Shown here: positions 1 through 51,266 of the stretch, piece after piece
Layout: every line of letters starts with the position of its first letter
Position numbering within the stretch: position 1 is the stretch's first letter
The notes under the pieces: generated by a model
What the model was told of the DNA's origin: nothing
Seen by the model: the letters and a program-made list of their open reading frames with translations, nothing else
Database searches by the model: none
Assembly (NCBI GenBank): GCA_937867025.1
Contig: CALMKH010000272.1
Span: 1-51,266 of the forward strand
Origin: an uncultured Bacteroidota bacterium
GTDB lineage: Bacteria; Bacteroidota; Bacteroidia; NS11-12g; UBA955
Reading direction: 5' to 3'
Length of the DNA: 51,266 nucleotides
Program-made: the position numbers and the translations under genes

Positions 1-479
1 AGGCGATTGACCGTGAACCAGGGCTTATCCTGCATTTTGTGCGGAGGCCGTTCAGGGGTTGGTGCGAAGGGAGGGGGGAGCTTGTTCGATGTATTCCATC
101 CTATACCGGTGCTTTTTGTGACCTTATGTTTGTTGAACCTGATTTTTTGAAAAACAATACGGTCAAAACTGAGCGGCCAGGCGTAGTTCCTGTTTTTTGC
201 CAGGTGAGCCAGGTAAAAGTGTTTGCCATACCCCCAATACACTACCGGATCGCCGTAAAAGCCATACCTTGAACTTACTTTCACCTGTTTGAAGGTTTTC
301 CCCGTATCAGAGCTCCTGAATACATTCGAATTATTATAGGCAAGCATGACCTGTGCATTATTTGTGGGGTTGACCGCTATGGAGGGCTCATTGCCCCCCT
401 TCGAAAATTCCAGCGTACGTATGTTTTGCGCCCCGGATAAAAAGGCACCCATCGATAAGAGGAATAAAATTTTTTTCAT
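1..479 (-). CDS. Secreted sialidase/BNR-repeat-like protein (3' part missing)
   Basis: This reading frame starts at the ATG at 479 and is open to the window edge, so only about 159 N-terminal residues are seen. It begins with a signal peptide (MKKILFLLSMGAFLSGAQ). Next comes a stretch reading NEPSIAVNPTNNAQ, typical of the first blade of sialidase-superfamily beta-propellers. SSDTGKTF then matches the Asp-box (SxDxGxTF) of BNR repeats. A later DKPWFTVN stretch also fits secreted exo-sialidase-like proteins of Bacteroidota. The catalytic part lies outside the window, so substrate and enzyme activity cannot be judged, and a non-catalytic propeller is equally possible. It is divergent from the gene at 532, with a promoter element just upstream of its ATG. 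Confidence 0.72.
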   Translation of the reverse strand, partial: MKKILFLLSMGAFLSGAQNIRTLEFSKGGNEPSIAVNPTNNAQVMLAYNNSNVFRSSDTGKTFKQVKVSSRYGFYGDPVVYWGYGKHFYLAHLAKNRNYAWPLSFDRIVFQKIRFNKHKVTKSTGIGWNTSNKLPPPFAPTPERPPHKMQDKPWFTVNR

Positions 480-484
480 TGATG

Positions 485-492
485 CAAACTTA
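485..492 (-). promoter_or_regulatory. -7 promoter element TAAGTTTG
   Basis: On the minus strand TAAGTTTG matches the Bacteroidota -7 consensus TAnnTTTG and ends 5 nt before the ATG at 479. This implies an almost leaderless mRNA for the sialidase-like gene. I see no convincing -33 element. Confidence 0.5.
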
Positions 493-516
493 ACTGGAAT
501 TTAAAGATATTCTTAA

Positions 517-524
517 TATTTTTG
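517..524 (+). promoter_or_regulatory. -7 promoter element TATTTTTG
   Basis: TATTTTTG matches TAnnTTTG exactly. The ATG at 532 lies 7 nt further on, where transcription should start, so the mRNA is probably leaderless. Confidence 0.55.
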
Positions 525-531
525 CAAAAGA

Positions 532-1098
532 ATGCACAACATAGAGCCTCATTATCACTGGTTACATCTCTATAATTCCGAGGAAGATGAGCGTTCACCT
601 TTCTATGAACAGGTGCATAGCGAATTTGTCTATACCAATACCATTTATAATTACCTCATTCATCCCCAATGGGATAATTTTGGATCGAGCACATTGTATT
701 TAAAAATTCTGTTTGTCGACTACGATAAACATTTTTGCATCATTGAACTGATCGGCGAATGGAATGATGTGATCCACAACGATATCATGACTTTAAAGCG
801 CCAGGTGATTGAATTGCTGGAAGATGAAAAAATCGATAAATTCATATTGATAGGGGAGAATGTGCTCAATTTTCACTCATCCGACGACAGTTATTACGAA
901 GAATGGTATAACGAGGTGGAAGACGGCTGGATTGCCTTTATTAATTTCCGGGAACATGTGCTGGATGAATTCAAGGTCTGTCATGCCGATTATTATATCA
1001 ATTTTGGCGGCGAACTTGACCGGATGAGCTGGCGCACCCACACTCCCGTTCAGTTGTTCAGGAAAGTGGAAGAAATTATCAGCCACAGACTGGCCTGA
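532..1098 (+). CDS. Conserved hypothetical protein, 188 residues
   Basis: I do not recognise a named family. The product has no signal peptide and no membrane segment, so it should be cytoplasmic. It is acidic and rich in aromatic residues, especially Tyr and Trp (for example DDSYYEEWYNEVEDGW). The middle alternates predicted beta strands and a helix (ILFVDYDKHFCIIELIG, then LKRQVIELLEDEKIDKFILI), suggesting one compact alpha/beta domain. The start is supported by the -7 element placed 7 nt upstream. It stands alone between the divergent sialidase-like gene and a T9SS cargo gene, so context gives no function. I recall similar proteins in other Bacteroidota but cannot name a role. Confidence 0.7.
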   Translation: MHNIEPHYHWLHLYNSEEDERSPFYEQVHSEFVYTNTIYNYLIHPQWDNFGSSTLYLKILFVDYDKHFCIIELIGEWNDVIHNDIMTLKRQVIELLEDEKIDKFILIGENVLNFHSSDDSYYEEWYNEVEDGWIAFINFREHVLDEFKVCHADYYINFGGELDRMSWRTHTPVQLFRKVEEIISHRLA

Positions 1099-1176
1099 AA
1101 TGCAACAATTCATTTCAGCTTGTCACGGAATTGTCATTTTTTTTATTTGTTGCCACGTATGTCGCTAACAATGAGT

Positions 1177-1183
1177 TAATTTG
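1177..1183 (+). promoter_or_regulatory. -7-like promoter element TAATTTG
   Basis: TAATTTG is one base shorter than the consensus TAnnTTTG and lies 7 nt before the ATG at 1191. It supports that ATG rather than the longer frame that opens at 1131, upstream of the promoter. Confidence 0.4.
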
Positions 1184-1190
1184 TGGCCAT

Positions 1191-3743
1191 ATGAAAAAAC
1201 TCTACCTACGTAATATTTTAGTCGGCATATCATTTATCCTTGTATTGAGCAGTGCCATTATGAGTGCAAGCGGTCCCGGAGGCGGATACGCAAATGCACC
1301 CGGAGAATCAAATTGCACATCCTGTCACGGAGGCACAATTATAACTTCAGGTAACACGAATCTCACCAATATACGTTTGACATCGGCGTTCCATGGAGGA
1401 GGTTATGTTCCGGATTCGGTATATAATATCGAGCTGACATTCAAGCAGAGCGGAAAAGTGAAATTTGGCTTTGAAGTGACAGTCCTTGACAAGTCTAACA
1501 ATGCATGCGGTACACTGACCGCCACAAACACAAGGGTCAGCAAAGCAACTTCCGGTTCCCGCGAGTATATCCAGCATACTTTCACAGGTACGTCTACCGT
1601 CGCCACTGATAGCACCAGGTGGGTGTTCAGGTGGAAAGCGCCCAACAGCAATGTTGGAAAAGTATCATTCTGGGTCGTGGTGATGGCTGCCAACAATAAC
1701 AGCACTAACGATGCGGGAGATATCATTTACGGAAAACGTTTCGATATTGATCCTTCACCACAGCTGCCTAAGGCTACAGCATTCACCAACGATTCCGTTA
1801 CATGCACGAATTATACTGTGACCATGAGCGGAAGCGGTACCAACAGCCCAACAACCTACAACTGGAAATTTTTCCCTACTTCCGGCACAACGCCCACTAC
1901 CAGTACTGTTCAGAATCCGACAGTTAAATTTGCTACTTCGGGCACCAAGATGGCTATTCTCAGCGTCAAGAATTCACTGGGTGTGAGCGCACCTGATACA
2001 TTCCTGATCAATGTCAATCAGTCGCCTGTGGCAACAATTCTGAATACCAATCCTACAAACATCTGCAAGGGAGATTCGGTACTGGTAAACGCCAATACAG
2101 GTACAGGGCTTACCTACCTCTGGCTGCATAATAACAAAACCACCAGGAGCATTTATATAAAAGATCCTGGCACCTACAACGTGAAAACCACCGGCACCAA
2201 CGGATGCTCTTCAACCAGCATCAACTGGGTGCTGAACCAGTATCCTGAGCCCAGCATCACCATAAGCAAAGGCAGCACCAATGATACCGTATGTGAATCG
2301 TATAATGAAACCTTTACAGCCACCGGTACCAATGTGGGAGTTAATGACAGCATTCTCTGGTACCTGGACGGAATCCTTGTAAAACGGGTTCAAGGACTCA
2401 CTACGACATTCTCAGGTATCAGCACAGCTAAAATTACAGCTGTTGCCAAAACGGTGAACGGCTGCAAGAGCGTTATGTCCAATGATGTGAACATCATTGT
2501 AAGGCCCATGCTTAAGCCAACCAATTTCGTGACGAGCAAGACAACCAGTACAATCAATATCAGCTGGAAAAAAACACCGGGTATCACAGGGATGCAGTAT
2601 TCACTGAACGGTATCAATTTTAATCCGACCACAACGGATTCTACGCTGAACCTGACCAGCCTGCAGCCCAATACTACATATAACATCACTGTCAGAAGCC
2701 AGCAGGCTTCTCCATGCAACTTTTCAGATGACATATTCTCCATAAAGACCAACGCCTGTTCAAACCTTGCCTATGTGCTCGACTTTACGCCCCGCGCATG
2801 CAAAGGCACTGAAATGGTAGCCACAGTGAGGAACCTCTACGGGGCCAAATACAGCATTTCATTTAACAACGGTACGTATTCAAGGGATACAGTCTTTAAG
2901 TTTACACCGGCGCAGCCCGACAGCCTTACCATAAACATCATTGACAGCCTCAGTCCTACATGCCCTCCTATTGTTGAAAAGATAGGATACCAGCTGGACA
3001 CGCTGACAGACAAAGACACCGGCTCTGCCATCAAGTTCACAGCCAACCTGTGTGAAAGCAGCTACCTCTATAGCATAAAACCGCTTTACACGTCCTATTC
3101 ATTCTACAAGAACGGAGTTCTGGTGAATTCAGGAGCGAATGCATCCTTCAATTATACCGGTCTTGTAAGCGGCGATAAACTGACCGCTGTAGGAAAAATC
3201 AATACATGTGAAAAGGTATACGGCCCTGTAGACATCGTAGTTAACACCAAGCCCGTTTCGACCTATGGTTTTGTAAGAAGCTGGAAGACCTATACCTTCA
3301 CTGCCACAGATCAAACCCTTTCGGATTATAAATGGTATGTCGGCAGCACACTGATTGGCAGTGGCAAGGTACTTGTATCGGATTTCACACCGTATGACAA
3401 CAGTACCGTGGATGTGAAACTTGTTGCAAAAACCACTCCCGGATGCACAGATTCAAGCACGCAAAGCATTACAGTGCCTAAATTCTCGTCAATCGATGCT
3501 TTCCAGAGCGCTTCATTCCAGTTGTACCCGAATCCGTTCAGCGGTCATATTACCATCGAAAGCCAGGAAGGACATTACGATGTACAGATCGTGAACGGCA
3601 TAGGCCAGAATGTGTATGCGCAATACCAGGATCAGGCCGGCCAGCTGATGGTGAACAGCGCCGACTGGTCAGCAGGAGTCTACCATATCCTTATCAAGGA
3701 CGCCTCCAACCGCATAAGCCGTTTTACATTTATAAAACAATAA
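1191..3743 (+). CDS. T9SS-exported protein with CxxCH Reelin-like ('choice-of-anchor V') domain, Ig/Fn3-like repeats and sorting domain
   Basis: The start at 1191 gives 850 residues and a clean signal peptide (MKKLYLRNILVGISFILVLSSA). After it comes GAPGESNCTSCHGG-like sequence (here NAPGESNCTSCHGGT), a single CxxCH followed by a beta-rich domain. This is the layout of the Reelin-like 'choice-of-anchor V' family. PKD/Ig-like segments follow, one ending SAPDTFLINV. An Fn3-like domain lies near residues 440-520 (INISWKKTPG, LQPNTTYNITVRS). The last ~75 residues form a T9SS type A sorting domain (FQLYPNPFSGHITIES, WSAGVYHILI), so the protein should be exported and attached at the cell surface or released. 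The CxxCH could bind c-type haem, but this is inference. Cysteines recur through the Ig-like repeats. A terminator hairpin follows. Confidence 0.85.
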   Translation: MKKLYLRNILVGISFILVLSSAIMSASGPGGGYANAPGESNCTSCHGGTIITSGNTNLTNIRLTSAFHGGGYVPDSVYNIELTFKQSGKVKFGFEVTVLDKSNNACGTLTATNTRVSKATSGSREYIQHTFTGTSTVATDSTRWVFRWKAPNSNVGKVSFWVVVMAANNNSTNDAGDIIYGKRFDIDPSPQLPKATAFTNDSVTCTNYTVTMSGSGTNSPTTYNWKFFPTSGTTPTTSTVQNPTVKFATSGTKMAILSVKNSLGVSAPDTFLINVNQSPVATILNTNPTNICKGDSVLVNANTGTGLTYLWLHNNKTTRSIYIKDPGTYNVKTTGTNGCSSTSINWVLNQYPEPSITISKGSTNDTVCESYNETFTATGTNVGVNDSILWYLDGILVKRVQGLTTTFSGISTAKITAVAKTVNGCKSVMSNDVNIIVRPMLKPTNFVTSKTTSTINISWKKTPGITGMQYSLNGINFNPTTTDSTLNLTSLQPNTTYNITVRSQQASPCNFSDDIFSIKTNACSNLAYVLDFTPRACKGTEMVATVRNLYGAKYSISFNNGTYSRDTVFKFTPAQPDSLTINIIDSLSPTCPPIVEKIGYQLDTLTDKDTGSAIKFTANLCESSYLYSIKPLYTSYSFYKNGVLVNSGANASFNYTGLVSGDKLTAVGKINTCEKVYGPVDIVVNTKPVSTYGFVRSWKTYTFTATDQTLSDYKWYVGSTLIGSGKVLVSDFTPYDNSTVDVKLVAKTTPGCTDSSTQSITVPKFSSIDAFQSASFQLYPNPFSGHITIESQEGHYDVQIVNGIGQNVYAQYQDQAGQLMVNSADWSAGVYHILIKDASNRISRFTFIKQ

Positions 3744-3773
3744 GGACACTATCAATATAAATTTTACCAGAAG

Positions 3774-3800
3774 CCCGGATCCTTAAAGGTCCGGGTTTTT
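3774..3800 (+). terminator. Rho-independent terminator
   Basis: CCCGGA and CC pair with GG and TCCGGG (one bulged T, loop TTAAA), and five T follow. It lies 30 bp after the stop of the T9SS cargo gene. Confidence 0.75.
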
Positions 3801-3860
3801 GGTTTTTAAACCGCTTGTAAGATGGTGAAATATTAGAGGGGGCGGACTGCCGGTTTATCT

Positions 3861-4865
3861 TTATGATGCGGGCTGCTGCGAGAGGAAATCAAGGGTATTC
3901 ACATGGTCGGCATAATCCCATAACATCGGTTTCTGGCTCATCCCGGGCATAATGGCGCCTTTAATCATCGGGGATATTGACACTACGCACTGCCAGAGTT
4001 CCGCATGCCTGTCAAGATATGCCTTCGCTTCATCCGGGCTGTCATAATAATGATAATTGAGGGTCGCTACAGGGGCATGCGGTTCCTCTTTTTCCTGGAA
4101 CAGCATGAAACCGTTGTCATAATGTTTGGTAAGGTTCATCAGCAGGATCGACTTGTGGTACATATAGTTGTTATAATACCTATGATGATGCACATGATCC
4201 ATATATTTGTCATACGCATCATAAAGCCTTTTCAGTTCGAAACCCCTGGGCAGCAAAAGATGTGTGACATTCCTGCATCCAAGTCCGAAATACGAATAAA
4301 TATCGTCAGCGATCCCGGTGAGCTGTTCATCAGTTTCATCCCCCGTAAGCACCGCAACCGAGGTCCTGTTTTTCCTGATCAGGGAAGGTATATGCCTGAA
4401 ATAATATTCAAAGTACCGTGCCGAATTATTGCTTCCGGTAGCGATCAGGTAATCGATGTCTTTCAGTTGTTCACTGATGACGATCCTGGATGCCAGGGAA
4501 GGATCTGACTGCTTCAATAACGTAATCGTGTACTTCATCAGTACCTCATCCTGGCTTGAAAGCTTTACAACCGCAGCATGCCCCGATACAAGGACGCAAA
4601 GCAGGTCGTGCAGTCCCACAAACGGGATATTGCCCGCCATGATTATGCCGGCTCTTTTATCGCTGAGCGTAACGGGTTTGTTCCCCAGCCATTTTTCAAT
4701 ATTGGCTTCTGACAATGCTTCAGCCCAGTTCGATGCGGCTAAATGTATAAAGGAAGGTGTGAACCAATTGTTGTGCTGATGGGCTGACTGAACAAGTTCT
4801 TCGGACAGGTTTCCTATGTGACGGCCGAGGTAGTTTAAACTCTCTTTAATACGGGTATTATCCAC
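3861..4865 (-). CDS. Acyl-CoA reductase, LuxC family
   Basis: 334 residues resembling the LuxC family (PF05893), aldehyde-dehydrogenase-fold enzymes that reduce acyl-CoA or acyl-enzyme to aldehyde with NAD(P)H. Visible features are the N-terminal cofactor domain (GIIMAGNIPFVGLHD, residues 73-87), IATGSNNSARYF near 141-152, and the proposed catalytic Cys197 in YFGLGCRNVTHLLLP. No signal peptide is present, so it is cytosolic. The start is GTG at 4865: no in-frame ATG occurs until residue 76, and a good -7 element lies 16 nt upstream. In other Bacteroidota I recall this gene beside a ferredoxin and serC, but here it stands alone between unrelated genes. Its physiological acyl substrate is unknown. 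Confidence 0.85.
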   Translation of the reverse strand: MDNTRIKESLNYLGRHIGNLSEELVQSAHQHNNWFTPSFIHLAASNWAEALSEANIEKWLGNKPVTLSDKRAGIIMAGNIPFVGLHDLLCVLVSGHAAVVKLSSQDEVLMKYTITLLKQSDPSLASRIVISEQLKDIDYLIATGSNNSARYFEYYFRHIPSLIRKNRTSVAVLTGDETDEQLTGIADDIYSYFGLGCRNVTHLLLPRGFELKRLYDAYDKYMDHVHHHRYYNNYMYHKSILLMNLTKHYDNGFMLFQEKEEPHAPVATLNYHYYDSPDEAKAYLDRHAELWQCVVSISPMIKGAIMPGMSQKPMLWDYADHVNTLDFLSQQPAS

Positions 4866-4881
4866 TTTGTTAATGCGGTAA

Positions 4882-4889
4882 CAAAATTA
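4882..4889 (-). promoter_or_regulatory. -7 promoter element TAATTTTG
   Basis: An exact TAnnTTTG match on the minus strand, 16 nt before the GTG start at 4865. It supports that non-ATG start. Confidence 0.5.
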
Positions 4890-4937
4890 GGAGATTATCC
4901 GTTAAATACGGCATGACATGTGTAATCAAAAAAAATC

Positions 4938-5684
4938 ATGCTAAAAAAGAAAAATTATTGTAGGTTTGACCTGATGATTTTCAGGCGTTTGTTTTTATTA
5001 TCGATAGTAGTTTTCGGAGCAGGCAGGATGCCGGCTCAGACAGGATTCAGATTTGGACCTACAGGCATGTTCCTTTCATCAAGGAGTTCGGTCATTACCA
5101 CGCTTCCCGACCGGTTTTATTTCAGATACAAGTCCGGATTCGGCGGGGGACTTGCAGTTCAATATGGCTTTACCCCAGGGTTTACCCTGGGTTCCGGAAT
5201 ATCCTATACATATAAGGGTTACAGGGTTTTTAACGACAGTAACAGCCAGGGCACCCTGCTCAGGCACAATATGAGCAACCTTGAATTACCGGTGAACATG
5301 ATTTTCCGCATCCGGATGAACACATCCTCTAACCTGCGCGGGATACTGGGGGCCACGTTAAATTACAATATGTCGAAGAACGGGCACGAGGAGACAAACA
5401 GCAACGGTTCCTTCATCATCCGCGAAGAAATAGTCAACCAGGTGTACCCGATGGCTAACCTGGGTGTTGAAATTGCCAATGAGAACAAGTCAGGTAATGT
5501 GTTCTGCTTTGGTATACATTACAAGCAGGCATTCACTCAAAACACGCACCTGAAGGTGTATGACAGCAAAACTGATACGGATCCGCTGTTCCTGCTGGGC
5601 TACCGTGGCAGTTATATCGGTGTAAGCTTCACATACCTGTTTAATCCTAAAAACTTTAAACGCGACGAGGAGATATTTTATTAA
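4938..5684 (+). CDS. Outer-membrane beta-barrel protein (porin-family/PorT-like)
   Basis: 248 residues. The N-terminus carries a signal peptide whose hydrophobic core is RRLFLLSIVVFGAG, with cleavage probably after MPAQ. The true start may be the ATG at 4938 or the one 12 codons later at 4974. The mature part alternates short amphipathic strands with turns (FGGGLAVQYGF, LGSGISYTYKGYR, VFCFGIHYKQAF, GSYIGVSFTYLF) and ends with an aromatic strand followed by a short charged tail. This is typical of the 8-stranded OMP_b-brl_2 class. Such barrels are very common in Bacteroidota and sequence alone does not reveal a ligand. It is divergent from the acyl-CoA reductase gene. Confidence 0.75.
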   Translation: MLKKKNYCRFDLMIFRRLFLLSIVVFGAGRMPAQTGFRFGPTGMFLSSRSSVITTLPDRFYFRYKSGFGGGLAVQYGFTPGFTLGSGISYTYKGYRVFNDSNSQGTLLRHNMSNLELPVNMIFRIRMNTSSNLRGILGATLNYNMSKNGHEETNSNGSFIIREEIVNQVYPMANLGVEIANENKSGNVFCFGIHYKQAFTQNTHLKVYDSKTDTDPLFLLGYRGSYIGVSFTYLFNPKNFKRDEEIFY

Positions 5685-5735
5685 TGGGACACTAATCCTG
5701 ACCTGAATTCTGTTTTATTTTCAATCCATCTTACT

Positions 5736-5743
5736 TACATTTG
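5736..5743 (+). promoter_or_regulatory. -7 promoter element TACATTTG
   Basis: Exact TAnnTTTG match 37 nt before the arginine decarboxylase ATG. Predicted leader of about 30 nt, longer than for most genes here. Confidence 0.55.
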
Positions 5744-5780
5744 CAAATTATTTGAAACATAACTCACTTAGATTTGTAAA

Positions 5781-7175
5781 ATGAAAGATAAATATGTAGA
5801 CCTGATTAACCAGACATTTGATTTTCCCGTTGACGAATTTACGCTTAACGAGGATAATGAACTGGTTTTTAATAATATACCGTTAATGGATGTTGTAGAG
5901 CAATATGGTACGCCATTGAAATTCACCTATTTGCCCAAGATCTCCGAGAACATAAAACGGGCGCGTATGTGGTTCAATGTGGCAATGGCCAAGGTCGATT
6001 ATAAGGCCAAATACCATTATTGTTATTGTACCAAAAGCTCTCATTTCAGTCATGTCCTCGAAGAGGTATTAAAAAACGATGCACACCTTGAAACATCATC
6101 TGCCTTCGATATTAATCTTATATTGTCGTTATACGAACAAGGCTTGGTGAACAAGGACAAGTATATTGTATGTAACGGGTTTAAGTTACAGGCGTATATA
6201 GACAATATCGCCATGATTATCAACGACGGGTTCAGCAATGTTATCCCGGTTATCGACAACTTCAGGGAAGTGGACCTGCTGCATGAGACGATCCAGGGTG
6301 ATTTTAAAGTAGGTATACGGATAGCAGCTGAAGAAGAACCGAAATTTCCTTTCTATACATCACGACTCGGAATAGGTTATAAGGATATTGTTCCACTGTA
6401 TCAGGAAAAGATCAAATCCCTGAAAAGGATGAAAGTAAAGATGTTGCATTTCTTCATTAATACCGGAATAGAAGATGATGCTTATTACTGGAACGAGCTT
6501 CACAAGTGCCTCAATGTATATTGTGAACTGAAAAAGATGTGTCCCGACCTGGATAGTTTGAATATTGGCGGAGGCTTTCCAATAAAGAATTCGCTCAAGT
6601 TTGATTTTGATTATGAGTACATGGCTTCTGAAATTGTAGCGCAGGTTAAGCAGGTGTGCGACAGTAACAATGTGCCTGAACCGGATATTTTTACTGAATT
6701 CGGATCATTCACCGTGGGTGAAAGCGGCGGAGCCATATTCAAGATTGAATATCAGAAAGTCCAGAATGACCGGGAAAAGTGGAATATGATCGATAGCAGT
6801 TTTATGACCACTTTGCCGGATTCCTGGGCCATTAACAAGAAATTTATCATGTTTCCCCTGAACAAATGGGATAAGAACTATGAAAGGGTGCTGCTTGGAG
6901 GAATCACATGCGACAGCGATGACTATTACAACAGTGAACAACATGCAAATGCGATATACTTGCCTGTTTATGATTCCAATGAACCCCTGTATATAGGGTA
7001 TTTCCATTGCGGGGCATATCAGGAAAGCATCGGTGGGTACGGAGGTATACAGCACTGCCTGACACCAGCTCCCAAGCATATTATTATTTCGGTAGATGAA
7101 AACGGGGATTACAGCACCAAACTCTTTTCAAAAGAGCAGACCTATAAAAGTATGCTGAAAACCCTGGGTTATTGA
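5781..7175 (+). CDS. speA: Arginine decarboxylase, fold-III PLP enzyme (short Bacteroidota form)
   Basis: 464 residues of the alanine-racemase-fold PLP decarboxylases. The enzyme converts arginine to agmatine, the first step of a polyamine route, in the cytosol. Lys85 in YCYCTKSSHF is the expected Schiff-base lysine. The barrel contains GIRIAAEEEPKFPFYTSRLGIG, the phosphate-binding glycines LNIGGGFPI near residue 260, and FTEFGSFTVGESGG. The C-terminal domain carries GGITCDSDDYY, where Cys-Asp corresponds to the dimer-interface catalytic cysteine of the family. The length matches the ~465-residue form found across Bacteroidota rather than the 630-660-residue proteobacterial SpeA. Diaminopimelate or carboxynorspermidine decarboxylases share the fold and are less likely. 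No other polyamine gene is nearby. Confidence 0.85.
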   Translation: MKDKYVDLINQTFDFPVDEFTLNEDNELVFNNIPLMDVVEQYGTPLKFTYLPKISENIKRARMWFNVAMAKVDYKAKYHYCYCTKSSHFSHVLEEVLKNDAHLETSSAFDINLILSLYEQGLVNKDKYIVCNGFKLQAYIDNIAMIINDGFSNVIPVIDNFREVDLLHETIQGDFKVGIRIAAEEEPKFPFYTSRLGIGYKDIVPLYQEKIKSLKRMKVKMLHFFINTGIEDDAYYWNELHKCLNVYCELKKMCPDLDSLNIGGGFPIKNSLKFDFDYEYMASEIVAQVKQVCDSNNVPEPDIFTEFGSFTVGESGGAIFKIEYQKVQNDREKWNMIDSSFMTTLPDSWAINKKFIMFPLNKWDKNYERVLLGGITCDSDDYYNSEQHANAIYLPVYDSNEPLYIGYFHCGAYQESIGGYGGIQHCLTPAPKHIIISVDENGDYSTKLFSKEQTYKSMLKTLGY

Positions 7176-7193
7176 GCTGTGTACAGCGCAGCC

Positions 7194-7209
7194 TTAACGT
7201 AAACGTTAA
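7194..7209. other. Palindrome TTAACGTAAACGTTAA between convergent genes
   Basis: TTAACGT and ACGTTAA are perfect inverted arms around AA. The site lies between the stop codons of speA and the DUF3467 gene, beside a second small palindrome (GCTGT-GT-ACAGC). There is no T-run, so a classical terminator is doubtful. Confidence 0.35.
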
Positions 7210-7226
7210 TCCGGATACTTAACTCA

Positions 7227-7553
7227 TCAGGCCTGACCGGTCATGCCGCCGAAATTGATGGGAAATCCGGGGTTGCCATTGTTGTTTTCAATATCAACAT
7301 CACCGAAATTGGTTTCGAATTTCTGCATGTTGTCGCCAAGGGCGTATAGCAGTCTTTTGGCGTGTTGAGGAGTCATGATGATGCGGCTTTTTACTTTGCC
7401 TTTGGGAATACCTGGCAGGATCCTTACAAAATCTATTATGAATTCCGCCTGGCTATGGGTAATAATGGCCAGGTTGCTGTATGTGCCTTCTGCCACTTCT
7501 TCTGATAATTCTATATCGATCGGCTGGTCGATGACCTCTTCTTTTTTGCTCAT
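7227..7553 (-). CDS. DUF3467 domain-containing protein
   Basis: 108 residues with no signal peptide or membrane segment. It matches the DUF3467 pattern: an acidic N-terminus (QPIDIELSEEVAEGTYSNLAII), then THSQAEFIIDFVRILPG, a basic KGKVKSRIIMTPQHAKRLLYAL segment and a C-terminal helix (DNMQKFETNFG). The tail is Gly/Asn-rich. The family is widespread in bacteria and archaea and has no established biochemical function that I know of. It is divergent from the DUF4920 lipoprotein gene, and the 67-bp gap holds a promoter in each direction, so the two could be co-regulated. Confidence 0.85.
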   Translation of the reverse strand: MSKKEEVIDQPIDIELSEEVAEGTYSNLAIITHSQAEFIIDFVRILPGIPKGKVKSRIIMTPQHAKRLLYALGDNMQKFETNFGDVDIENNNGNPGFPINFGGMTGQA

Positions 7554-7569
7554 GATATTTATAGTGGTT

Positions 7570-7601
7570 CAAAGATAGTTTATATTTAGTTTTCACACAA
7601 A
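7570..7601 (-). promoter_or_regulatory. Full promoter: TTTG - 20 nt - TATCTTTG
   Basis: On the minus strand a -33 TTTG (7598-7601) is followed after 20 nt by TATCTTTG (7570-7577). Both elements and the spacing fit the Bacteroidota consensus. It drives the DUF3467 gene with a leader of about 10 nt. Confidence 0.65.
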
Positions 7602-7608
7602 TTCCCCT

Positions 7609-7616
7609 TAATTTTG
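7609..7616 (+). promoter_or_regulatory. -7 promoter element TAATTTTG
   Basis: Exact TAnnTTTG match only 4 nt before the DUF4920 ATG at 7621. Transcription should begin at or next to the start codon, giving a leaderless mRNA. Confidence 0.55.
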
Positions 7617-7620
7617 TCAC

Positions 7621-8004
7621 ATGAGTAAAAACAGCCATATAAGAAGGGCAGCTGGAATATGCCTGCTGATAGTATTTGCCGCCTGCAGTCAGCAACCCTC
7701 AACCGGAACCTTCGGCGAAAAGTTTGACGACAAGGGCGCCGTTGATTTTAAAGATGCCCTGGCCAGTTACAATGCCGGTAAGGACACAACGTATATCATC
7801 ACCGGAAAAATTGAAAATGTATGTTCGCACAAAGGTTGCTGGATCAGTTTTAAGAATGATACGTCCGAGTTCTATGTGAACACCAATGAACGTTTTACTA
7901 TGCCCAAGAGCAGCAAAGGCAAAAAAGCCACAGCAAAAGGCAAGTTCGTAAAATCTGAAGAAGGCGAGGTAGGTTTTGATCCTACAGGCGTGATCATTGA
8001 ATGA
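7621..8004 (+). CDS. DUF4920 domain-containing lipoprotein
   Basis: 127 residues. The signal sequence ends in a lipobox (LIVFAAC), so the mature protein should be a lipid-anchored periplasmic or outer-membrane protein. The body matches DUF4920: YIITGKIENVCSHKGCWISFKN holds the two conserved cysteines (VCxxKGCW), followed by FYVNTNERFTMPKSSKGKKA and EEGEVGFDPTGVIIE. The small OB-like beta domain and the paired cysteines suggest metal or cofactor binding, but no function is established. It sits between the divergent DUF3467 gene and a convergent T9SS cargo gene. Confidence 0.85.
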   Translation: MSKNSHIRRAAGICLLIVFAACSQQPSTGTFGEKFDDKGAVDFKDALASYNAGKDTTYIITGKIENVCSHKGCWISFKNDTSEFYVNTNERFTMPKSSKGKKATAKGKFVKSEEGEVGFDPTGVIIE

Positions 8005-8019
8005 TATCCGGCTGCTGCG

Positions 8020-8892
8020 CTAATCCGTCCTGATAAACCTGCGGCTTCTCGTTTGACCTGCAGTATCCACGGTTTGCAGGATATATAATCCGGCCTTCCA
8101 GCTGCTTGTCCGGATCCTGTAAATTTCTGCATCCGCAGAACCCCTGAACAATTCTTTGCCATGCATATCCAGCACCCTCAGGTAAACCGGCGTTCCTTTC
8201 GTGAACCTGACGGTCAATTCATCCCTGACAGGATTCGGAGAGACCAGAAAATCCACTGTGTTTAAATGGCTGATGCCCGTTTGCTCTCCCGGAGTCAACA
8301 CTTTAAGACTGAATGGTATGGCCCGCTTGAGCGCCCCGGATGAATCGAAAGTCAGGGAATCGCATGTCATCGAATAACAAAAAGTATCCACCATTACCAG
8401 GCAAAGCTCATAACCGCCTACACCGGGATAAATGTGTGAAGGGTTGACGGAATTGGACGAATCGCCGTCACCGAAATGCCAGGTCCAGGTCGTGCGCTGG
8501 GGGCGTATCGTGAACGATTTATTCAGGATCACGGCACTGTAATTAAGGGTATCGGCCACAATACTGAAATCCGCAATGACTTCGCATGGCTGGTAAACTG
8601 TTACAAGACGTTTTATACTGTCCCTGCAGGATGCACCGATCACCACAAGTTGGACATTGTAAGTCTGGGACACTGATGACCCGTATGTATGGATGGGTGA
8701 GGGCGTCGTGCTGACATTACCATCGCCGAAATCCCACTGGTAAGATGTGCCGCCGGTGCTCAGGTTAGTGAATGTTATTTCAGATCCAGCGACGGAATAT
8801 GTGAAGTCAGCCTTGCATGCCAGTGCATCCGTGGTGGCCAGAACACTTCCAAACGCCAGAACCGTACTCAGCAGGGTGTAAATTGTTCGCAT
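8020..8892 (-). CDS. PKD-domain protein with T9SS type A sorting domain
   Basis: The ATG at 8892 gives 290 residues and a signal peptide (MRTIYTLLSTVLAFGSVLATTDALA). A further in-frame TTG at 8919 lies inside the promoter region and is not favoured. Two PKD domains follow, each with the typical core (YQWDFGDGNVSTTPSPIHTY; WTWHFGDGDSSNSVNPSHIY). The C-terminus is a T9SS sorting domain: FLVSPNPVRDELTVRF, then VYLRVLDMHGKELF, then SSWKAGLYILQT and a basic end. The protein should be exported by T9SS and either attached to the surface or released. There is no catalytic domain, so an adhesive or structural role is most likely. Confidence 0.85.
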   Translation of the reverse strand: MRTIYTLLSTVLAFGSVLATTDALACKADFTYSVAGSEITFTNLSTGGTSYQWDFGDGNVSTTPSPIHTYGSSVSQTYNVQLVVIGASCRDSIKRLVTVYQPCEVIADFSIVADTLNYSAVILNKSFTIRPQRTTWTWHFGDGDSSNSVNPSHIYPGVGGYELCLVMVDTFCYSMTCDSLTFDSSGALKRAIPFSLKVLTPGEQTGISHLNTVDFLVSPNPVRDELTVRFTKGTPVYLRVLDMHGKELFRGSADAEIYRIRTSSWKAGLYILQTVDTAGQTRSRRFIRTD

Positions 8893-8906
8893 AAGAATAT
8901 TGAGTT

Positions 8907-8924
8907 TAAACTTATACAAGTTTA
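8907..8924. promoter_or_regulatory. Candidate operator: palindrome TAAACTTATACAAGTTTA
   Basis: Perfect 7-bp arms (TAAACTT / AAGTTTA) around ATAC, 15 nt upstream of the PKD/T9SS gene start and overlapping a -7-like TAAACTTG. The position suggests a repressor or activator site, but the cognate regulator is unknown. Confidence 0.35.
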
Positions 8925-9010
8925 GACAATTATGGAGAAATACCTGGTTTTGAGAAGGTGCATTTGCATAACAAACTGTTAATCTGTAATTTAAATTTAG
9001 AGAAGAATAC

Positions 9011-10045
9011 TTAACCCTTTTTCAAGGTAAAGCCGAAGGTCGTGCCTTCCCCAATCGTACTTCGAACGTTAATAGTCTGATTATGAGCTTCAAGTATATG
9101 TTTCACAATGGATAATCCCAGGCCGCTGCCTCCGCTGTTCCTGGAGCGGCTTTTATCGGTGCGGTAAAACCTTTCAAATAATCTCGGAAGGTGTTCAGGC
9201 TCTATGCCTTCTCCGTCATCCGAAACCTCTGTCAGGATATTCTGGTCCATGTCGTAAAATCCTACCCTGGTTACACCGTTTTCCCTTCCGTAGGCAATGG
9301 CGTTTCCCACCAGGTTGTTCAACACTTGCCTGATGCGGTCTTTGTCAGCGAATACCTTGAAGGGAAAATCGCAGCCGTCCTTGATCCTGAGTTTTATGGA
9401 TTTCAGCTCGGCGAGATGGGAATATGTTTCAAATACCTCCTTGGTCAGCTCGTTAATGTCAAACGTTGAATAGTTCATGCTCAGCGTGCCACTTTCCAGC
9501 TTGCTGATAGCGAGCAGATCATTCACCAGGGTATTCAGTCTTTCTGCGCTGCTGGCAGCCTTTTTCAGGAATTTGATCTTGACTTCCTCGTCGTTGACGG
9601 CTCCTTCAAGCAGTGTTTCTATATATCCCTGGATATTAAAAATCGGGGTCTTTAATTCATGGCTTACATTGCCGAGGAATTCCTTCCTGTATTGTTCCGT
9701 CGCACGCAGTTCGGATATCTCCTGCCTCTGGTCATTCGCCCATTGTATGACCTCTTCATTTACTTTTTTTATAGGGTCGACGTTTACATCGGCCATATAA
9801 TTGATGTTCTTTATCTGGGTGGTCTTGAAATGGTGGATGGTCTTGTATATCAGTTTGATCTTGCGGTAAATAAACTTTTCAAGTCCGAACAGGATGATGA
9901 TGTACGTAAGTGACCCGAAGATGAAAATGGAGATCAGGAATTCGAGGAAAGAAATTTTAAAATAGATAAGGAAGCAGGAAAAAATAAGACTGAGCACCAT
10001 GGTGGTCAGCAGGGTTATCCTTTCCGGGGTGAGATTTTTAATCAC
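9011..10045 (-). CDS. Membrane sensor histidine kinase, PhoR-like
   Basis: 344 residues. Two transmembrane helices lie at about residues 10-29 and 31-53 with almost no periplasmic loop, so it is unlikely to sense an external ligand through its own sensor domain. The dimerisation helix carries the phospho-accepting His129 (NVSHELKTP). The ATPase domain has the N box (NNLVGNAIAYG), the G1 box (DDGEGI) and the G2 box (GGSGLGLSIVKH). The start is GTG at 10045 and overlaps the response-regulator stop by 4 nt (GTGA), indicating translational coupling. The layout matches the PhoR/PhoB-type pair common in Bacteroidota. Phosphate control is possible, but no pst or pho genes are nearby to confirm it. 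Confidence 0.88.
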   Translation of the reverse strand: MIKNLTPERITLLTTMVLSLIFSCFLIYFKISFLEFLISIFIFGSLTYIIILFGLEKFIYRKIKLIYKTIHHFKTTQIKNINYMADVNVDPIKKVNEEVIQWANDQRQEISELRATEQYRKEFLGNVSHELKTPIFNIQGYIETLLEGAVNDEEVKIKFLKKAASSAERLNTLVNDLLAISKLESGTLSMNYSTFDINELTKEVFETYSHLAELKSIKLRIKDGCDFPFKVFADKDRIRQVLNNLVGNAIAYGRENGVTRVGFYDMDQNILTEVSDDGEGIEPEHLPRLFERFYRTDKSRSRNSGGSGLGLSIVKHILEAHNQTINVRSTIGEGTTFGFTLKKG

Positions 10046-10728
10046 ACTTCAAATTTATACCCTACGCCTTTAATTGTCTGAATAAAATTATCATCAAGTT
10101 TTTCGCGGATTTTGCGGATATGCACATCGATGGTCCTGTCGACCACCAGGACATCATCTCCCCAGATGGATTCCAGTATCTGTTCGCGTGTGAAAACTTT
10201 GCCCGGCTTGCTGGCGAGCAGTGACAATAATTCAAATTCTTTTTTAGGGAATTGCAGGACTTTGCCCATATAGGTGACAGAAAAACTTTCGCGATCGATC
10301 TTCAGATCGCTGAATTCCATGGTTTCCGTTTTGGCATGGTCGGTATTGTTTCTTCTGAGTATGGCTTTGAGTCTTGAGATAAGCACCCTCGGCTTGATGG
10401 GTTTAATAATGTAGTCGTCTGCCCCGGCTTCGAATCCTGCAAGCTCGCTGAACTCTTCGCCGCGGGCGGTCAGAAAAATGAGAGGTATGTGTTTAAGCTG
10501 GGGGATCGCCTTTATCTGCCTGCAAGCTTCGATCCCATCCATTTCAGGCATCATGACATCCATGAGAATGATGTCGGGCTTGATTTTGGAAGCGATATTG
10601 ATAGCCTCCTTACCATTCATGGCAGCCACAACAGTGAAATTTTCCTTTTTCAGGTTATAGCTTAGTAATTCAATGATATCGATTTCATCATCAACGATCA
10701 GAATTTTGTAGGAGGTTTGTGAACTCAT
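10042..10728 (-). CDS. OmpR/PhoB-family response regulator
   Basis: 228 residues. The receiver domain has the acidic pair D13-D14, the phospho-accepting Asp57 (IILMDVMMPEMDG), Thr in FLTARG and the conserved Lys in DYIIKPIKP. The C-terminal winged helix (from about residue 133) has the OmpR-type recognition region (SKPGKVFTREQILESIWGDD, VDRTIDVHIRKIREKL) and ends IKGVGYKFEV. It binds DNA when phosphorylated, presumably by the kinase encoded immediately downstream with a 4-nt overlap. The closest familiar relative is PhoB, but the regulon cannot be inferred from this window. Confidence 0.9.
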   Translation of the reverse strand: MSSQTSYKILIVDDEIDIIELLSYNLKKENFTVVAAMNGKEAINIASKIKPDIILMDVMMPEMDGIEACRQIKAIPQLKHIPLIFLTARGEEFSELAGFEAGADDYIIKPIKPRVLISRLKAILRRNNTDHAKTETMEFSDLKIDRESFSVTYMGKVLQFPKKEFELLSLLASKPGKVFTREQILESIWGDDVLVVDRTIDVHIRKIREKLDDNFIQTIKGVGYKFEV

Positions 10729-10794
10729 GTTATTTTATGGTTCAAAATACGTTAATGAAACTCAATAAATAGTTACCGATATATTAAAAAATCA

Positions 10795-11979
10795 TTACGG
10801 AAACAGCTCTTCAAGCTTGCGCTCCAGTTCTTCTCCCCTAAGATTTTTCGCTATTATTTTGCCGTCTTTGCCTACAAGCACTGTGTAAGGGATGCCTGAC
10901 ACCTTATACACCTTCGCAGGCGCACAGCTCCAATATTTCAGGTCACTTACATGCATCCAGTTAAGCCCGAGGCTGGATATGGAGGAAACCCACGAAGTCT
11001 TGTCCTTGTCGAGCGATACACCGTAAATCTCAAAGCCTTTGTCCTTGAACCTGGTGTATATGCGTTTTACGTTCGGAAACTCCGCCCTGCAGGGCCCGCA
11101 CCAGCTTGCCCAGAAATCGATAAGCACGATCTTGCCCCTTAATGAAGACAGTTTGAGGTTAACCCCATTGGTCTGAGGCAGGTCGATATCCGGAGCAATT
11201 TCGCCTATTTCCAGCGACTTGTTATTGTCGTAAATGGTCTTCAGGTCTTTGTAATATTCGCTTTTCGTATCCTTTGCAAGCTCCATCTTCTTCATGATGC
11301 CCTTGATATCGGCGATTTTCTGTTCTTCGGAAAAGTTGAACAGTATAAAATAAGATTCCAGGGGTGAGCTTTTGGCGATCATGTCTTCGATGGAAGACCT
11401 GAGCTCCTGCTGCTTGAGTGCAAATGCCATCTGGGCTTCATATGATTTCATGGCGTCCGGCTCATTTGCTATGGTATTCTCAAGTGTACCCAGTTCGCCG
11501 GAAAGTTTTGAGAAGTTTTTGATAAAATCATGCAGGTTTTTTGATTTGTCAATCTTTGTGCCTGCCAGGTCGTAGTTAAGTCCGTTCTGGGACGGATCTA
11601 TCGTGACGTTCAGTTCCGCGCCGTCTTCAAGTACAAGGGGCACAGCTGTATTTTTGACATACTGAAGATAGGCTATACAGGGGGAGGCGATGGTTTTTTT
11701 GATGGTGAACTTTCCATTGGCGTCTGTTCTCACGGAATCCATAAGTTCCATAGTAGTGGCCCTGTAGCTGCTGAGAACGACCAGGTGGTTGCTGTAGCCA
11801 TTCAGGGTGCCGTTAATGGTAAAGGCTACCTTTCCCTTGGCTACGGGCCTGGCAACGGTTTTAGTGCTTTTCGCTTTGGTTCCGGGCTTGGCGGCACCGG
11901 CTCCGGTCTTTGGTTTAGGCTGAGCGCCGGCAATGAACAATACCGCAAGAACAGCGACGGTGGAAATGGTCTTAAACAT
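10795..11979 (-). CDS. TlpA-like thioredoxin-fold protein with DUF4369-like N-terminus
   Basis: 394 residues. A signal peptide is followed by a Lys/Ala-rich linker (residues ~20-48). A DUF4369-like beta domain comes next (VAFTINGTLNGYSNHLVVLSS), then a helical middle, and a thioredoxin domain from about residue 265. The active site is CGPC at 294-297 (WASWCGPCRAEFP) and the cis-Pro lies in SGIPYT. It should work in the periplasm or on the periplasmic face of a membrane, reducing disulfides in exported proteins or apocytochrome c. This architecture is abundant in Bacteroidota. The start fits a -7 element 11 nt upstream, so it is probably transcribed on its own. Confidence 0.85.
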   Translation of the reverse strand: MFKTISTVAVLAVLFIAGAQPKPKTGAGAAKPGTKAKSTKTVARPVAKGKVAFTINGTLNGYSNHLVVLSSYRATTMELMDSVRTDANGKFTIKKTIASPCIAYLQYVKNTAVPLVLEDGAELNVTIDPSQNGLNYDLAGTKIDKSKNLHDFIKNFSKLSGELGTLENTIANEPDAMKSYEAQMAFALKQQELRSSIEDMIAKSSPLESYFILFNFSEEQKIADIKGIMKKMELAKDTKSEYYKDLKTIYDNNKSLEIGEIAPDIDLPQTNGVNLKLSSLRGKIVLIDFWASWCGPCRAEFPNVKRIYTRFKDKGFEIYGVSLDKDKTSWVSSISSLGLNWMHVSDLKYWSCAPAKVYKVSGIPYTVLVGKDGKIIAKNLRGEELERKLEELFP

Positions 11980-11989
11980 GTTAATTATG

Positions 11990-11997
11990 CAAAGTTA
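11990..11997 (-). promoter_or_regulatory. -7 promoter element TAACTTTG
   Basis: Exact TAnnTTTG match on the minus strand, 10 nt before the ATG of the TlpA-like gene; predicted leader of about 4 nt. Confidence 0.55.
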
Positions 11998-12008
11998 ACG
12001 AATATTTT

Positions 12009-12506
12009 TCAAATCAGGTTATTTATCTCTTCCTCAAGAAGACGGTATTTAAGACTGTTTGGTTGCACGAGAAGGCTTTTTATCCCTGCTTTTTCTGCAG
12101 CCTGCATGTCCCTTTCCGTGTCGCCGATCATCAGGCTTTTCGACCTGTCGATCCTGTATTTCGATAAGGCCTTTTCCAGCATGCCTGAATCAGGCTTTCT
12201 GCACAGGCATTTTCCGACAAGCGGATGGTGCGGACAAAAATAAAAATCATCAATCCTGGTGCCTTTTTCAACACATGCCTGCTGTAGTTTCTGGTGAAAC
12301 GTGTGAAGGTCTTCGCGTGAGTAAAGTTTTTTGTCAATGCCGCCCTGGTTGGTTATCACAATGGCAAGAAAGCCTTTGTCACGGACCATTCTGATGCAGT
12401 CGACCGCATCCGGAAGTATGTCGAAATCCGAAATGGTGCACACGTAATTACCGATTTCCCTGTTTAAAACGCCGTCCCTGTCGAAAAAAATCGCCTTTTG
12501 TGTCAA
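12009..12506 (-). CDS. gmhB: D-glycero-manno-heptose 1,7-bisphosphate 7-phosphatase-like HAD phosphatase
   Basis: 165 residues of the HAD-IIIA (HisB-N/GmhB) family. The catalytic motif FFDRDGVLN places the nucleophile at Asp9 and the acid/base at Asp11. VITNQGGI is motif II. The zinc loop is visible as FCPHHPLVGKCLCRKP (Cys-His and Cys-Cys ligands), and MIGDTERDMQAAEKAG is motif IV. The expected reaction removes the 7-phosphate in ADP-heptose synthesis for lipopolysaccharide core, although no other heptose gene is present. Histidinol-phosphatase activity is the main alternative. The start codon is TTG at 12506, the only candidate that fits the family N-terminus. The gene is divergent from the mannosyltransferase gene, which also starts with TTG. 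Confidence 0.82.
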   Translation of the reverse strand: MTQKAIFFDRDGVLNREIGNYVCTISDFDILPDAVDCIRMVRDKGFLAIVITNQGGIDKKLYSREDLHTFHQKLQQACVEKGTRIDDFYFCPHHPLVGKCLCRKPDSGMLEKALSKYRIDRSKSLMIGDTERDMQAAEKAGIKSLLVQPNSLKYRLLEEEINNLI

Positions 12507-12524
12507 TTCGTACTTTTAAAGCTA

Positions 12525-12543
12525 CAAAATAAACACTATTTTG
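12525..12543. promoter_or_regulatory. Divergent -7-like elements TATTTTG on both strands
   Basis: TATTTTG lies on the minus strand at 12525-12531 (for gmhB) and on the plus strand at 12537-12543 (for the glycosyltransferase). Each is one base shorter than TAnnTTTG. They lie back to back in the 65-bp gap. Confidence 0.4.
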
Positions 12544-12571
12544 CACCGCTTTTATATAAATTTTATTTATT

Positions 12572-13309
12572 TTGTCTAATTACATTGTCATTATCCCCAC
12601 TTACAACGAGAAGGAAAATGTGGAGGGAATAATACGCAAGGTGATGAGCTTACAGCCCATGTTTGACGTATTGATCGTTGATGATAATTCACCCGACGGA
12701 ACAGCACATATTGTAAAGGGTTTACAGGAAGGGTTTAATGGCAGGCTCCACTTGCTCGAAAGAACGGAAAAGAACGGCTTGGGAACAGCTTACATTGCAG
12801 GTTTCAAATGGTGCCTGGACAGGCATTACCAGTATATTTTTGAGATGGATGCTGATTTTTCGCATAATCCTGATGATCTGCCGCGGCTTCTCGAGGCATG
12901 CGAAGTGCAGGGCGCCGGGCTCTCCGTAGGGTCGCGCTATATTACAGGCGTGAACGTGGTCAACTGGCCTATCAGCAGGGTGATCATGAGCTATTATGCC
13001 AGCGCTTATGTGCGGTTCATAACCGGTATGACCATCCGCGATTCCACCGCTGGGTTTGTATGCTACAAGAGAGAAACCCTGCAAACCATCAACCTGGACA
13101 AGATCAAGTTTAAAGGATACGCTTTTCAGATAGAAATGAAATTCAAGGCATACCTGGAGGACATCAGGATCATTGAAGTGCCGATCATATTCACCGACCG
13201 CACCAGGGGCACATCAAAAATGAGCAAAAAGATCTTCAGGGAAGCATTTTTTGGAGTTATAGAATTGAAAATCAATAGCTGGTTCAGAAAAAAGAATGAT
13301 AGAAAATGA
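12572..13309 (+). CDS. Polyprenol/dolichol-phosphate mannosyltransferase-like GT2 glycosyltransferase
   Basis: 245 residues of a GT2 glycosyltransferase resembling dolichol-phosphate mannose synthase. It should transfer a hexose, probably mannose from GDP-mannose, to a polyprenyl phosphate at the cytoplasmic membrane. Visible motifs are VIIPTYNEKENVEGII at the N-terminus, IVDDNSPDGTA, the metal-binding EMDADFSHNPDDLP (DxD-like), VGSRYITG, and the acceptor-site region KGYAFQIEMKF. There is no C-terminal membrane segment, so it is the soluble or peripheral single-domain form. The start is TTG at 12572; an in-frame stop at 12557-12559 excludes any upstream ATG. It overlaps pdxH by 14 nt, so the two are co-transcribed. 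Confidence 0.88.
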   Translation: MSNYIVIIPTYNEKENVEGIIRKVMSLQPMFDVLIVDDNSPDGTAHIVKGLQEGFNGRLHLLERTEKNGLGTAYIAGFKWCLDRHYQYIFEMDADFSHNPDDLPRLLEACEVQGAGLSVGSRYITGVNVVNWPISRVIMSYYASAYVRFITGMTIRDSTAGFVCYKRETLQTINLDKIKFKGYAFQIEMKFKAYLEDIRIIEVPIIFTDRTRGTSKMSKKIFREAFFGVIELKINSWFRKKNDRK

Positions 13310-13940
13310 GAAAATAGAAGCCTTGCGCAGGGATTACAGGTCATCCGAATTACTGGAATCCAATGTTGACAGTGATCCGCTTGTGCAATTCAGCACGTGG
13401 TTTGAACAAGCCCTGGCTGCTGAAATTACCGAACCGAATGCCATGTGCCTTGCCACCATTCACAATGGAAGACCTGACACCAGGATAGTTCTGTTAAAGG
13501 GGGTTACGGGGAAGGGGTTTGTTTTCTTCACAAACTATCACAGCTCCAAGGGCAGGGATATTCAAAAAGATAATCATGTGAGTCTTAATTTTGTCTGGCT
13601 TGAGCTTGAAAGACAGGTAAGGATACACGGAATCGCTGAAATGATCAGCACGGAGGAAAGCGACAGGTATTTTTATTCAAGACCCCTGGCCAGCCAGCTG
13701 GGAGCAATCATCAGCGAACAGAGCGGTCTGCTGGCTTCCAGGAAGGATCTGGAGGATGCCATGGTAATGGCCGAAAAACAATATGAGAAGAACGGACCTG
13801 TAAGACCGCCGCATTGGGGGGGCTATCTGGTCAAACCTGACATGATTGAATTCTGGCAGGGAAGGGCTAACAGGTTGCACGACCGGCTAAGATACGATCT
13901 GCATGGAAATGAATGGAAACTGTCCAGGCTTTATCCTTAA
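13296..13940 (+). CDS. pdxH: Pyridoxamine 5'-phosphate oxidase
   Basis: 214 residues, full length. This FMN enzyme oxidises pyridoxamine or pyridoxine 5'-phosphate to pyridoxal 5'-phosphate, the last step of vitamin B6 synthesis and salvage. Diagnostic stretches are RIVLLKGVTGKGFVFFTNYHS (FMN phosphate and substrate contacts), SKGRDIQ, VRIHGIAEMIS, FYSRPLASQLGAI and the C-terminal signature region FWQGRANRLHDRLRY. It overlaps the upstream glycosyltransferase gene by 14 nt with no promoter between. The B6 synthesis gene pdxJ lies at the far end of the window and is not linked to it. Confidence 0.95.
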   Translation: MIENEKIEALRRDYRSSELLESNVDSDPLVQFSTWFEQALAAEITEPNAMCLATIHNGRPDTRIVLLKGVTGKGFVFFTNYHSSKGRDIQKDNHVSLNFVWLELERQVRIHGIAEMISTEESDRYFYSRPLASQLGAIISEQSGLLASRKDLEDAMVMAEKQYEKNGPVRPPHWGGYLVKPDMIEFWQGRANRLHDRLRYDLHGNEWKLSRLYP

Positions 13941-13955
13941 GGCTTAGAAGCCTTA
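13938..13955. terminator. Hairpin between convergent pdxH and ribBA
   Basis: TAAGGCT and AGCCTTA are perfect 7-bp arms around TAGA. The hairpin starts within the pdxH stop codon and lies 11 nt from the ribBA stop. No T-run follows, so intrinsic termination is uncertain. Confidence 0.4.
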
Positions 13956-13965
13956 TCCGGAAAGT

Positions 13966-15183
13966 CTAGATTTCGTGGCCCATTTTTTCTCTCTTGGTAT
14001 TGAGATATTCCTCGTTATGCTTATTGGGCTTTGTAATAATGGGCAGGTTTTCAACGATTTCAAGCCCGTACCCGATAAGGCCGGTGCGTTTTTTCGGGTT
14101 ATTGCTCAACAGGCGCATTTTTGAAACCCCAAGATCGCGCAGGATCTGAGCGCCGATGCCGTAATCCCGTTCATCCATTTTGAATCCGAGTTCAAGGTTG
14201 GCATCCACAGTATCCCGACCCTGTTCCTGCAGCTTGTATGCCTTGAGTTTATTCAGCAGCCCTATACCCCGGCCTTCCTGGTTCATATACAGGATAACGC
14301 CTTTGCCTTCTTCCTGTATCATCTTCATAGCGGTGTGCAGCTGTTCGCCGCAATCGCAACGGCAACTGCCGAAAATATCACCGGTCATACAACTGCTGTG
14401 CACCCTAACCAGTATGGGTTCATCTTTTTTCCATTCGCCTTTTCTGATTACAAGGTGCTGTGTCCCGTCATTTATCTGCGAATAGGCTACCAGTTCGAAA
14501 TCGCCGAAAGTTGTCGGCATGTTAACGGTTATTTCCCTCTTGACATGGCTTTCGTTCCTGATCCTGTATTTGATAAGATCTTCAATGGAAACGATTTTCA
14601 GGTCAAATTTCCGGGCTATTTCCACAAGTTCCGGCAGCCTTGCCATCTCACCGTCTTCTTTCAGTATTTCAACAATGCAACCAGCAGGTTCCAAACCGGC
14701 AAGCCTGGCAAAATCAATAGCTGCTTCGGTATGTCCGGCACGTTTCAGTACGCCTTCCTTTTGTGCCTTTAAGGGGAAAATATGTCCGGGTCTGGCAAGG
14801 TCGCCCGGGGTAGTGTCTTTATTTATGAGGGCTTGAATGGTTTTGCTTCTGTCGGAGGCTGATATGCCTGTTGTCGTGCCGTGGCCTTTGAGGTCTACGG
14901 AAATGGTAAAAGGTGTTTCGTAGAGCGAATCATTGCTGCTCACCATCATATCCAGTCCGAGTTCATGACATCTTTCAGGTAACAGGGGAACACAGATCAG
15001 TCCCCTTCCTTCCCTTGCCATGAAGTTTACCATTTCGGGAGTTACATTGGCTGCGGCAGTCAGAAAATCACCTTCATTCTCCCTGTCCTCATCATCGACA
15101 ACAATAATGAGCTTACCTGCTTTTATATCTTGTATGGCTGATTCGATGGAATCCAGCTTGTACTGATTCGGCGTTTTGGACAT
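13966..15183 (-). CDS. ribBA: RibBA: DHBP synthase / GTP cyclohydrolase II
   Basis: 405 residues with both domains. Residues ~8-205 are 3,4-dihydroxy-2-butanone-4-phosphate synthase ([15 protein letters not shown] acidic metal site; [34 protein letters not shown]). Residues ~210-400 are GTP cyclohydrolase II, with the zinc cysteines in [17 protein letters not shown], then [11 protein letters not shown] and [12 protein letters not shown]. Together they start riboflavin synthesis from ribulose 5-phosphate and GTP. The key residues of both domains are present, so the protein should be truly bifunctional. The promoter lies immediately upstream, leaving no room for an FMN riboswitch. Confidence 0.95.
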
Positions 15184-15191
15184 TTCACTTG

Positions 15192-15199
15192 CAAAATTA
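15192..15199 (-). promoter_or_regulatory. -7 promoter element TAATTTTG
   Basis: Exact TAnnTTTG match, 8 nt before the ribBA ATG at 15183. Predicted near-leaderless transcript. Confidence 0.55.
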
Positions 15200-15278
15200 A
15201 TGAAATATAGTCTATTTATGGTTATTTAGAATGACATTCATTTAATAGATTTATTTTATATTTAATGTGAAAGATATA

Positions 15279-15308
15279 AGGGTTTATGGCTTTTAAACCA
15301 TAAACCCT
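15279..15308. terminator. Long perfect inverted repeat, possible terminator
   Basis: AGGGTTTATGG and CCATAAACCCT form a perfect 11-bp stem with an 8-nt loop (CTTTTAAA). It lies between the stop of the thioredoxin-like gene (15469) and the ribBA promoter. There is no clear T-run, so it may stop transcription only weakly or protect the mRNA 3' end. Confidence 0.45.
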
Positions 15309-15468
15309 AACTTTAAGGACAGTTCCCGCTCATCCAAATACAAAATGAATCAGCTTTACCTTTAAAAACAAACGGAAACCATCCCTAAAGTCAGGATCTA
15401 TGACAACACACTAAAATAGAACACACTATTTTCTAAACAAATCGCCCATGATGAGCGAGTATCTTTGA

Positions 15469-16599
15469 TCATTTACGCATCTGTTCGTCCAATATTTTGA
15501 GTAAATCTTTATCGAGGGTATCACTTAAGCCTTCATGCCTGTACAATATTTCTCCCCGGTGATTGAGTAATATGGTGGTGGGATAGGCCCTGACACTAAA
15601 ATACGAGTTTAAACCGAGCGAATCATATTCCATATCGAAACCAATCCTTTTCTTTTTCTTAAAATATTCAATTTCTTCAGCTTTATCACAAACATTGTAG
15701 GCAACTATTTTCAACATGCTGTCAGGGAAATCCCTTCTGAGTTTCTCTATGACCGGAAATCCGGAATGGCAAGGCCTGCAGCCGATAAACCAGAAGTCAA
15801 GAAGAAAGAAACCGGGGTGATCCTTTGTAGCATTCAGTATGGCCTGGGTATCTGCCACAGCCTTTTTCGGGTGCGGAACATCAACATACTTCATGGCCTC
15901 CCGATTGAATGAATCGATGGGATAAAACTCCGGTAACACCTTGTAATGAGTGACACCTTCACTGTTTCTGGTATAATAATACTCGAAATATAGTTTATCT
16001 GTTGCATTTTTACCGCTGTATGAATAGATGGAATCCACCAGTCCGTTGATTTTATTGATCCAGATGGATAGGTTCCGGCCGGTATACGGGTGGCGGGTTT
16101 TAATGAAGTAGCTTTTCCCATGGTCTTTAAAATTATATGCCCTGTTATGGATATCCGCAGGATAAAAACATTCCACTACGGGGAAAAAAAATGTAAAAAA
16201 GGTATGCGATGGCGGGTTTTGCTCACAGGTGTATATGGTATCCCATTTATTAAGCTCGTATAAAGATATGAACGTGTCAGCATATGCTGCAATAATAATC
16301 CTGGCACGTTCGGGTTGATAAATGGAGAGGTGATGGCTGGCTGTGTCAATATGACTGATATGATAATGTATCCATTGATGCGGTTTATCTGCAGGCATTT
16401 TCACCGTATAGAATTTTTCATCTGCCACCGGGTTGAGTTTAAATTCATCAGCCCCGGTAATCTTAACCTTAAAAGCCAGTTCAGTCATATTAAAATATTT
16501 GTTTTTCAATGCCGGCAGATTCTGGGTCCGGACATTGTTAACCGGAATAAGCATTAATATCATTGTCATGGTTTTTAAGGTCAAGATCATCTTTTGCAT
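15469..16599 (-). CDS. Secreted thioredoxin-like protein (CRPC active site)
   Basis: 376 residues from the ATG at 16599, which gives a signal peptide (MQKMILTLKTMTMILMLIP). The in-frame TTG at 16626 would overlap the upstream gene and is less likely. Residues ~20-245 form an uncharacterised beta-rich domain without cysteine pairs that I can assign. Residues ~250-376 are a TlpA/ResA-like thioredoxin domain with CRPC at 274-277 (FWFIGCRPCHSGFP) and cis-Pro in VRAYPTTILL. It should act in the periplasm on disulfides. It lies 10 nt downstream of the Cys-rich secreted protein gene, so that protein is a plausible partner or substrate (inference). Confidence 0.78.
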   Translation of the reverse strand: MQKMILTLKTMTMILMLIPVNNVRTQNLPALKNKYFNMTELAFKVKITGADEFKLNPVADEKFYTVKMPADKPHQWIHYHISHIDTASHHLSIYQPERARIIIAAYADTFISLYELNKWDTIYTCEQNPPSHTFFTFFFPVVECFYPADIHNRAYNFKDHGKSYFIKTRHPYTGRNLSIWINKINGLVDSIYSYSGKNATDKLYFEYYYTRNSEGVTHYKVLPEFYPIDSFNREAMKYVDVPHPKKAVADTQAILNATKDHPGFFLLDFWFIGCRPCHSGFPVIEKLRRDFPDSMLKIVAYNVCDKAEEIEYFKKKKRIGFDMEYDSLGLNSYFSVRAYPTTILLNHRGEILYRHEGLSDTLDKDLLKILDEQMRK

Positions 16600-16609
16600 A
16601 ATGACAGTT

Positions 16610-17212
16610 TTACAGCAATGTAGCAAGGGCTTTTAACAGACTTCCAATGGCCAGTATGACACGTTCAGCGCCGACACCGGCGGTGTTTTCAATCGTGCAT
16701 GACATAGTTAATTCGGGATTGACCGGATAACAAGGTCCGCAGCCCGTGGTTTTGCCATTCAGGTCCCTGATGGTCGCACAACCCACACAGTTCCTTGCCA
16801 CGCAGAAATTATTATCAGGATTTCCCGGACCTTTGTTTCCGCCGTCCTTGATGTCCTCAAGATCCACATGTCCCCCGAAGTAAACATTGTCAACCGGGTC
16901 ATAAACTAATGGATACAGATACGTGAGCTTAAAGACATCATTGTTCCCGGGTTCCTGGTATTCCACCGTAACACCCATGCTGGCATAATAGTCAGGTCGT
17001 ATAGGACTGTCGCTTATGTCGAGTTTTGTGACCCTCACATTCCTGAAGCCTCCTTCCGTCATGCTTTGTACAATGGCAGGCGCAACATGCGAAATGCCAA
17101 TGTCCAGCACCGCCACCCGGTTGGCATCCCTGTGGCCGATTTTAATTTGTTGTGCCGATGCATGACCTAAGGTGCATACGAAGGCGATAAGAGTAAAAAT
17201 AAGTTGTTTCAT
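16610..17212 (-). CDS. Secreted Cys-rich protein of unknown function
   Basis: 200 residues that I do not recognise. The signal peptide is clear (MKQLIFTLIAFVCTLGHASA, cleavage before QQ). The mature protein has a beta-rich domain with an acidic Gly/Asp/Asn-rich region (residues 107-135). A compact cluster of six cysteines follows at residues 137, 142, 145, 158, 161 and 172 (FCVARNCVGCA ... GCGPCYPVN ... MSC), enough for three disulfides or a metal site. The last 20 residues form a hydrophobic helix (AERVILAIGSLLKALATLL), which may anchor or associate with a membrane. The gene is followed after 10 nt by a thioredoxin-like gene, suggesting redox handling of this cluster. Confidence 0.65.
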   Translation of the reverse strand: MKQLIFTLIAFVCTLGHASAQQIKIGHRDANRVAVLDIGISHVAPAIVQSMTEGGFRNVRVTKLDISDSPIRPDYYASMGVTVEYQEPGNNDVFKLTYLYPLVYDPVDNVYFGGHVDLEDIKDGGNKGPGNPDNNFCVARNCVGCATIRDLNGKTTGCGPCYPVNPELTMSCTIENTAGVGAERVILAIGSLLKALATLL

Positions 17213-17475
17213 TTAAATTGTAATTTGTGTAATTTTTTCACCTACTCTGTTCCGTTTTCGGTTTTCCGGGTGAAAGGCAACGACGCTATCGCTCTTTCAA
17301 CGATGCAAAACTGTGCAAGCTTAATGATAATATCTCCATTTTCTTAATATCTGAGATAACGACTTAACAACTGGTATAATTTGCCAATAACTGACCTAAT
17401 AAAAATATCTGAAAAATTGGTTTTTTTCAGGATTTCCCATGGACGGGGTTAGTATATTTTAAGAATTAACGAGTG

Positions 17476-18159
17476 TCAGATCCAGGGGATCGGCTGATCC
17501 GAGCTGCTGAATTCCCGGTCTTTTATATGCCAGAACAATGTGCCGTGAGCCGAGGCGAGCTCGATATCGTGTGTCGAGATTATAATGACCTTGTTGCGTG
17601 ATATGGCAATATCCCTGAGGTCCTTGAACAATTGTATCTTGGATGGATAATCCAGGAAAGCGCTGGGCTCATCCATCAGTATGACTGGGGTGTCCTGCGC
17701 CAGGACTCTTGATACATTGGCCTTTTGCCATTCCCCGTCGCTGATCCGGTTCAGGTGTTTGTCTCCTAGGTGCTTAATGTTCATCAGTCCCATGGCCTCA
17801 TCTATCCGTGAGTCGTTCTGCATGGCATTCCAGCGTTTTTGTTCAAACGGAAACCTGCCGAACGCCACCATTTCACGAACGGTAATATAGTCTTCATTGA
17901 TCCTGTTTGTGCTCGCAAAAGCGATGAGCCGTGCTGTTTCCCTGGCATTAAGCCTGGACAATTGCTGCCTGTTTATCAGGATGCTGCCGCTGATGGGCGG
18001 TATAAGGTGTGCGATGGTTTTCAGCAGGGTGGATTTGCCGCTGCCGTTCACTCCGGTCAGAATCACGAGTTCACCTTTTTCTATGTCGCAGTGCACATTC
18101 TTGACCAGAATGCTTTTCCTGCCGATATCGAGATGCGCTATTTCAAGCAATTGGTTCAC
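17476..18159 (-). CDS. ABC transporter ATP-binding protein, FecE/BtuD type
   Basis: 227 residues. The nucleotide-binding motifs are Walker A GVNGSGKST, a Q-loop-like AFASTNR, a signature that reads ISDGEWQKANVSR instead of LSGGQ, Walker B VILMDEPS and the switch histidine ISTHD. The start is GTG at 18159, one nt after the stop of the FecCD permease gene (TGACGTG). The two are therefore coupled and should form one importer. Substrates of this class are ferric siderophores, haem or vitamin B12. No substrate-binding protein or TonB receptor lies in the window, so the ligand stays open. The altered signature should still be functional because the Gly-Glu core is kept. Confidence 0.85.
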   Translation of the reverse strand: MNQLLEIAHLDIGRKSILVKNVHCDIEKGELVILTGVNGSGKSTLLKTIAHLIPPISGSILINRQQLSRLNARETARLIAFASTNRINEDYITVREMVAFGRFPFEQKRWNAMQNDSRIDEAMGLMNIKHLGDKHLNRISDGEWQKANVSRVLAQDTPVILMDEPSAFLDYPSKIQLFKDLRDIAISRNKVIIISTHDIELASAHGTLFWHIKDREFSSSDQPIPWI

Positions 18160-18160
18160 G

Positions 18161-19123
18161 TCAGTTTCGGTTTTTCAACAGGATATAAATGATAAATGGT
18201 CCGCCTATAAGGGCTGTGGTTACATTGACCGGGATATTGATGTTGGCAATGGGCAGCGATGAAATAATATCACTTACCAGTGACATGCAGCAACCCATAA
18301 GCGCATTCAAGGCAAGCAGTTTTTTGAAATTCGAGGTTTTGAACAGCAACCTGACCGCATTGGGAATGGCCATCCCGATAAAAGCGACCGGTCCGCAATA
18401 TGCGGTGGTGATTCCGGCAAGGATACCTGTGCATGCCAGCAATTGCATGGAAATGCTTTTTGTATTCACTCCCAGCGTGCGCGATACGTCGTCGCCTAAA
18501 AGCATTACCGACAGGGAAGGCATCAGGAACATAGCCCATAACAGGCCCAGGCTGCAGGTAACCACAAGGATTGCCAGGTCAATGCCGATCACCTGGTTGA
18601 AGGAACCCATGCTCCATAATGTGAAATTCTTAAGATCTGTCGGTATGGCGAGATAGCTGAGCAGTCCCTGCAGGGCGCCGGTAAGCTGACCGATGATAAC
18701 CCCGAAAAGCAGGATAATGGCCCCATAGCCGTAACGGGAGGAAACGCCCAGTATCAGCAGCAGAATGCTGAATGCGCCTATAAATCCTGCCAGGGAAATA
18801 CTGATGGCGCTGTGCAGGAACGGAAAAAAACTGCTTCCTATTATGACAAGCCCTACGGCAAATGACGAACCGGAACTTACACCAAGGATATAAGGACCCG
18901 CGAGGTTGTTCCGGAACAATTGCTGAAGGATGAAGCCCGATACGGCCAGTGCCATGCCTGCAAAAAGTGCCGTGATGGTTTTAGGCATCCTGAATTGCCA
19001 TAAAATATGCTCTTGCATGGCGTTTTCAGGGCTTGGAGGTATAAAATCGGGAAATACAAACAGGCTCGATATCAGTAGTAGCAATAAGGTGCTGATAATG
19101 AGTATAATGTATTTTACAGACAT
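18161..19123 (-). CDS. FecCD-family ABC transporter permease
   Basis: 320 residues with about nine to ten hydrophobic helices. Family hallmarks are WQFRMPKTITALFAGMALAVSG, LFRNNLAGPYILGVSSGSSFAVG, the ATPase-contact region MLLGDDVSRTLGVN, and GPVAFIGMAIPNAVRLL. It belongs to the permeases for iron-siderophore, haem and cobalamin uptake in the inner membrane. It is the first gene of a two-gene unit with the ATPase and is divergent from pckA. I see no cobalamin riboswitch in the 165-bp gap, which is too short for one beside the pckA promoter. Confidence 0.9.
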   Translation of the reverse strand: MSVKYIILIISTLLLLLISSLFVFPDFIPPSPENAMQEHILWQFRMPKTITALFAGMALAVSGFILQQLFRNNLAGPYILGVSSGSSFAVGLVIIGSSFFPFLHSAISISLAGFIGAFSILLLILGVSSRYGYGAIILLFGVIIGQLTGALQGLLSYLAIPTDLKNFTLWSMGSFNQVIGIDLAILVVTCSLGLLWAMFLMPSLSVMLLGDDVSRTLGVNTKSISMQLLACTGILAGITTAYCGPVAFIGMAIPNAVRLLFKTSNFKKLLALNALMGCCMSLVSDIISSLPIANINIPVNVTTALIGGPFIIYILLKNRN

Positions 19124-19243
19124 CCCGGGAATTTTCGTTCAAAACAAGCGACTTTCTCAGTAAATACAGTGCCTAAAGCGCGAAATATATCAACAACTTA
19201 GCCATATAATGGCCCATTTTATGGTTATTAATACAAATTTTCA

Positions 19244-19251
19244 TATTTTTG
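19244..19251 (+). promoter_or_regulatory. -7 promoter element TATTTTTG
   Basis: Exact TAnnTTTG match 36 nt before the pckA ATG. It also shows that the in-frame start at 19249 lies inside the promoter and is not used. Confidence 0.6.
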
Positions 19252-19287
19252 CAGCCCATATTAATTTTAAGAAACAAACAAATCACA

Positions 19288-20880
19288 ATGACAAATCAAG
19301 ACATTTTATCAGGTATTGTTTCAAATGCGAATAATGCCTTTGTAAATCTTACGCCAGATGAATTAGTAAAAACAGCTTTGGAAAGACATGAGGGAGTATT
19401 GACTGATAAAGGGGCATTGGCCGCTGATACCGGTGAATTTACTGGCCGGTCCCCAAAGGATAAGTTTACTGTGGCAGATGAAAAAACCGAAAACACCGTG
19501 TGGTGGGGACCTGTTAACACGAAGTTTGACCCCGCCAAATTTGACAGCCTTCTTAATAAGGTGCTTGAACACTACAAAGGCAAAGATCTGTTTATAAGAG
19601 ATGCTTACGCCTGCGCCGATCCAAGGTACCGGTTAAATATCAAGGTAGTGACTGAAACAGCCTACCAGAACCTCTTTGCAAACAACCTGTTCCTTCGCCC
19701 GGACAAAAACGATAAAAACGAAACCGACTGGCTGATACTGGCCGCACCGTCATTTAAAGCAAATGCTGAAACGGACGGAACCAGGCAGCATAATTTCTCC
19801 ATTATCAATTTTACAAAGAAAATGATCCTCATTGGCGGTTCTGGTTATACGGGTGAAATAAAAAAGGGTATTTTCACCGTATTGAACTACATACTTCCCC
19901 AGGAACGCGGAGTACTTTCCATGCACTGTTCGGCTAATATCGGCGAAAAAGGCGATACTGCCATATTCTTCGGATTGTCCGGTACCGGTAAAACCACGCT
20001 TTCTGCAGATCCGGCAAGAAAACTTATCGGGGATGATGAACATGGATGGGCAGATGATTCTGTCTTTAATTTTGAAGGTGGTTGCTATGCCAAGTGTATT
20101 GATCTTACCGAAGAAAAGGAGCCCCAGATATGGAACGCTATCAAACATGGCGCACTGGTCGAGAACGTCAGGTTCCATCCCAGTTCCAACAAGGTGAATT
20201 ATGAGGATGTCTCTGTTACGGAAAACACCAGGGTGGCTTACCCGATCGATTTTATAGATAACATCGCGGTGCCTTCGATCGGAAAAGCTCCTAAGAATAT
20301 ATTCTTCCTTACATGCGACGCTTATGGTGTTCTGCCCCCGATCTCGAAACTGAATCCGGAGCAGGCCATGTACCACTTTATTTCAGGTTACACCAGCAAG
20401 GTGGCTGGAACAGAAGCGGGTATAACCGAACCTCAAAGCACATTCTCCGCATGTTTCGGGCAAGCATTCCTGCCTTTGCATCCGGGTAAATATGCAGACC
20501 TTCTCGGAGAGAAACTGAACGCAGATAAAAGCATCAATGTATGGCTGGTGAACACCGGCTGGAGTGGCGGCGGTTATGGAGTCGGAAGCCGTATGAAACT
20601 GTCTTATACCAGAGCCATGCTGACTGCGGCCCTGAATGGCGATCTCGACAATGTAGAATACACCAGGCACCCCGTATTTGGTGTCATGATGCCTGATTCA
20701 TGTCCTAATGTGCCCCAGGAAATTCTGCACCCAAGGAACACATGGACGGACAAACACGCGTATGATGCAACTGCCAATCAGCTGGCCGAGAAATTCAACG
20801 AGAATTTCAAGAAGTTTGAAAGTGGCGTAGCGGATGTTATAAAGAACGCAGCACCCAAGGCTGTTATGCCAAATTCCTGA
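19288..20880 (+). CDS. pckA: Phosphoenolpyruvate carboxykinase (ATP)
   Basis: 530 residues from the ATG at 19288. The enzyme interconverts oxaloacetate plus ATP with phosphoenolpyruvate, CO2 and ADP, the entry to gluconeogenesis. Diagnostic motifs are TGRSPKDKF (substrate site), the P-loop GLSGTGKTTLSAD, the metal-binding kinase-2 region DDEHGWADDSVFNFEGGCYAK, YPIDFIDN, TAYG-like CDAYGVLPP, and GWSGGGYGVG. The length is that of the ATP-dependent bacterial form; the GTP form would be longer and lack this P-loop context. It has its own promoter and a strong terminator, so it is monocistronic. Confidence 0.96.
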   Translation: MTNQDILSGIVSNANNAFVNLTPDELVKTALERHEGVLTDKGALAADTGEFTGRSPKDKFTVADEKTENTVWWGPVNTKFDPAKFDSLLNKVLEHYKGKDLFIRDAYACADPRYRLNIKVVTETAYQNLFANNLFLRPDKNDKNETDWLILAAPSFKANAETDGTRQHNFSIINFTKKMILIGGSGYTGEIKKGIFTVLNYILPQERGVLSMHCSANIGEKGDTAIFFGLSGTGKTTLSADPARKLIGDDEHGWADDSVFNFEGGCYAKCIDLTEEKEPQIWNAIKHGALVENVRFHPSSNKVNYEDVSVTENTRVAYPIDFIDNIAVPSIGKAPKNIFFLTCDAYGVLPPISKLNPEQAMYHFISGYTSKVAGTEAGITEPQSTFSACFGQAFLPLHPGKYADLLGEKLNADKSINVWLVNTGWSGGGYGVGSRMKLSYTRAMLTAALNGDLDNVEYTRHPVFGVMMPDSCPNVPQEILHPRNTWTDKHAYDATANQLAEKFNENFKKFESGVADVIKNAAPKAVMPNS

Positions 20881-20901
20881 ACAGGAAAGTAACGTCTTAT
20901 A

Positions 20902-20934
20902 AAAAAAGCCTCCGGATCTTCCTGAGGCTTTTTT
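20902..20934. terminator. Bidirectional rho-independent terminator
   Basis: AAAAAAGCCTC pairs with GAGGCTTTTTT around an 11-nt loop. It serves pckA on the plus strand and, by its A-run, the redox operon on the minus strand, whose last gene ends 20 bp away. Confidence 0.85.
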
Positions 20935-20953
20935 ATGTTAGTGTCAATCATTT

Positions 20954-21160
20954 TTAAGATGGCTGACGCGCTTTCCTCTTTTTCCTGACATAGAAAACGA
21001 TCCCGGCAAACACAGGGAGAAAGAGGAAATAACTGTTATGCCAATAGCCATTTCGGTGCAGATAGGATCCCAGGAAGATAATGATTGTCCATTTCAGAAG
21101 CACGTATGCACCAATGGAGATAAGTGTCTTGCCTGATATTTTTTTAACGTTTTTTAGCAT
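20954..21160 (-). CDS. Small two-helix membrane protein (68 residues)
   Basis: The ATG at 21160 gives 68 residues. A basic N-terminus (MLKNVKKISGKT) is followed by two hydrophobic helices, about residues 12-31 (LISIGAYVLLKWTIIIFLG) and 42-57 (NSYFLFLPVFAGIVFYV), and a strongly basic end (RKKRKARQ). It starts 7 nt after the porin stop, so it is the last gene of the cytochrome/Rieske/porin operon. No family is recognised. A role as a small inner-membrane subunit or partner of the operon's redox proteins is inference only. Confidence 0.6.
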   Translation of the reverse strand: MLKNVKKISGKTLISIGAYVLLKWTIIIFLGSYLHRNGYWHNSYFLFLPVFAGIVFYVRKKRKARQPS

Positions 21161-21167
21161 TGTTTTA

Positions 21168-22415
21168 TTAAAAATAAGTGGAAAGACCGAACTGGATGAC
21201 CCCTGTCCTCGCGGGATCATTATTCAAAAGGTCGGTTTCCTCCGAATACCTGTAGTTGAACCTTAATACCGTGGTACCGACCGGTCTGAAGGCTATGCCG
21301 GGAACTATAGCCCATATTTCATCACCGATACGGCCGCCGGTTTCATTGAATGTTCCCTTGTTATAATCAACCGCTTCGACACGGAGAACGACATTAAGCC
21401 TGGCTTTGTCCCATCCAAACATACGACGCTGGAGGACCGTTCCGACAATATCCAGAAAACCACCTGATTGCCGTGTTCCGAATATCTGGCTATAGGTTGC
21501 CGGCACTTCCACCATGACACTGGCATATTCACCGAGCAGGGTAAGCCTGTTCTTGAGAAGTGTTGTGTTGAAATCTACAGCCAGGACCCGCATCCGTCTT
21601 TTTTCATCCAGTACCAGGCCGTCCTCCCGGAACTTGTTGTAAACACCTCCCATATACGATAAGCCCAGTTCGCCTATCCGGCGGTTTCTGAAAGCAATCT
21701 TACCCGTAAAAATAGGAAGTCCGCTGTTATTTTCTTCAAACCTTTCGGGATTTAATTTGCCCGCAGCCAGCGAAGTCCTGTTGTCCTCATTCGCTATGAT
21801 CCTGTCATCAAAACCATTGGTCAGGTAAGCCTCATAACCGATTGTCAGTTTCCTTGAAAAGTACTTGCCATACAAGCCAAACCCTACATTTGAAAGCGTT
21901 GAAGGAATAATCGTTGTTGCAGAGACCGGCCTGTCGATAAAGTCCCATCGCGGACCATCGTGATTCTGGTTAAAGGCGCCTATCGGATTCATTACTATGC
22001 CCCCGCGAAGGTTGAGCAGGGGGTGGAATTCGAGATCCATAGCCGCAAACTCAAGGTTGATTTCCTTGGTGCCGTCCTCGAATTCCAGTTCCGAAAGAAA
22101 CTTGATCCTCCTGGCGATCGTGGATGAAAAGAACAGGGTTGTGCGCCTCATCTGGAAAGAAAGCCCTTCGGACACTCCATCGGTTGCAGCATACTGGGTA
22201 TTGGCTTCAATATAACCGCCAATGGCTATCGGGAGTTTCCCGACCGACAGGAAAGGCCGGTTATAAACGGCATCCATGTTCATTTTTTGCCTGCCTGTAT
22301 CGGTTGGCTGGCGATTGACGTGCGCACTGTCCTTCTGGGCAGAAGCTATGCTGGTAATGCCTGAACACAGCAGCAGTAATACAATGTGTTTAAAGTGTGA
22401 TATAGATATTGTCAT
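21168..22415 (-). CDS. Outer-membrane porin, phosphate-selective porin (OprO/P)-like
   Basis: 415 residues from the ATG at 22415, giving a signal peptide (HIVLLLLCSGITSIASAQ). That ATG overlaps the end of the Rieske gene by 26 nt, so translation is coupled. The mature chain is a long series of amphipathic strands typical of 16-strand porins, and it ends FGLSTYF with the terminal aromatic residue. The OprO/P-like pattern shows in RRTTLFFSSTIARRIKFLSELEFE, GGIVMNPIGAFNQNHDGPRWDF and YRYSEETDLLNNDPARTG. It should form a channel in the outer membrane. The transported solute is not evident; the operon context suggests a metal complex, anion or haem-related ligand (inference). Confidence 0.8.
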   Translation of the reverse strand: MTISISHFKHIVLLLLCSGITSIASAQKDSAHVNRQPTDTGRQKMNMDAVYNRPFLSVGKLPIAIGGYIEANTQYAATDGVSEGLSFQMRRTTLFFSSTIARRIKFLSELEFEDGTKEINLEFAAMDLEFHPLLNLRGGIVMNPIGAFNQNHDGPRWDFIDRPVSATTIIPSTLSNVGFGLYGKYFSRKLTIGYEAYLTNGFDDRIIANEDNRTSLAAGKLNPERFEENNSGLPIFTGKIAFRNRRIGELGLSYMGGVYNKFREDGLVLDEKRRMRVLAVDFNTTLLKNRLTLLGEYASVMVEVPATYSQIFGTRQSGGFLDIVGTVLQRRMFGWDKARLNVVLRVEAVDYNKGTFNETGGRIGDEIWAIVPGIAFRPVGTTVLRFNYRYSEETDLLNNDPARTGVIQFGLSTYF

Positions 22416-22830
22416 TGTCTGTTCTGGTCTTGAATGTTTTGAGGTTTTCTTCGGCAGGAGGGTTCTGTACAACGCCGCTGTTTGAAAATTCGCTGCCATG
22501 ACATGGGCACACCAGGTAATCTCCGTGAGGCTGTAGTTCGCAGCCCTTATGCGTGCATTCCATCAAAAGGGCGGTATACATATTTTCCCCCGTCTTATAA
22601 ATGCAGACAGGAAAAGTAAATTGATCAGGCTTAACAAGCACATATTTTCTTTCTGTGCTTTTATTGTTTTTAATATGCGTGAATTCTGCTTTTTTAATAA
22701 TGAATTCATTATTGCTGACCGTTCCCTGGGCGAAATGACTGCTCGAACCGCAACTTTCAAGAAACGTTGGAAAGGCGAGGGCTCCGAGGCATGCAAAACC
22801 ACACTCTTTTATGAATTTTTTTCTGTCCAT
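22390..22830 (-). CDS. Rieske [2Fe-2S] protein, exported
   Basis: 146 residues. The N-terminus has a basic start (MDRKKFIKE), a hydrophobic core (FACLGALAFPTFLESC) and a likely lipidation cysteine at 27, so it is an exported and probably lipid-anchored protein. The Rieske motifs are complete: CTHKGC (ligands Cys92, His94) and CPCHGS (ligands Cys108, His111), with Cys97 and Cys110 placed for the usual disulfide. A one-domain electron carrier of this kind is not part of a bc1 complex here, as no cytochrome b gene is near. Its start overlaps the stop of the di-haem cytochrome gene (TAATG), so the two are made together. Confidence 0.9.
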   Translation of the reverse strand: MDRKKFIKECGFACLGALAFPTFLESCGSSSHFAQGTVSNNEFIIKKAEFTHIKNNKSTERKYVLVKPDQFTFPVCIYKTGENMYTALLMECTHKGCELQPHGDYLVCPCHGSEFSNSGVVQNPPAEENLKTFKTRTDNDNIYITL

Positions 22831-24038
22831 TACAAAGATTTGAGGAAAGTGATCAGTTGCTGTTTTTCGTGAGCTGAAAGCGCATTGTATTTATCCCGTC
22901 TAGAACTGGCTTCACCTGCATGAAAGGAGATGGCTTCCTCAATACTGTGAGCTCGTCCGTCATGCAAAAGAAAATACTGCCCTCCCTGCGATTTCGGTGC
23001 CAGGCCCAAACCCCATAAAGGGGCGGTCCTCCACTCCGAAGTTTTTGCACTTCCTTCGGTATAACCGTCATCAAGGGGCGGGCCCATATCGTGCAGGAGC
23101 AGGTCAGTATAGGGGTGAAATTCTTTATTGGAGAGACCCTCAAGAGGAGAATATCCCGTTTTCAGGGTGGACTTATGACAGCTGTTGCAGCCGATCTTAT
23201 TAAAAATAGTTTTGCCTGCCATGACATCCGGATCGTCCTGGTCACGTTGTACTGGAGCTTTTAATGTCTGAAGATAGAAAACAACATCATGCACGGTGGA
23301 TGAGGAAATTTCGGGATCGATATCTTTCAGCGACCATGCGTCGAGAGGGTTATAAACCGAGGTGATGCCTATGTCCTGGTTATAAGCCGTGACGGTTTGC
23401 TGGAGCAAGTTAAAGGTAGCTCCTTTTTTCCCGAAACGGCAAAGGTATTTCCCCCCCTGCGTGACGCTTCCCGGGCCAGGTGTTATGTATGAAGGCAGGT
23501 ATGACCAGTTGGGGACTCCGGAAATGCCGTCTCCGTCGAGGTCGTCAGGGTCTGCCATAGCCAGAATATCCGCTTCGGGCACCAGTTCGATAAATCCTCC
23601 CCCTGTGACAATAGGCGGGGTCAATCTGGAAACAGGTGCGCCTGCAGGAAGTTTTTCCGGATGATATCCCGGAACGGCCCTCACCTGAAGCAACGGGCCT
23701 CCCTGATCGAGGAATTTATTTCCTGTGCTGTCTGACTGCCCGAAACGTGTCAGGGTGGTGAAAGGATGTCCCTTGCCATCGGCGATGTGACAGCTTCCGC
23801 AACTCGTGGCGACGAAGACCGGTCCCAGCCCGGTTTCGGGCGTAAACACCTGGTCGTTAAAAGCTACATCACCCCTGAGGTGTTGCTGGTTCTGTTCATA
23901 TGTCAGCGATTCGACCGGGCCATCAAGTACCTCGTCGTCACTGGGAGCTCCCGGCAATATTTTCCTGCAGGAAACCACCAGTATGAGAAGCATGAAGGCC
24001 AGGGCGGCGATGAAGTAATGTCTGTTCATGATGTGCAT
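22830..24038 (-). CDS. Di-haem oxidoreductase (DHOR/DUF1111) lipoprotein
   Basis: 402 residues (ATG at 24038; the ATG at 24029 is also possible). The signal sequence ends in a lipobox (LILVVSC, Cys24). Two c-type haem sites are present, CGSCH (80-84) and CNSCH (284-288), with a Ca-binding-like DPDDLDGDGISG between. Further DUF1111 marks are LQVRAVPGYHPE, RTAPLWGLG, FLLHDGRAHSIEEAI and FHAGEA. The family is related to MauG/cytochrome c peroxidases and is often found in iron-uptake loci with imelysins; no imelysin is present here. The gene opens the operon, under a promoter that carries a DtxR-type palindrome. Confidence 0.9.
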   Translation of the reverse strand: MHIMNRHYFIAALAFMLLILVVSCRKILPGAPSDDEVLDGPVESLTYEQNQQHLRGDVAFNDQVFTPETGLGPVFVATSCGSCHIADGKGHPFTTLTRFGQSDSTGNKFLDQGGPLLQVRAVPGYHPEKLPAGAPVSRLTPPIVTGGGFIELVPEADILAMADPDDLDGDGISGVPNWSYLPSYITPGPGSVTQGGKYLCRFGKKGATFNLLQQTVTAYNQDIGITSVYNPLDAWSLKDIDPEISSSTVHDVVFYLQTLKAPVQRDQDDPDVMAGKTIFNKIGCNSCHKSTLKTGYSPLEGLSNKEFHPYTDLLLHDMGPPLDDGYTEGSAKTSEWRTAPLWGLGLAPKSQGGQYFLLHDGRAHSIEEAISFHAGEASSRRDKYNALSAHEKQQLITFLKSL

Positions 24039-24051
24039 AATGTTTCGGTTG

Positions 24052-24083
24052 CAAAAATATATAAGTTAGACTAATCTAACAAA
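24052..24083 (-). promoter_or_regulatory. Promoter of the redox operon with embedded DtxR-type operator
   Basis: On the minus strand a -33 TTTG (24080-24083) and a -7 TATTTTTG (24052-24059) are 20 nt apart. The 16-bp palindrome GTTAGACTAATCTAAC (24065-24080, plus strand; arms GTTAGA/TCTAAC) fills the spacer. A bound repressor would block RNA polymerase. The sequence resembles TTAGG/CCTAA-type DtxR-family boxes. Confidence 0.65.
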
Positions 24084-24103
24084 TTTTATTAGATTTTTTT
24101 TAA

Positions 24104-24111
24104 TATATTTG
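24104..24111 (+). promoter_or_regulatory. -7 promoter element TATATTTG
   Basis: Exact TAnnTTTG match 5 nt before the ATG of the DtxR-family gene, implying a leaderless mRNA. The palindrome at 24065-24080 lies just upstream of where the -33 element would be, so autoregulation is possible. Confidence 0.55.
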
Positions 24112-24116
24112 CGCTC

Positions 24117-24818
24117 ATGTTGTCTTTTACCGAAGAAAACTACCTTAAAACCCTGCTTAAACTCACCATGGATGAAAGGGGCAAGGAAGAGGCGGGAACC
24201 AATGAACTCGCCCTGCATCTTGGTGTGAAACCCGCCACGGTAAACGACATGCTCAAGAAATTAAAGCAGAAGAAGCTGATACAATACGAGAAGTATGGGA
24301 AGATCGCACTGACCAAAACAGGACGGAAAGCCGGACTGGAAGTATTGAGGAAGCACAGGCTGTGGGAAACCTTCCTGTACGAAAAGCTTGAATTCTCCTG
24401 GGATGAGGTTCACCAGGTGGCCGAACAGCTTGAACATATACAGAGCCAGAAACTGGTGGATAAGCTGGACAAATTCCTGGATTATCCTGAGTTTGATCCG
24501 CACGGCGATGAAATACCCAATGCCAAGGGCGAATTCAAATACAGGCATAAAGTAACCCTGTCGCAAATGGAGGCGGGCAAAAGTTGTAAAATGGTTGCGG
24601 TAAAGGACAATTCAGCACCGTTTCTTCAGTATGTCATCGAGGTGGGCCTGGGCATTAATAATCATATGAAGGTGTTGTCGATCCACCCGTATGACGAGAT
24701 CATTCAGATAGAAGTGAATGGCAAAGTATCAAGCGTAAGCAAAAAATTCGCGGACAATATCTTTGTGATCTGCGAAGACTGCATGAAGAACAAGCCTTGC
24801 AAGTTTCACTGCAAATAA
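24117..24818 (+). CDS. DtxR/MntR-family metal-dependent repressor with Cys-rich tail
   Basis: 233 residues. Residues ~1-70 are the winged helix-turn-helix (ENYLKTLLKL, TNELALHLGVKPATVNDMLKKLKQKKLI, KIALTKTGR). Residues ~71-140 form the dimer/metal domain, with candidate ligands His80 and the EQLEH segment (Glu103, Glu106, His107). Residues ~143-215 are the FeoA/SH3-like domain (VTLSQMEAGKSCKMVAV). The last 15 residues hold four cysteines at 219, 222, 228 and 232 (CEDCMKNKPCKFHC), which are not a usual feature of the family. With Fe2+ or Mn2+ bound it should repress genes carrying the palindrome next door. It is divergent from the redox operon, its likely target. Confidence 0.9.
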   Translation: MLSFTEENYLKTLLKLTMDERGKEEAGTNELALHLGVKPATVNDMLKKLKQKKLIQYEKYGKIALTKTGRKAGLEVLRKHRLWETFLYEKLEFSWDEVHQVAEQLEHIQSQKLVDKLDKFLDYPEFDPHGDEIPNAKGEFKYRHKVTLSQMEAGKSCKMVAVKDNSAPFLQYVIEVGLGINNHMKVLSIHPYDEIIQIEVNGKVSSVSKKFADNIFVICEDCMKNKPCKFHCK

Positions 24819-24880
24819 GGGGCATCGGTTTTTTCGCTGTCAGATGTAAAAAATCCCGGGGGTTATATTGTTTAAACGCT

Positions 24881-24888
24881 TACATTTG
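24881..24888 (+). promoter_or_regulatory. -7 promoter element TACATTTG
   Basis: Exact TAnnTTTG match 8 nt before the ATG at 24897; near-leaderless start of the three-gene operon that follows. Confidence 0.55.
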
Positions 24889-24896
24889 TTTTAACC

Positions 24897-25562
24897 ATGC
24901 ATTGGCTGCTCAGATACTGCCTGATTTTCCTTGCGGTTATCCATTGGAACTGTAAACGGGATAACCTGCAGACCCTTATTGAGGCAAAAATAACAGATGC
25001 CCAGACCCGTAAACCCATTAAGAATGTTCCCATACTGGTTAAAGAGGCCGTTCACGATAAGGACTCAAGAAGGTTTTACTCTTACAGGCTGGATACATTT
25101 TATACGGATGATAAGGGAGAAGTTTCTTTCTTTTACAATGCAAGTGAAAAATCAGGACACAGCTATACGGTTGAAATCATTGAAGGCGACTCCAATGCAC
25201 CCTGGTTACCGCATAATGATGAAGTCATTCAGCCTGGTTTTCCGAAATTTCTGGATTTGTCTCTTGATGGCCCGATGAATGCCTATGTAAGAATACGGCA
25301 TGACAGTTTGAAAAGCACGGACGGATTTCATTTCTATGCCATAGCAACGGATTTGCCCGGGGCCCGGTGGTTAAAGTACGATTATAACATACCAAAGGGT
25401 AGTGAGGTGTTGCTGAAGCTCAGGGCATTAAAACGGCATGCGTTAACCATTTCCTATAATTACGAGATGTGGGATGGAAGTAAGTATATTACATTTAACG
25501 GATACAGCAAATACTTCATGGATCCGAAAATGCCACAATCCATTCCTGTTATTTCATATTGA
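24897..25562 (+). CDS. Putative lipoprotein with Ig-like/carboxypeptidase-regulatory-like fold, unknown function
   Basis: 221 residues. The signal sequence ends at a possible lipidation cysteine (FLAVIHWNC, Cys19), although the residues before it fit the lipobox poorly. The next part, LIEAKITDAQTRKPIKNVPILVKE followed by YTDDKGEVSFFYNA, is the pattern of a transthyretin-like/carboxypeptidase regulatory beta-sandwich seen in many exported Bacteroidota proteins. The rest is a beta-rich region without motifs I recognise. Its TGA overlaps the next gene's ATG by one base, so it is co-translated with two outer-membrane-barrel-like proteins and may assist them. Confidence 0.65.
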   Translation: MHWLLRYCLIFLAVIHWNCKRDNLQTLIEAKITDAQTRKPIKNVPILVKEAVHDKDSRRFYSYRLDTFYTDDKGEVSFFYNASEKSGHSYTVEIIEGDSNAPWLPHNDEVIQPGFPKFLDLSLDGPMNAYVRIRHDSLKSTDGFHFYAIATDLPGARWLKYDYNIPKGSEVLLKLRALKRHALTISYNYEMWDGSKYITFNGYSKYFMDPKMPQSIPVISY

Positions 25563-26305
25563 TGATACGATTCAACCTCATATCTGTGTTCATCCTTCTG
25601 ATACCGGGCATATGTGAAGCCCAGGAAAGGGTCCGCTTAGATTGCATCTATACAAGATCAGGCAATATTTACAGGGGCAAAATAACGGAACGGGATTCAG
25701 CCAGTATCAGTATACTGACAGGAGGACATCAGGTGCATAAAATACAGGTTTCGGAAATCGACAGCATTGGATTCGACAGCAGGAGACGCCTTATAAGGCT
25801 TGCCAAACACCGCAAAGGTAACGGACCCTTCCAGGTATTTGAATTGAATGGCAGCGCGACATTTTTTGAAGAGATTGGGGCAGGGATAGGTTATTACCGG
25901 GGAGTAAAATACAGGTCGGGAATAAGTTTGGCGGGAGGTCTGGCCTTGACCCGCCGGCCAGTAGGAAATTATGACCGGTATAATTTCTACCGTTTATCGC
26001 TTACCTGCAGGTATGACTTTCCTTCTAAAGGGGATTATCCGTTCCTTCTTTTCGAAACCGGGGGACAAAGGGCATTTGCGGCACCAAGATTCAGCCGGCT
26101 TTTCTATTACAGCGCCGGTGTCGGATACTGTTTACACGGTAAGAGTGGGCGGGCGTTCATGCTTAGCTGCGGATGGACACAAAATATGATGAGGTATGTG
26201 GTATATCGTGGCAATTCTTTTCCTCTGATCATCAATCAGAAGCAATATTTTTCCGACTGGTACTATGTGTACGATCCGTTTATCAAATTGGGATTAAAGA
26301 TATGA
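25562..26305 (+). CDS. Secreted protein: Sm-like N-terminal domain plus beta-barrel
   Basis: 247 residues from the ATG at 25562. The signal peptide is FNLISVFILLIPGICEA. Residues ~25-70 form a small beta domain (YTRSGNIYRGKITERDSASI, HKIQVSEIDSIGF) of a type common in Bacteroidota, where a short Sm-like fold precedes a barrel. The remaining ~170 residues look like outer-membrane strands (AGIGYYRGVKYRSGISLAGG, YNFYRLSLTCRYDF, FYYSAGVGYCLHG) and end FIKLGLKI. It overlaps the next gene by 4 nt (ATGA). The next gene encodes a protein of the same design, so the pair probably arose by duplication. Function unknown. Confidence 0.65.
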   Translation: MIRFNLISVFILLIPGICEAQERVRLDCIYTRSGNIYRGKITERDSASISILTGGHQVHKIQVSEIDSIGFDSRRRLIRLAKHRKGNGPFQVFELNGSATFFEEIGAGIGYYRGVKYRSGISLAGGLALTRRPVGNYDRYNFYRLSLTCRYDFPSKGDYPFLLFETGGQRAFAAPRFSRLFYYSAGVGYCLHGKSGRAFMLSCGWTQNMMRYVVYRGNSFPLIINQKQYFSDWYYVYDPFIKLGLKI

Positions 26306-26958
26306 AATATATTTTTCTGCTTTGTACACTCCTCGCATATTGTGAAATATATTCACAGGCGACGAATACAGTTGTACTGAAGAGTGGCGCCATGTACCGC
26401 GGCAGTATACTTTCTGCCGATACAGGCCGGGTAGTATTGCTCGGGTATGATTTTAACACATATGTTTTTGATACGGCCGAAATCGCGAAATTTACACATA
26501 CACCAAAACCGCGTTTTCCTAATGAAAGAATACAATCGGGAATTATGAATGATGTATCTTTGGCTTTAACGTATCAAAGGTATATATCAGGGGTCAGGCT
26601 CAATTACACACTCGATAGGGTTTTTGCATATCGTCATGCGATTGGCGCTGAAATAAGCCTTTACCTGAATGATGAGTTTTTACCAACAATAGGACTCAGA
26701 TACAGATACGAGATGTTAAAACGACCCTCTACTCCTTTCGTGTATGTATGTGCCGGCAATTATACCAACATCCTTTATAGCCGGGGTTTGGGATACCGCG
26801 TCAATTTAGGGCTGGGGTTTCAATGGGGAGCTCAAAAGCAGAGACGAAATTATGTCATTGTCGATTGGGCAATCACGGCGTTGCAATATAAAGAAGTTGA
26901 CGGTCTATATCTCAGGAAGGAAAGAATGCTCTCAATAGGTTTCGGCCGGAGATTTTAA
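26302..26958 (+). CDS. Secreted protein: Sm-like N-terminal domain plus beta-barrel (paralogue of the preceding gene)
   Basis: 218 residues from the ATG at 26302 (the frame is open further upstream, but that part lies within the previous gene). The signal peptide is MKYIFLLCTLLAYCEIYSQ. The small N-terminal domain parallels its neighbour: VVLKSGAMYRGSILSADTGRVVLL and TYVFDTAEIAKF against the neighbour's SGNIYRGKI and VSEIDSIGF. The rest forms amphipathic strands (IGLRYRYEML, VNLGLGFQWGA) and ends MLSIGFGRRF with a terminal aromatic, as in outer-membrane barrels. It is the last gene of the operon, followed by a strong terminator. Confidence 0.65.
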   Translation: MKYIFLLCTLLAYCEIYSQATNTVVLKSGAMYRGSILSADTGRVVLLGYDFNTYVFDTAEIAKFTHTPKPRFPNERIQSGIMNDVSLALTYQRYISGVRLNYTLDRVFAYRHAIGAEISLYLNDEFLPTIGLRYRYEMLKRPSTPFVYVCAGNYTNILYSRGLGYRVNLGLGFQWGAQKQRRNYVIVDWAITALQYKEVDGLYLRKERMLSIGFGRRF

Positions 26959-26960
26959 AC

Positions 26961-26996
26961 AATAAAAAAAGTGGCATATCCTGCCACTTTTTTTAT
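26961..26996. terminator. Bidirectional rho-independent terminator
   Basis: A 15-bp-class stem (AAAAAAAGTGGCA with TGCCACTTTTTTT, loop TATCC) has an A-run before and a T-run after. It lies between convergent genes and should stop both the barrel operon and the 1039-residue T9SS cargo gene. Confidence 0.88.
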
Positions 26997-27019
26997 TGAA
27001 CATGTTCGTGTGTTGTATG

Positions 27020-30000
27020 CTATTGTTTGAACAGCGGGAAGGATTGACCGTCTATATGAAGCCAGTATAGTCCTTTTTGCATCTTATCCATGTCAATGGA
27101 TACTTCACTGTCGTTACACTCTGCCTCATACACCACAGTTCCCATTGTGTTGTAGAGTCTGATAAAAGTACTTTGTGCAAGCCCTTTTACATGAACCATG
27201 TCGCTGGCCGGATTAGGGTACACGATGATAGTGCCGGCATCAGTTTTACATGAAGAAGCAACAATGTGCGAGAATTCATTTTCTTCAGGCGAAACAATAT
27301 GCAGCCTGAAAAACGTCTCAGGTTTTCCCTTCAGTGAATACGCATAGGAATTCAGTGCTGAATAATTGCCATTGGACAAGACCGTGCCGATGACCGACCA
27401 GATAATACCGTCCTTACTTCCCTGTATGTCATATACGGTGTTCGGGATTTCACTGCTGCTGATCCATTGTATTTTCTCACAATCCGCGCTTAAATGATGT
27501 ATGTCCACAGGCAACGGAGATGTGGCCCCTCCGATTCCGAACAATGTTGTAGCCCCTGATATAAAGGCGAAACTGTTGTGGGTGACGCTGTAAGGGTCTG
27601 ATCCGGTGGGGTTAAGACCGTAGGCGATCCGCGACCATGGATTGAGCACGGCAAGCCTTGAACCGAGTGTGAGTCCAGTATGAGGCATGGCCAGTTCCGA
27701 AGTGCCCGGCCACTGTAACTGGATATCTGCCGTTTGCGCTGAACTGGCTGTGATCGACCAGGTGGCATTGACCACGTCTGTCAGTATAGGGTTATTCAAC
27801 TCGTCTGTAACGCCGGCATTAACCCCAACTGTGAAGTCAGTACCGCTGCAGGAGTTGCAGTTCAGTATTACCGGCAGATACGGGTTATAGCCCACGGGGA
27901 AAACAATGGAGCTGCCGCCGGGCCTTGTGAATCCCCCGCTTCCGTTTATCTTTATATAGGAGCTTGCATTGCCTCCTGTGAGGTTATTGCCCCTGAAGAA
28001 AAGCATATGGCTGTCAAGCGCTATTTTGCCGTTTGAAAGTGCCAGGGTGTTTGTGATGGTGAGATCGGTTCCCAAAGCCACTACATGATTGGTGCCAGTG
28101 GCTCCTGTCCGGTTGAGTGTCAGCGTATGAAGCGTGTCAGCACCTGTTGAAAAATACAGGTGTCCGATACTTGAAGTGCCGGTCCCCCCGATACTCAGGC
28201 TTGATTGCGAACTTCCTATCAGGCTGTTTGTCGCGGACATTGCGGCAATATTGCCATGAATGGAGAGTTTTTTACTGCCTAATGAAAGGTCCCCATCGTT
28301 CAGGGCAAGTGCACCCGTAATGGTTATGGAATCGCCGATTTCAACAGTTCCTGAGCCGTTCACTGATAGTTCGTAAACTTCATTGCTCAGGAGCCCTTGC
28401 GGCAATACCAGTGAACCTGTATTGTTGAAAACAAGGCTTGAGTTGCTGTCAGAAACATCCAGCATTCCTGAAGTGCGCTGTATATCGCTTGCATTCAGAT
28501 CGAGCGAGCGACCGTTTACATCCATGATGCCATCAGAGAACGTGATCGCGGAACTTGTGTTCATTACGATGCCGGTTGACACCTGGGAGAGTGTGACAGT
28601 ATCCGTAATATTGATTATACCGGTCTGGGAAAGGTCCCCGATCCGGAGTGTGCTGCATTCCACCGCGTTCAGTTCATCCGTTGAAAAGCCAAGTGTGGTT
28701 GCATTATCTGTTCCACCCAGGTCGATATCAATGCCTGCTGCGACATAAAGAGCTATGGTTCCGGTACCTGCGGAAAGAGATCCTATTTCAGCCTTGTTGG
28801 CGGTAATGGACAGGTCATTATCGTTGCCGGTACTTACAAAATTATCTCCGGTAAAATTAACACCGTAGCTATTGTCGTGGCTGGTGCCGGTCATTGCAAT
28901 GGTGCCGTCATCGGAAAGAATGCCGGCGCTATCGCTCAGACATATGCCATCGGATGAAGACTGGACTGACGTGGCTGTTCCAGTCAAGGTCAGTGAAGCG
29001 GTTCCCCCGGCATGAACACGTGCGGAATCCCTTATCATAATGCCAATATTGGAGTTGCCTGCGCCGGGGCCTCCGTATCCTTCTATCTGTATATTTCCTC
29101 CTGAAGAGGCCACCCCATACTGGATGTCAACCCCTATCTGTCCGTTATTCGTGCCGTTTCCTCCGTAGCCCATGATCATGACAGTCGCTCCGGCAGATGT
29201 TCCATCGTTGGTAACCAGGGCACCTGAATTATGTATGACCACGCCGGAGTTTCCCGCACTGGAGGCACCAATGCCCCCACCATTCCCAATCACACTCACG
29301 GTGCCGCCGCTTGCAGAAACTACTGTACTGGCGCCATGGATATATATACCGTGGTTATCGTCTCCTGTAGAAGGCCCGCCGGTGCCGAATAATGTGGTGG
29401 ATGAGGTGCCGCCTGCTTTTACGGTTATTCCGCCATGAATATATATGCCATGATTATTGTTGCCTAAATTGCCTCCCAGGGCTTCCATATACACTTCACC
29501 CCCATCGCCGGGATCAGTTTGTACGTTTGCTCCTATATCTATTCCTGAAAAGTTTCCTGAAGCAGGGGTTGGCTGCAGATTGGCCGTAAGGTAAATACCG
29601 CCTGCCTCAGCGGTGATATCAGCCGAAACAACAATAGTTTTGGAAACATTGATGGATATTTCCCCTGTGCCTTTTGATTTAAGCTCATTGTTGACATATA
29701 CGATATCCGCGCCGTTGTTTGTTTCTATCACGATGGATTGATCCGGAGAGGCGCCGACGGCTGTAAGATCGATCCCCCCGGGCCCGATGGTTATCACATC
29801 AAGCCCGTTACTTCCGAGGACTTCGATGCCTGCAAAGGTGTTAAAAGTGACAAGGTCCACCAGGACGGTCTTGTTGATGTTGTTGACTGACACGCCGGAA
29901 GGGCTCCCGCTCAGAGACAGGACCCCAGTACCTATGTTCGCGGTAATGGTTAATGTGTCATTACCTGCATTCAACGACGAACTGAAGTCCGTAACAGTGG

Positions 30001-30139
30001 TTGGCCCTGACATCGATAGGACAATTTTGTCACTTACAACCGATACGGAAATGTTTTGTGCATGGCTATATTGTATGGTCAAAAAACCAAACATGATAAC
30101 AATGCTTTTTTTGATCAAGTGTAGTAGTGTATTGTGCAT
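27020..30139 (-). CDS. Large repetitive beta-helix-like surface protein with T9SS type A sorting domain
   Basis: 1039 residues. A signal peptide ends about residue 27 (IQYSHAQ). Residues ~30-480 are Gly/Ser/Thr/Asn-rich, with repeats of about 40-50 residues of the form NNHGIYIHGG..TV.AGGT (DDNHGIYIHGASTV, NSGVVIHNSGALV, GQIGVDIQYGV, SNIGIMIRDSARV). This suggests a right-handed parallel beta-helix. Residues ~480-760 hold further filamentous-haemagglutinin-like strands. Then follow a C-terminal beta domain and a sorting domain (IIVYPNPASDMVHVKG, MQKGLYWLHID, ending FPLFKQ). No catalytic residues are recognisable. It is probably an adhesive or structural surface protein exported by T9SS. Confidence 0.82.
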   Translation of the reverse strand: MHNTLLHLIKKSIVIMFGFLTIQYSHAQNISVSVVSDKIVLSMSGPTTVTDFSSSLNAGNDTLTITANIGTGVLSLSGSPSGVSVNNINKTVLVDLVTFNTFAGIEVLGSNGLDVITIGPGGIDLTAVGASPDQSIVIETNNGADIVYVNNELKSKGTGEISINVSKTIVVSADITAEAGGIYLTANLQPTPASGNFSGIDIGANVQTDPGDGGEVYMEALGGNLGNNNHGIYIHGGITVKAGGTSSTTLFGTGGPSTGDDNHGIYIHGASTVVSASGGTVSVIGNGGGIGASSAGNSGVVIHNSGALVTNDGTSAGATVMIMGYGGNGTNNGQIGVDIQYGVASSGGNIQIEGYGGPGAGNSNIGIMIRDSARVHAGGTASLTLTGTATSVQSSSDGICLSDSAGILSDDGTIAMTGTSHDNSYGVNFTGDNFVSTGNDNDLSITANKAEIGSLSAGTGTIALYVAAGIDIDLGGTDNATTLGFSTDELNAVECSTLRIGDLSQTGIINITDTVTLSQVSTGIVMNTSSAITFSDGIMDVNGRSLDLNASDIQRTSGMLDVSDSNSSLVFNNTGSLVLPQGLLSNEVYELSVNGSGTVEIGDSITITGALALNDGDLSLGSKKLSIHGNIAAMSATNSLIGSSQSSLSIGGTGTSSIGHLYFSTGADTLHTLTLNRTGATGTNHVVALGTDLTITNTLALSNGKIALDSHMLFFRGNNLTGGNASSYIKINGSGGFTRPGGSSIVFPVGYNPYLPVILNCNSCSGTDFTVGVNAGVTDELNNPILTDVVNATWSITASSAQTADIQLQWPGTSELAMPHTGLTLGSRLAVLNPWSRIAYGLNPTGSDPYSVTHNSFAFISGATTLFGIGGATSPLPVDIHHLSADCEKIQWISSSEIPNTVYDIQGSKDGIIWSVIGTVLSNGNYSALNSYAYSLKGKPETFFRLHIVSPEENEFSHIVASSCKTDAGTIIVYPNPASDMVHVKGLAQSTFIRLYNTMGTVVYEAECNDSEVSIDMDKMQKGLYWLHIDGQSFPLFKQ

Positions 30140-30143
30140 ATTA

Positions 30144-30151
30144 CGAATTTA
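30144..30151 (-). promoter_or_regulatory. -7-like promoter element TAAATTCG
   Basis: TAAATTCG differs from TAnnTTTG at one position and lies 4 nt before the ATG of the 1039-residue gene; predicted leaderless. Confidence 0.4.
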
Positions 30152-30615
30152 GAAAACACACTATGCGATACCATATTAACCAAATAAATTCTTTATTAAT
30201 CCGTTCTATTCTCCTGATAAATAACGACATAAAATTCCAGTGTAGCATTTAGTCGTCATAAGCGTTTTTCCCCCGTCATTACTGGGTTTTTGATACTTTT
30301 AAGCAGTTTACGCGGATGAATCGGGTAAGGAGGAAAAATACTTAATTCAAGCCGGGTCGAAACAGCTGAAACATGCTGTAAACATTGGAGGATAATACAA
30401 TTGTTCCATAGCCGGCCGACTTGCAGTAATCAGAATATTATAGGATTTTTTCCTTATCTCATTTTTAAGGGGCTTCGGAAATGACATTTTTCCTGCCCCT
30501 CAGAAGGCAAAAAATGCCTTTTTACGGAAGATTTCTGGCGTATGGACTCAAAAACATAAACGCCGTATTGCATATGTTATAAGTATTTAACGCAAAGCAA
30601 ATTGGGAGAAAATGC
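30152..30615. other. Gene-free stretch of about 465 bp
   Basis: The stretch lies between the promoter of the large T9SS cargo gene and the stop of the DsbA-like gene. I find no credible reading frame in it. A purine-rich AAGGAGG at about 30330 is not followed by a usable start. The only structured part is the hairpin pair at 30468-30523, listed separately. Confidence 0.5.
30468..30523 (+). ncRNA. Candidate structured RNA: two consecutive hairpins, the second with a T-run
   Basis: The first hairpin pairs AGGGGC with GCCCCT and GGAAA with TTTCC around TGACATT. After three bases the second pairs AAGGCA with TGCCTT and ends in T5, like an intrinsic terminator on the plus strand. No plus-strand gene precedes it. 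It may be the 3' end of a small RNA, or a by-product of AT-rich sequence. I see no exact promoter upstream. Confidence 0.25.
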
Positions 30616-31275
30616 CTATTCCGGCGAAGCATCCGTATTAACAAAGGATGCAAAGGATTTTTCCAGGGTCTGCACAAACAATTCCACCGGCTGTGCGCCC
30701 GAAATGGCATACCGCCTGTCAAACACAAAAAAGGGAACACCCCGGACACCTACCTGGCTGGCCTCATACATATCGCGCTCGACCTCTTCCGCAAAAGCGT
30801 CGGTCTGCAATACCTGCCGTGCCATTTCCGCGTCGAGTCCTATTTCCGCGGCAAGGGTTACCAGCACATCGTGATCGGCCGTATTCAATCCTTCAGTGAA
30901 GTAGGCCCTGAACAAACGTTCTTCAGCGGCGTCGCCAAGACCTTTCGTCCTGGCCAGCTGTATCAGGCGGTGCGCATCAAATGAATTGGCCACAACCGCT
31001 TTATCCATGTGGTATTCGAGTCCTGCCTCTTTTGCCATTTCAGTGACATAGTCGTTCATGTCTTTTGCATACTGCAGGGTCCAGCCTTTTGTCCCGGCAA
31101 GATATTCATTGAGCGATTTGCCGGGCATGGTCTTTAAATGCGGGTTCAGCTGAAAACTTTTCCATTCCACATGTACCCGGTCTTTATGACCCCATTGTTC
31201 GAGGGCCTGTTCCAGCCTGCGTTTTCCGATATAGCAGAACGGGCACATCACATCACTCCAGATCTCTATCTCCAT
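30616..31275 (-). CDS. DsbA-family (FrnE-like) dithiol oxidoreductase
   Basis: 219 residues from the ATG at 31275; the GTG at 31287 is an alternative four codons upstream. There is no signal peptide, so it is a cytosolic member of the FrnE/2-hydroxychromene-carboxylate-isomerase branch of DsbA-like proteins. The active site is CPFC at residues 11-14 (SDVMCPFCYIGK). The inserted helical domain contains VANSFDAHRLIQLA and LFRAYFTEG. The cis-Pro loop is VRGVPFFVF, followed by YAISGAQP. Family members catalyse thiol-disulfide exchange and have been linked to oxidative-stress tolerance. The gene stands alone with its own promoter. Confidence 0.9.
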   Translation of the reverse strand: MEIEIWSDVMCPFCYIGKRRLEQALEQWGHKDRVHVEWKSFQLNPHLKTMPGKSLNEYLAGTKGWTLQYAKDMNDYVTEMAKEAGLEYHMDKAVVANSFDAHRLIQLARTKGLGDAAEERLFRAYFTEGLNTADHDVLVTLAAEIGLDAEMARQVLQTDAFAEEVERDMYEASQVGVRGVPFFVFDRRYAISGAQPVELFVQTLEKSFASFVNTDASPE

Positions 31276-31291
31276 TGTATCTTTCACAGTG

Positions 31292-31299
31292 CAAAGTTA
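31292..31299 (-). promoter_or_regulatory. -7 promoter element TAACTTTG
   Basis: Exact TAnnTTTG match on the minus strand, 16 nt before the ATG at 31275. Confidence 0.55.
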
Positions 31300-31408
31300 A
31301 TATGCAATTTACTTATAAAACCTGTTCAAGAACATCTGTGTCGCTTTCCTGAAAGATAGTTTACAGCAGAAAAAACCACTATTCCCGCGATCCTAATTTC
31401 TATTCCTT

Positions 31409-31434
31409 TTTGTGGACGAAAATGCCTATCTTCG
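31409..31434 (+). promoter_or_regulatory. Promoter-like region of the ABC-F gene
   Basis: A -7-like TATCTTCG (31427-31434) lies 8 nt before the ATG at 31443. Upstream is CTTTTTGTGGA, with a TTTG at 31409-31412. The spacing of 14 nt is short, but the same arrangement recurs before nusB. Confidence 0.45.
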
Positions 31435-31442
31435 CAGGTTTA

Positions 31443-33350
31443 ATGTTAACGCTTAATGAACTTGCGTTCGACTTCGGCGGACGCTACTTGTACAGGGATG
31501 TAAACTGGCAGATAAAGCCAGGCGAGAGGATAGGGCTTGTGGGACAGAATGGAACCGGAAAGTCCACGCTCTTAAGGATTATGACCGGGGAATACCAGCC
31601 TACGGAAGGCAGTGTTTCCAAAGCCAAAGATTGCACCATAGGGTTTCTCAACCAGGATCTGCTGAGTTTTGAAAGCGATGAAAGCATATACCATGTGGCT
31701 TTGCAGGCCTTTGACCGGGCACTGGTATTGCAATCCGAGATAGACGCTATCATGGAAAGGCTTGAATTCGACCATTCCGAAGAAGTTCTGAATCTTTTAG
31801 GGAACAAACAGGAAGAGTTTGAAGCTCTGGACGGATATAATATTCAGTTCAAGACAGAGGAGATACTGGAAGGTCTCGGTTTCAAAACCTCTGATCTGCA
31901 GCGGCCCTTGTCCGAGTTCAGCGGGGGATGGCGCATGCGTGTGATGCTGGCAAAGTTGTTACTGCAGAACCCTAAGCTGTTGTTGCTGGACGAGCCCACC
32001 AACCACCTTGACCTTCCTTCCATCGAATGGATAGAGGAATACCTGCAGACCTTCGAAGGCTGCGTGATCATCGTGTCACACGACCGGTATTTCCTGGATC
32101 GCATGGTGACCAAGATTGTGGAAGTGGCCAATAAAAAAGTGTATCAGTACACAGGGAATTACAGCAAATACCTGGAGCTCAAAGTGGAAAGGGATGAGCT
32201 GCAGCAACGGGCGTTCGAAAATCAGCAACAGTTCATCAAACAGCAGGAACGGCTTATCGACCGTTTCAAGGCCAAGGCAAGTAAAGCCACCATGGCGCAA
32301 AGCAGGGTAAAGATGCTGGAAAAGATAGAGCGTATCGAGGAGGTTGTAAATGATGAATCGGTGATGAACCTGAAATTCAGGGTCAGGCAGCAGCCCGGCA
32401 AGGTTATAACCACATTGAAGCACATACACAAACAATATAATGAGCAGGTCATTTTCGATGATGCCAATGCCCAGATCCTGCGTGGCGATAAGATAGCCCT
32501 TATAGGTGCCAACGGCAAAGGTAAATCCACCCTGCTCAGGATTATTGACAAAAGCGAACCGATTGAATCCGGGGAGGTGGAATATGGTCATAATATTGAA
32601 AAAACGTTCTATGCCCAGCATCAGCTCGAATCACTTAACATCAATAATGAGATACTCGAAGAACTGGTGCAGATGGGATCTCCCAAGCTTGAAAACGAAC
32701 TCAGGACCATACTGGGGTGTTTCCTGTTCTCGGGGGATGATGTCTATAAAAAAATAAAGGTTCTCAGCGGCGGAGAAAAGGCAAGGGTAGCCCTGGCCAA
32801 GGCATTGGTGAAGGAAGCGAATTTCCTGCTCCTGGACGAGCCCACCAACCACCTGGACATTCAGAGTATGAACATACTTATACAGGCTCTGCAACAGTTT
32901 GAGGGAACATTCATCACGGTTTCCCACGACAGGTTTTTCATTTCCCATGTAGCCAACAAGATCTGGTGGATAGAAGACGGCCAGGTGAAGGAATACCTTG
33001 GTCCTTACGATGAATGGAAATATTTTATGCAACAGAGGGAAAAGGCCGGCATTACGGCTGAGAAAAAAAATGCCCCTGCCAAGCAGGTTGCGCCCAAGTC
33101 GCCTGACCCGGTCATGAATGGCAATGCCGGCGAAAAGCAGAAAAAACAGTTGCAGAAACAGCTCGATGAAATCGAACGGTCGCTTGAGGAACTGAAAAGC
33201 CGCAAGACCGGGATAGAGACTTCCTTGTCTGAAGAAACCGATACAGGAAGGATTGGCACACTTTCTGAACAGTATAAAGAGCTTGAAACGTCAATTGAGC
33301 GTAAAAACAAAGAATTCGAGACAATATTTGAGCAATTATTAAGTTTATAA
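31443..33350 (+). CDS. ABC-F family ATPase (ribosome-associated type)
   Basis: 635 residues from the ATG at 31443; the frame's earlier TTG lies within the promoter. Two ABC domains are present. The first has Walker A GQNGTGKST, signature LSEFSGGWRMR and Walker B LLLLDEPTNHLD. The second has GANGKGKST, signature VLSGGEKAR and FLLLDEPTNHLD. The linker between them (about residues 240-320, rich in Gln, Lys and Arg) is the P-site tRNA-interaction motif region. After a Pro/Lys-rich stretch, the last ~75 residues form a coiled coil (EKQKKQLQKQLDEIERSL), as in Uup-like members. There are no membrane segments. ABC-F proteins act on the ribosome in translation or antibiotic resistance; which role applies here cannot be told. 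Confidence 0.9.
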   Translation: MLTLNELAFDFGGRYLYRDVNWQIKPGERIGLVGQNGTGKSTLLRIMTGEYQPTEGSVSKAKDCTIGFLNQDLLSFESDESIYHVALQAFDRALVLQSEIDAIMERLEFDHSEEVLNLLGNKQEEFEALDGYNIQFKTEEILEGLGFKTSDLQRPLSEFSGGWRMRVMLAKLLLQNPKLLLLDEPTNHLDLPSIEWIEEYLQTFEGCVIIVSHDRYFLDRMVTKIVEVANKKVYQYTGNYSKYLELKVERDELQQRAFENQQQFIKQQERLIDRFKAKASKATMAQSRVKMLEKIERIEEVVNDESVMNLKFRVRQQPGKVITTLKHIHKQYNEQVIFDDANAQILRGDKIALIGANGKGKSTLLRIIDKSEPIESGEVEYGHNIEKTFYAQHQLESLNINNEILEELVQMGSPKLENELRTILGCFLFSGDDVYKKIKVLSGGEKARVALAKALVKEANFLLLDEPTNHLDIQSMNILIQALQQFEGTFITVSHDRFFISHVANKIWWIEDGQVKEYLGPYDEWKYFMQQREKAGITAEKKNAPAKQVAPKSPDPVMNGNAGEKQKKQLQKQLDEIERSLEELKSRKTGIETSLSEETDTGRIGTLSEQYKELETSIERKNKEFETIFEQLLSL

Positions 33351-33376
33351 TCCATTATATTCCATACCCGTATTGT

Positions 33377-34645
33377 ATGATCAAGAAAACAACCCTGTCT
33401 ATTTTATTTGTAATTTTCCACTTCACCGCGCGAGCTGCATACATGCCGATTCAGTACATAAATTCCGCGTACGAAAGCAGCATTAAGACCGTAATCCTGA
33501 CACATGCCGGCAGTTATGAACGCTTTCCCGCCATTGACCTGGGAGGAAACCAGCAGCTGAATCTTCAGTTTGACGAGCTGATGCCTGAGAATGATAATTA
33601 CCAGTACACATTTATCCATTGCTCACACGACTGGCAGCCATCCAATCTTAAATCGAACGAATATCTGGCGGGGAATTTCTTTGAAACCATTACGGACTAC
33701 AGTTTTTCAAACAATACCTTCCAGGTATATACGCATTACAGTATCAACTTTCCTACAAACGAAATGAAGCCCAAGCTTTCGGGAAACTATATCCTGAAAG
33801 TTTACAGGAATTTTGATGAAAACGACATTATTCTCACCAGGCGTTTTATGGTGGTGGATGACAAATTTGTATTGTCGGCCAATGCCAATATCGCCACCAA
33901 TCCGGGCACCAGGTTCACGTCTCAGGAAATAGATTTTTCAGTTAACATGGGTGATCATACAGTGCCCAATCCCATGACAGACGTAAAGGCAACCATCATG
34001 CAAAACCTCAGGTGGGACAATGCGATTATGAACCTCAAGCCGAGGTTTATCAATGGCAAGGTCCTCGATTACAATTACGAAACAGGTAACGTTTTCCCGG
34101 GAGGCAATGAATTCCGTTATTTTGACATCAGGAGCCTGCGATTCCTCAGTTTTAATGTGAGACGCAAATATATGGAAGGGAACCTGAAAAATGCCGTCCT
34201 CTACGCTGATGCCACCAAGATGGGGCAACCTTACCTGCAAACGATCGACTTCAACGGCAAGATTGTGGTGGACAACCGCGATGGTGCCGTAAAGGGAGAG
34301 ATTGAAGGCGATTACTCCATGGTGCATTTTTCATTCGTAAGCGATATGCTTCCAAAGGATGTGTATATATTCGGAGAATTGACAGACTGGCAGATCAAGG
34401 AGGAATTCAAGATGGAATGGAATGAAAAAGCCGGTCAGTACGAAAAATCAATGATGCTGAAACAGGCATATTACAATTATTACTACGTTACGCCGGATAA
34501 CGGCAATAAAGCGGATCTGCAGTACACTGAGGGCAATCACAGCAACACGGAGAATGATTACCATATCATGATCTATAACAAGAATCCCTTTATGCAGTAT
34601 GATGAGTTGCTGGGTACCATATCCTGCAATTCAATGAAGAAATAA
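33377..34645 (+). CDS. Type IX secretion system plug protein (DUF5103)
   Basis: 422 residues with a signal peptide (MIKKTTLSILFVIFHFTARA). The sequence fits DUF5103: LNLQFDELMPENDNYQYTFIHCSHDWQPSNL, FSNNTFQVYTHYSINFP, LSGNYILKVYRNFDENDIILTRRFMV, and a C-terminal domain with VSDMLPKDVYIFGELTDWQ. In Flavobacterium johnsoniae the DUF5103 protein is the Plug, which closes the periplasmic end of the SprA translocon when no substrate is engaged. It is therefore expected in the periplasm or at the inner face of the outer membrane. The gene lies 17 nt before porX with no promoter between, so a T9SS structural component and its regulator appear to be co-expressed. Confidence 0.88.
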   Translation: MIKKTTLSILFVIFHFTARAAYMPIQYINSAYESSIKTVILTHAGSYERFPAIDLGGNQQLNLQFDELMPENDNYQYTFIHCSHDWQPSNLKSNEYLAGNFFETITDYSFSNNTFQVYTHYSINFPTNEMKPKLSGNYILKVYRNFDENDIILTRRFMVVDDKFVLSANANIATNPGTRFTSQEIDFSVNMGDHTVPNPMTDVKATIMQNLRWDNAIMNLKPRFINGKVLDYNYETGNVFPGGNEFRYFDIRSLRFLSFNVRRKYMEGNLKNAVLYADATKMGQPYLQTIDFNGKIVVDNRDGAVKGEIEGDYSMVHFSFVSDMLPKDVYIFGELTDWQIKEEFKMEWNEKAGQYEKSMMLKQAYYNYYYVTPDNGNKADLQYTEGNHSNTENDYHIMIYNKNPFMQYDELLGTISCNSMKK

Positions 34646-34662
34646 ACAACAAAAACGCAACT

Positions 34663-36222
34663 ATGAATAACGATAAAATCAAGATACTTTGGGCAGACGA
34701 CGAGATCGACATGCTCAAACCCCATATATTGTTCCTTGAACAGAAAGGGTACGAGCTCATTACCGTCAACAGCGGTAATTCAGCTATAGCCAAGGCCATC
34801 AGCGAGAAGCCCGACCTGGTTTTTCTTGATGAAAACATGCCCGGTATCAGCGGCCTTGAAACGCTCAAACAAATAAAAGCCATAGATCCGGATACCAAGG
34901 TGGTGATGATCACCAAAAGTGAAGAGGAGTACATCATGGATGATGCCATAGGCTCACAGATTTCCGATTACCTCATAAAGCCTGTAAATCCCAACCAGAT
35001 ATTGCATTCCATCAAGAAGATCATGGATAAAAGCCGCCTGGTGACTGAAAAAACCAATCAGAACTACCAGATAGATTTCAGGAATATCAGTAATATGCTG
35101 ATGGACAACCTGAGTCTGGATGAATGGAAAGATGTTTATAATAAGCTGATATTTTGGGAGTTGGAGCTTGGAAAAAGCACCGATAAAAGCATGAATGAGG
35201 TGTATGAGAACCAGAAAAAAGAAGCCAACCACAATTTCAGCAAGTTTATCACCAAGAATTACATCAATTATCTGCAACCTACGGGTGACAACGGCCCGGT
35301 CATGAGCCATAACCTGTTCAGGAGAAAAGTCAAGCAGCATATCAATGAGACGGTTCCCACCTTTTTTGTCTTGATTGACAATTTACGATTGGATCAGTGG
35401 AGGACCATTGCTCCGATAATCAAGGAGAAATTCCGTATTGAGGAAGATGATCAGTACCTGACCATTTTGCCCACTACCACCCAATACTGCAGGAATGCCA
35501 TCTTCAGTGGCCTGCTTCCGAGCGAGATCGAGAAACGGTTCCCCGACAAATGGAGCAATGATGAAGATGAGGGCGGAAAGAACAATTTCGAGGAGGATTT
35601 TTTCAGGGATTTGCTTCAGAGACTGAGGATTACGGGAAAAGCCAGTTATACGAAGATCACCAACCTTGACAGCGGCAAGGCAATGGTAGACAAGATCCCG
35701 AATATGTTTCAGAACGCCATTAATGTCATTGTATATAACTTTGTCGATGCTTTCAGCCATGCCCGCACGGATGTGAGTATTATAAGGGAACTCGCTGAGG
35801 ATGAGGCTGCTTACAGGTCTGTCACAGAGAGCTGGTTCAAACATTCCCCGCTTTGGGAGGCCCTGCAGCTTATTGCTGAAAAGAAATGCAAAGTCATCAT
35901 CACCACTGACCATGGCTCGGTAAGGGTTAACAAACCTGTGAAGATTGTCGGGGACAAGAACACCAACACCAACCTGAGGTATAAGCAGGGCAAGAACCTG
36001 AGTTATGATCCCAAGGATGTATTTGAGATCAGAAAGCCTGAGCTGGCGTTTCTTCCAAAGGTTAATGTAAGTCAGACCTACGTGGTTTGCCGGGAGGATG
36101 ATTTTTTCGCATACCCTAATAATTATAACTATTACGTTAATTATTATACAAATACGTTCCAGCACGGTGGTATTTCGCTTGAGGAAATGATGGTGCCGTA
36201 TATCGTGATGGAATCAAGGTGA
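34663..36222 (+). CDS. porX: PorX: response regulator with PglZ phosphatase-like domain (T9SS regulator)
   Basis: 519 residues. The receiver domain (1-120) has acidic residues D12-D13 and the phospho-accepting Asp56 (LVFLDENMPGISG), Thr/Ser in MITKSEE and Lys in YLIKPVNP. A helical linker (~125-225) leads to a PglZ/alkaline-phosphatase-superfamily domain. Its metal-site candidates are Asp239 (LIDNLRLDQW), the TTT at 271-273 (ILPTTTQYCRNAIFSG), the HARTD region, ITTDHGS and the end FQHGGISLEEMMVP. PorX is needed for T9SS function in Porphyromonas gingivalis, with phosphodiesterase activity reported for its PglZ domain. The catalytic residues look intact. The usual kinase PorY is not in the window. 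Confidence 0.93.
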   Translation: MNNDKIKILWADDEIDMLKPHILFLEQKGYELITVNSGNSAIAKAISEKPDLVFLDENMPGISGLETLKQIKAIDPDTKVVMITKSEEEYIMDDAIGSQISDYLIKPVNPNQILHSIKKIMDKSRLVTEKTNQNYQIDFRNISNMLMDNLSLDEWKDVYNKLIFWELELGKSTDKSMNEVYENQKKEANHNFSKFITKNYINYLQPTGDNGPVMSHNLFRRKVKQHINETVPTFFVLIDNLRLDQWRTIAPIIKEKFRIEEDDQYLTILPTTTQYCRNAIFSGLLPSEIEKRFPDKWSNDEDEGGKNNFEEDFFRDLLQRLRITGKASYTKITNLDSGKAMVDKIPNMFQNAINVIVYNFVDAFSHARTDVSIIRELAEDEAAYRSVTESWFKHSPLWEALQLIAEKKCKVIITTDHGSVRVNKPVKIVGDKNTNTNLRYKQGKNLSYDPKDVFEIRKPELAFLPKVNVSQTYVVCREDDFFAYPNNYNYYVNYYTNTFQHGGISLEEMMVPYIVMESR

Positions 36223-36238
36223 AAAAATCAATATTTTT

Positions 36239-36269
36239 TTTGATTAATCCGGATTTATCCTTATTTTTG
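36239..36269 (+). promoter_or_regulatory. Consensus promoter: TTTG - 19 nt - TATTTTTG
   Basis: A -33 TTTG (36239-36242) and a -7 TATTTTTG (36262-36269) with 19-nt spacing, the best match to the Bacteroidota consensus in this window. It drives the 51-residue gene, with a leader of about 17 nt that is AT-rich and lacks a Shine-Dalgarno sequence. Confidence 0.7.
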
Positions 36270-36292
36270 CAGCCTTAAAAATTAAAAAAATC

Positions 36293-36448
36293 ATGGCTGT
36301 TACGAGGTTAAAAAGAAAAGACAGGAGAAATAAAGAGTTTACACGCATCAGGAAGACCAATCTGAAAAACGTGAACAAGATGGTATATATCCAGTCTCCG
36401 TACAAAGAGACTTCAGGTATAGTTCTTGAAGACCAGGTAAACGCCTAA
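36293..36448 (+). CDS. Small highly basic conserved protein, 51 residues
   Basis: The product starts MAVTRLKRKDRRNKEFTRIR and continues with KTNLKNVNKMVYIQSPYKET; the end is acidic (IVLEDQVNA). About a third of the first 30 residues are Lys or Arg, which suggests RNA, ribosome or nucleic-acid binding. A consensus promoter upstream and a strong terminator downstream mark it as a real, probably well expressed single-gene unit. I recall similar short proteins beginning MAVTRLKRKDR in other Bacteroidota, without a known function. It is easy to miss because of its size. Confidence 0.75.
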   Translation: MAVTRLKRKDRRNKEFTRIRKTNLKNVNKMVYIQSPYKETSGIVLEDQVNA

Positions 36449-36468
36449 TTCCTGAAACAGATATTCAG

Positions 36469-36497
36469 AACCCACCGCAAAAACGGTGGGTTTTTTT
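36469..36497 (+). terminator. Rho-independent terminator
   Basis: CCCACCG pairs with CGGTGGG around CAAAAA, and seven T follow. It lies 20 bp after the stop of the 51-residue gene. Confidence 0.88.
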
Positions 36498-36593
36498 GTT
36501 TTGCGCCGCTACATAGGTATGTATTCTTTTTTTATTGATATTCCCATTTAACGCTTATGCCGGAATTCACTTTTAATATCCCGATTTAAAAAT

Positions 36594-36601
36594 TACATTT
36601 G
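36594..36601 (+). promoter_or_regulatory. -7 promoter element TACATTTG
   Basis: Exact TAnnTTTG match 25 nt before the icd ATG. Confidence 0.55.
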
Positions 36602-36626
36602 CAAAAAAATAAACACTTAACTTACC

Positions 36627-37865
36627 ATGCAGAAAATTAAAGTAGCGAACCCGGTCGTAGAATTGGACGGGGATGAAATGACGCGTATCATCTGGAAATT
36701 TATCAAGGATAAGCTGATATTGCCTTACCTGGACCTGGATATAAAATACTACGATCTGGGAATGGAACATCGCGATGCCACTAACGACCAGGTAACGATC
36801 GATGCTGCTGAAGCCATTAAAAAATATAGCGTAGGGATTAAATGCGCCACCATCACTCCCGATGAAGCCAGGGTGAAGGAGTTTAACCTCAAACAGATGT
36901 GGAAGTCACCCAACGGCACCATCAGGAATATCCTCGACGGAACGGTGTTCCGCGAACCGATTGTCTGCAAGAATGTGCCAAGGCTGGTGCCTAACTGGAC
37001 AGCCCCTATCTGCATAGGCCGTCACGCTTTCGGCGACCAGTACCGCGCTACGGATTTTGTGACCAAAGGCAAAGGAAAACTGACAATAACATTTACGCCC
37101 GAAGACGGCGGCGAAACCCAGTCATTCGAGGTGTTTAACTTCAAGGGCGACGGTGTGGCTCTTGCCATGTACAACACAGATGAATCCATCCGCGGCTTTG
37201 CGTATTCATGTTTTAATACGGCCTTGCAAAAAGGGTGGCCTTTGTACCTCTCAACCAAAAACACCATCCTCAAGAAATACGACGGAAGGTTCAAGGATAT
37301 TTTTGAAGACCTGTATCAGAAGGAATTCAAGGCTAAATTCGATGCGGCCGGTATAGTGTACGAACACAGGCTGATCGATGATATGGTGGCCTCTGCCCTG
37401 AAGTGGAACGGCAATTTTGTATGGGCATGTAAAAACTATGATGGCGATGTACAATCCGACACGGTTGCACAGGGCTTCGGATCACTCGGACTGATGACAT
37501 CCACACTGGTGACTCCAGACGGTAAAACAATGGAAGCTGAAGCGGCTCACGGAACGGTTACGCGTCATTACCGTGACCACCAGGCGGGCAAACCCACATC
37601 CACCAATCCAATTGCATCCATTTTTGCATGGACCCGCGGACTTGAATTCAGGGGCAAGCTCGACAATAACCAGGAACTGATCAATTTCTGTCATACACTT
37701 GAAAAAATCTGTGTGGCTACAGTTGAAAGCGGTAAAATGACCAAAGACCTGGCAGTATGTATCCATGGCAATAAGGTCAATCACGGCGAACATTACCTGT
37801 ACACCGAGGAATTCCTCGATGAGCTGGATAAAGGCCTGAAAGCCCAATTCGCAGTATCCGCTTAA
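36627..37865 (+). CDS. icd: Isocitrate dehydrogenase (NADP+), dimeric eukaryote-like type
   Basis: 412 residues, the length and sequence of the subfamily II dimeric enzyme rather than the E. coli type. It oxidatively decarboxylates isocitrate to 2-oxoglutarate in the citric acid cycle. Diagnostic motifs are [13 protein letters not shown] at the N-terminus, [11 protein letters not shown] (isocitrate-binding Ser), [15 protein letters not shown], the metal-binding acidic [13 protein letters not shown], the active-site [10 protein letters not shown] region, and [14 protein letters not shown], where the His and the basic residues that follow contact NADP. The gene has its own promoter and terminator. 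Confidence 0.95.
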
Positions 37866-37888
37866 CGGAAAGGATTTTATATGTAATG

Positions 37889-37920
37889 AGGCCTGCCTGA
37901 AAATGGCGGGCCTTTTATTT
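37889..37920 (+). terminator. Rho-independent terminator
   Basis: AGGCCTGCC pairs with GGCGGGCCT (9 bp, one G-T) around TGAAAAT, followed by a T-rich tract. It lies 24 bp after icd, before the convergent purA gene. Confidence 0.85.
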
Positions 37921-37984
37921 TAGCGCCAGGAAAGGATACTGTGTATTCCGGGAATTTTAGAAAGCTCAGGTTCGCTGATGCCGT

Positions 37985-39253
37985 TCAGTCGATAATGGTC
38001 TGTTCCCTGTCAGGTCCTACCGAAATAATATTGATGGGCATCTCCAGTTCTTTTTCAAGAAAATCGATATATGCAAGGAAATTAGCAGGAAGCTCTGACT
38101 TTTTCCTGCAGGCGGTAAGGTCTTCCGTCCAACCCTTGAAACTCTGATACACCGGTTCTACCTTTTCGGTGCAGAGGTCGTAAGGCACTTGTGAAGTGAA
38201 TACACCGTTAACCCTGTATGACGTGCATACTTTGATCTCGTCAAATTCGCTCAGCACGTCGCTTTTCATCATAATAAGGTAATTAACGCCGCTCAGCATG
38301 ATGGCATATTTTAAGGCTACCAGGTCCAGCCAGCCGCACCTCCTGGGCCTTCCGGTGGTAGCGCCAAATTCGTGTCCTTTTTTTCTTAGTTTTTCACCTG
38401 TTTCATCGTGCAACTCGGTTGGGAAAGGGCCTCCGCCGACGCGTGTGCAATATGCTTTGAAAATGCCATATACACGGCCGATATGCTGAGGTGCTATGCC
38501 AAGTCCGTTGCAAACGCCACCGCTTATCGTATTGCTGGAAGTGACGAATGGGTAGCTTCCGAAATCAATATCCAGCATACTTCCCTGGGCGCCTTCTGCC
38601 AGTATTTTTTGGTCTTTCAGGCTGGAATTGACAAGGTATTCGGTGTCGGCGAACCGGAATTGTTTCAGGTATTCGCAAGCTTCGAAAAATTCCTGTTCCA
38701 GCACCTGCATATCAAAATCCTTATAACCCAGGAAGTTCACAAGGTTCAGGTGTTCTTCACGAATACCGGTATATTTTTTCTCAAAATCAGCAGACAGTAT
38801 GTCGCCGAGCCTTAACCCGTTCCGGCCTATCTTGTCCCTGTATGTAGGCCCGATACCCCTGAGTGTAGATCCGATTTTGTCATCGCCTTTGGCATTTTCA
38901 CTTGCAGCATCCAGCAGCCTGTGGGTCGGAAGAATGATATGGGCCTTCCGGGAAAATATCAGGTTGGTTTTTACATTGGCCCCGGCATTTTCAACACGTT
39001 CGATCTCCGCCTTGATTTTAACGGGATCGACTACAACGCCGTTACCGATGATATTGGTGCATCCGGCGTGGAAAATGCCGGATGGAATAGTGTTCAATAC
39101 ATGAGTTTGTCCATTGAATTTAAGAGAATGTCCCGCATTCGGACCACCCTGGAAACGTGCAATGATTTGGTATTTTGGGGTCAGAAAGTCGGCTATCTTG
39201 CCTTTGCCTTCATCTCCCCATTGGAGTCCAAGAACGACATCTATTTTATTCAT
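37985..39253 (-). CDS. purA: Adenylosuccinate synthetase
   Basis: 422 residues. It joins IMP and aspartate with GTP hydrolysis, the first committed step to AMP. The N-terminal P-loop-like GDEGKGK is at residues 13-19, with catalytic Asp14 and proton donor His42 (GPNAGHS). Further marks are [47 protein letters not shown] and [13 protein letters not shown]. It overlaps the upstream fur-family gene by 8 nt, so both are read from one transcript. The enzyme's family is inhibited by (p)ppGpp in other bacteria, and a (p)ppGpp synthetase gene lies just upstream in the same orientation. Confidence 0.96.
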
Positions 39254-39752
39254 CTCTGTTTATGACTTCTAATTGGCAGCTTTTGCAATGATTGGTTTTA
39301 TCCAGCAGGGGGTTGGCATACAGGTGCAGGGAATGATGGTTGACTTCGAATCCCAGTAAATCGCCCATAGTGGTTTTGATCTGCTGTATCCTCGGATCAC
39401 AGAATTCCAGCACCTTGTTGCAATGCAGGCAAATCAGGTGGTCGTGCTGACTATACCCGTAACTCTGTTCGTACATCGCCATATTCTGCCCGAACTGGTG
39501 TCTTTTTACCAGTCCGCTGTCGAGCAGGAGATCAAGTGTATTGTAGACCGTGGCCCTGCTTACCCGGTATTTTCTGTTCTTCATATGGATGAACAGCGTA
39601 TCGACGTCAAAATGCTCTTTATGGGTGTAAATTTCGTCGAGTATGGCGTAGCGTTCAGGAGTTTTTCGTTGTTTGTTTTTCTCCAGGTATGCTGTAAAGA
39701 TCTTTCTTACCTCTAACTTTACTTTTTTAATTTTCTCATTCGAGGCCTGCAT
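39246..39752 (-). CDS. Fur-family transcriptional regulator
   Basis: 168 residues from the ATG at 39752; the in-frame TTG at 39761 lies within the -7 element. The N-terminal winged helix shows [29 protein letters not shown] and the recognition helix [19 protein letters not shown]. The C-terminal metal-binding and dimer domain has His-rich [14 protein letters not shown] and NHHSLHLYA. The structural zinc site is made by CLHC and CKSC. The sequence does not decide between Fur (iron), Zur (zinc) and PerR (peroxide). It precedes purA with an 8-nt overlap. Confidence 0.92.
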
Positions 39753-39758
39753 AAAGCG

Positions 39759-39766
39759 CAAAGTTA
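39759..39766 (-). promoter_or_regulatory. -7 promoter element TAACTTTG
   Basis: Exact TAnnTTTG match 6 nt before the Fur-family ATG at 39752; the transcript should be leaderless. It shows that fur-purA can be transcribed separately from rsh. Confidence 0.58.
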
Positions 39767-39847
39767 AGTCTAAAAAATCGTTTTGAAGGGCCTTTTTTTA
39801 CAATCTTATTCACTTTTTGAAGAGGGGTGAGGATTAAGTTTACGCGG

Positions 39848-42082
39848 TCAGGAACCGACTTCAATCCTGAAAACATTCATGGTCGGATGCCTTTGTTTAA
39901 TGTTGCTGATAAGGTTATCCAGGTGCTTCGTGCCTTCGACATATACGGCGATAGTTCCTTCAAATGTCCCGTCGTGACTTTCAATGGTGATGGATTTCAT
40001 ATTCACGCCCATATTCTTGCTGATGATGTCAGACAAACTGCTGACAATACCCACGTCATCGATACCGATCAGCCTGAGACCTGCAAGGAACCTGTTTTCA
40101 TTTTTTACATCCGTATCTTTCCATTGCGCCTTGATAATACGGTACCCGTAGTTACTCATCAGCGAAACGGCATTCGGGCAATTGGTGCGGTGTATCTTAA
40201 CCCCTTCGCCTATGGTTATAAACCCGAAAATATCATCTCCGGGGATAGGGTTGCAGCACTTGGCGAGATTATATGGCAGGTCGTATTCTTCACCAACGAT
40301 TATTTCGCTCTTTCTGTTGTTCTGCGTCTGCCTTTCCACCTCACTCTGGCTCTTGTTCTGGCTCTGGGAAATCTTCTTGTTGACAATATCGCTGATAAGC
40401 AGCTTTTCGCTGGGAATAAGCTCTTTGTTAATAGCGTAATAGAGGTCGAGCGGGCTTTGAACCTTGAAGTATCGCACCAGTTTCTGGATATTGTCGTCGT
40501 TAAACTCGATCTTTTCCTTATGGAATTTTTTCTTTAGTATCTCTTTGCCTTTTTCCGCCAGTTCGCGCTTGGATTCCCTGAGAAAATTGCGTATCCGGGC
40601 TATGGCTTTACCGGTGATCACGAAATTCAGCCACTCTTCGCGCGGATGTTGCTTTTCCGAAGTAAGTATCTCTACCTGGTCGCCGTTGGAAAGCTGATGG
40701 CTTAGCGGAACCAACCTGTTATTGAGTTTGGCGCCTATGCATTTGCTTCCAACCTGGGTATGTATTTCAAATGCGAAATCGAGAGCTGTAGCGCCTTTTG
40801 GCAGTTTTTTCAGATCGCCGTTAGGTGTAAATACAAATATTTCCTCATGTATGAGCTGCAGCTTGAAATCATCCAGAAATTCAAGGGCATTTGATGAAGG
40901 GTTTTCAAGTATATCCTTTATCCTGGCAAGCCAGCCGTCAACACCGCCTGTTTTACCATCATTCTCTATGCCATCCTTGCTGTTCTTGTATTTCCAGTGT
41001 GCTGCATAACCCTTTTCAGCTATCTCGTCCATGCGTTCCGTCCTGATCTGCACTTCCACCCATTTACCGTCATTGCTCATGACCGTGGTATGCAGGCTTT
41101 CATAACCGTTGCTTTTGGGAGTTGTGATCCAGTCACGGGTCCTGGAAGGGTTTGGTTTATAGATATCAGTTACGATGGAATAGGCTGTCCAGCAATCAGA
41201 TTTTTCCTTTTCAGGCGACGAATCGAGGATGATGCGGATAGCAAACAGGTCGTAAACCTGTTCGAACGGAATATCCTGGTGATTCATCTTCTTAAGAATA
41301 CTGTAAATACTTTTCGGGCGTCCCTTGATTTCGAATTTCAGGTCTGTTTCTTCAAGCTTTTTCTTTATAGGCTCTATGAATTTTCTGACGAAACGGTCCC
41401 TTTCCGCTTTCTTGGCGTTCAGCTTGGCCGAGATCTCTTTGTAAGCTTCCCGCTGGGTGTATTTGATAGAGAGGTCTTCAAGCTCGGACTTGACATTATA
41501 CAAGCCCAGCCTGTGTGCCAGGGGAGCATAGAGAAAAAGCGTTTCACTGGCAATCTTAAGCTGGTTTTTACGGCTCATGCTGTCAAGTGTGCGCATGTTG
41601 TGAAGGCGGTCGCAGAGCTTTACAAGGATAACACGCACATCATCACTCAGGGTAAGCAGCATTTTACGGAAGTTCTCAGCCTGCATGCTGTCCGTGTGAT
41701 CGAACACTTCCTTGATCTTGGTAAGTCCGTCAACGATCCTGGCTGTCTTTTCGCCGAATTTACGCTTGATATCCTCAATTGTGTAATCGCTGTCTTCAAC
41801 GACATCATGTATGAGGGCGCATACAATGGAAGTAGTGCCGAGACCGATCTCCTGGGCAGCAATTTTCGCTACGGCAATAGGATGGTAGATATAAGGTTCG
41901 CCGGACTTGCGCCTCATGTCCTTATGGGCGTCAAGCGCCATATCGAATGCCGCCCTGATAGCTCTTTTCTGCTCTATGGTAAGTTCATGCCGGATGGATC
42001 GGAGAAGCGATTTGTATCTTTTAAGGATTTCTTTTCTTTCCGTTTCTTCACGCTCAATAATGGAAATTTCCGGTTCGGCCAT
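39848..42082 (-). CDS. Bifunctional (p)ppGpp synthetase/hydrolase (Rel/SpoT)
   Basis: 744 residues, a full-length long RSH protein. The hydrolase HD domain (~residues 45-200) contains EPYIYHPIAVAKI and HDVVEDSDYT, so the metal-binding HD pair is intact. The synthetase domain (~245-370) has GRPKSIYSILKKM, DWITTPKSNGYESLHTTV and EVQIRTERMDEIAEKGYAAHW. The TGS domain (~410-470) begins IFVFTPNGDLKKLPKGATALDFAF. A zinc-finger-type segment has AKCCNPIPGDDIFGF, and the C-terminal ACT domain is near 660-744 (GLRLIGIDDVGIVSSLSDII). It makes and degrades the stringent-response alarmone on ribosomes. As the only RSH seen, it is expected to carry both activities. Confidence 0.95.
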   Translation of the reverse strand: MAEPEISIIEREETERKEILKRYKSLLRSIRHELTIEQKRAIRAAFDMALDAHKDMRRKSGEPYIYHPIAVAKIAAQEIGLGTTSIVCALIHDVVEDSDYTIEDIKRKFGEKTARIVDGLTKIKEVFDHTDSMQAENFRKMLLTLSDDVRVILVKLCDRLHNMRTLDSMSRKNQLKIASETLFLYAPLAHRLGLYNVKSELEDLSIKYTQREAYKEISAKLNAKKAERDRFVRKFIEPIKKKLEETDLKFEIKGRPKSIYSILKKMNHQDIPFEQVYDLFAIRIILDSSPEKEKSDCWTAYSIVTDIYKPNPSRTRDWITTPKSNGYESLHTTVMSNDGKWVEVQIRTERMDEIAEKGYAAHWKYKNSKDGIENDGKTGGVDGWLARIKDILENPSSNALEFLDDFKLQLIHEEIFVFTPNGDLKKLPKGATALDFAFEIHTQVGSKCIGAKLNNRLVPLSHQLSNGDQVEILTSEKQHPREEWLNFVITGKAIARIRNFLRESKRELAEKGKEILKKKFHKEKIEFNDDNIQKLVRYFKVQSPLDLYYAINKELIPSEKLLISDIVNKKISQSQNKSQSEVERQTQNNRKSEIIVGEEYDLPYNLAKCCNPIPGDDIFGFITIGEGVKIHRTNCPNAVSLMSNYGYRIIKAQWKDTDVKNENRFLAGLRLIGIDDVGIVSSLSDIISKNMGVNMKSITIESHDGTFEGTIAVYVEGTKHLDNLISNIKQRHPTMNVFRIEVGS

Positions 42083-42099
42083 ACAGGTTTTTAATCCTT

Positions 42100-42107
42100 C
42101 AAAATTA
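42100..42107 (-). promoter_or_regulatory. -7 promoter element TAATTTTG
   Basis: Exact TAnnTTTG match on the minus strand, 17 nt before the rsh ATG at 42082. Confidence 0.52.
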
Positions 42108-42241
42108 CGTGAAATTTTGCTATTTTAAGAAGGGTTGGGCCGGGGGATATTTACATTAATGAATTTACTGACTGATTATTTGCACATTGAAGTGAATCAG
42201 CTATCGTCGCAATACCATACAAAAACTTGGGGGATACCAAT

Positions 42242-42274
42242 AAAAAAGGGTGACCGAAAGATCACCCTTTTTTT
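42242..42274. terminator. Rho-independent terminator after rpsA
   Basis: AAAAAAGGGTGA pairs with TCACCCTTTTTT around CCGAAAGA. It lies 15 bp downstream of the rpsA stop and is symmetrical enough to work in both directions. Confidence 0.88.
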
Positions 42275-42289
42275 AAAGTATATTAAGTA

Positions 42290-44425
42290 TTAAGCCTGTA
42301 AAGACTTAGCTTCTTCGATCCATGCATGCCACTGGTCAAGACTAGTCATGCTGTCGTTCTGTTCTAACTCAGCTATCTTTTCGTCGGTCAGTGCAACCAG
42401 GTCAGCGTAGGTGTGAATACCCATGGCATTCAGCCTTTTTTCAAAAGCAGGGCCTATACCGCCAATTTTTTTCAGGTCATCGCCTTTACCGGTTTCAGGA
42501 GCTGATTCATTAGTCGGGGCAGGAGCTTCTTCCTTGGCCTTCTTTTCAGCTTTTGGTTTCTCTTCCTTTGAACCTGCATTGTCAAACATTGCTTTCAGAT
42601 CGCTGAAGGCATCCAGTTCGCCAAGAGTCGATTTGTCATTGGCTTTATTGATGTTTTTGGAAGGCTTGGAAGTTTTTTCCCTGTTGCCGCTTTCTTCTGA
42701 ATGTTTAGCCTTCTCGTCGGCTTTCCATGTATTGGTATGTGACAGGACGATGCTTTTGTTCTCCTTGTTGAATTCAATTACTTCGAACAGCAGTACTTCC
42801 GAATCCTTCACCTTACCGCCGTTTTCTTTCACAAGATGGCGTTTAGGAGCAAATCCTTCGATACCGTATTGCAATTGCACGGTGGCACCTTTGTCATTCA
42901 CGCCTACAACAGTGCCTTCATGCTTGCTGCCGACAAAGAAGATAGTCTCGAATGTATCCCACGGATTTTCCTCAAGTTGCTTGTGACCTAATGAAAGCCT
43001 GCGGTTTTCAGAATCAACCTCAAGTACTACGACATCGATCTTTTCATCTTTCTTGATGAATTCTGACGGGTGCTTGATCTTTTTGGTCCAGGACAGGTCG
43101 GATACGTGTACCAGGCCATCTACGCCTTCTTCAAGCTCAATAAACAGGCCATAGCTGGTAAGGTTCTTAACGATACCTGTATGCTTGCTGCCCACTTTAT
43201 ATTTTTCAACGATGGTAGACCATGGATCCGGTGTGAGTTGTTTAATGCCGAGTGACATTTTATGCTCATCTTTTTCCAGGGCTGTTATCACTGCTTCAAC
43301 TTCATCGCCAGCTTTAAGGAAGTCATGCGGGCTCCTGAGGTGACTGCTCCAGCTCATTTCTGAAACGTGAACAAGTCCTTCAACTCCCGGGGTGATTTCA
43401 ACGAAGGCACCGTAATCGGTAACGGTAACCACGCGTCCTTTAACTTTGGCGCCAACTTTAATGTTTTCGCCCAACGCATCCCAGGGGTGTTCCGTCAACT
43501 GCTTCATACCCAATGAAATACGCTTCTTATCTTCATCAAATTCGAGAACAACCACGGTAATCTTCTGCTCAAGGTGAAGCAGTTCTTCCGGGTGGTTGAT
43601 CCTGCCCCATGACATATCCGTAATGTGCAGGAGTCCGTCTATACCTCCGAGATCAACGAATGCGCCAAACGGAGCGATGTTCTTGACAACACCTTCAAGT
43701 ACCTGGCCTTTTTCAAGTTTTGACAGGATATCTGATTTTTGAGCTTCAATATCGTCTTCTATAAGCGCTTTGTGAGAGATAACAACATTTTTGAATACGT
43801 CATTCACTTTCACGATCTTGAATTCCATATCCTTGCCAACGTACTGATCGTAATCCTTGATAGGTTTCACATCTATCTGTGAACCCGGAAGGAATGCGTC
43901 GATACCCATAACGTCCACAACGAGTCCGCCTTTAGTTCTGGTTTTAACCAGTCCTGTAAGCACTGTGCCTTCTTCCATGGCCTTGAGAATGAAATCCCAG
44001 GCTTTTTCCTGAACGGCGCGTTTACGGGAGATGATAAGCTGTCCATCCTGATCTTCCACGTTCTCAAGATAAACTTCCACTTTATCACCAACTTTCAGAT
44101 CCGGCATATCCTTGAATTCATTCCTTGAAATAATGCCGTCTGATTTGAATCCTACATTCACTACGACTTCCCTGTCTGTAATGGATACCACCTGGCCGGT
44201 GATAAGTTCATTCTGGGTAAGTGATTTAAGTGAATTGGAATACAGGTTCACCAATTCCTGGTGTTGTGCAGAATTGTAGTTGCCAAATCCTGCGTTGTCC
44301 ATGCTCCAGTCAAAATCATCCGCAGCCGGAGCTTCTTCCTTGGATTTGGTGCGGGTTTTTGGTTTCTCGGTGGCGGTATCAACTCCTGTTGGTACGTTGC
44401 CTTCTTGCATTTGTTCTTCTGTCAA
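42290..44425 (-). CDS. rpsA: 30S ribosomal protein S1 with C-terminal helix-hairpin-helix extension
   Basis: 711 residues. An acidic/charged N-terminus (~60 residues) is followed by six S1 RNA-binding repeats (for example GAFVDLGGIDGLLHITDMSW, GAFVEITPGVEGLVHVSEMSW, GLFIELEEGVDGLVHVSDLSW). S1 delivers mRNA to the 30S subunit. After the last repeat comes a low-complexity Lys/Glu/Ser/Pro-rich linker (~100 residues). A 63-residue tail then starts DDLKKIGGIGPAFEKRL and includes YADLVALTDEKIAELE, a helix-hairpin-helix domain. The start is TTG at 44425, chosen because AGGAGG lies 9 nt upstream; the next in-frame ATG is five codons downstream and too far from it. The usual Bacteroidota S1 is, as I recall, nearer 600 residues. 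Confidence 0.92.
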   Translation of the reverse strand: MTEEQMQEGNVPTGVDTATEKPKTRTKSKEEAPAADDFDWSMDNAGFGNYNSAQHQELVNLYSNSLKSLTQNELITGQVVSITDREVVVNVGFKSDGIISRNEFKDMPDLKVGDKVEVYLENVEDQDGQLIISRKRAVQEKAWDFILKAMEEGTVLTGLVKTRTKGGLVVDVMGIDAFLPGSQIDVKPIKDYDQYVGKDMEFKIVKVNDVFKNVVISHKALIEDDIEAQKSDILSKLEKGQVLEGVVKNIAPFGAFVDLGGIDGLLHITDMSWGRINHPEELLHLEQKITVVVLEFDEDKKRISLGMKQLTEHPWDALGENIKVGAKVKGRVVTVTDYGAFVEITPGVEGLVHVSEMSWSSHLRSPHDFLKAGDEVEAVITALEKDEHKMSLGIKQLTPDPWSTIVEKYKVGSKHTGIVKNLTSYGLFIELEEGVDGLVHVSDLSWTKKIKHPSEFIKKDEKIDVVVLEVDSENRRLSLGHKQLEENPWDTFETIFFVGSKHEGTVVGVNDKGATVQLQYGIEGFAPKRHLVKENGGKVKDSEVLLFEVIEFNKENKSIVLSHTNTWKADEKAKHSEESGNREKTSKPSKNINKANDKSTLGELDAFSDLKAMFDNAGSKEEKPKAEKKAKEEAPAPTNESAPETGKGDDLKKIGGIGPAFEKRLNAMGIHTYADLVALTDEKIAELEQNDSMTSLDQWHAWIEEAKSLQA

Positions 44426-44434
44426 ATTTTATTT

Positions 44435-44440
44435 CCTCCT
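44435..44440 (-). promoter_or_regulatory. Strong Shine-Dalgarno AGGAGG of rpsA
   Basis: AGGAGG on the minus strand, 9 nt before the TTG start at 44425. It is the only full Shine-Dalgarno core I found at a gene start in this window, and it fixes the non-ATG start of rpsA. Confidence 0.75.
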
Positions 44441-44452
44441 TTGTTGGGGCGG

Positions 44453-44460
44453 CAAATTTA
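44453..44460 (-). promoter_or_regulatory. -7 promoter element TAAATTTG
   Basis: Exact TAnnTTTG match, 27 nt before the rpsA start codon. The short leader is just long enough to contain the Shine-Dalgarno sequence. Confidence 0.58.
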
Positions 44461-44501
44461 CAATAGAACATTTATATTTCCTACTGTTTTATATAGGGAT
44501 T

Positions 44502-44834
44502 TTAAAATTTTTTTACAATGAAAAATACACTTAAAAAAAGGAATATGAACCCCACCAGGTGGTTCCATTTCAATGGCTCCTTCAGGATAAATACCGCAAA
44601 TGCGATGAAGACAATAATGGTAATGGCTTCCTGGATGATCTTTAATTGATAGCCGCTCATGCCTTCCATTTTACCGATACGGTTTGCCGGCACCATAAAC
44701 ATATATTCTATAAATGCGATTAACCAACTAATGAGAATTACCTTCCATAAGGCAACATGCTGGAATTTTAAATGCCCGTACCACGCTATGGTCATGAACA
44801 CGTTGGAAATCAATAATAAAAGTACGGTTTTCAA
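44502..44834 (-). CDS. DUF486/DMT-family small membrane protein
   Basis: 110 residues with four hydrophobic helices, matching DUF486 of the drug/metabolite-transporter superfamily (VLLLLISNVFMTIAWYGHLKF, SWLIAFIEYMFMVPANRIG, LKIIQEAITIIVFIAFAVF, LVGFIFLFLSVFFIV). It should be an inner-membrane protein, possibly acting as a dimer. The transport substrate of the family is unknown to me. The start is TTG at 44834, sharing the TTGA overlap with the stop of the upstream lipoprotein gene, and the N-terminus then agrees with the family. It is the second gene of a two-gene unit. Confidence 0.85.
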   Translation of the reverse strand: MKTVLLLLISNVFMTIAWYGHLKFQHVALWKVILISWLIAFIEYMFMVPANRIGKMEGMSGYQLKIIQEAITIIVFIAFAVFILKEPLKWNHLVGFIFLFLSVFFIVKKF

Positions 44835-45328
44835 GGCTGGTTGTTGTATCTGTGTGAGGTTCGTGTTGCCAGGGCAGTGTTAATATCGCTTTTAACCCGG
44901 GCAATTTCGAGCCTGGTCCTGGTATTGAGTGTATCTGTTGTCAGAAGTATGTCCTCCCTGGCTTGAATGTCGTCGTATAATTGCCTGAAATACGTTGAGT
45001 ATTGCTGATCTGAAGAGTCTCTGTAACGTTCAACAGCCAGGAGAAAGTTGCGATATACGTCCTGCAGGTGCTGTTTTTCAAGCTTTGACACATCAGGGTC
45101 TTTGCCTGTCTTTGCCCCTTTCATTACAAGTCTGTATATGTCCTGCTTCTGCTGTTCGCTCAACTGCTGTTGCACGACCGGGGCAAAGGTATCCGGTTCA
45201 GACAGGCTGTCTTCGGGGAACGGGTCATTGCTGGCAGATGCCTGACGGCTTGCCTGTTCGTCCCCGCGATGATTAGTACAGGCCATAAGCCCATGCAGAA
45301 ATACCCATATCATTAATATCCGAAACAT
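44831..45328 (-). CDS. Putative lipoprotein, mostly helical, unknown function
   Basis: 165 residues. The signal sequence ends in a lipobox-like LMAC (Cys17). After a Ser/Asp/Glu/Pro-rich spacer comes a predicted helical region (VQQQLSEQQKQDIYRLVMK, LEKQHLQDVYRNFLLAVERYR, YSTYFRQLYDDIQAREDIL) with coiled-coil character. No family is recognised. It overlaps the DUF486 gene by 4 nt (TTGA), so a link to that membrane protein is possible. The terminator at 45355-45389 separates it from the next lipoprotein gene upstream. Confidence 0.65.
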   Translation of the reverse strand: MFRILMIWVFLHGLMACTNHRGDEQASRQASASNDPFPEDSLSEPDTFAPVVQQQLSEQQKQDIYRLVMKGAKTGKDPDVSKLEKQHLQDVYRNFLLAVERYRDSSDQQYSTYFRQLYDDIQAREDILLTTDTLNTRTRLEIARVKSDINTALATRTSHRYNNQP

Positions 45329-45354
45329 GCCTGTAAAAATATTAAAAACCGGAT

Positions 45355-45389
45355 AAAAAAAAAGTTGAGTTTATTCAACTCAACTTTTT
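45355..45389 (-). terminator. Rho-independent terminator
   Basis: GTTGAGTT pairs with AACTCAAC around TATTC, flanked by a run of nine A and a run of five T. It lies 36 bp downstream of the lipoprotein gene at 45425-45838, in the minus direction. Confidence 0.82.
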
Positions 45390-45424
45390 CAATATGTTTT
45401 AAAGACTGATTAGTGCTTTTTCTC

Positions 45425-45838
45425 TTATTTCTTTGTTTCTGCAGCTTTAGCATCGGCCGGAGCGGCTGGAGGAGGAGTTGTAGCAGCAGCTGTAGTATCT
45501 TTTGCAGCTTCCATAGCCTTCATTGCTTCCTCTTTCTTCTTGATGCAATCAGAATACCTTGCACCGGTAGCAGTCCAGGTTTCGTTAGTAGTGTTCAGAG
45601 TGGTTTTGTCAGCATCTGCAAGATCAGCTTCGTTAATGCCGTTCTTCACTGTTTCGTAGTCAGTGTTCCATTTAGTCCAAGCTTCTGAATTGCACATGGT
45701 GTCGGCGTCAGCAACTTTGCTTACTGAGTCTACCCAAGTTTTAAGGCTTGCAACTTTAGTGGCAGATTCATTAGCAGGCTTATTGCCGCAGGCAGCGAAG
45801 AAAGCTGCAATAATTGTTACGATGATTAACTTTTTCAT
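45425..45838 (-). CDS. Small lipoprotein with Ala/Pro/Thr-rich tail
   Basis: 137 residues from the ATG at 45838; the open frame upstream of it runs through the promoter. The signal sequence MKKLIIVTIIAAFFAAC gives lipidation at Cys17. The body is acidic and helical (LKTWVDSVSKVADADTM, WTKWNTDYETVKNGINEADL) with two further cysteines (TMCNSE and SDCIKKKEE) that could pair. The last 25 residues are a low-complexity Ala/Pro/Thr tail. It has its own promoter and a strong terminator, which suggests an abundant envelope lipoprotein. Function unknown. Confidence 0.7.
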   Translation of the reverse strand: MKKLIIVTIIAAFFAACGNKPANESATKVASLKTWVDSVSKVADADTMCNSEAWTKWNTDYETVKNGINEADLADADKTTLNTTNETWTATGARYSDCIKKKEEAMKAMEAAKDTTAAATTPPPAAPADAKAAETKK

Positions 45839-45864
45839 TCTATTATTTATTTTTAAAATTTGCG

Positions 45865-45872
45865 CAAATCTA
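45865..45872 (-). promoter_or_regulatory. -7 promoter element TAGATTTG
   Basis: Exact TAnnTTTG match, 26 nt before the ATG at 45838. Confidence 0.55.
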
Positions 45873-45913
45873 GACGAAAAAATAGATATTGCAAAACATT
45901 TTTTTGAATTATT

Positions 45914-48019
45914 TTGGGGCAGGACTATTTGCATATAAGTATTGAGTATCTGAAAGGTGTGGGTCCGCAAAAGGCAGAAATTCTCAATTCCGAACTGCAG
46001 GTTTATGTATATGGCGACCTGCTGGAATTCTACCCTTCAAGGTACATTGACAAGTCAAAAATATGGACCGTGAAAAGTATCGACGCGGACGCCGGAAATG
46101 TCCAGCTGAGAGGAAAACTGAACACAATCCAGGTGACCGGAGGCAAGCAGGCCAAACGGCTTTCCGCCGTGTTGCAGGATGAGACGGGAACCATTGAGCT
46201 GGTCTGGTTTAAGAACTACCAATATATTCTCAAGGCTCTCAAAGAAGGCGCTTTGTATACCGTATATGGAAAACCATCCGAATATTTGGGAAAATTCAAT
46301 ATTGCACATCCGGAAATTAAGCTCTTCGATCCTTCCGACAATACAAAAGGCCTTGTCATGGAGCCGGTCTATCCCCTGACGGAAAAGCTTAAATCACGTT
46401 TTATGGACTCCAGGTACATATCAGGGCTTGTCCGGCAAATAGTAAGCGATCCGAGGTTCAACATACCCGAACATATCCCGGTTTCCGTTTCCAAACCGTT
46501 GAAGCTCATAAGCAGGAAAACTGCCCTTTATCATATGCATTTTCCCGCGGATGAACGAACGCAGGCCGCTGCGGCAAGGCGTATCAAGTTTGATGAAATG
46601 TTCATTCTGGCCATGCGTTCGGAAAAGAACAGGAGCAATAGGCTCAGGGAGAAACAGGGCATACAGATGAGCCGGCCGGGCAGGCTCTTTAACCGTTTTT
46701 ATCATGAAAACCTTAGGTTCGAGCTTACGGAAGCCCAGAAACGGGTTATCAGGGAGATCCGTGAAGATGTCAAAAGCGGGAAGCAGATGAACAGGCTGCT
46801 GCAGGGTGATGTAGGCAGCGGAAAAACGATCGTGGCTTTGTTCTGCATGCTGATGAGCATTGATAACAATTATCAGGCATGCCTGATGGCCCCGACCGAA
46901 ATTCTTGCCACACAGCATTTTCTCACAATCAGGGAGATGCTTCAGGGGCTACCCCTGGAAATTGAATTGCTGACCGGATCGACCTCAAAGAAAAAGAGAG
47001 CCGGTATTTTACAGGCACTAAAATCGGGATCTATCCACATACTTATAGGGACGCATGCACTGATAGAGGAAGATGTGGAATTCGGATCGCTAGGCCTTGC
47101 CGTCATAGATGAACAGCACAGGTTCGGTGTGGCGCAAAGGGCAAAGCTATGGAATAAGACTGAGCATAAAAAACCGCATATTCTGGTGATGACGGCAACA
47201 CCCATTCCAAGGACCCTGGCCATGACGATTCACGGGGAACTGGATGTGTCGGTAATTGATGAGCTTCCCAAGGACAGGAAGCCTGTAAAAACCGTTCATC
47301 GCACAGAACGTTTCAGGGCAGAGGTGATGGAGTTCCTGCGAACCCAGATAAAGTTGGGTCGCCAGGCCTACATTGTGTATCCTTTGATAGAGGAATCGAG
47401 TAAGCTTGAATTGAACGATCTGATGAATGGGTACGATACGGTCACCGATTTTTTCCCCCTTCCCGAATACCAGGTAAGCCTTCTTCACGGACGCCTCAAG
47501 CCTGAAATCAAGGATTTCGAAATGAGGAGGTTTAAGAACGGCACCACCAACATCATGATATCCACGACGGTGATAGAGGTGGGTGTGAATGTCCCGAATG
47601 CTACGGTGATGGTTATAGAGAATGCCAACAGGTTCGGCCTGTCGCAATTGCACCAGCTGAGGGGAAGGGTGGGACGCGGTTCCGATCAGAGTTATTGTAT
47701 CCTTATGACAAAGGACGAAATGAATTTCGCTTCAAAAAAGCGGATAAAGACCATGTGCGCCACAAATAACGGTTTTGAAATATCACAGGCTGACCTGGAA
47801 TTGAGAGGGCCAGGCGACGTACTGGGTACGAGGCAAAGCGGGCTTCCTGATTTTAAACTGCTGGACCTTGTAAAGGATGGGGAGATAATCGACCTGGCAA
47901 AAAGAGCTGCGGCATACATACTTAAAAACGATCCCACATTAAGTGCTGCAGAAAATGAGGTCTTGCTGCAGCATCTCATCCGTCACCAGAACGATCATTT
48001 CTGGGGAGGGATCAGCTGA
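45914..48019 (+). CDS. recG: ATP-dependent DNA helicase RecG
   Basis: 701 residues. RecG remodels stalled forks and branched recombination intermediates. The N-terminal wedge domain (about residues 1-190, starting IEYLKGVGPQKAEIL) holds the OB fold. Helicase motifs follow: I QGDVGSGKT, Ia APTEILA, II VIDEQHRFGV, III MTATPIPRTL, then STTVIEVGVNVPNA, and VI LHQLRGRVGRG with the RecG-specific TRQSGLPDFK end. There is no ATG near the conserved N-terminus. TTG at 45914 gives the expected length, but a TATTTTG element overlaps it, so TTG at 45929 is a real alternative. The gene is divergent from the lipoprotein gene. Confidence 0.93.
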   Translation: MGQDYLHISIEYLKGVGPQKAEILNSELQVYVYGDLLEFYPSRYIDKSKIWTVKSIDADAGNVQLRGKLNTIQVTGGKQAKRLSAVLQDETGTIELVWFKNYQYILKALKEGALYTVYGKPSEYLGKFNIAHPEIKLFDPSDNTKGLVMEPVYPLTEKLKSRFMDSRYISGLVRQIVSDPRFNIPEHIPVSVSKPLKLISRKTALYHMHFPADERTQAAAARRIKFDEMFILAMRSEKNRSNRLREKQGIQMSRPGRLFNRFYHENLRFELTEAQKRVIREIREDVKSGKQMNRLLQGDVGSGKTIVALFCMLMSIDNNYQACLMAPTEILATQHFLTIREMLQGLPLEIELLTGSTSKKKRAGILQALKSGSIHILIGTHALIEEDVEFGSLGLAVIDEQHRFGVAQRAKLWNKTEHKKPHILVMTATPIPRTLAMTIHGELDVSVIDELPKDRKPVKTVHRTERFRAEVMEFLRTQIKLGRQAYIVYPLIEESSKLELNDLMNGYDTVTDFFPLPEYQVSLLHGRLKPEIKDFEMRRFKNGTTNIMISTTVIEVGVNVPNATVMVIENANRFGLSQLHQLRGRVGRGSDQSYCILMTKDEMNFASKKRIKTMCATNNGFEISQADLELRGPGDVLGTRQSGLPDFKLLDLVKDGEIIDLAKRAAAYILKNDPTLSAAENEVLLQHLIRHQNDHFWGGIS

Positions 48020-48075
48020 TTTCAAAAAAAGCACCAATTCTTTAATCATGATGTATAAATCTTCAGCGGTTCTTC

Positions 48076-48102
48076 TTTTTGTGGAATAAAATCTTATCTT
48101 TG
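48076..48102 (+). promoter_or_regulatory. Promoter of nusB
   Basis: The -7 element TATCTTTG (48095-48102) is an exact match 22 nt before the ATG. CTTTTTGTGGA lies upstream, as before the ABC-F gene, although the TTTG-to-TAnnTTTG spacing of 13 nt is shorter than usual. Confidence 0.6.
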
Positions 48103-48124
48103 CGGCCCAATTTCGTTCATATAC

Positions 48125-49069
48125 ATGTTATCGCGCAGGAATATACGTATCAAGGTTCTTCAACAGTTATACGCATTTCAACAACAGGATGCCTCATCCG
48201 TCCCGGCATTTCTGAAAACCCTTGAAAAACAGTTCTCCGACCTGTATAAGTTCTATTATTTTTCATTGCATTTCCTGATTGATTTTCATACATTCCTTGA
48301 AAGTGAAAAGGAAATAGAGATTGAAAAGTACTTTCCCAACAAAAACCATATCCGGAATACGGAAGTTCTGAACAGGCTTGACTTCTTCAAGGCACTTTCA
48401 TCCGATAAGGGTTTTGAGGAGCTTTGCGGAAAACTTCCATATGACTGGAGACGGCATGGTGATCTGTTCGACAGAATTTTCATTGACCTGGTTCAATATG
48501 ATTTTTTTACCGATTTTATGATCCTCGACCAGCCTCCTGCGGATATGCAGAAGGACTTTCTTGTCAACCTTTATGAATTCCTGTTCAATGAATTTGAGCT
48601 GTTCGACCACGCAATGGAAACGGAGTACCTGTATTGGGACGACGACAGCGCCGACATACTGAAAGCTGTTATCCACGCTGTTCAGTCGTTCTATGATAAA
48701 GAAAGGCTCAAAGTGGAGAACATTGGGGACAAACAGAGAGAAGATATACAATTCGGACTTCATCTTTTTGAAAAATGCATCGTCAATAAGGAATACCTGG
48801 ACGATCTTATCTTTAAGAATACGTCCAATTGGGATTCCGAAAGGCTGACGCTGACGGATGTAATCATGCTGAGAATGGCCTTGTGCGAGTTTCTTTATTT
48901 TGAAACCATACCGCCAAAGGTAAGCATTAATGAATACCTTGATATAGCTAAATCATACAGCACACCGAAGAGCCATCTGTTTTTAAACGGGGTGCTCGAC
49001 AAGATCAGGATTATCCTGATGGAAAGTGGTAAAATAAATAAATCTGGCAGAGGCTTGAAAAATGAATAA
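48125..49069 (+). CDS. nusB: Transcription antitermination factor NusB (long Bacteroidota form)
   Basis: 314 residues. It starts MLSRRNIRIKVLQQLYAF, the arginine-rich boxA-RNA-binding start of NusB. The C-terminal part carries the typical NusB core (LFEKCIVNKEYLDDLIFKN, LTLTDVIMLRMALCEFLYF, PPKVSINEYLDIAKSYSTPKSHLFLNGVLDKI). The middle ~170 residues are an insertion typical of Bacteroidota NusB and absent from the ~140-residue enterobacterial protein. With NusE it promotes antitermination of rRNA operons. It heads a cluster with a DUF1573 lipoprotein, yajC and coaE, an order I recall as common in the phylum. Confidence 0.93.
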   Translation: MLSRRNIRIKVLQQLYAFQQQDASSVPAFLKTLEKQFSDLYKFYYFSLHFLIDFHTFLESEKEIEIEKYFPNKNHIRNTEVLNRLDFFKALSSDKGFEELCGKLPYDWRRHGDLFDRIFIDLVQYDFFTDFMILDQPPADMQKDFLVNLYEFLFNEFELFDHAMETEYLYWDDDSADILKAVIHAVQSFYDKERLKVENIGDKQREDIQFGLHLFEKCIVNKEYLDDLIFKNTSNWDSERLTLTDVIMLRMALCEFLYFETIPPKVSINEYLDIAKSYSTPKSHLFLNGVLDKIRIILMESGKINKSGRGLKNE

Positions 49070-49076
49070 TACGCTT

Positions 49077-49084
49077 TATTTTTG
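49077..49084 (+). promoter_or_regulatory. -7 promoter element TATTTTTG
   Basis: Exact TAnnTTTG match in the 41-bp gap after nusB, 26 nt before the DUF1573 ATG. The downstream genes can therefore be transcribed without nusB. Confidence 0.55.
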
Positions 49085-49110
49085 CTGTCTGATTTTTAAT
49101 CCTTAAACAC

Positions 49111-49632
49111 ATGAGACGTATAGCCACCTTAGCATTTATCGCTGTGCTGACCGCCTGCAACCAGCCGTCCGGCCAGGATAACCAGGATACTTCAACTACG
49201 GAAAACACAGGTACTGTATCTGAACCTTCAAAACAGGAAGAGATGCCCGCCAATTCCATCAATAATCCTGCAACAGCTTCGAACCCGACTGCCCAGCCCG
49301 GAGAATATCCTGTCATGACGTTAAAAAGTAGTTTTTTTGATTTTGGAGATATAGTGGAGGGCCAGGTTGTAGAAACCACTTTTGAGTTCACCAATACAGG
49401 TAAGGCTGATTTGCTGATCAACCGTTGTGACGCTACTTGCGGCTGCACTGTTCCGGATTGCCCGAAAGAACCGGTCAAACCCGGAAAAAGCGGGAAGATC
49501 AAGATTGAATTCAACAGTGCCGGAAAATCAGGAGTAAATAATAAGGCAGTGACAGTGACCTCCAATACCAGGGAGGGTAGGACAGAGCTCAAGTTCAGGG
49601 CTAATGTACAGGCGATGAAAAAAACAGAATAA
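49111..49632 (+). CDS. DUF1573 domain-containing lipoprotein
   Basis: 173 residues. The lipobox is VLTAC (Cys15). A Ser/Thr/Gln/Asn-rich, low-complexity spacer of ~55 residues leads to a DUF1573 beta-sandwich of Ig/ASPM-SPD-2 type (FFDFGDIVEGQVVETTFEFTNTG, CDATCGCTVPDCP, VKPGKSGKIKIEFNSAGKSG, KAVTVTSNT). The four cysteines in CDATCGCTVPDC are typical of the family. It should be a periplasm-facing lipoprotein. The gene lies 2 nt upstream of yajC in the nusB-coaE cluster. No function is established; the conserved place beside yajC hints at an envelope role. Confidence 0.87.
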   Translation: MRRIATLAFIAVLTACNQPSGQDNQDTSTTENTGTVSEPSKQEEMPANSINNPATASNPTAQPGEYPVMTLKSSFFDFGDIVEGQVVETTFEFTNTGKADLLINRCDATCGCTVPDCPKEPVKPGKSGKIKIEFNSAGKSGVNNKAVTVTSNTREGRTELKFRANVQAMKKTE

Positions 49633-49634
49633 CA

Positions 49635-49958
49635 ATGAATAATCTAAATATAATTTTGCAGACGGGGGGACAAGGCGGCTCCTCTTCATTTCTGATCATG
49701 ATGGGGCTAATGCTGGTGGTGATGTATTTTTTTATGATACGTCCTCAGCAGAAGAAAGTAAAAGCCCAGAAACTGTTTATCGAAGGATTGAAAAAAGGCG
49801 ACCTTGTGATCACCACCGGTGGCATTCATGGCAAGGTTGTCAATATTGAGAATACTACGCTTGTGATCGATTCTGAAGGCACAAGGCTTAAAATAGAGAA
49901 GTCGGCTGTCTCTTCAGATCTCAGTGCTCCGCTGAACAAAGCTGAAAAAGCTTCGTAA
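49635..49958 (+). CDS. yajC: Preprotein translocase subunit YajC
   Basis: 107 residues with one membrane helix near residues 17-36 (SSFLIMMGLMLVVMYFFMI) followed by the hallmark RPQQKKVKAQK. A small soluble domain follows (GDLVITTGGIHGKVVNIENTTLVID). YajC is an accessory of the SecDF complex in the inner membrane. It sits between the DUF1573 lipoprotein and coaE, with 2- and 7-nt gaps, so all three should share a transcript. secDF is not in the window. Confidence 0.95.
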   Translation: MNNLNIILQTGGQGGSSSFLIMMGLMLVVMYFFMIRPQQKKVKAQKLFIEGLKKGDLVITTGGIHGKVVNIENTTLVIDSEGTRLKIEKSAVSSDLSAPLNKAEKAS

Positions 49959-49965
49959 TCCGGTT

Positions 49966-50562
49966 ATGCTTAAACTGGGCATTACCGGTGGAATTGGCAG
50001 CGGCAAATCAACTGTATGCCGGATTTTTTCTTACCTGGGGGTGCCTGTATTTAATGCTGATGACCGGGCTAAATGGCTGGTAAACAATAACCAGGAGCTT
50101 CGTCAAAAGATCGTTGATGCATTTGGTGACCAGTCATTCATCAATGGGGAGTATAACCGGCCGTATATAGCGCATATTGTATTCTCCGACAAATCAAAGC
50201 TCGAAAAACTTAATCAGATCATTCACCCTGCAGTGTTACGCGATTGGGAGGAGTTCTGCTCTGGCCATGCCGGTAAAACCTATGTGATAAAAGAAGCAGC
50301 CATACTCATTGAGGCAGGGGGCAACAAGACAGTCGACAGGATTGCCCTGGTTTATTCGCCGCTGGAGCAGCGGATACAAAGATTAATGGAAAGGGACAAA
50401 CTGGACAGGCAATCCATTGAATCGCGGATTAGCAGCCAGATGCCCGAAGAGGAGAAACTTAAACTGGCTGATTATATTATTTATAACGACCAGGATCACT
50501 CATTGCTTGAACAGGTGAGGAATATACATCAGCTGATGCAGGGAAGTACGTGGATGTCTTAG
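49966..50562 (+). CDS. coaE: Dephospho-CoA kinase
   Basis: 198 residues. It phosphorylates dephospho-CoA at the 3'-ribose hydroxyl, the last step of coenzyme A synthesis. The P-loop GGIGSGKSTV is at residues 8-17. VFNADDRAKWLV has the catalytic Asp, and INGEYNRPYIAHIVFSDKSKLEKLNQIIHP is the CoA-binding lid region. EAAILIEAGGNKTVDRIALVYSP, with RLMERDKLDRQSIESRISSQM, completes the family pattern. It is the last gene of the nusB cluster. Its stop codon overlaps the pdxJ stop on the other strand. Confidence 0.94.
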   Translation: MLKLGITGGIGSGKSTVCRIFSYLGVPVFNADDRAKWLVNNNQELRQKIVDAFGDQSFINGEYNRPYIAHIVFSDKSKLEKLNQIIHPAVLRDWEEFCSGHAGKTYVIKEAAILIEAGGNKTVDRIALVYSPLEQRIQRLMERDKLDRQSIESRISSQMPEEEKLKLADYIIYNDQDHSLLEQVRNIHQLMQGSTWMS

Positions 50563-51266
50563 GGTTTTAACTGATTGAGATACATTTTTACCGTATTTGC
50601 CATGCCGAATTCAAGTGCATCACATATCAGGGCATGACCGATGCTTACCTCCAGCAGACCGGGTATATTCATGTAAAAATAATGAAGATTATGCAGGTCC
50701 AGATCGTGACCGGCGTTTAATCCCAGGTTTGCTTTTTGTGCGGCTTTGGCGGTCTGTATATATGGTTCTATAGCCATTTCCTTGTTTTTCCTGTATCCCG
50801 AGGCATAACTTTCCGTGTACAATTCAATACGATCAGCGCCTGTGCGGGCTGCCGGTTCAACAAAGACTGGATCAGGGTTAAGAAATATGCTGGTCCTTAT
50901 TTTTTTTTGTCTGAATTCAGTAATGATCTCTTTCAGAAAATCCATATTCCTGATCGTGTCCCAACCATTATTGCTGGTAATAGCATCCGGTGCGTCGGGT
51001 ACAAGCGTCACTTGTCCCGGTCTGACCTCCAATACCATGTCGATAAAATCCCGGCTTGGGTAACCTTCGATATTCAGTTCTGTTGTAACTGTGTTTTTAA
51101 GCTGGTATACATCATCCCGACGTATATGACGCTGGTCGGGGCGCGGGTGTATGGTAATGCCATGAGCCCCATAGCTTTCTATTTTCCTTGCAAAGGCAAG
51201 AATATCGGGATTATTTCCTCCTCTTGCATTCCTGATAGTCGCGAGCTTGTTAATATTAACGCTGAG
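50559..51266 (-). CDS. pdxJ: Pyridoxine 5'-phosphate synthase PdxJ (N-terminus cut by window edge)
   Basis: The frame is open from the window edge to the stop at 50559, giving 235 residues. It begins LSVNINKLATIRNARGGNNP, so only a few N-terminal residues are missing. PdxJ condenses deoxyxylulose 5-phosphate and 3-amino-2-oxopropyl phosphate to pyridoxine 5'-phosphate. Visible motifs are AHGITIHPRPDQRHIR (active-site His and Arg), ELNIEGYPS, QVTLVPD (catalytic Glu region nearby), RIELYTESYA and LNAGHDLDLHNL. It converges on coaE with a 4-nt overlap. The pathway's final enzyme, PdxH, is encoded 37 kb away in this window. Confidence 0.94.
   Translation of the reverse strand, partial: LSVNINKLATIRNARGGNNPDILAFARKIESYGAHGITIHPRPDQRHIRRDDVYQLKNTVTTELNIEGYPSRDFIDMVLEVRPGQVTLVPDAPDAITSNNGWDTIRNMDFLKEIITEFRQKKIRTSIFLNPDPVFVEPAARTGADRIELYTESYASGYRKNKEMAIEPYIQTAKAAQKANLGLNAGHDLDLHNLHYFYMNIPGLLEVSIGHALICDALEFGMANTVKMYLNQLKP

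Follow-up and report, generated by a model that had tools for sequence, protein, structure and literature searches.

A conserved DHOR–Rieske–porin cassette beside a DtxR-type regulator in Bacteroidota: a candidate metal-regulated envelope redox unit

The window, a 51,266-nucleotide stretch of DNA from an uncultured Bacteroidota bacterium, carries a conserved unit of three genes, encoding a DUF1111 di-haem protein (DHOR), a Rieske protein and an outer-membrane porin, next to a gene for a DtxR-family regulator (Table 1). The cassette probably serves the DtxR/MntR-controlled acquisition of a transition metal, most likely iron and possibly manganese, with a redox step in the envelope. This reading draws on gene order, a palindromic site, motifs, predicted folds, linkage to metal importers and replacement at the same chromosomal slot, all of which are read from the sequences.

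Table 1. Features of the cassette and its surroundings in the window.
Feature	Position	Strand	Size, basis and remarks
DHOR/DUF1111 di-haem lipoprotein	22830..24038	-	402 aa; ORF call, Pfam, haem motifs, fold
Rieske [2Fe-2S] lipoprotein	22390..22830	-	146 aa; ORF call, Pfam, ligands
Outer-membrane porin, OprO/OprP-like fold	21168..22415	-	415 aa; 16 strands in predicted model
Two-helix protein	20954..21160	-	68 aa; 7 nt downstream of porin; outside conserved unit
DtxR/MntR-like metal-dependent regulator	24117..24818	+	FeoA-type C-terminal domain, 4-Cys tail
Palindromic operator-like site TTAGACTAATCTAA	24066..24079	.	Between DHOR and dtxR; conservation
-7-box-like TAnnTTTG (TATTTTTG)	24052..24059	-	Just downstream of TTAGACTAATCTAA, on DHOR side
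FecCD-type ABC permease	18161..19123	-	Context gene; adjoins PEPCK
ABC ATPase	17476..18159	-	Context gene; adjoins FecCD permease

The original prediction had placed four tightly linked genes in a metal-regulated envelope redox module. The linkage was exact in the ORF coordinates (a 1-nt overlap, a 26-nt overlap and a 7-nt gap), the regulator gene is indeed divergent from that of DHOR, and the DHOR–Rieske–porin order proved to be conserved when searched for across Bacteroidota, being present at 75 of 80 named loci, which are the best 80 of 184 scored and therefore lean to close relatives. Four of the five exceptions are contig ends and one (L068) is genuine; L072, in which the Rieske gene is split into two ORFs, was counted as in order. 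At 78/80 of these loci (best 80 of 184), the Rieske gene directly follows that of DHOR. For the phylum sample, comprising 30 stretches from 29 other genomes (G196 contributed two, and G087 came in through the order search), Rieske followed DHOR in all 30 and the porin was present in 29, the sole stretch without it sitting at a contig start. The two sets overlap, with apparently five contigs in common, and their counts were thus not summed. The three genes co-diverge, with distance correlations of 0.72–0.88 compared with a permutation maximum of 0.42, and their arrangement is not due to chance. Copies of the cassette are carried on plasmids in some species. No description of the trio was found in the freely available literature retrieved for DUF1111, for DUF1111 with Rieske and for other combinations.

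The conserved unit comprises three genes rather than four. The 68-residue protein had no homologue at the 80 named loci (best 80 of 184; phmmer, E ≤ 1e-3, ORFs of at least 50 aa) and was rejected as a cassette member on this ground. Weak homologues were detected in six other genomes with a query of 67 of the 68 residues, and no module genes were apparent beside the three of these that were inspected.

DHOR matched PF06537 with 204.7 bits (Pfam cut-off 22) and contains the haem motifs CGSCH (80–84) and CNSCH (284–288) as well as a lipobox cysteine, Cys24, in agreement with its earlier description as a lipid-anchored DUF1111 di-haem protein. Both CxxCH motifs, Q118, E128, H316, H359, H373 and C24 are invariant in 59/59 aligned sequences. 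The predicted model, in which residues 65–143 of the N-terminal haem region are of low confidence, adopts a MauG/peroxidase fold (Z 12.2, rmsd 3.4, 229 aligned residues). Only one Foldseek match was obtained at E ≤ 0.001, and the PDB sequence search returned only a cytochrome c fragment. Profile alignment with hhalign connected DHOR with the CCP_MauG proteins of relatives at 96% probability, and the spacing of Q118 and E128 equals that of MauG Q103 and E113, numbered as in structure titles.

The Rieske protein scored 46.9 bits with PF00355 (Pfam cut-off 20.3) and carries a Tat-like RKKFIK start, a lipoprotein-type cysteine and a disulphide-type pair (C97/C110). Its ligands C92, H94, C108 and H111 (C-x-H...C-x2-H) are complete, as had been stated, and invariant in 47/47 sequences. 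In the window its gene lies between those of DHOR and the porin, which bears out the remark that it stands apart from cytochrome b; a role as a bc1/b6f subunit was set aside because no cytochrome b gene adjoins. Neither the porin nor the 68-residue protein matched Pfam or NCBIfam at E ≤ 0.01, and no relative of the porin was retrieved by PDB sequence search. The predicted porin model (pLDDT 77.5) is a 16-strand barrel whose best structural matches are an OprO mutant (Z 27.3) and OprP (Z 27.2), at 10–11% identity, so the OprO/P-like assignment stands.

The regulator matched Fe_dep_repress (PF01325), Fe_dep_repr_C (PF02742) and FeoA above the Pfam cut-offs and is the only DtxR-family protein found encoded in its own genome. 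Its conserved metal-ligand residues are H80, E84, H99, E103, E106 and H107. In the numbering of a DtxR reference, a glutamate occupies the place of Cys102, an MntR-like trait; the NCBIfam MntR models scored below their cut-offs. A TTAG-N6-CTAA palindrome occurs in 67/77 distinct DHOR upstream regions, compared with 0.96 in shuffles, and is absent from 10/77, for some of which the start may be misplaced. All 39 strict sites in the 1.23 Mb of the 80 named loci (best 80 of 184) lie at the DHOR promoter. The own genome holds two strict sites versus five for a reversed control pattern, so the case for the site rests on its position. Within 35 nt after the site, a TAnnTTTG box, which resembles the -7 box consensus, is present at 29 of the 67 loci with the site, compared with 2.4 in shuffles. 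A consensus scan, which is uninformative in Bacteroidota, found no sigma-70-like promoter sites. The palindrome precedes dtxR in L177 and L178 and was not found in L171, L172, L173 and L175. In the own genome, FeoB, Nramp and imelysin are encoded on other contigs, where no site was found in the 3.5–4 kb stretches inspected around their genes. We infer that the conserved palindrome is a DtxR-type operator at the cassette promoter.

Importers of divalent metals adjoin the cassette or share its gene run at 11 other loci, a minority. The genes for DtxR, a FeoA-domain protein, FeoB (two ORFs), DHOR and Rieske are co-directional in L172, L173, L175, L177 and L178, with the porin joining the run in four of the five; the proteins of this run were identified with Pfam in L172. 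The genomes with this run are divergent ones. Nramp adjoins the cassette in L171, L040 and L074, with MntH above its curated cut-off in the latter two, and ZIP lies beside dtxR in L038, L065 and L072. Neither FeoB nor Nramp was found in 37 control stretches. Together, the conserved order, the putative DtxR-type operator and the adjoining importers make a metal-regulated envelope redox unit the best reading, and to that extent the original prediction stands, shorn of its 68-residue member.

The chromosomal slot between PEPCK and FrnE holds different genes in sister genomes. In four, it is occupied by porin, Rieske, imelysin and DHOR, and in two, a gene for the same DtxR protein as in the window (77% and 73% identity) stands opposite one for a TonB-dependent receptor, with TTAGACTCATCTAA. 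The two TonB receptors, those of G013 and G008, reached the cut-off of none of the siderophore, haem and B12 receptor models that they matched. As originally reported, there is no imelysin at the window locus; the own genome has one PF09375 match, on another contig. With a profile of one sister-species imelysin, none was found beside DUF1111 at the 80 named loci (best 80 of 184) or in the 30 phylum-sample stretches. A FecCD permease lies beside PEPCK in five sister stretches, and since it is kept at the slot whichever cassette is present, its link with the cassette is unproven. Also in favour of acquisition, a DHOR relative on Thermus pTT27 comes after a run of hemin ABC genes, and Hymenobacter has a divergent ferritin gene.

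In the proposed mechanism, scarcity of the metal would cause the repressor to leave TTAGACTAATCTAA, and the DHOR–Rieske–porin operon would be expressed. The 16-strand porin would let the metal or a small metal chelate across the outer membrane, and the lipid-anchored Rieske protein and the MauG/peroxidase-fold DHOR would exchange electrons with it in the periplasm. The redox-adjusted metal would then reach an inner-membrane importer in a usable state; FeoB, Nramp/MntH or ZIP, encoded alongside in some other genomes, may be such an importer. Repression by the DtxR protein, the identity of the metal, where the proteins reside and the path and direction of the electrons are conjectural parts of this scheme. 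Given an acquisition role, we lean towards a reductive step (Fe3+ to Fe2+), because FeoB, Nramp/MntH and ZIP carry divalent ions. The MauG/peroxidase fold would suit an oxidation by H2O2 no less well than a reduction.

Metal-efflux genes are frequent near the cassette, which the original prediction had not foreseen. Genes for RND, P1B-ATPase, MerT/MerC, DUF6660 or HMA-receptor proteins lie within 8 kb at 55/80 named loci (best 80 of 184) and in 11/30 phylum-sample stretches, compared with 1/37 controls. When the loci were thinned at 85% identity of DHOR, the counts became 25/45 (from the best 80 of 184) and 5/17, again versus 1/37; among same-order stretches, 1/5 had such genes. The controls were picked by position within genomes of the phylum-sample and same-order sets, the named 80 supplying none; some genomes contributed two, and three controls are short contigs. 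This strong enrichment lends weight to a possible toxic-metal role, in which the redox proteins would alter the oxidation state of periplasmic copper or a similar ion, or modify a metal-binding protein, together with RND and P-type efflux pumps. Plasmid copies of the cassette adjoin CusA/CzcA, and the structural matches of DHOR include 6e1c (Z 11.6), a ‘MauG-like protein associated with microbial copper homeostasis’; MbnH, which is MauG-like, may reportedly modify a metal-binding protein. We nevertheless consider tolerance unlikely. The whole 51 kb window and the feoB and Nramp copies are without efflux neighbours, the strict site occurs at the DHOR promoter and never at efflux genes in the 80 loci (best 80 of 184), and what takes its place at the slot in sister species, a TonB receptor or an imelysin operon, speaks for uptake.

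More doubtful still is a defence against peroxide in the envelope, with DHOR as a putative peroxidase fed by the Rieske protein and the DtxR link reflecting co-control by iron and peroxide. The fold of the model, the hhalign result and the invariant, MauG-like spaced Q118 and E128 favour it, but the unit hardly ever lacks the porin, importers join in some genomes, and the genome already has CCP_MauG genes (nine matches on seven contigs). A porin–cytochrome conduit for extracellular electron transfer, reducing minerals or oxidising Fe(II) for energy, is suggested by the single gene run with a porin, a cytochrome and an Fe–S protein but is highly improbable, given the globular peroxidase-like fold with no multihaem wire, the apparent DtxR control and the many host genera that are ordinary heterotrophs; an Mtr-like system was set aside because DHOR has two CxxCH motifs versus about ten haems in an Mtr-type cytochrome.

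Returning to acquisition, we tentatively suggest that the cassette could be a new TonB-independent outer-membrane metal-entry system of Bacteroidota, in which a porin and an outer-membrane-anchored Rieske/di-haem relay would alter the redox state of Fe (or Mn), the system swapping with TonB receptors or imelysin operons at the same site and the Rieske protein, outside any quinol-oxidising complex, acting as a metal reductase or oxidase. If true, this would give a function to a widespread DUF1111 lineage and also to stand-alone Rieske lipoproteins, which can be mistaken for respiratory-chain parts, and would provide Bacteroidota with a route by which metal enters via a porin, readied for FeoB or MntH. 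It would also suggest re-reading data on Bizionia argentinensis, for which the accessible text describes an mliR mutant with lower cell Fe, Mn and Zn and reduced expression of a ‘Rieske’ and a ‘cytochrome c’ gene with consecutive locus numbers, ascribed there to complex III and to cytochrome c, respectively (PMC9478572). Plasmid carriage in some species and the frequent efflux neighbours imply that the cassette bears on the balance between uptake and efflux.

Among known systems, the imelysin–DUF1111 iron loci, namely PA4370–4373 and the iron-regulated BT2473–82 of B. thetaiotaomicron, share the DUF1111 di-haem core with the cassette and, in Bacteroidota, the porin too, as far as the accessible text goes (PMC3143127, PMC10434189). 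In the window's sister species, the imelysin form occupies the same chromosomal slot. The cassette differs in that it has no imelysin and is accompanied instead by a DtxR-type regulator and a conserved site. It possesses a Rieske lipoprotein, as does the sister-species imelysin form; none is named for the published loci in the accessible text (PMC3143127, PMC10434189). EfeUOB likewise combines an envelope redox protein with iron uptake but lacks a Rieske protein and a porin. EfeB, EfeO and EfeU belong to families other than those of the cassette. EfeB has been called a likely DUF1111 member in the accessible part of one report (PMC3143127). An assignment of the cassette as an Efe system was set aside, there being no imelysin alongside. 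MnoP of Bradyrhizobium, an outer-membrane channel for Mn uptake in scarcity, resembles the cassette in its proposed function, and redox partners are undescribed for it in the accessible text (PMC9334652). The cassette porin shares the 16-strand barrel of OprO/OprP (Z 27) but only 10–11% identity, and has no Pfam match. Finally, DHOR has the MauG-like di-haem fold of MbnH and MauG, with MbnH (6e1c) likewise in a metal-homeostasis setting, but its axial-ligand position is probably His373 rather than Tyr, and its partner is a Rieske protein.

The five genes of the original prediction were present and placed as claimed, with correct spacings of a 1-nt overlap, a 26-nt overlap and a 7-nt gap. A lipoprotein-type cysteine is present both in DHOR, the di-haem protein of the DUF1111 family (COG name "thiol oxidoreductase"), and in the Rieske protein. 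Neither the porin nor the 68-residue protein matched any Pfam or NCBIfam model at E≤0.01. Elsewhere in the window, positions 27020–30139 encode a 1039-residue secreted protein with a sorting-like domain at its C-terminus and a homologue of 54% identity in a related genome (G009).

Coordinates of the predicted genes in the window and the support for each
Feature	Positions	Strand	Support
DHOR	22830–24038	-	ORF and strong Pfam support
Rieske protein	22390–22830	-	ORF and strong Pfam support
Porin	21168–22415	-	ORF
Two-helix protein, 68 residues	20954–21160	-	ORF
dtxR, divergent	24117–24818	+	ORF and strong Pfam support

The DHOR–Rieske–porin module is genuine and conserved. The DHOR protein was scanned against genome contigs, which returned 184 relatives; the best 80 were retained as named loci, from Chitinophagaceae, Pedobacter, Flavobacterium, Saprospiraceae, Cyclobacteriaceae and one MAG labelled Ignavibacteria. 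Among these best 80 of 184, DHOR was followed by the Rieske gene in 78 (with a split Rieske ORF in L072) and the porin came next in 75. The five loci lacking a porin comprised four at a contig edge (L036, L037, L051 and L067) and one genuine exception (L068), in which the Rieske ORF was also shortened. Across the phylum, DHOR was detected at E≤1e-90 in 29 of 395 sampled genomes, the window's own included. A phylum set was assembled of 30 stretches from 29 genomes, i.e. 28 of the DHOR-positive genomes plus G087 from a same-order search; the Rieske gene followed DHOR in all 30 and the porin was found in 29, the remaining stretch lying at a contig start. The gene order thus held across Bacteroidota as predicted, and 47 of the 80 named loci also had the accompanying DtxR gene within their stretch. 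The 68-residue protein had been proposed as a further member, a claim that fell, as the 80 loci yielded no homologue. The correlation of pairwise distances among DHOR, Rieske protein and porin was 0.72–0.88 (64–67 loci; permutation maximum 0.42), whereas that of the trio with DtxR was 0.49–0.57 (32–34 loci), which indicates that the trio moves as one cassette to which DtxR is less tightly coupled.

The intergenic region between DHOR and dtxR contains TTAGACTAATCTAA at 24066–24079. Of 77 distinct regions preceding DHOR, 67 carried this palindrome, TTAG-N6-CTAA, a candidate operator, whereas 100 shuffles led us to expect 0.96 and never gave more than 4; the carriers included loci without an adjacent dtxR, such as several from Pedobacter. 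Its strict form, TTAGRYNNRYCTAA, was found in 39 of the 77 (0.12 expected), and the 80 loci, 1.23 Mb in total, had no strict site other than these 39 at the DHOR promoter. A TAnnTTTG box, presumably the Bacteroidota -7 element, started at most 35 nt downstream of the site in 29 of the 67 site-bearing loci (2.4 expected), most commonly at an offset of 5 nt. The window's own genome has two strict sites, one in the window and one within an LRR-like ORF, a count uninformative by itself because a reversed control pattern was found five times. On a Hymenobacter sp. HDW8 plasmid (L273), DHOR and a ferritin gene are transcribed divergently, and TTAGATTAGTCTAA precedes the annotated start of DHOR by 75 nt.

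A single DtxR-family gene was found in the window's genome, which is 93.7% complete. The nearest solved relatives of its product include ScaR and SloR, which are manganese regulators, and alignment with a DtxR reference suggests Glu at the position of DtxR Cys102, as in MntR. The DtxR proteins of the window's genus (the window's copy, L233 and L236) carry a short C-terminal tail with four cysteines, which the other aligned DtxR proteins lack.

A linked importer gene (FeoB, Nramp or ZIP) was present in 11 loci. Five, from divergent genomes (L172, L173, L175, L177 and L178), have a single-strand run in the order dtxR, a gene whose product combines Fe_dep_repr_C and FeoA domains, feoB as two ORFs, DHOR and Rieske, with the porin ending the run in four; Pfam was applied to the L172 proteins and FeoB profiles to all five. 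The site lies upstream of dtxR in L177 and L178. Nramp and dtxR follow the trio in L171, while the Nramp protein scored above the curated MntH cut-off in L040, where its gene follows dtxR, and in L074, where it lies between dtxR and the divergent DHOR gene. A ZIP gene follows dtxR in L038, L065 and L072. The FeoB-N profile matched 1/80 named, 6/30 phylum and 0/37 control stretches, the latter drawn from phylum-sample and same-order genomes; the Nramp profile matched 2/80, 1/30 and 0/37, respectively. The protein between dtxR and the split feoB (L172:4657–5676, L173:813–1826, L175:4504–5535, L177:4590–5702 and L178:11461–12435) has about 340 residues, with an N-terminal hydrophobic stretch followed in the L172 copy by the DtxR-type metal-binding domain Fe_dep_repr_C and FeoA, and resembles a metal sensor that is held at the membrane and acts for FeoB. 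On plasmid pTT27 of Thermus thermophilus HB8 (L271), a DHOR relative of 37% identity lies behind a same-strand hemin/iron ABC transporter gene run.

In the window, the trio has PEPCK on one side and a FrnE-like/ABC-F pair on the other. This slot, or the genome's own DHOR, was read in twelve genomes of the same genus. In four of them (G015, G011, G010 and G005), the interval from PEPCK to the FrnE-like gene contains porin, Rieske, imelysin and DHOR genes in that order, and G011 and G010 have additional genes behind this cassette; G014 has the imelysin form at another place. At the slot in G013 and G008, a window-type DtxR (77% and 73% identity) faces a TonB-dependent receptor scoring below the NCBIfam cut-offs, with TTAGACTCATCTAA close to the receptor gene start (chosen by hand in G008). 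The stretches of G001, G002 and G006 lacked both PEPCK and FrnE, and those of G009 and G016 were interrupted at contig ends. Accordingly, one regulator with its site appears to act on a receptor in some species and on the trio in another, while elsewhere the slot is occupied by an iron-type gene run. A FecCD permease gene adjoins PEPCK in five sister stretches, with its ATPase seen in four.

The DHOR model had a pLDDT of 74, low over residues 65–143, and Foldseek returned one match at E≤0.001. In a second structural comparison of the model, the best matches were MauG (Z 12.2, rmsd 3.4, 229 aligned), a subunit of hydrazine synthase, peroxidases and 6e1c, a MauG-like protein. Alignment with CCP_MauG proteins of relatives by hhalign gave 96% probability and superposed the HDGR motif, from which invariant His373 would correspond to the C-terminal haem's second axial ligand, a Met in many peroxidases and Tyr294 in MauG. 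Invariant Q118 and E128 are ten residues apart, spaced like Q103 and E113 of MauG. In the window's own genome (3.7 Mb), CCP_MauG matched nine times across seven contigs, two of which have two matches each, probably the halves of one gene. The Rieske N-terminus, MDRKKFIK, is Tat-like, with a genuine RRxF in 11 of 47 aligned relatives; the iron-sulphur ligands and Ser113 of the protein are invariant in all 47. The disulphide-type pair C97/C110, present in the window's protein, was complete in 14, absent from 33 and never represented by one cysteine alone, which suggests two redox-potential classes within the family. The porin was modelled with 16 strands and resembled OprO/OprP (Z 27).

Some neighbours would also fit a role in toxic-metal tolerance, the less likely reading. 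Efflux genes (RND pumps, P1B-ATPases, MerT/MerC, DUF6660 and HMA receptors) lay within 8 kb in 55/80 named and 11/30 phylum stretches, sets that share members, versus 1/37 controls (Fisher 1e-12 and 4e-4), and in 25/45 and 5/17 after thinning; plasmid copies in Haliscomenobacter and Hymenobacter had such neighbours too. This enrichment counts against the simplest acquisition reading. None of these genes was found in the window or at the feoB and Nramp copies. Toxic metals that disturb iron and manganese supply could possibly tie the two together.

The likeliest function of the trio is to acquire iron or manganese under the control of DtxR, with a redox step involved. In the portions available, PMC3143127 ties DUF1111 to imelysins and iron uptake; PMC10434189 reports 63–324-fold induction under iron depletion of B. 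thetaiotaomicron BT2473-82, which includes a porin, a "thiol oxidoreductase" and a peptidase M75, among others; and PMC9334652 describes MnoP as an outer-membrane manganese channel. The accessible part of PMC9478572 reports that, in a Bizionia argentinensis mliR mutant, expression fell for a Rieske and a cytochrome c gene with adjacent locus numbers, an imelysin and metal transporters, and that Fe, Mn and Zn were lower. Its authors interpreted the adjacent pair, BZARG_RS03000/RS03005, as respiratory-chain parts; it may be the trio or its imelysin form. Overall, the original idea of a metal-regulated redox module stands as to a conserved module, without the 68-residue gene, and genome context gives good support to a role in iron or manganese supply. 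Compared with the imelysin–DUF1111 iron locus, the trio is a variant rather than a member.
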